Source: Rubrobacter sp.
GTDB taxonomy: Bacteria > Actinomycetota > Rubrobacteria > Rubrobacterales > Rubrobacteraceae
Direction: 5' to 3'
NCBI GenBank assembly: GCA_019247245.1
Contig: JAFAPF010000519.1
Location: forward strand, 1-14,138
DNA: 14,138 nt
Program-made: the position numbers and the translations under genes
The notes under the pieces: generated by a model
Database searches by the model: none
Seen by the model: the letters and a program-made list of their open reading frames with translations, nothing else
What the model was told of the DNA's origin: nothing
Part shown: positions 1-14,138 of the stretch, one piece after another
How the letters are laid out: the number at the start of each line of letters is the position of its first letter
How positions within the stretch are numbered: position 1 is the first letter of the stretch

Positions 1-570
1 GTAACCTCTTCGCATAAGGAAACCGTAGACCCGACGCACCTGGGTGTCGGATCCTTCCTCCTCCACATTATACCGCCGCCGCACCGTCGCGAGAGCCGTG
101 TGATACTCGGAGCGCTGTGCAAACTCTTCGTTGACGGCTTCCCGCGCAATCTCTTCGTCGACCCCGAGCCGCCTGAGGTTAAAGAAAATCCGGCGTGGAC
201 CGTACTTTTTGTTGGCCTGGTCGCGAGTCATACTACGGGCGAGCTCTTCGTCGTCGAGATACCCAAGCTCCCCTAGACGCGCGACCACTACAGTCACTGT
301 CTCCGGTCCGTATCCCGCCCGTGCGAGCCTCTCACATAATTCACCTTTCGAACGCGCCCGATAGCTCAAGATGCTAAGCGCCCGGTTCATCGCTAGCAAC
401 TTCTCCCCGGCCAGCCTTGCCTTCTTAAGCCTCGCCTTCGAGCACACAGCTCCCTCAAAAAGGCCATGCTCCTCAACTGCAATCCTGGAGTCCAACTCTG
501 CCCAGAACTCGCCGTCGACGAATATTCTCACCCTATCGTGGCGCTGGACAACGCCGGTTACGATGGACAC
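1..570 (-). CDS. recX: Regulatory protein RecX (3' end outside the window)
   Basis: RecX binds RecA filaments and modulates recombination and the SOS response in the cytoplasm. Translation from GTG at 570 gives 190 codons without a stop, running exactly to the left edge, so the C-terminus is missing. The family signature is clear. A helical RecX repeat reads LSYRARSKGELCERLARAGY (about residues 66-85), followed by LGELGYLDDEELARSM and then KKYGPRRIFFNLRRLGV. The start is well fixed: an in-frame TAG sits directly before the GTG, and GGAG lies 5 nt upstream. The gene follows recA after 16 nt, the usual recA-recX arrangement, so co-transcription from the recA promoter is likely. The first 45 or so residues (VQRHDRVRIFVDGEF...) match the less conserved N-terminal segment of long RecX proteins. 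Identification is confident; the total length is unknown. Confidence 0.93.
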   Translation of the reverse strand, partial: MSIVTGVVQRHDRVRIFVDGEFWAELDSRIAVEEHGLFEGAVCSKARLKKARLAGEKLLAMNRALSILSYRARSKGELCERLARAGYGPETVTVVVARLGELGYLDDEELARSMTRDQANKKYGPRRIFFNLRRLGVDEEIAREAVNEEFAQRSEYHTALATVRRRYNVEEEGSDTQVRRVYGFLMRRGY

Positions 571-586
571 CTAATCTCCAAACTCT

Positions 587-1657
587 CTAGATCAAACGCC
601 CGGCTGGCTGCTCCTCACGTACTGCGTTATCGCGCTCACCATCCCCATGCCCCTCACCATTATCTACCGAGGAAGTGTTCAGATCGAGCTTCACATAGAT
701 CTCAGTGAGGATGCGCTCGCGCACCTCGTTGTTCTCCTTGAGAAAGAGCTTGACATTCTCGCGGCCTTGCCCCAGCTTCTCGTCTCCGTAGGCAAACCAG
801 GCGCCCGACTTCTGTATAACACCCTCCGCCATACCGATGTCCAACAGACTACCCTCTTTGGAGATCCCCTCACCGTACATTATATCGAAGTCCACCACCT
901 TGAAAGGTGGCGCCACCTTGTTCTTCACAACCTTGACCCGCGTCTGGTTGCCGACCGTATTGTTGCCTACCTTCAAGGGCCCGATGCGCCTTATATCAAG
1001 CCTGACGCTAGCATAAAACTTCAGAGCTCGACCACCTGGTGTCGTCTCCGGCGAGCCAAACATCACCCCGATCTTCTCTCTCAGCTGGTTGATGAACACT
1101 GCCGTAGTCCCCGACCTGCTCAAAGAGCCCGAGAGCTTCCGTAAAGCCTGGCTCATTAGTCTAGCCTGAAGTCCCACGTGAGAGTCGCCCATTTCGCCCT
1201 CAATTTCAGCTCTAGGCACCAGCGCGGCGACGGAGTCGATGACAACGAGGTCTAAAGCGCCCGAGCGGACGAGGGTATCGGCTATCTCGAGGGCCTGCTC
1301 ACCGTTATCGGGTTGTGAGAAGTAGAGGTTTTCAAGGTCAACACCAATGGCCTGAGCATAACTCGGATCAAGGGCATGCTCTGCGTCGACGAAGGCAGCG
1401 AGGCCTCCTGCTCTCTGCGCCTCGGCGATGATGTGCAAAGCGAGGGTGGTTTTGCCGCTGGATTCGGGGCCAAAAATCTCGACGATGCGTCCCCTTGGAA
1501 CGCCGCCGATCCCCAAAGCAAGGTCAAGCGCCAAGGCCCCGGTAGAAATCGAATCTACCTTCCTTGGCTCCTCGTCGCCCATGCGCATAACCGAACCCTT
1601 GCCAAACTGCCGCTCTATCTGAGAGACAGCAGCGTCTATTGCCTTTGTCTTATCCAC
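587..1657 (-). CDS. recA: Recombinase RecA
   Basis: RecA is the ATP-dependent strand-exchange protein that forms filaments on single-stranded DNA, drives homologous recombination and triggers LexA cleavage. The 356-residue product has the expected order: the N-terminal helix with [15 protein letters not shown], Walker A GPESSGKT (residues 63-70), Walker B LVVID (137-141), the L1 loop region after [12 protein letters not shown], the L2 region [18 protein letters not shown], and an acidic, hydrophilic C-terminal tail. No intein interrupts it. The reading frame is open up to a TTG at 1669, but that codon overlaps the SD sequence. GTG at 1657 sits 5 nt behind GGAGG and gives [15 protein letters not shown], matching the family start, so I use it. 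A promoter lies about 45-70 nt upstream. recX follows after 16 nt. Confidence 0.98.
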
Positions 1658-1662
1658 TGCAT

Positions 1663-1667
1663 CCTCC
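1663..1667 (-). promoter_or_regulatory. Shine-Dalgarno GGAGG that fixes the recA start
   Basis: A perfect GGAGG lies 5 nt before the GTG at 1655-1657. An in-frame TTG at 1667-1669 overlaps this motif and cannot use it, so the longer reading (four extra residues) is unlikely. Confidence 0.85.
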
Positions 1668-1700
1668 AACCGCTCTATTTAAACCTTACTGGCATCTTCG

Positions 1701-1729
1701 ATTATACTGTAGGCGATACGCACTCCCAA
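1701..1729 (-). promoter_or_regulatory. Sigma-70-type promoter for recA-recX
   Basis: On the minus strand, TTGGGA (1724-1729) and a perfect TATAAT (1701-1706) are separated by exactly 17 nt. Transcription should begin near 1694, leaving a leader of about 36 nt before GTG 1657, with GGAGG inside it. I saw no GAAC-N4-GTTC LexA box of the Gram-positive type between 1658 and 1765. A GTTAAC lies just upstream of the -35, but I cannot assign a regulator to it. Confidence 0.8.
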
Positions 1730-1765
1730 CAGTTAACGTCGCGCTGCTCGACGGGCGGCCTATTT

Positions 1766-2626
1766 CTAGCCCACCGAGTTTTGGGTGAAAGTGCGGGTGG
1801 CACCCTGGCCCGAGCTACCAAGCCGACCAAGGTTTCGGCCGTTAACCTCTACCTCGACGGCACCAGCGTTGGCGACCGAGACGGTTACGGCGTTGCGAGC
1901 CTCGAAGGTCTGGGAGAAGCCGGGCTGCGCAATCCGAGAATCGGCGACGTTTTGATCTGTATAGACGGTCAGCCCCGTAGGACTGTCGACGACCTTGAGC
2001 GTCACCCGCACCGCTTGGGGAGTGGTGGCCTCGACGACCGGAGTGGTGGCCTCGACGACCGGCGAGGTCGTCTCCTGAACCGCAGCTGGCTCCTTCGCTG
2101 GCTGCTCTTCTTCCTGTACAGACTTTGAGCCGGGCTCATCGCCGACAGTCTCGACCGACATCTGAGAGCCGCGGCCGATAAAGTAGAGTGCGCCTATCAC
2201 TGCCGCGAGCACAAGCATAGCAAGCCCCACGGTGAGGATAGTCGCTCCAAAGAGCCTACGGCGCTCGACACCCCCGAGGAGAGTAACTGAAGGCAGTTCG
2301 GGCTCCTCCTCCCTGGAGATGCTTCCTTCATCATGGCTAACAAACTGCCGTCCCCAGCGGGCAGCCCGGTATTCCCTGAGTTCGCGAGAGAGCCGCTCGC
2401 CGTCGAATCCGAGGAAGTTCGCGTATGTTTTTAGGAAGCCGTGGACATAAATCGCATCGGGGAGCATGCTGTAGTCTTCGCGCTCCAGACCCTCAAGATA
2501 GCGTGTCCTTATCTTGGTCGCCTGCTCAACCTCTTTGAGAGAAAGGCCTTTCTCCCGACGTTTTTTTTCGAGGAGGGCGCCGATCTGTCTTGCCTCCTGC
2601 CAGTTTTGGTCCCCTTCGTTCACCAT
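1766..2626 (-). CDS. rodZ: RodZ-like membrane protein (HTH_25, TM, DUF4115)
   Basis: RodZ proteins link MreB filaments to the membrane and cell-wall machinery in rod-shaped cells, and some homologues also bind nucleic acid. The 286-residue product has the RodZ layout. A cytoplasmic helix-turn-helix domain spans about residues 14-85, with EKRREKGLSLKEVEQATKIR and RYLEGLE. One membrane helix lies at about 125-150 (LFGATILTVGLAMLVLAAVI). An acidic, Pro/Thr-rich linker covers about 151-203 and includes a duplicated VVEATTP. A DUF4115-type beta domain follows (about 204-280). ATG 2626 is chosen because the HTH domain begins about 13 residues later. No good SD precedes it, and GTG 2623, GTG 2641 or TTG 2674 are possible alternatives. 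The family assignment is firm. A role in cell shape is inferred, since no mre genes are visible here and actinobacterial homologues are poorly characterised. Confidence 0.88.
   Translation of the reverse strand: MVNEGDQNWQEARQIGALLEKKRREKGLSLKEVEQATKIRTRYLEGLEREDYSMLPDAIYVHGFLKTYANFLGFDGERLSRELREYRAARWGRQFVSHDEGSISREEEPELPSVTLLGGVERRRLFGATILTVGLAMLVLAAVIGALYFIGRGSQMSVETVGDEPGSKSVQEEEQPAKEPAAVQETTSPVVEATTPVVEATTPQAVRVTLKVVDSPTGLTVYTDQNVADSRIAQPGFSQTFEARNAVTVSVANAGAVEVEVNGRNLGRLGSSGQGATRTFTQNSVG
2019..2060 (-). repeat. 21-bp perfect tandem duplication inside rodZ
   Basis: Two identical 21-bp copies (2019-2039 and 2040-2060) abut in frame and encode the repeated VVEATTP in the extracytoplasmic linker of the RodZ-like protein. 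The DNA identity is perfect, including silent positions, which suggests a recent slippage event. The length is a multiple of three, so the frame is kept. Confidence 0.95.
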
Positions 2627-2672
2627 CAGAGAGACTATCACAAAAGCGAGAAGTCCTCGTCCTCTTATTGGC

Positions 2673-2698
2673 AAAAACCTTCGCTAAAAACCTTCGCT
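2673..2698. repeat. 13-bp perfect tandem repeat in the ftsK-rodZ gap
   Basis: The unit AAAAACCTTCGCT occurs twice without a gap (2673-2685 and 2686-2698) upstream of the rodZ start. Read on the coding strand it is AGCGAAGGTTTTT twice. The rest of the 134-nt gap (2627-2760) holds a short CTAG-N4-CTAG inverted repeat at about 2717-2728, but no promoter or terminator I would defend. Confidence 0.9.
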
Positions 2699-2760
2699 AC
2701 CTACTCTCCAGTAAACTAGCTTTCTAGAGCATCCTCTTGGTTCCTAGCATCGGACCGTTG

Positions 2761-4992
2761 TTAGTCGGCGCCCTCTTTTACAATGTCGAAGATGCGTGTT
2801 AGATCGAGTTCGCCACCTACTACTTGGCGGCTTTTAGAGCCCTCGTAGGGGCCGACTATCCCAAGGCGTTCGAGAGCATCGATGATACGCCCAGCGCGGG
2901 AGTATCCGACCCTGAAACGGCGCTGCACCGCGCTCACGGAGGCCTGCTGCGTGACGACCACAAATTGGGCTGCCTCCGGAAGCAGCTCATCAGCGGGTTC
3001 TTCGGTCTCCGCCTTTTCTTCAGGAGAAGGAGCGGTCACCTCTTCTATATAGCCCTCGCTCATATGTCTGGCACGTGAGGCACACGTAGAGACGACGCGA
3101 GTCACCTCTTCTTCAGAGATGTAGGCGCCCTGGATGCGGGAGGCTCGGCTAGCAGAGACAGGTTTAAAGAGCATATCGCCTCTACCGAGCAGGGCCTCGG
3201 CACCTACGCCGTCCAGTATCACGCGGGAATCGATTTGCGAAGAGACAGCGAAGGCGATCCGGGAGGGTATATTAGCCTTGATCATGCCGGTGATCACGTC
3301 TACAGAAGGTCGCTGGGTTGCCACGACGAGGTGTATCCCCACCGCCCGCGCCTTCTGCGCAAGCCTTATGACCGCATCTTCGACCTTGGCCGCAGCGTTC
3401 ATCATAAGATCCGCGAGCTCGTCGATAACGACCACCACGTACGGCATCGGCTTCTCGCTGTACCCTAAATCGTTGTAGCCTTCAAGCGAACGCGCCCCGA
3501 ACCGTTCCAAAACTTCGTAGCGCCGTTCCATCTCCGAAACGGCCCAAGACAGAGCATTTGCTGCTTTTTTGACATCCGTAACGACCGGTGAAATCAGATG
3601 TGGCACCCGGGCAAACTGAGAGAGTTCAACCCTTTTCGGGTCTATAAGGACCATCTTGACCTGCCGGGGATCGGTGGTGAGCAGGAGTGACGTTAAGAGA
3701 CAGTTTAGTGTAACGCTCTTCCCAGAACCCGTGGTACCCGCTACCAAAAGATGCGGCATCTCAGCGAGGTCTAGAAAAACAGCCCGGCCGGAGATGTCTT
3801 TACCCAACCCTACTGGCAAGCTCCAATCGTTTGCGTCAGGGTACTCTTGGAAGACGTCTCCCAAAGTCACAGTAGCCGCTCTGGTGTTTGGCACCTCAAC
3901 GCCTATAGCGCTTTTTCCGGGGATCGGAGCTAGTATACGGACCTCCGTAGCCGCCAGAGCGTAAGCTATGTCCTGCTGGAGGTTTCTGATCTTGCCGACC
4001 TTAACACCGCTTCCGAGCCTAAGCTCGTACCGTGTTACACGTGGCCCTACAACCGCGCGGACCACATATGCCTCCACCCCTAGTTCGGCCAGGGCACCGG
4101 TGAGTTTCCGGCTTGTCTCTGTAGCATTATGCTCGGGCCCGCTCCGCCCAAGGTTTAAAAGCGAGACAGGTGGCAGCACATATTCCCCGGGCATTTCCTG
4201 CTTCTGCTTCTCCTCTCCGAATCCCAAAGGTTCCCGTTCCTCAGGCAACACGACGTCGAGCGACACATCTTCCGGAGAATCTTCCAGCACCACCGGATGC
4301 TCCTCCGTCGGGTCTTCCTTCGATGCAGCCTCCTCCACGAGGAGTGTTGGGGGTTCGATCGCCTCGTCTCGAGAGCTCTTCGCCAAGCGCTCCTCGTTAA
4401 GCGTACGTAGCCTTACATAGAGGTGGCACACACCCTCACGTATTGCTCGGATGAGGGTATGTAGGGTGACACCAGTAAGCAAAGAAAGGCCCACAGCATA
4501 CACAAAGCCGAGAGCGAATGCAGCTCCGACAGGACCGCCTATCCAGTAGATGGCCGCGTACAAAAGGCTTCCGAGGAGCCCACCACGATTGGGGTAGCTA
4601 GAAGCGTCAAATCGCACCTGTGGTGAAAGGGTAGCGGCGAGGGTCGTAGCGCTGGCGAGTACGAGGAGTGCCACGCCCAACATCCTTACCCGTTCAAGAC
4701 GTCCAAGTAGCACGAGAGCGCCAGCTAACACCACGAGTGGGGCCAGCACGAAGCCAACCACTCCCAAAAGGTGTGTCGCTGCAGCGAAGCTGAGTTCCCC
4801 CAAAAATGCACCACGGCCTGTGAGAAACGCCGCGGTGAAGAACAGCCCGGCGACGAATAGGACAATACCCACGAGCTCGCGGGAGAAAGACTGCCCGAGG
4901 CGAGAAACCAGTCCGAACAGATCTTTTCCGTGGGCGGCGCGACGTTTCTTTGCTCCCGTAGACCGCCGCCCAGCTCGTTTTTTGTTAGCCAT
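2761..4992 (-). CDS. ftsK: DNA translocase FtsK/SpoIIIE family
   Basis: FtsK-type translocases are hexameric motors anchored at the septum that pump double-stranded DNA and help to resolve and segregate chromosome termini. The 743-residue product starts with a basic cytoplasmic stretch (1-23) and an N-terminal membrane domain with about four hydrophobic segments (roughly 42-60, 74-98, 103-122 and 140-180). An acidic linker follows (about 215-270), then the motor and the winged-helix gamma domain. The motor carries Walker A GTTGSGKS (419-426), Walker B VVVVIDELADLM (519-530) and ATQRPSVDVITG (558-569). The gamma domain (about 675-728, QRRFRVGYSRAGRIIDALE) reads KOPS-type orienting sequences in known members. 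ATG 4992 has AAAGGT just upstream. The gene lies 66 nt after RNase J, an order common in Gram-positive genomes. The length is normal and no key motif is missing. Confidence 0.96.
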   Translation of the reverse strand: MANKKRAGRRSTGAKKRRAAHGKDLFGLVSRLGQSFSRELVGIVLFVAGLFFTAAFLTGRGAFLGELSFAAATHLLGVVGFVLAPLVVLAGALVLLGRLERVRMLGVALLVLASATTLAATLSPQVRFDASSYPNRGGLLGSLLYAAIYWIGGPVGAAFALGFVYAVGLSLLTGVTLHTLIRAIREGVCHLYVRLRTLNEERLAKSSRDEAIEPPTLLVEEAASKEDPTEEHPVVLEDSPEDVSLDVVLPEEREPLGFGEEKQKQEMPGEYVLPPVSLLNLGRSGPEHNATETSRKLTGALAELGVEAYVVRAVVGPRVTRYELRLGSGVKVGKIRNLQQDIAYALAATEVRILAPIPGKSAIGVEVPNTRAATVTLGDVFQEYPDANDWSLPVGLGKDISGRAVFLDLAEMPHLLVAGTTGSGKSVTLNCLLTSLLLTTDPRQVKMVLIDPKRVELSQFARVPHLISPVVTDVKKAANALSWAVSEMERRYEVLERFGARSLEGYNDLGYSEKPMPYVVVVIDELADLMMNAAAKVEDAVIRLAQKARAVGIHLVVATQRPSVDVITGMIKANIPSRIAFAVSSQIDSRVILDGVGAEALLGRGDMLFKPVSASRASRIQGAYISEEEVTRVVSTCASRARHMSEGYIEEVTAPSPEEKAETEEPADELLPEAAQFVVVTQQASVSAVQRRFRVGYSRAGRIIDALERLGIVGPYEGSKSRQVVGGELDLTRIFDIVKEGAD

Positions 4993-5045
4993 GACCTTTA
5001 GTCTAGCGCAGAAATCACAATGCCGAAGTCGAACACCTCATGTAG

Positions 5046-5059
5046 AAGAACTCGTTCTT
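5046..5059. promoter_or_regulatory. Inverted repeat AAGAAC-TC-GTTCTT at the RNase J stop codon
   Basis: A perfect 6-2-6 inverted repeat begins at the last base of the RNase J stop codon and runs into the gap before ftsK. It contains GAAC and GTTC half-sites, but with a 2-nt rather than a 4-nt spacer, so it does not fit the usual LexA box. As RNA it could form a 5-bp stem with a 4-nt loop. No T tract follows, so it is not a standard intrinsic terminator. Its function is unknown. Confidence 0.45.
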
Positions 5060-6729
5060 TAAACCTCAACTATTAGCGGTAAGATGATCGGGCGCTTGCG
5101 CGTTCTCTCGGAGAGGAAACCCGAGAGATCCTCGCGAATAGCCTTCTTGAGTTCACCCCAGTCGGTGATACGCTGCTGGGCGGTGCGGTCCAGCGTCTTC
5201 GTAACTACGCTGATGGACTCGTCTACGAGGCCGTTCGAGGCCTGCGACTCGACGAAACCGCGCGAGATCACATCCGGCGTACCCAAAGGCACACCACTCT
5301 GGGCGTTGATCCGCGCGATGACAATAAACATCCCCTCCTCGGCAAGCTGCTGCCGCTCGCGCATGACACCAGAAGACATATCCGCCACGCCTCCGCCGTC
5401 CACAAGGAACATGCCCGCCGGGATGCGATCCAGCCGACGCGCCTCACCATCGGCCTCGAACCCGATCCGGTCACCGTTCTCTAAGACGAAGATGTTACCG
5501 TCCGGGATGCCCATGTCTATGGCCGTCTTAGCGTGAGCCTTCAAGTGCCTGAACTCGCCGTGTACGGGAACGAAAAACGTCGGCTTCAACAGCGATAGCA
5601 CAAGCTTCTGCTCCTCTTGCGCAGCATGCCCCGAAACATGTACCGCCCGTAAAGGAGTATAGAGCACCTCTGCACCCCGTTTCATGAGGTTGTCGATCGT
5701 ACGTGCTACTCCCCGCTCATTGCCTGGAATGGGGTGCGCCGAGATGACCACGACGTCGCCCCGACCGACTTCGATGGTACGATGCGTACCGTTGGCGACG
5801 CGGCTCAAGGCCGCCAGAGGCTCTCCTTGGGCGCCCGTAGTGAGGATCACGATGTCCCCGTCGGGGATTTGGTTTATGTCCCGCTGGTCCACGAGCATAG
5901 GAGCGGGGAGATCTAGGTAGCCGAGATCGCGTGCGATCTGAACATTACGGATCATGGAACGCCCGGTGACCCCTACCAAGCGCCCGTGCTTTTTGGCCGC
6001 TTCGACAACCTGGCTTATACGGTGAATATGAGATGCGAAGGAGGCGACGATGATACGGCCCTGCGTCGTCTCGAAAACCTCGTTGAAGGTCTCCCCTACA
6101 ATCTTCTCGCTGGGCACGTAGCCGGTCCGCTCCGCGTTGGTTGAGTCGCCGAAGTAGGCGAGCACGCCTTCTTCTCCCAGGGCCGCGTAGCGCGCCAAGT
6201 TCATCGGCTCACCTTCGATCGGGGTCAGGTCGATCTTGTAGTCGCCAGAGAAGATTACTATCCCCGCGTCGGTGTAAAGCGCTACAGCCACTGCGTCCGG
6301 GATGGAGTGGTTGACGTTTATGAACTCGGTGCGCGTACCGCCAATGTTTACGGTTTCGCCAGCCTTAACCTCTCGTAGACAATCAGCCCTCTTTATGCCG
6401 AGCTCGGCGAGCTTCGGACGCACGAGTTCAAGCGTGAGCCTCGTCCCGTAGACAGGAATATCGAACTCACGCAAGAGATACGGCAGGGCGCCAACATGGT
6501 CCTCGTGGCCATGAGTGAGGATGACGCCCAGGAGTTCGTTTTGGCGCTCTCTAAGGTAGGAGAAGTCGGGAAGGACGAGGTCTATCCCCGGCATCTCCTC
6601 ATCCGGGAAGGCTAGACCAGCATCTATCAGGACGATCCCGCTCTCCTGCTGCACCGCGGTCATATTCTTACCGATCTCTCCCAGCCCCCCCAGAGGAACG
6701 ACCTGCAGGGTCTTACTACCGTTTAACAG
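5059..6729 (-). CDS. rnj: Ribonuclease J (metallo-beta-lactamase / beta-CASP)
   Basis: RNase J is a zinc-dependent 5'-3' exo- and endoribonuclease of mRNA decay and rRNA maturation. From CTG 6729 the product has 556 residues, the usual family length. The conserved start VVPLGGLGEIGKNM is followed by IVLIDAGLAFP, the metal motif HGHEDH (73-78), a further His (about 141), SGDYKID (Asp about 163), the beta-CASP segment SFASHIHR (about 230-237), VSGHA (365-369) and HGEFRHL (390-396). The C-terminal domain ends LPLIVEV. Starting at ATG 6663 would lose GGLGEIGKN. No ATG, GTG or TTG occurs in any frame between the SD and that ATG, and an in-frame TAA bounds the frame upstream. The AAGGAGGT at 6738-6745 therefore points to CTG 6727-6729 (9 nt from GGAGG) or ACG 6730-6732. 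It probably acts with the PNPase encoded upstream in RNA turnover. Confidence 0.93.
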   Translation of the reverse strand: MLNGSKTLQVVPLGGLGEIGKNMTAVQQESGIVLIDAGLAFPDEEMPGIDLVLPDFSYLRERQNELLGVILTHGHEDHVGALPYLLREFDIPVYGTRLTLELVRPKLAELGIKRADCLREVKAGETVNIGGTRTEFINVNHSIPDAVAVALYTDAGIVIFSGDYKIDLTPIEGEPMNLARYAALGEEGVLAYFGDSTNAERTGYVPSEKIVGETFNEVFETTQGRIIVASFASHIHRISQVVEAAKKHGRLVGVTGRSMIRNVQIARDLGYLDLPAPMLVDQRDINQIPDGDIVILTTGAQGEPLAALSRVANGTHRTIEVGRGDVVVISAHPIPGNERGVARTIDNLMKRGAEVLYTPLRAVHVSGHAAQEEQKLVLSLLKPTFFVPVHGEFRHLKAHAKTAIDMGIPDGNIFVLENGDRIGFEADGEARRLDRIPAGMFLVDGGGVADMSSGVMRERQQLAEEGMFIVIARINAQSGVPLGTPDVISRGFVESQASNGLVDESISVVTKTLDRTAQQRITDWGELKKAIREDLSGFLSERTRKRPIILPLIVEV

Positions 6730-6737
6730 CGTTGGTT

Positions 6738-6745
6738 ACCTCCTT
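6738..6745 (-). promoter_or_regulatory. Strong Shine-Dalgarno AAGGAGGT before a non-canonical RNase J start
   Basis: AAGGAGGT is a near-perfect match to the anti-SD and lies 9 nt (counted from GGAGG) before CTG 6727-6729, or 6 nt before ACG 6730-6732. No ATG, GTG or TTG lies within useful distance in any frame. The gap 6730-6788 also holds the palindrome TTAGCTAA and an AT-rich stretch, but no convincing promoter. Confidence 0.8.
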
Positions 6746-6788
6746 GTCTTAATTACTAGCCTTAGCTAAATATAATGCCGACCCTTGG

Positions 6789-8057
6789 TCAATTGTTATT
6801 TAAGTGCCGTCCCAAGTCGAGCTCCTTCGGACCGACCGCTGCGAGGTACATATCCTCTAATTTCAGATGCTCGTTGGCAAGACGCCTTACATCGTCGGTG
6901 GTAACCACCTCGATTCGGTTGGAGATCTCCTCAGGCGTCAGGAGCTCCGTGCCAGTGACAATGCTCCGACCGATCCGGAACATCCGTGCAGCAGTACTCT
7001 CTAAAGCCAATATAGTCGAGCTTTTTAGTTGCTCCTTGGTTCGGTCGAGCTCCTCGTTGCTGATAGGCTCTTCGCAGACCTTACCAAGCTGCTCAGAGAT
7101 GACCTTTACAGCCTCCTCAACGTGCCTGGTCGTGGAACCCACGTACATCTTGACGGCACCCGCGTCCGAATAACCCTGGTGGTATGAGTACACGGCATAG
7201 GCCAAGCCACGCTTCTCGCGGACCTCCTGGAAAAGCCGACTGCTCATACCGCCCCCCAAGACGTTGCTGAGCGCGCTCATCGCATAGCGGTCGTCACTCT
7301 TAGCGGGCAAGCCTGGAGAACCCATCGCTACGTGATACTGCTCAGTCTCCTTGAACCTGTAGGAAAAGCGGTTCTCCGGCGGTATTGGGTTCGCTTTTCG
7401 CACAAACGGCTCACCCTCGGGCAGCCACCCCCCGAGCTTCTCCTCGATCATATGCTCGAACTCTCGTGCGTCGAGCCTGCCGGCCCCGATGAGGAAGACG
7501 TTCGGGGCGGTGTAGGTGTTTTTGTGGAAGGTCCTCAGTGTGTCGTGATCCACACCGCGGACCGTCTCCACCGAGCCGATGATCGGACGTCCCAAAGAAT
7601 CGCCGTGGAAGACCAAACCAGTGAGGTGCTCGTCGGCTACCTGATCAGGTCTGTCCTCGTACATCTTGATCTCCTCAACAATCACCTCCCGCTCCCGCTC
7701 AAGGTCAGCCAGTGTCGGCGAGATGACCATCTCGCTCATGATGTCTAGGGCTCTTTCGAGGTGCTCAGGCAGGAAACGGGCGTAGAGCACGGTATACTCC
7801 TCACTGGTTGCCGCGTTCTCTTGGGCGCCGATGCTTTCGAATGCCTCCGCTATGCCCAAAGCGTCCATCCTGGGGGTACCCTTAAACAGCATATGCTCCA
7901 TGAGGTGGGTGATGCCAGCAACCTCTTCCTTCTCATCACGGCTACCGGCTCGGATCCAAACCCCCAACGACACACTCGTCGCCTCCGTAAGAGGTTCAGA
8001 GAAGATCCGCAAGCCCTTCGGAAGCTCCTTTATGTTGATGATATCCCTCTCATTCAA
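6789..8057 (-). CDS. M16 family zinc metallopeptidase (processing-peptidase-like)
   Basis: M16 peptidases are clamshell zinc proteases related to the mitochondrial processing peptidase. The 422-residue product is the single-chain bacterial size. The inverted zinc motif HLMEH (51-55) sits in HLMEHMLFKGT, with the distal Glu in VIVEEIKMYEDRPDQ (Glu128/129), so the N-terminal half should be catalytic. The C-terminal half has the substrate-binding REKRGLAYAVYSYHQGYSDAG segment typical of the family. The TTG start at 8057 gives NERDIINIKELPKGLRIFSEP, matching the usual short N-terminal strand. A GGAGG inside the end of pnp lies 10 nt upstream. The gene begins 5 nt after the pnp stop, so the two are surely co-transcribed. 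Bacillus has a comparable peptidase (YmxG/MlpA) downstream of pnp. No signal peptide is visible. The natural substrate is unknown. Confidence 0.93.
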   Translation of the reverse strand: MNERDIINIKELPKGLRIFSEPLTEATSVSLGVWIRAGSRDEKEEVAGITHLMEHMLFKGTPRMDALGIAEAFESIGAQENAATSEEYTVLYARFLPEHLERALDIMSEMVISPTLADLEREREVIVEEIKMYEDRPDQVADEHLTGLVFHGDSLGRPIIGSVETVRGVDHDTLRTFHKNTYTAPNVFLIGAGRLDAREFEHMIEEKLGGWLPEGEPFVRKANPIPPENRFSYRFKETEQYHVAMGSPGLPAKSDDRYAMSALSNVLGGGMSSRLFQEVREKRGLAYAVYSYHQGYSDAGAVKMYVGSTTRHVEEAVKVISEQLGKVCEEPISNEELDRTKEQLKSSTILALESTAARMFRIGRSIVTGTELLTPEEISNRIEVVTTDDVRRLANEHLKLEDMYLAAVGPKELDLGRHLNNN

Positions 8058-8062
8058 GGGAG

Positions 8063-10129
8063 TCAGTCCTCCACCTTCTCCAAAGAGATGCGCTTCTGCT
8101 TGTCGATCTCAAGAACACGCACCTTAATCCGGTCGCCTTCCGAAACGACGTCCTCGACCCGCTCAACACGCTGCCTGCCCGGCGCTAAACGCGAGATGTG
8201 TAGCAAGCCGTCGCGACCCGGCACCAGTTCGACAAAGGCGCCAAAATTCGTGGTCTTTACCACCTTGCCTGTGTAGATCTCGCCGGCCTCGACGTCCTTG
8301 GTCATCCCGGTTATCGCAGCAGCAGCCTCTTTTACAGAGGCGCCGTTTGTACCTGCGACGTAGACTGTTCCATCGTCCTCAACGGAGATATTTACCCCAA
8401 ACTGCTCCTGCATGGCGTTGATCGTCTTCCCACCGGGACCAATAAGTAGACCGATCTTCTCGGTTGGAATAGAAAGGACCTCAACTCTAGGGGCATACTC
8501 CGAGACCTCCGTCCGCGGTCCCGATATAGTCTCGCGCATCGTTTCTAGGATTTCGAGCCGTCCTTTCTTGGCCTGCGCTAATGCTTCCCTCAAAAGTTCC
8601 GCCGAAACCCCGGTAATCTTCATGTCCATCTGGAGCGCAGTTATGCCGTCACGGGTGCCCGCAACCTTGAAGTCCATGTCTCCGAGATGGTCCTCAAGCC
8701 CCTGGATGTCCGTAAGAATAACGTAGCTATTGCCCTCCTTGACAAGGCCCATCGCTATGCCGGCTACCGGCGCTTTAATCGGCACACCCCCATCCATTAG
8801 CGCTAGCGTCGAACCGCACACACTCGCCATCGATGATGAACCGTTCGACTCAAGCACATCCGAGACGAGGCGCATGGCATACGGAAACACCTCCTCAGAC
8901 GGGACAACCGGCACCAGCGCGCGCTCTGCTAAAGCACCGTGCCCAATCTCGCGTCGTCTCGGAGCCCCAACCCTGCCGGTCTCGCCGGTGGAGTAGGGCG
9001 GAAAGTTGTAGTGGTGCATGTAGCGCTTCAAGGTCTGCGGCTCTATAGTGTCTAGCCTCTGAGCTAACCCCAAATCTGCAAGCGCGAGCTCGGTGAGAAC
9101 CTGCGTCTCGCCGCGCGTAAAGAGTCCAGTCCCATGCACGCGCGGAATGATCCCAACTTCCGCAGTGGTCGGACGAACCTCGTCGAGCGCCCGAAGGTCC
9201 GTGCGCTTGCCGTCCTCAAGGTACAGCTTGCGGAACGCCTCTTTCTCCAGCACAGAGATAGCGGCCTGGATTTGCTCGGCCTCCTCCGGCTCACGTTCCT
9301 CGGTTAGTTCCGCGCGCAGCTGGTCGAGGGTCTGGTGTCGACCCCTACGGTCGGGGCTGATAATGGCATCCTTTACGCGCTCGAGATATCTCTCTCTAAG
9401 ATCAGCGAGGAACAGTGAGTCCTGCTCGCTGTCAACAAAGACCTCCTGCTTCTTCTTACCGTATTCAGCGGCCCATCCCTCGATCGCCTCAGCCTGGGCC
9501 CGCACTGCCTCGTGGGCGAACAGCATGCCTTCGACCATAACTTCCTCGGGAACCTCGTTCGCCCCGGCTTCGACCATCGTTATCGCTTCTTTGGTCCCTG
9601 CCACCACGAGATCGAGATCGCTTTCGGCGAGCTGACTATACGTAGGATTGAGCACGAACCCGCCATCAGGTCTCCGTCCCACCCTTACGGCCCCGATGGG
9701 CGCGTCAAACGGTATGTCCGAAAGGGCTAAAGCCGCCGACGCCCCGACCATGCTGACGGTGTCGTACGGCGTCTCCTGGTCGGCACCTAACACGGTGCCG
9801 ATGACCTGTATTTCGTAGTGGTAGTCCTTTGGGAAGAGGGGCCTTAAAGGACGATCGGTGAGGCGGGAGGTAAGGATAGCTCTCTCACTGGGCCTTCCCT
9901 CACGCTTTATGAAGCCGCCGGGGATCTTGCCAGCTGAGGCCATTCGCTCCTCCACGTCCACACTTAAGGGCAAAAAGTCCACCCCCCGCCTCGGGACCAC
10001 CGAACGGGTCGCGGTCGCCAAGACTATTGTGTCTTCGAGTCGGGTCAGAACAGCGCCACCGGCCTGTCGCGCCAACTTCCCGGTTTCGAGCACTATCACG
10101 TGCTCGCCTATAGGTATCTCTAAACGCAT
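8063..10129 (-). CDS. pnp: Polyribonucleotide nucleotidyltransferase (PNPase)
   Basis: PNPase is a trimeric 3'-5' phosphorolytic exoribonuclease that degrades mRNA and can add tails. The 688-residue product shows all domains. The first RNase PH core (about 1-215) has [12 protein letters not shown]. An all-helical linker covers about 235-305. The second RNase PH core (about 305-545) contains [11 protein letters not shown], the phosphate-binding SSS (431-433) and the catalytic Asp pair in EDHLGDMD (Asp480 and Asp486, equivalent to E. coli 486 and 492). A KH domain has GPGGK (about 564-568), and an S1 domain (about 615-688) starts [20 protein letters not shown]. The protein ends directly after S1, without the tail seen in enterobacteria. 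ATG 10129 has GGAG 9 nt upstream. rpsO lies 56 nt before it, and the M16 gene 5 nt after. Confidence 0.98.
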
Positions 10130-10185
10130 ATTCTTTTTCTCCTCTACGTTCTATGAAATCTTAGAATGATTTGTCGAAACGTGCG

Positions 10186-10455
10186 CTACCTGCGCAGCCC
10201 GAGCCTGGAAATGAGTGTACGGTAACGCTCGATGTCCTTTTTCTGCAGATACTTTAAGAGCCGGCGGCGACGACCAACCATTTTCAAGAGGCCCCGCCTC
10301 GAATGGAAATCATGCTTATGCTCGCGCAGATGCTCGGTGAGATGCTGTATGCGCGTCGTGAGTAAAGCGACCTGAACCTCCGGCGATCCAGTGTCCTTAT
10401 TGTGGGCCGCGTACTTCTGAATTGTCGTGTCTTTGCTTTCCTCGACTACCGCCAA
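10186..10455 (-). CDS. rpsO: Ribosomal protein S15
   Basis: S15 binds the central domain of 16S rRNA early in 30S assembly. The 89-residue product has the family length and signatures: the conserved N-terminal [22 protein letters not shown], the loop [24 protein letters not shown], and the C-terminal [13 protein letters not shown]. The start is TTG 10455, with GGAG 8 nt upstream. The gene precedes pnp, as in most bacteria. The 70-nt leader carries an inverted repeat (10490-10503). S15 represses its own mRNA through leader structures in several phyla, so autoregulation is plausible but not shown. Confidence 0.98.
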
Positions 10456-10489
10456 CTTCTTTTCTCCTCTTTGCTCTATCGTTCTCTAA

Positions 10490-10503
10490 GTCAAACTTTT
10501 GAC
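10490..10503. promoter_or_regulatory. Inverted repeat in the rpsO leader
   Basis: GTCAAA-CT-TTTGAC is a perfect 6-2-6 inverted repeat about 35 nt upstream of the rpsO TTG. In the mRNA it would form a 5-bp stem with a 4-nt loop. A second, weaker pairing (CACG with CGTG, about 10505-10524) lies just upstream. It could be part of an S15-binding leader, an operator, or chance. No clear promoter is visible in 10456-10525. Confidence 0.4.
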
Positions 10504-10525
10504 CACGCATATGTTACCACGTGCC

Positions 10526-11419
10526 TCAAGCACCCTCCTCAAGGATAGCGCGAGCCTCTACAATGTCTCGCGCTATCTGCTCCTTGAGCTCATCGATCCC
10601 AGAGAACCGTTGTTCCGTACGTAATCGCTCGACGAAGGTGACGTCGACAACCCTTCCATATAGATCTCCCTGGTAACCTAACAAGTGCGCTTCGACCCTG
10701 CTGTCCCGCTGGTTAAAGGTGGGAGCCACACCGACATTCGTGCACGCTCCGTAACACTCAGCCTCTATCCATACGTGGCCCACATACACTCCCCGCTCGG
10801 GCACCAGAGAACACACCTCCGGTAACACGTTGGCGGTGGGAAAACCTATGGCGCGCCCTCGCTTGTCCCCCACCACGACCTTGCCGCGCAAGGAGTAAGG
10901 TCTACCCAAAAGTCTTGCAGCCTCGCACACCTCGCCACCGCCGATGAGAGCGCGTATCTTCGTCGAGCTGATGCTCTCACCTAAAAATGCACAGATAGGT
11001 ATAGCATAAGCCTCCCCTCCCATCTCCCGCATATACCGGCGTAAGTCCTCGACGGTCCCTGAAGCCTTATGACCGAACCGGAAGTTCTGACCGACAATCA
11101 CGACTGCGGCCCTGAGCTTCCCGACGAGCACTTCTCGCACAAACTCCTCAGGATTCTTCTTCGAGAGGTTCTTGTCGAATCGTATCACGCGCACCTCGTC
11201 TACCCCACACGCAAACAGTATCTCTTTACGTACTTCCAACGTAGTCAGTAGCTTAAGCTCACTGTCTGGCCTCAAAACTGCTTGCGGATGAGGGTCGAAA
11301 GTCGCCACAACTACCCGCAAACCTCTCTTGCACCCTTCGTCCATTGCACGCCGGATTACGACCTGATGCCCGAGGTGTACCCCGTCGAAGTTTCCCAACG
11401 CAACAACTACCCCGCGCAT
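10526..11419 (-). CDS. ribF: Bifunctional riboflavin kinase / FAD synthetase
   Basis: RibF phosphorylates riboflavin to FMN and adenylates FMN to FAD in the cytoplasm. The 297-residue product carries both modules. The nucleotidyltransferase half (about 1-170) has GNFDGVHLGHQ with HLGH (15-18), TFDPHP (40-45), GQNFRFGHKASG (110-121) and ISSTKIR (150-156). The kinase half (about 175-297) has GKVVVGDKRGRAIGFPTANV, with the PTAN motif at 194-197, the GVAPTF strand, and the catalytic Glu in VEAHLLGYQGDLYG (Glu243). ATG 11419 overlaps the end of truB by 13 nt, with GGAGG 7 nt upstream, so translation is probably coupled to truB. The truB-ribF-rpsO order is common in Gram-positive bacteria. Confidence 0.97.
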   Translation of the reverse strand: MRGVVVALGNFDGVHLGHQVVIRRAMDEGCKRGLRVVVATFDPHPQAVLRPDSELKLLTTLEVRKEILFACGVDEVRVIRFDKNLSKKNPEEFVREVLVGKLRAAVVIVGQNFRFGHKASGTVEDLRRYMREMGGEAYAIPICAFLGESISSTKIRALIGGGEVCEAARLLGRPYSLRGKVVVGDKRGRAIGFPTANVLPEVCSLVPERGVYVGHVWIEAECYGACTNVGVAPTFNQRDSRVEAHLLGYQGDLYGRVVDVTFVERLRTEQRFSGIDELKEQIARDIVEARAILEEGA

Positions 11420-12267
11420 AACACAACCTCCGGACGTGCAAGGGGCACGTCCTCGTCATCCCTGTAGATTGCCAGCAACTCACCCCCAGCCTCTACCCGG
11501 TAGCTACCTTCAATCCCGAAAGCACTCAATCTGCTCCCGTTGCATACCAAAGCGCGCTCTATAGGGGAAATGTTTACTGCCGGCAAGAACGTTACTACCT
11601 CCCTCTTTTGTATTATGTGCTTTTGTATCGTGTCGGAAGCGAATTGTTCGAAAGTCGAAGCATTTTCAAGCGTGAGGTGTCCAACGGAGGTACGACGCAG
11701 GGCGCTAAGATAGGCACCTGTGCCCAAAGACTCGGCCAGGTCAGCGACAAGGGCCCGTATGTAGGTACCGCTACTGCACATGACGGTAAAAGTTGCGGTT
11801 TTCTCGGTGGGATCTAGGGCTTCGAGGAGCAGGGAGTGAATCGTCACGATTCGGCTCTTGCGTTCGACGTTTTCTCCACGGCGATGCGCATTGTAAAGGC
11901 GAACCCCCCCCACCTTGACAGCGGAGGCCATTGGTGGGGTCTGCAAGACAGTACCCGTGAAGCGTCTGGCAGCACCTTGCAAAGCGCCCTCAGAAGGCAC
12001 TAAGGCATCTTTGAGGATTGTGATCTTTCCCTCTGCATCCAGGGTGTCGGAGACGGCACCAAAAGAGGCGGTAGCTGTATATGTCTTGTTTAGACCGGTT
12101 ACATAGCGGGAAAGGCGGGTGGCCTGGCCGATGAGGAGAACGAGTAGCCCTGAAGCTAAAGGATCCAGCGTGCCGGTATGCCCAATCTTGGTTCCATTCG
12201 GCAAAAGGTGCTTTACCCGGGCGACTGTCCGGGCACTGGTAAGGCCGGACGGCTTGTCCAAGAGCAA
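11407..12267 (-). CDS. truB: tRNA pseudouridine-55 synthase TruB
   Basis: TruB converts U55 of the tRNA T loop to pseudouridine. The 286-residue reading has the catalytic motif HTGTLDPLASG (Asp35), NKTYTATASFGAVSDTLDAEG, PPMASAVKVGGVRLY, CSSGTYIRALVADLAESLG and a C-terminal PUA-like segment. The start is uncertain. The family begins with a small-residue segment, G-x-L-L-L-D-K-P. Here codons upstream of TTG 12267 read SGALLLDKPSGLTS, so conserved residues lie before the first canonical start. No ATG, GTG or TTG occurs between the in-frame TAG (about 12343-12345) and TTG 12267. An ATA at 12292-12294, overlapping the nrnA stop and 6 nt after AGGGGG, is one candidate. TTG 12267 has no clear SD. 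The end overlaps ribF by 13 nt. Confidence 0.93.
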   Translation of the reverse strand: MLLDKPSGLTSARTVARVKHLLPNGTKIGHTGTLDPLASGLLVLLIGQATRLSRYVTGLNKTYTATASFGAVSDTLDAEGKITILKDALVPSEGALQGAARRFTGTVLQTPPMASAVKVGGVRLYNAHRRGENVERKSRIVTIHSLLLEALDPTEKTATFTVMCSSGTYIRALVADLAESLGTGAYLSALRRTSVGHLTLENASTFEQFASDTIQKHIIQKREVVTFLPAVNISPIERALVCNGSRLSAFGIEGSYRVEAGGELLAIYRDDEDVPLARPEVVLCAG

Positions 12268-12290
12268 GGCCCCGGAGAGAGCGGGCGGAG

Positions 12291-13268
12291 TTATCCGATG
12301 CCCCCTACGATCTCGCCCAGGTCTATAACATCTTCTAGGACCCTAAGCAGCTCCTCTTTGGCGTCCGATGGTGCCGTAGAAGTGGTGTGTCCGCCTACTA
12401 GGGAGTATTGTCCACCGCCACCAAAAGTGTGCGCAATCGCACCAACGCCTACGATTCCTGAGCGCAAAGAAGCTTTGATGCCACCTTCATTGTCCCTCAG
12501 GGGGGCTACAACCTCGACGCAGGCCACGGTCCGAAGGTAGTCGATGACTTCCTCCGACTCGACTTCGGTGGCGCCAGTGTGCCTGTAGTCGGAGTTGTCT
12601 ACGATAGAGATTAAGGCTTTACCGTAGCGCTCGGTATTGGCTAGAGAGATACCAACAATGTTCAGTTGCTCGACGGTACCCGTGTGGTTAATCCGGTCGT
12701 CAACTTCAGCCGGGACCACATCCGCGCGAAGGAGCTCGGCGACCAGCTCGTGGGCTCCAGGGGAGACGGCACGACGGAAGCGGAAGCCACCGGTGTCCGT
12801 TCACACGCCAAAGTATATCGTCTCAGCTTCCTTTTTGTAAAAAGACACTCGGAGCCCATCATAGGTAGTGACTACTATCTGGGCACTCGCGGCAGGCCGA
12901 GCGTCGACGACGTTTATCTTCCCATAGAGTAGGTTATCCCCGTGGTGGTCGACGTTCAAGCACACCGGATTCGTTCCCTCCTCCGTAGCACCCCGATCCG
13001 GTCAGCCCGAGAGATAGCGACCATTAGTAGCGAGTAGCCCGACAGGCACTCCGACAAGGGTTCTTCAGGCAGGAGCCACCTCAAGTAGTTCGGTACCTCC
13101 TCGGCGTAACAGAACACAACTTTAAGACCCAAAAACGCAATAAGTACACCAGCCGACGGCGGAGCCGATGGCGTCTGTGTCAGCTCTGGTATGTATGGTT
13201 ACGGCGGCCAGGTCCGGCCTCCTAAAGAAATTCGCGATCTCGCGTATGGTGTTATTCGTCCACCGCAT
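12291..13268 (-). pseudogene. nrnA: Degenerate NrnA-like DHH/DHHA1 phosphoesterase
   Basis: Intact NrnA degrades very short RNAs and dephosphorylates pAp. Reading from ATG 13268, which overlaps the end of rbfA by 17 nt, the frame gives 38 or so family-like residues with DHH motif I DTDAIGS (codons 30-36). It then fails near 13151-13160. Family-like sequence continues in the +1 frame (FLGLKVVFCYAEEVPNYLRW, later SRADRIGVLRRRE) and returns to the first frame near 12973-12990 at GTNPVCLNVDHHGDN (DHH at codons 107-109). An in-frame TGA at 12801-12803 interrupts GV*TDTGGF. The rest is open to the TAA at 12291 and carries the DHHA1 domain, where GGGGH has become GGGGQ. A GTG at 12719 could at most start a 142-residue C-terminal fragment. 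The total span equals 326 codons, normal for the family. It sits between rbfA and truB, the family's usual neighbours. Decay or sequence error cannot be told apart here. Confidence 0.85.
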
Positions 13269-13611
13269 CTTCTCTCATCCCTTTAAGCTTCCTTAGAGCC
13301 GCCTCGACTCTACTCACGTTCTCAACGACTGGATCTTGCTCGAAACGGAGTCGTGGAGTGTGCTTAAGGCGTGTCTGCGCTGCAACTGCGGCTTGTATAC
13401 GTCCAGCAGAGCTCTGCAGACCCTCCCTGGCACCTTCGATATTCTCGCCGGAGAGCAAGCTGTAATAGATCGTAGCCTGCCTCAGATCTGGGCTCACGCG
13501 AACATTGGTAACCGTGACAAGGCCTTTAATGCGCGGGTCCGAAAGCGACGCGACCTCCTCGCCAACGATCTCCTTCAAACGGGACTCGACCTTGCGGATA
13601 CGTTCGCTCAA
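13252..13611 (-). CDS. rbfA: Ribosome-binding factor A
   Basis: RbfA is a small KH-like protein that binds free 30S subunits and assists late 16S rRNA maturation. The 119-residue product is the usual size and matches the family: SERIRKVESRLKEIVGEEVA, DPRIKGLVTVTNVRVSPDLRQA, IYYSLL, and the late TPRLRFEQDPVVENVSRVEAAL. The start is TTG 13611 with GGGAG 8 nt upstream, 13 nt after the DUF503 gene. The end overlaps the start of the nrnA remnant by 17 nt. The infB-DUF503-rbfA-nrnA-truB order is the classical ribosome-maturation cluster of Gram-positive bacteria. Confidence 0.96.
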   Translation of the reverse strand: MSERIRKVESRLKEIVGEEVASLSDPRIKGLVTVTNVRVSPDLRQATIYYSLLSGENIEGAREGLQSSAGRIQAAVAAQTRLKHTPRLRFEQDPVVENVSRVEAALRKLKGMREDAVDE

Positions 13612-13624
13612 GGCGTTAGCTCCC

Positions 13625-13906
13625 TTAAAGCTTTATGAACTCTTCCCGCCATTCGAGTATCGCCAGCTCCTCGTAGTTCAAGAAGGTCCGACGAACCTCC
13701 TCACGCTTGTCCTCCGCCGCCTGCTTGCTAACTGCAGCGAGCGCGAACTCGACCGTGGCCCGCTGCCAGAAATCCTGGTGCTCAGCCTCCACCACAGAGA
13801 CGTTCTTACGGCGCAGCCGATCTTTAAGGGACCTCAAAGCCTGGCGTTTGTCCTTGAGGCTAGAGGCAAAAGGTAGCTCCAGCTCTAGCCTTACAGCGCA
13901 GAACAA
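13625..13906 (-). CDS. DUF503 / YlxP-like protein
   Basis: A 93-residue protein of the DUF503 (YlxP) family, which lies between infB and rbfA in many Gram-positive genomes. The recognisable core is VRLELELPFASSLKDKRQAL followed by SLKDRLRRKNVSVVEAEHQD and VEFALAAVSKQAAED, a ferredoxin-like alpha/beta fold in known structures. Its biochemical role is not established, though its constant position suggests a link to ribosome assembly. The start TTG 13906 lies 12 nt after the infB stop. No strong SD is visible, so translation may depend on coupling to infB. The family assignment is good; the function is unknown. Confidence 0.9.
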   Translation of the reverse strand: MFCAVRLELELPFASSLKDKRQALRSLKDRLRRKNVSVVEAEHQDFWQRATVEFALAAVSKQAAEDKREEVRRTFLNYEELAILEWREEFIKL

Positions 13907-13918
13907 AGGGCTCGGAGC

Positions 13919-14138
13919 CTACCTCGGAACCTCAACGACTTCGAAGAACTCCAGGACATCTCCTTCCTTAACGTCGTTGAAATTCTCGACGCCGACGCCG
14001 CACTCGAAGCCCGCCCGCACCGAGCGGACGTCGTCCTTAAAGCGCTTCAAAGAAGCTATCTGACCCTCGTAGATCACCGCGCCGTCACGAACTACCCGAA
14101 CACGGTTGTGGCGAAAGACCTCGCCGCTCGTCACGTAG
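13919..14138 (-). CDS. infB: Translation initiation factor IF-2, C-terminal end (5' part outside the window)
   Basis: IF-2 is the GTPase that delivers initiator fMet-tRNA to the 30S subunit. Only the last 73 codons are present. The sequence enters from the right edge in frame (Tyr-Val-Thr-Ser-Gly-Glu-Val...) and matches the C-terminal beta barrel that recognises formyl-methionine: [57 protein letters not shown]. It ends in VEVPR followed by TAG at 13919-13921. An internal GTG at 14134 could be mistaken for a start, but the family alignment continues upstream, so this is a truncated gene and not a small one. It is the first gene of the visible cluster; its promoter is outside the window. Confidence 0.96.

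Follow-up and report, generated by a model that had tools for sequence, protein, structure and literature searches.

The window considered here, meaning the whole stretch of DNA that was analysed, is 14138 bases long and constitutes contig C531 of a 3.11-Mb bin (G000) of 548 contigs, with a completeness of 83.76% and a contamination of 3.28%. Read along its minus strand, the window carries what are presumably the end of infB followed by ylxP, rbfA, nrnA, truB, ribF, rpsO, pnp, pqqL, rnj, ftsK, rodZ, recA and recX, the open frames being named by resemblance. The order from infB to pnp is also found in loci of the same genus, as far as the fetched stretches reach. Both rbfA (13252 to 13611, minus strand) and truB (11407 to 12267, minus strand) are open, and they are the single full copies of these genes in the bin. 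Between them lies nrnA, a gene that normally serves to clear tiny RNA scraps. The loci fetched for gene order (L007-L035) cover 29 family genomes, and in every one of these rbfA, nrnA and truB lie next to each other on the same strand, with rbfA as the upstream and truB as the downstream neighbour of nrnA; eight other genomes with an nrnA match fall outside this count.

A previous, sequence-only reading of the window held that every gene other than nrnA is intact. This stands for the end of infB, ylxP, rbfA, truB, ribF, rpsO, pnp, pqqL and rnj, all nine of which align with their relatives in a single frame, and it applies more loosely to ftsK, which was compared with relatives in part, and to rodZ, recA and recX, which were judged as open frames alone. 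The start region of rnj (6664-6729, minus strand) contains no ATG, GTG or TTG between the upstream stop and the conserved N-terminus, and an AGGAGG-like site stands at good spacing ahead of a CTG, which is probably the start codon in the window. Among the eight relatives seen, the region resembles that of the window in G001 and in HOT (L069); G007 and G008 have the CTG plus an in-frame TTG further in, and near the place of the CTG there is a TTG in G002, G004 and G005 and an ATG in R. taiwanensis. The CTG start of rnj is likely conserved.

Irregularities of other kinds occur in this operon among relatives. In the same-genus genome G002 (L043, 3485-7672), the matches to pnp, ribF and truB are split over several frames and nrnA is whole, a pattern that suggests errors in the sequencing of that genome. 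In G001 (L039, 5179-5873), the truB match covers residues 1-45 and 99-284, and hardly any DNA separates its two parts, which could represent either an internal deletion or an assembly fault.

Lesions in the operon copy of nrnA

The nrnA sequence of the window is nearly full length (12291 to 13268, minus strand) and, as traced by three-frame translation and DNA alignment, runs from an ATG at 13266-13268 to a TAA at 12291-12293. The alignment that locates its lesions comprises the broken copy, a second copy from another contig of the bin (C215, described below) and nine relatives, namely eight of the nine same-genus genomes and G019. Relative to the intact relatives, three changes shift the reading frame (-1, -1 and +2). 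The first, at 13153-13154, is one base short, and the second, near 13135-13136, is likewise one base short; between them, the third frame reads LVYLL, matching the relatives. The third change, of two additional bases, lies at 12980-12988, its exact place being ambiguous, and restores the original frame. The first in-frame stop, a TAA at 13122-13124, comes after 48 codons.

Damage is also present elsewhere in the gene. An in-frame TGA at 12801-12803 interrupts the segment GV*TDTGGF; the other 30 sequences of the alignment, from C215 and 29 relatives, all lack a stop in that column. One 3-nt addition is found near 12774-12776, and another near 12402-12404, just after the codon (12408-12410) in which the histidine of the GGGH motif has become glutamine; together, the latter two changes span 12402-12410. 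The metal-binding aspartate of motif II is replaced by alanine at 13016-13018. All of these positions are on the minus strand, and the lesions are spread over about 750 nt. The window copy has no single open frame through the DHH and DHHA1 domains, and its remaining metal-site motifs (H, DxD, DHH and DTG) are still readable. In the B. subtilis enzyme, D80 coordinates metal 1 (PMC5593865, PMC9757072), H284 of GGGH touches the substrate (PMC5593865), and the D80N D156N mutant displays no detectable cleavage (PMC5593865, PMC9757072). Judging from motif order, the residues lost in the window copy would correspond to D80 and H284.

These results refine the sequence-only reading. Its departure from the family-like frame near 13155 is found again near 13154, its return near 12975 is placed at 12980-12988, and both the zero net change in length and the presence of TAA and TGA stops in the original frame across the shifted segment are borne out. 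The two compensating frameshifts that it described are instead three, the left-hand shift consisting of two -1 events, and the segment does run in an alternative frame, for about 150 nt rather than about 180 nt. The proposed confinement of the lesion to 12970-13165 does not hold, several of the additional changes (the TGA, the two 3-nt additions and the two losses of functional residues) lying outside that interval. The compensation among the frameshifts looks incidental.

A family search covering 39 genomes, the bin included, indicates how unusual such damage is. A single nrnA match was found in 37 of the 38 other genomes, none with an internal stop; G014, which is 77% complete, has no match, and the match in G025 spans residues 3-196 only. 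Among the 39, a broken nrnA copy and two nrnA loci are found in G000 alone. The genome search match to the window copy contains three TGA and one TAA codons internally, and among the 38 genomes with matches internal stops are restricted to this bin. Apart from the columns made by the broken copy, every gap in C215 and in the nine aligned relatives is a multiple of three. Because the gaps of the relatives keep to multiples of three and stops appear in one of 38 genomes, the lesions are not attributable to chance. In the relatives examined, the rbfA-truB interval, which the sequence-only reading had pointed to for comparison, holds nrnA without internal stops. That reading's suggestion of nrnA decay in a conserved operon is supported by the lesions and by the shared rbfA-nrnA-truB order, and the designation of the window copy as a decaying pseudogene is well supported by these comparisons. 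No match to orn, the alternative nanoRNase, was found in any of the 10 genus genomes, in a search for which three of 14 control genomes matched, two of them over the cut-off; thus, loss of nrnA without replacement would probably be costly.

The intact copy on contig C215

The meaning of the broken gene is altered by a second copy that is invisible from the window alone. Positions 79-1041 of contig C215 in the same bin contain an open nrnA frame of 320 aa, the product of which exceeds the curated Pfam cut-offs for both domains (DHH, 52.6 bits versus 28.1; DHHA1, 49.8 bits versus 25.9) and retains all of the motifs in readable form (HVGPDGDA, VVDTS, DHH, DTGGF and GGGGH). The protein matches solved NrnA-type structures by sequence (16 distinct sequences, best E 5.1e-31), and its named matches are mostly from Rubrobacteraceae/Rubrobacter metagenome genomes. 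The C215 copy is predicted to be active as NrnA.

Preceding this gene is a segment (C215, 1-80) that is colinear with the rbfA tails of relatives and one base short, and its rbfA frame continues beyond the nrnA start without the usual rbfA stop. The scrap scores 14.5 bits against a family rbfA profile (i-E 4e-4 in a set of 308 segments); none of 2000 shuffles reached 8 bits, and the single rbfA of the window used as query gives E 0.36, which is not significant alone. The missing base is less certain, since it is near the contig end where error is likelier. The most interesting feature of the two loci is their reciprocity: rbfA is kept and nrnA broken in the window, and the opposite appears to hold on C215, the rbfA half of this picture being drawn from about 80 bases at the contig end.

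Downstream of the intact nrnA are a large SRP RNA (C215, 1505-1770) and then dnaX (C215, 1848-3710), which is the sole full-length dnaX found in the bin. The approximately 460 bases between nrnA and the SRP RNA (L036, 1042-1500) hold no clear gene, and their minus strand carries an 82-residue open stretch resembling part of a protein. In eight relatives, the region upstream of dnaX varies in its contents, and inspection of the open frames by eye recognised nrnA in none of the eight, one of which had only 295 bases. The site upstream of the SRP RNA and dnaX may be susceptible to insertion. The only repeats around the C215 copy are short ones, and a search for a truB remnant beside it found none.

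Several features bear on whether the two contigs belong together. The GC content of C531 (0.571) and that of C215 (0.570) match, and all same-genus loci compared are higher (0.614-0.703). A dnaX tree places G000 outside the eight other genus members (96.6/92), and a tree of operon proteins places it outside the other genus members as well, weakly (22/47). These features tend to favour a single genome for C531 and C215, which would place both in one cell.

Relationships and substitution rates of the two copies

The closest protein relative of the C215 copy is P0003, from another metagenome, at 93% identity, and those of the broken copy are P0074 (73%), P0123 (72%) and P0095 (70%). A tree of 59 rows places the broken copy among P0069, P0095, P0074 and P0123 (92.8/94) and joins the C215 copy to P0003 (100/100), beside P0006 and P0008 (94.2/98). 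With a smaller set of 31 rows, the grouping of the two copies had not been rejected (AU 0.397). In constraint tests based on 42 of the 59 rows (LG+G4, with short searches of 60 iterations), the AU test rejects a group that unites the broken copy, C215 and P0003 (p = 0.002), and it also rejects the placement of C215 and P0003 inside the clade of the broken copy (0.014), which the SH test does not (0.094). A recent duplication within the lineage, which the 31-row data permitted, is thus rejected with the wider sampling. The position of the copies in different clades implies that two divergent lineages were brought together, most simply, it would seem, by transfer between related species.

The broken copy also has the longer branches. 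Its terminal branch in the 59-row tree measures 0.374, versus 0.041-0.086 for its nearest kin, and its branch length for second codon positions on a fixed topology is 0.279, versus 0.052 for C215. In a codon model of 11 taxa, with a topology fixed by hand and third positions saturated, the broken branch has an omega of 0.119, compared with 0.050 for the background and 0.037 for C215. Equality of the broken branch with the background is rejected weakly (2dlnL 4.4), and omega = 1 is rejected strongly (26.9). By halves, omega on the broken branch is 0.124 and 0.105; the comparison with the background gives a 2dlnL of 1.3 for the N-terminal half, and in the C-terminal half 0.105 stands against a background of 0.032, with omega = 1 also rejected (2dlnL 7.6). 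Because its close kin are known as proteins only, the broken branch includes a long constrained period, and a low omega is to be expected from the constrained time before decay. Late decay is therefore compatible with the codon-model rates and is not proven by them.

The 142-aa frame at the downstream end of the gene (12291-12719) was considered as a protein of its own under selection. It has no Pfam match, and the omega of the C-terminal half is read as a constrained history followed by decay and as proof neither way. Used as a query for an independent assembly of the broken gene, this frame matched itself and one 63% sequence only.

Origin of the broken copy

Taken together, these observations are best explained if the native nrnA decayed in its ancestral slot and was replaced by the C215 copy, acquired from a related lineage within the family (probability roughly 0.7). 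In the proposed course of events, a segment containing rbfA and nrnA would have arrived from that lineage, and the resulting redundancy would have permitted reciprocal decay, of rbfA in the incoming segment and of nrnA at the native locus. The outcome would be one working copy of each, the native rbfA and the incoming nrnA on C215, with the latter taking over the job of the window nrnA. More tentatively, and at somewhat less than even odds, it could be that two divergent rbfA-nrnA segments were sorted in this reciprocal manner, that nrnA thereby left an operon whose order is kept in all of the other family genomes examined, and that the dying copy persists at nearly full length since its deletion could disturb the co-expression of rbfA with truB, ribF, rpsO and pnp.

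The presence of nrnA copies from two clades would also follow if C215 were a contig of a related species misplaced in the bin, leaving the genome, as far as is known, with a broken nrnA only. The contamination and incompleteness of the bin and the occurrence of a 93% identical protein in another metagenome are in keeping with this explanation, which is nonetheless unlikely: an ordinary contaminant should show the rbfA-nrnA-truB order found in 29 of 29 relatives, and C215 has neither that order nor an intact rbfA end. Its GC content, moreover, equals that of C531 and lies under that of all same-genus loci compared, and it carries the bin's only full-length dnaX, which branches outside the eight other genus members as the operon proteins (weakly) do. 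Somewhat less likely still is an old duplication inside the lineage, with relatives losing one copy or the other and no transfer involved. Both clades do fall within the family near the genus, and the 31-row data do not reject a grouping, but repeated loss would be needed, given that 37 of the 38 other genomes are single-copy and that those examined have nrnA in the operon slot; a duplication of recent date is the version rejected by the constraint test. It is accordingly a weaker alternative to transfer.

Two further explanations deny that the gene has decayed, and both are very improbable. Assembly errors do create spurious pseudogenes, according to PMC11017572, and the splitting of pnp, ribF and truB in G002 looks like such error, so that the lesions might be consensus errors in a gene with one open frame. 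However, they are confined to nrnA, the nine compared neighbours being in single frames, and the losses of the motif II aspartate and GGGH histidine, like the long branch, reflect substitutions rather than indel noise. The artefact that the sequence-only reading had envisaged, one base extra and one missing, would account neither for the TGA nor for the substitutions, and the full set of lesions would not arise from one or two errors in the consensus. Slightly more improbable again is that programmed frameshifting and stop-codon reading maintain a full NrnA, or that 12291-12719 encodes a separate DHHA1-only protein. Past the TGA the frame stays open to its end and omega is below 1 in both halves, but recoding would have to bypass three shifts and the TGA to produce a protein whose catalytic aspartate is gone, and the 142-aa frame lacks the GGGH histidine as well as a Pfam match; the low omega would probably be seen in any case, from the constrained period before decay.

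The proposed displacement of the native nrnA by the C215 copy most likely represents ordinary gene replacement, a known process and not a new mechanism, and nothing in the knowledge of NrnA itself is altered. Its value is that it shows gene displacement while still under way, with the replacement, a remnant of the gene that once adjoined it and the decaying original all to be seen. It also indicates that compensating frameshifts in raw sequence are best compared with relatives and with the remainder of the genome before they are called error or novelty. Compared with bifunctional NrnA oligoribonuclease/pAp phosphatases (B. subtilis 5j21; Rv2837c 5jju; TM1595), the C215 protein matches by sequence and has both Pfam domains, whereas the window copy has lost its frame along with the GGGH histidine and the aspartate of motif II. 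The spurious pseudogenes of assembly error (PMC11017572) are similar in that shifts and an internal stop are seen in one metagenome-type assembly, but such error does not explain substitutions at functional residues or an intact second copy. The lesions, in which frameshifts are combined with nonsense and missense changes in a gene that is redundant, are like those of bacterial pseudogene decay (PMC2916853); unlike the young pseudogenes of Salmonella, which in that account are rapidly removed, the window nrnA is a nearly full-length remnant inside an operon. A further parallel is xenologous gene displacement, a term used in PMC1274311, in that an intact copy from another clade (by the 42-row AU test, a grouping of the copies not being rejected in the 31-row test) accompanies, in the same bin, an inactivated, decaying copy in the ancestral position. 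Here, both the losing copy and the apparent scrap of the incoming rbfA can still be seen, and the incoming nrnA is situated at a different locus rather than in situ.
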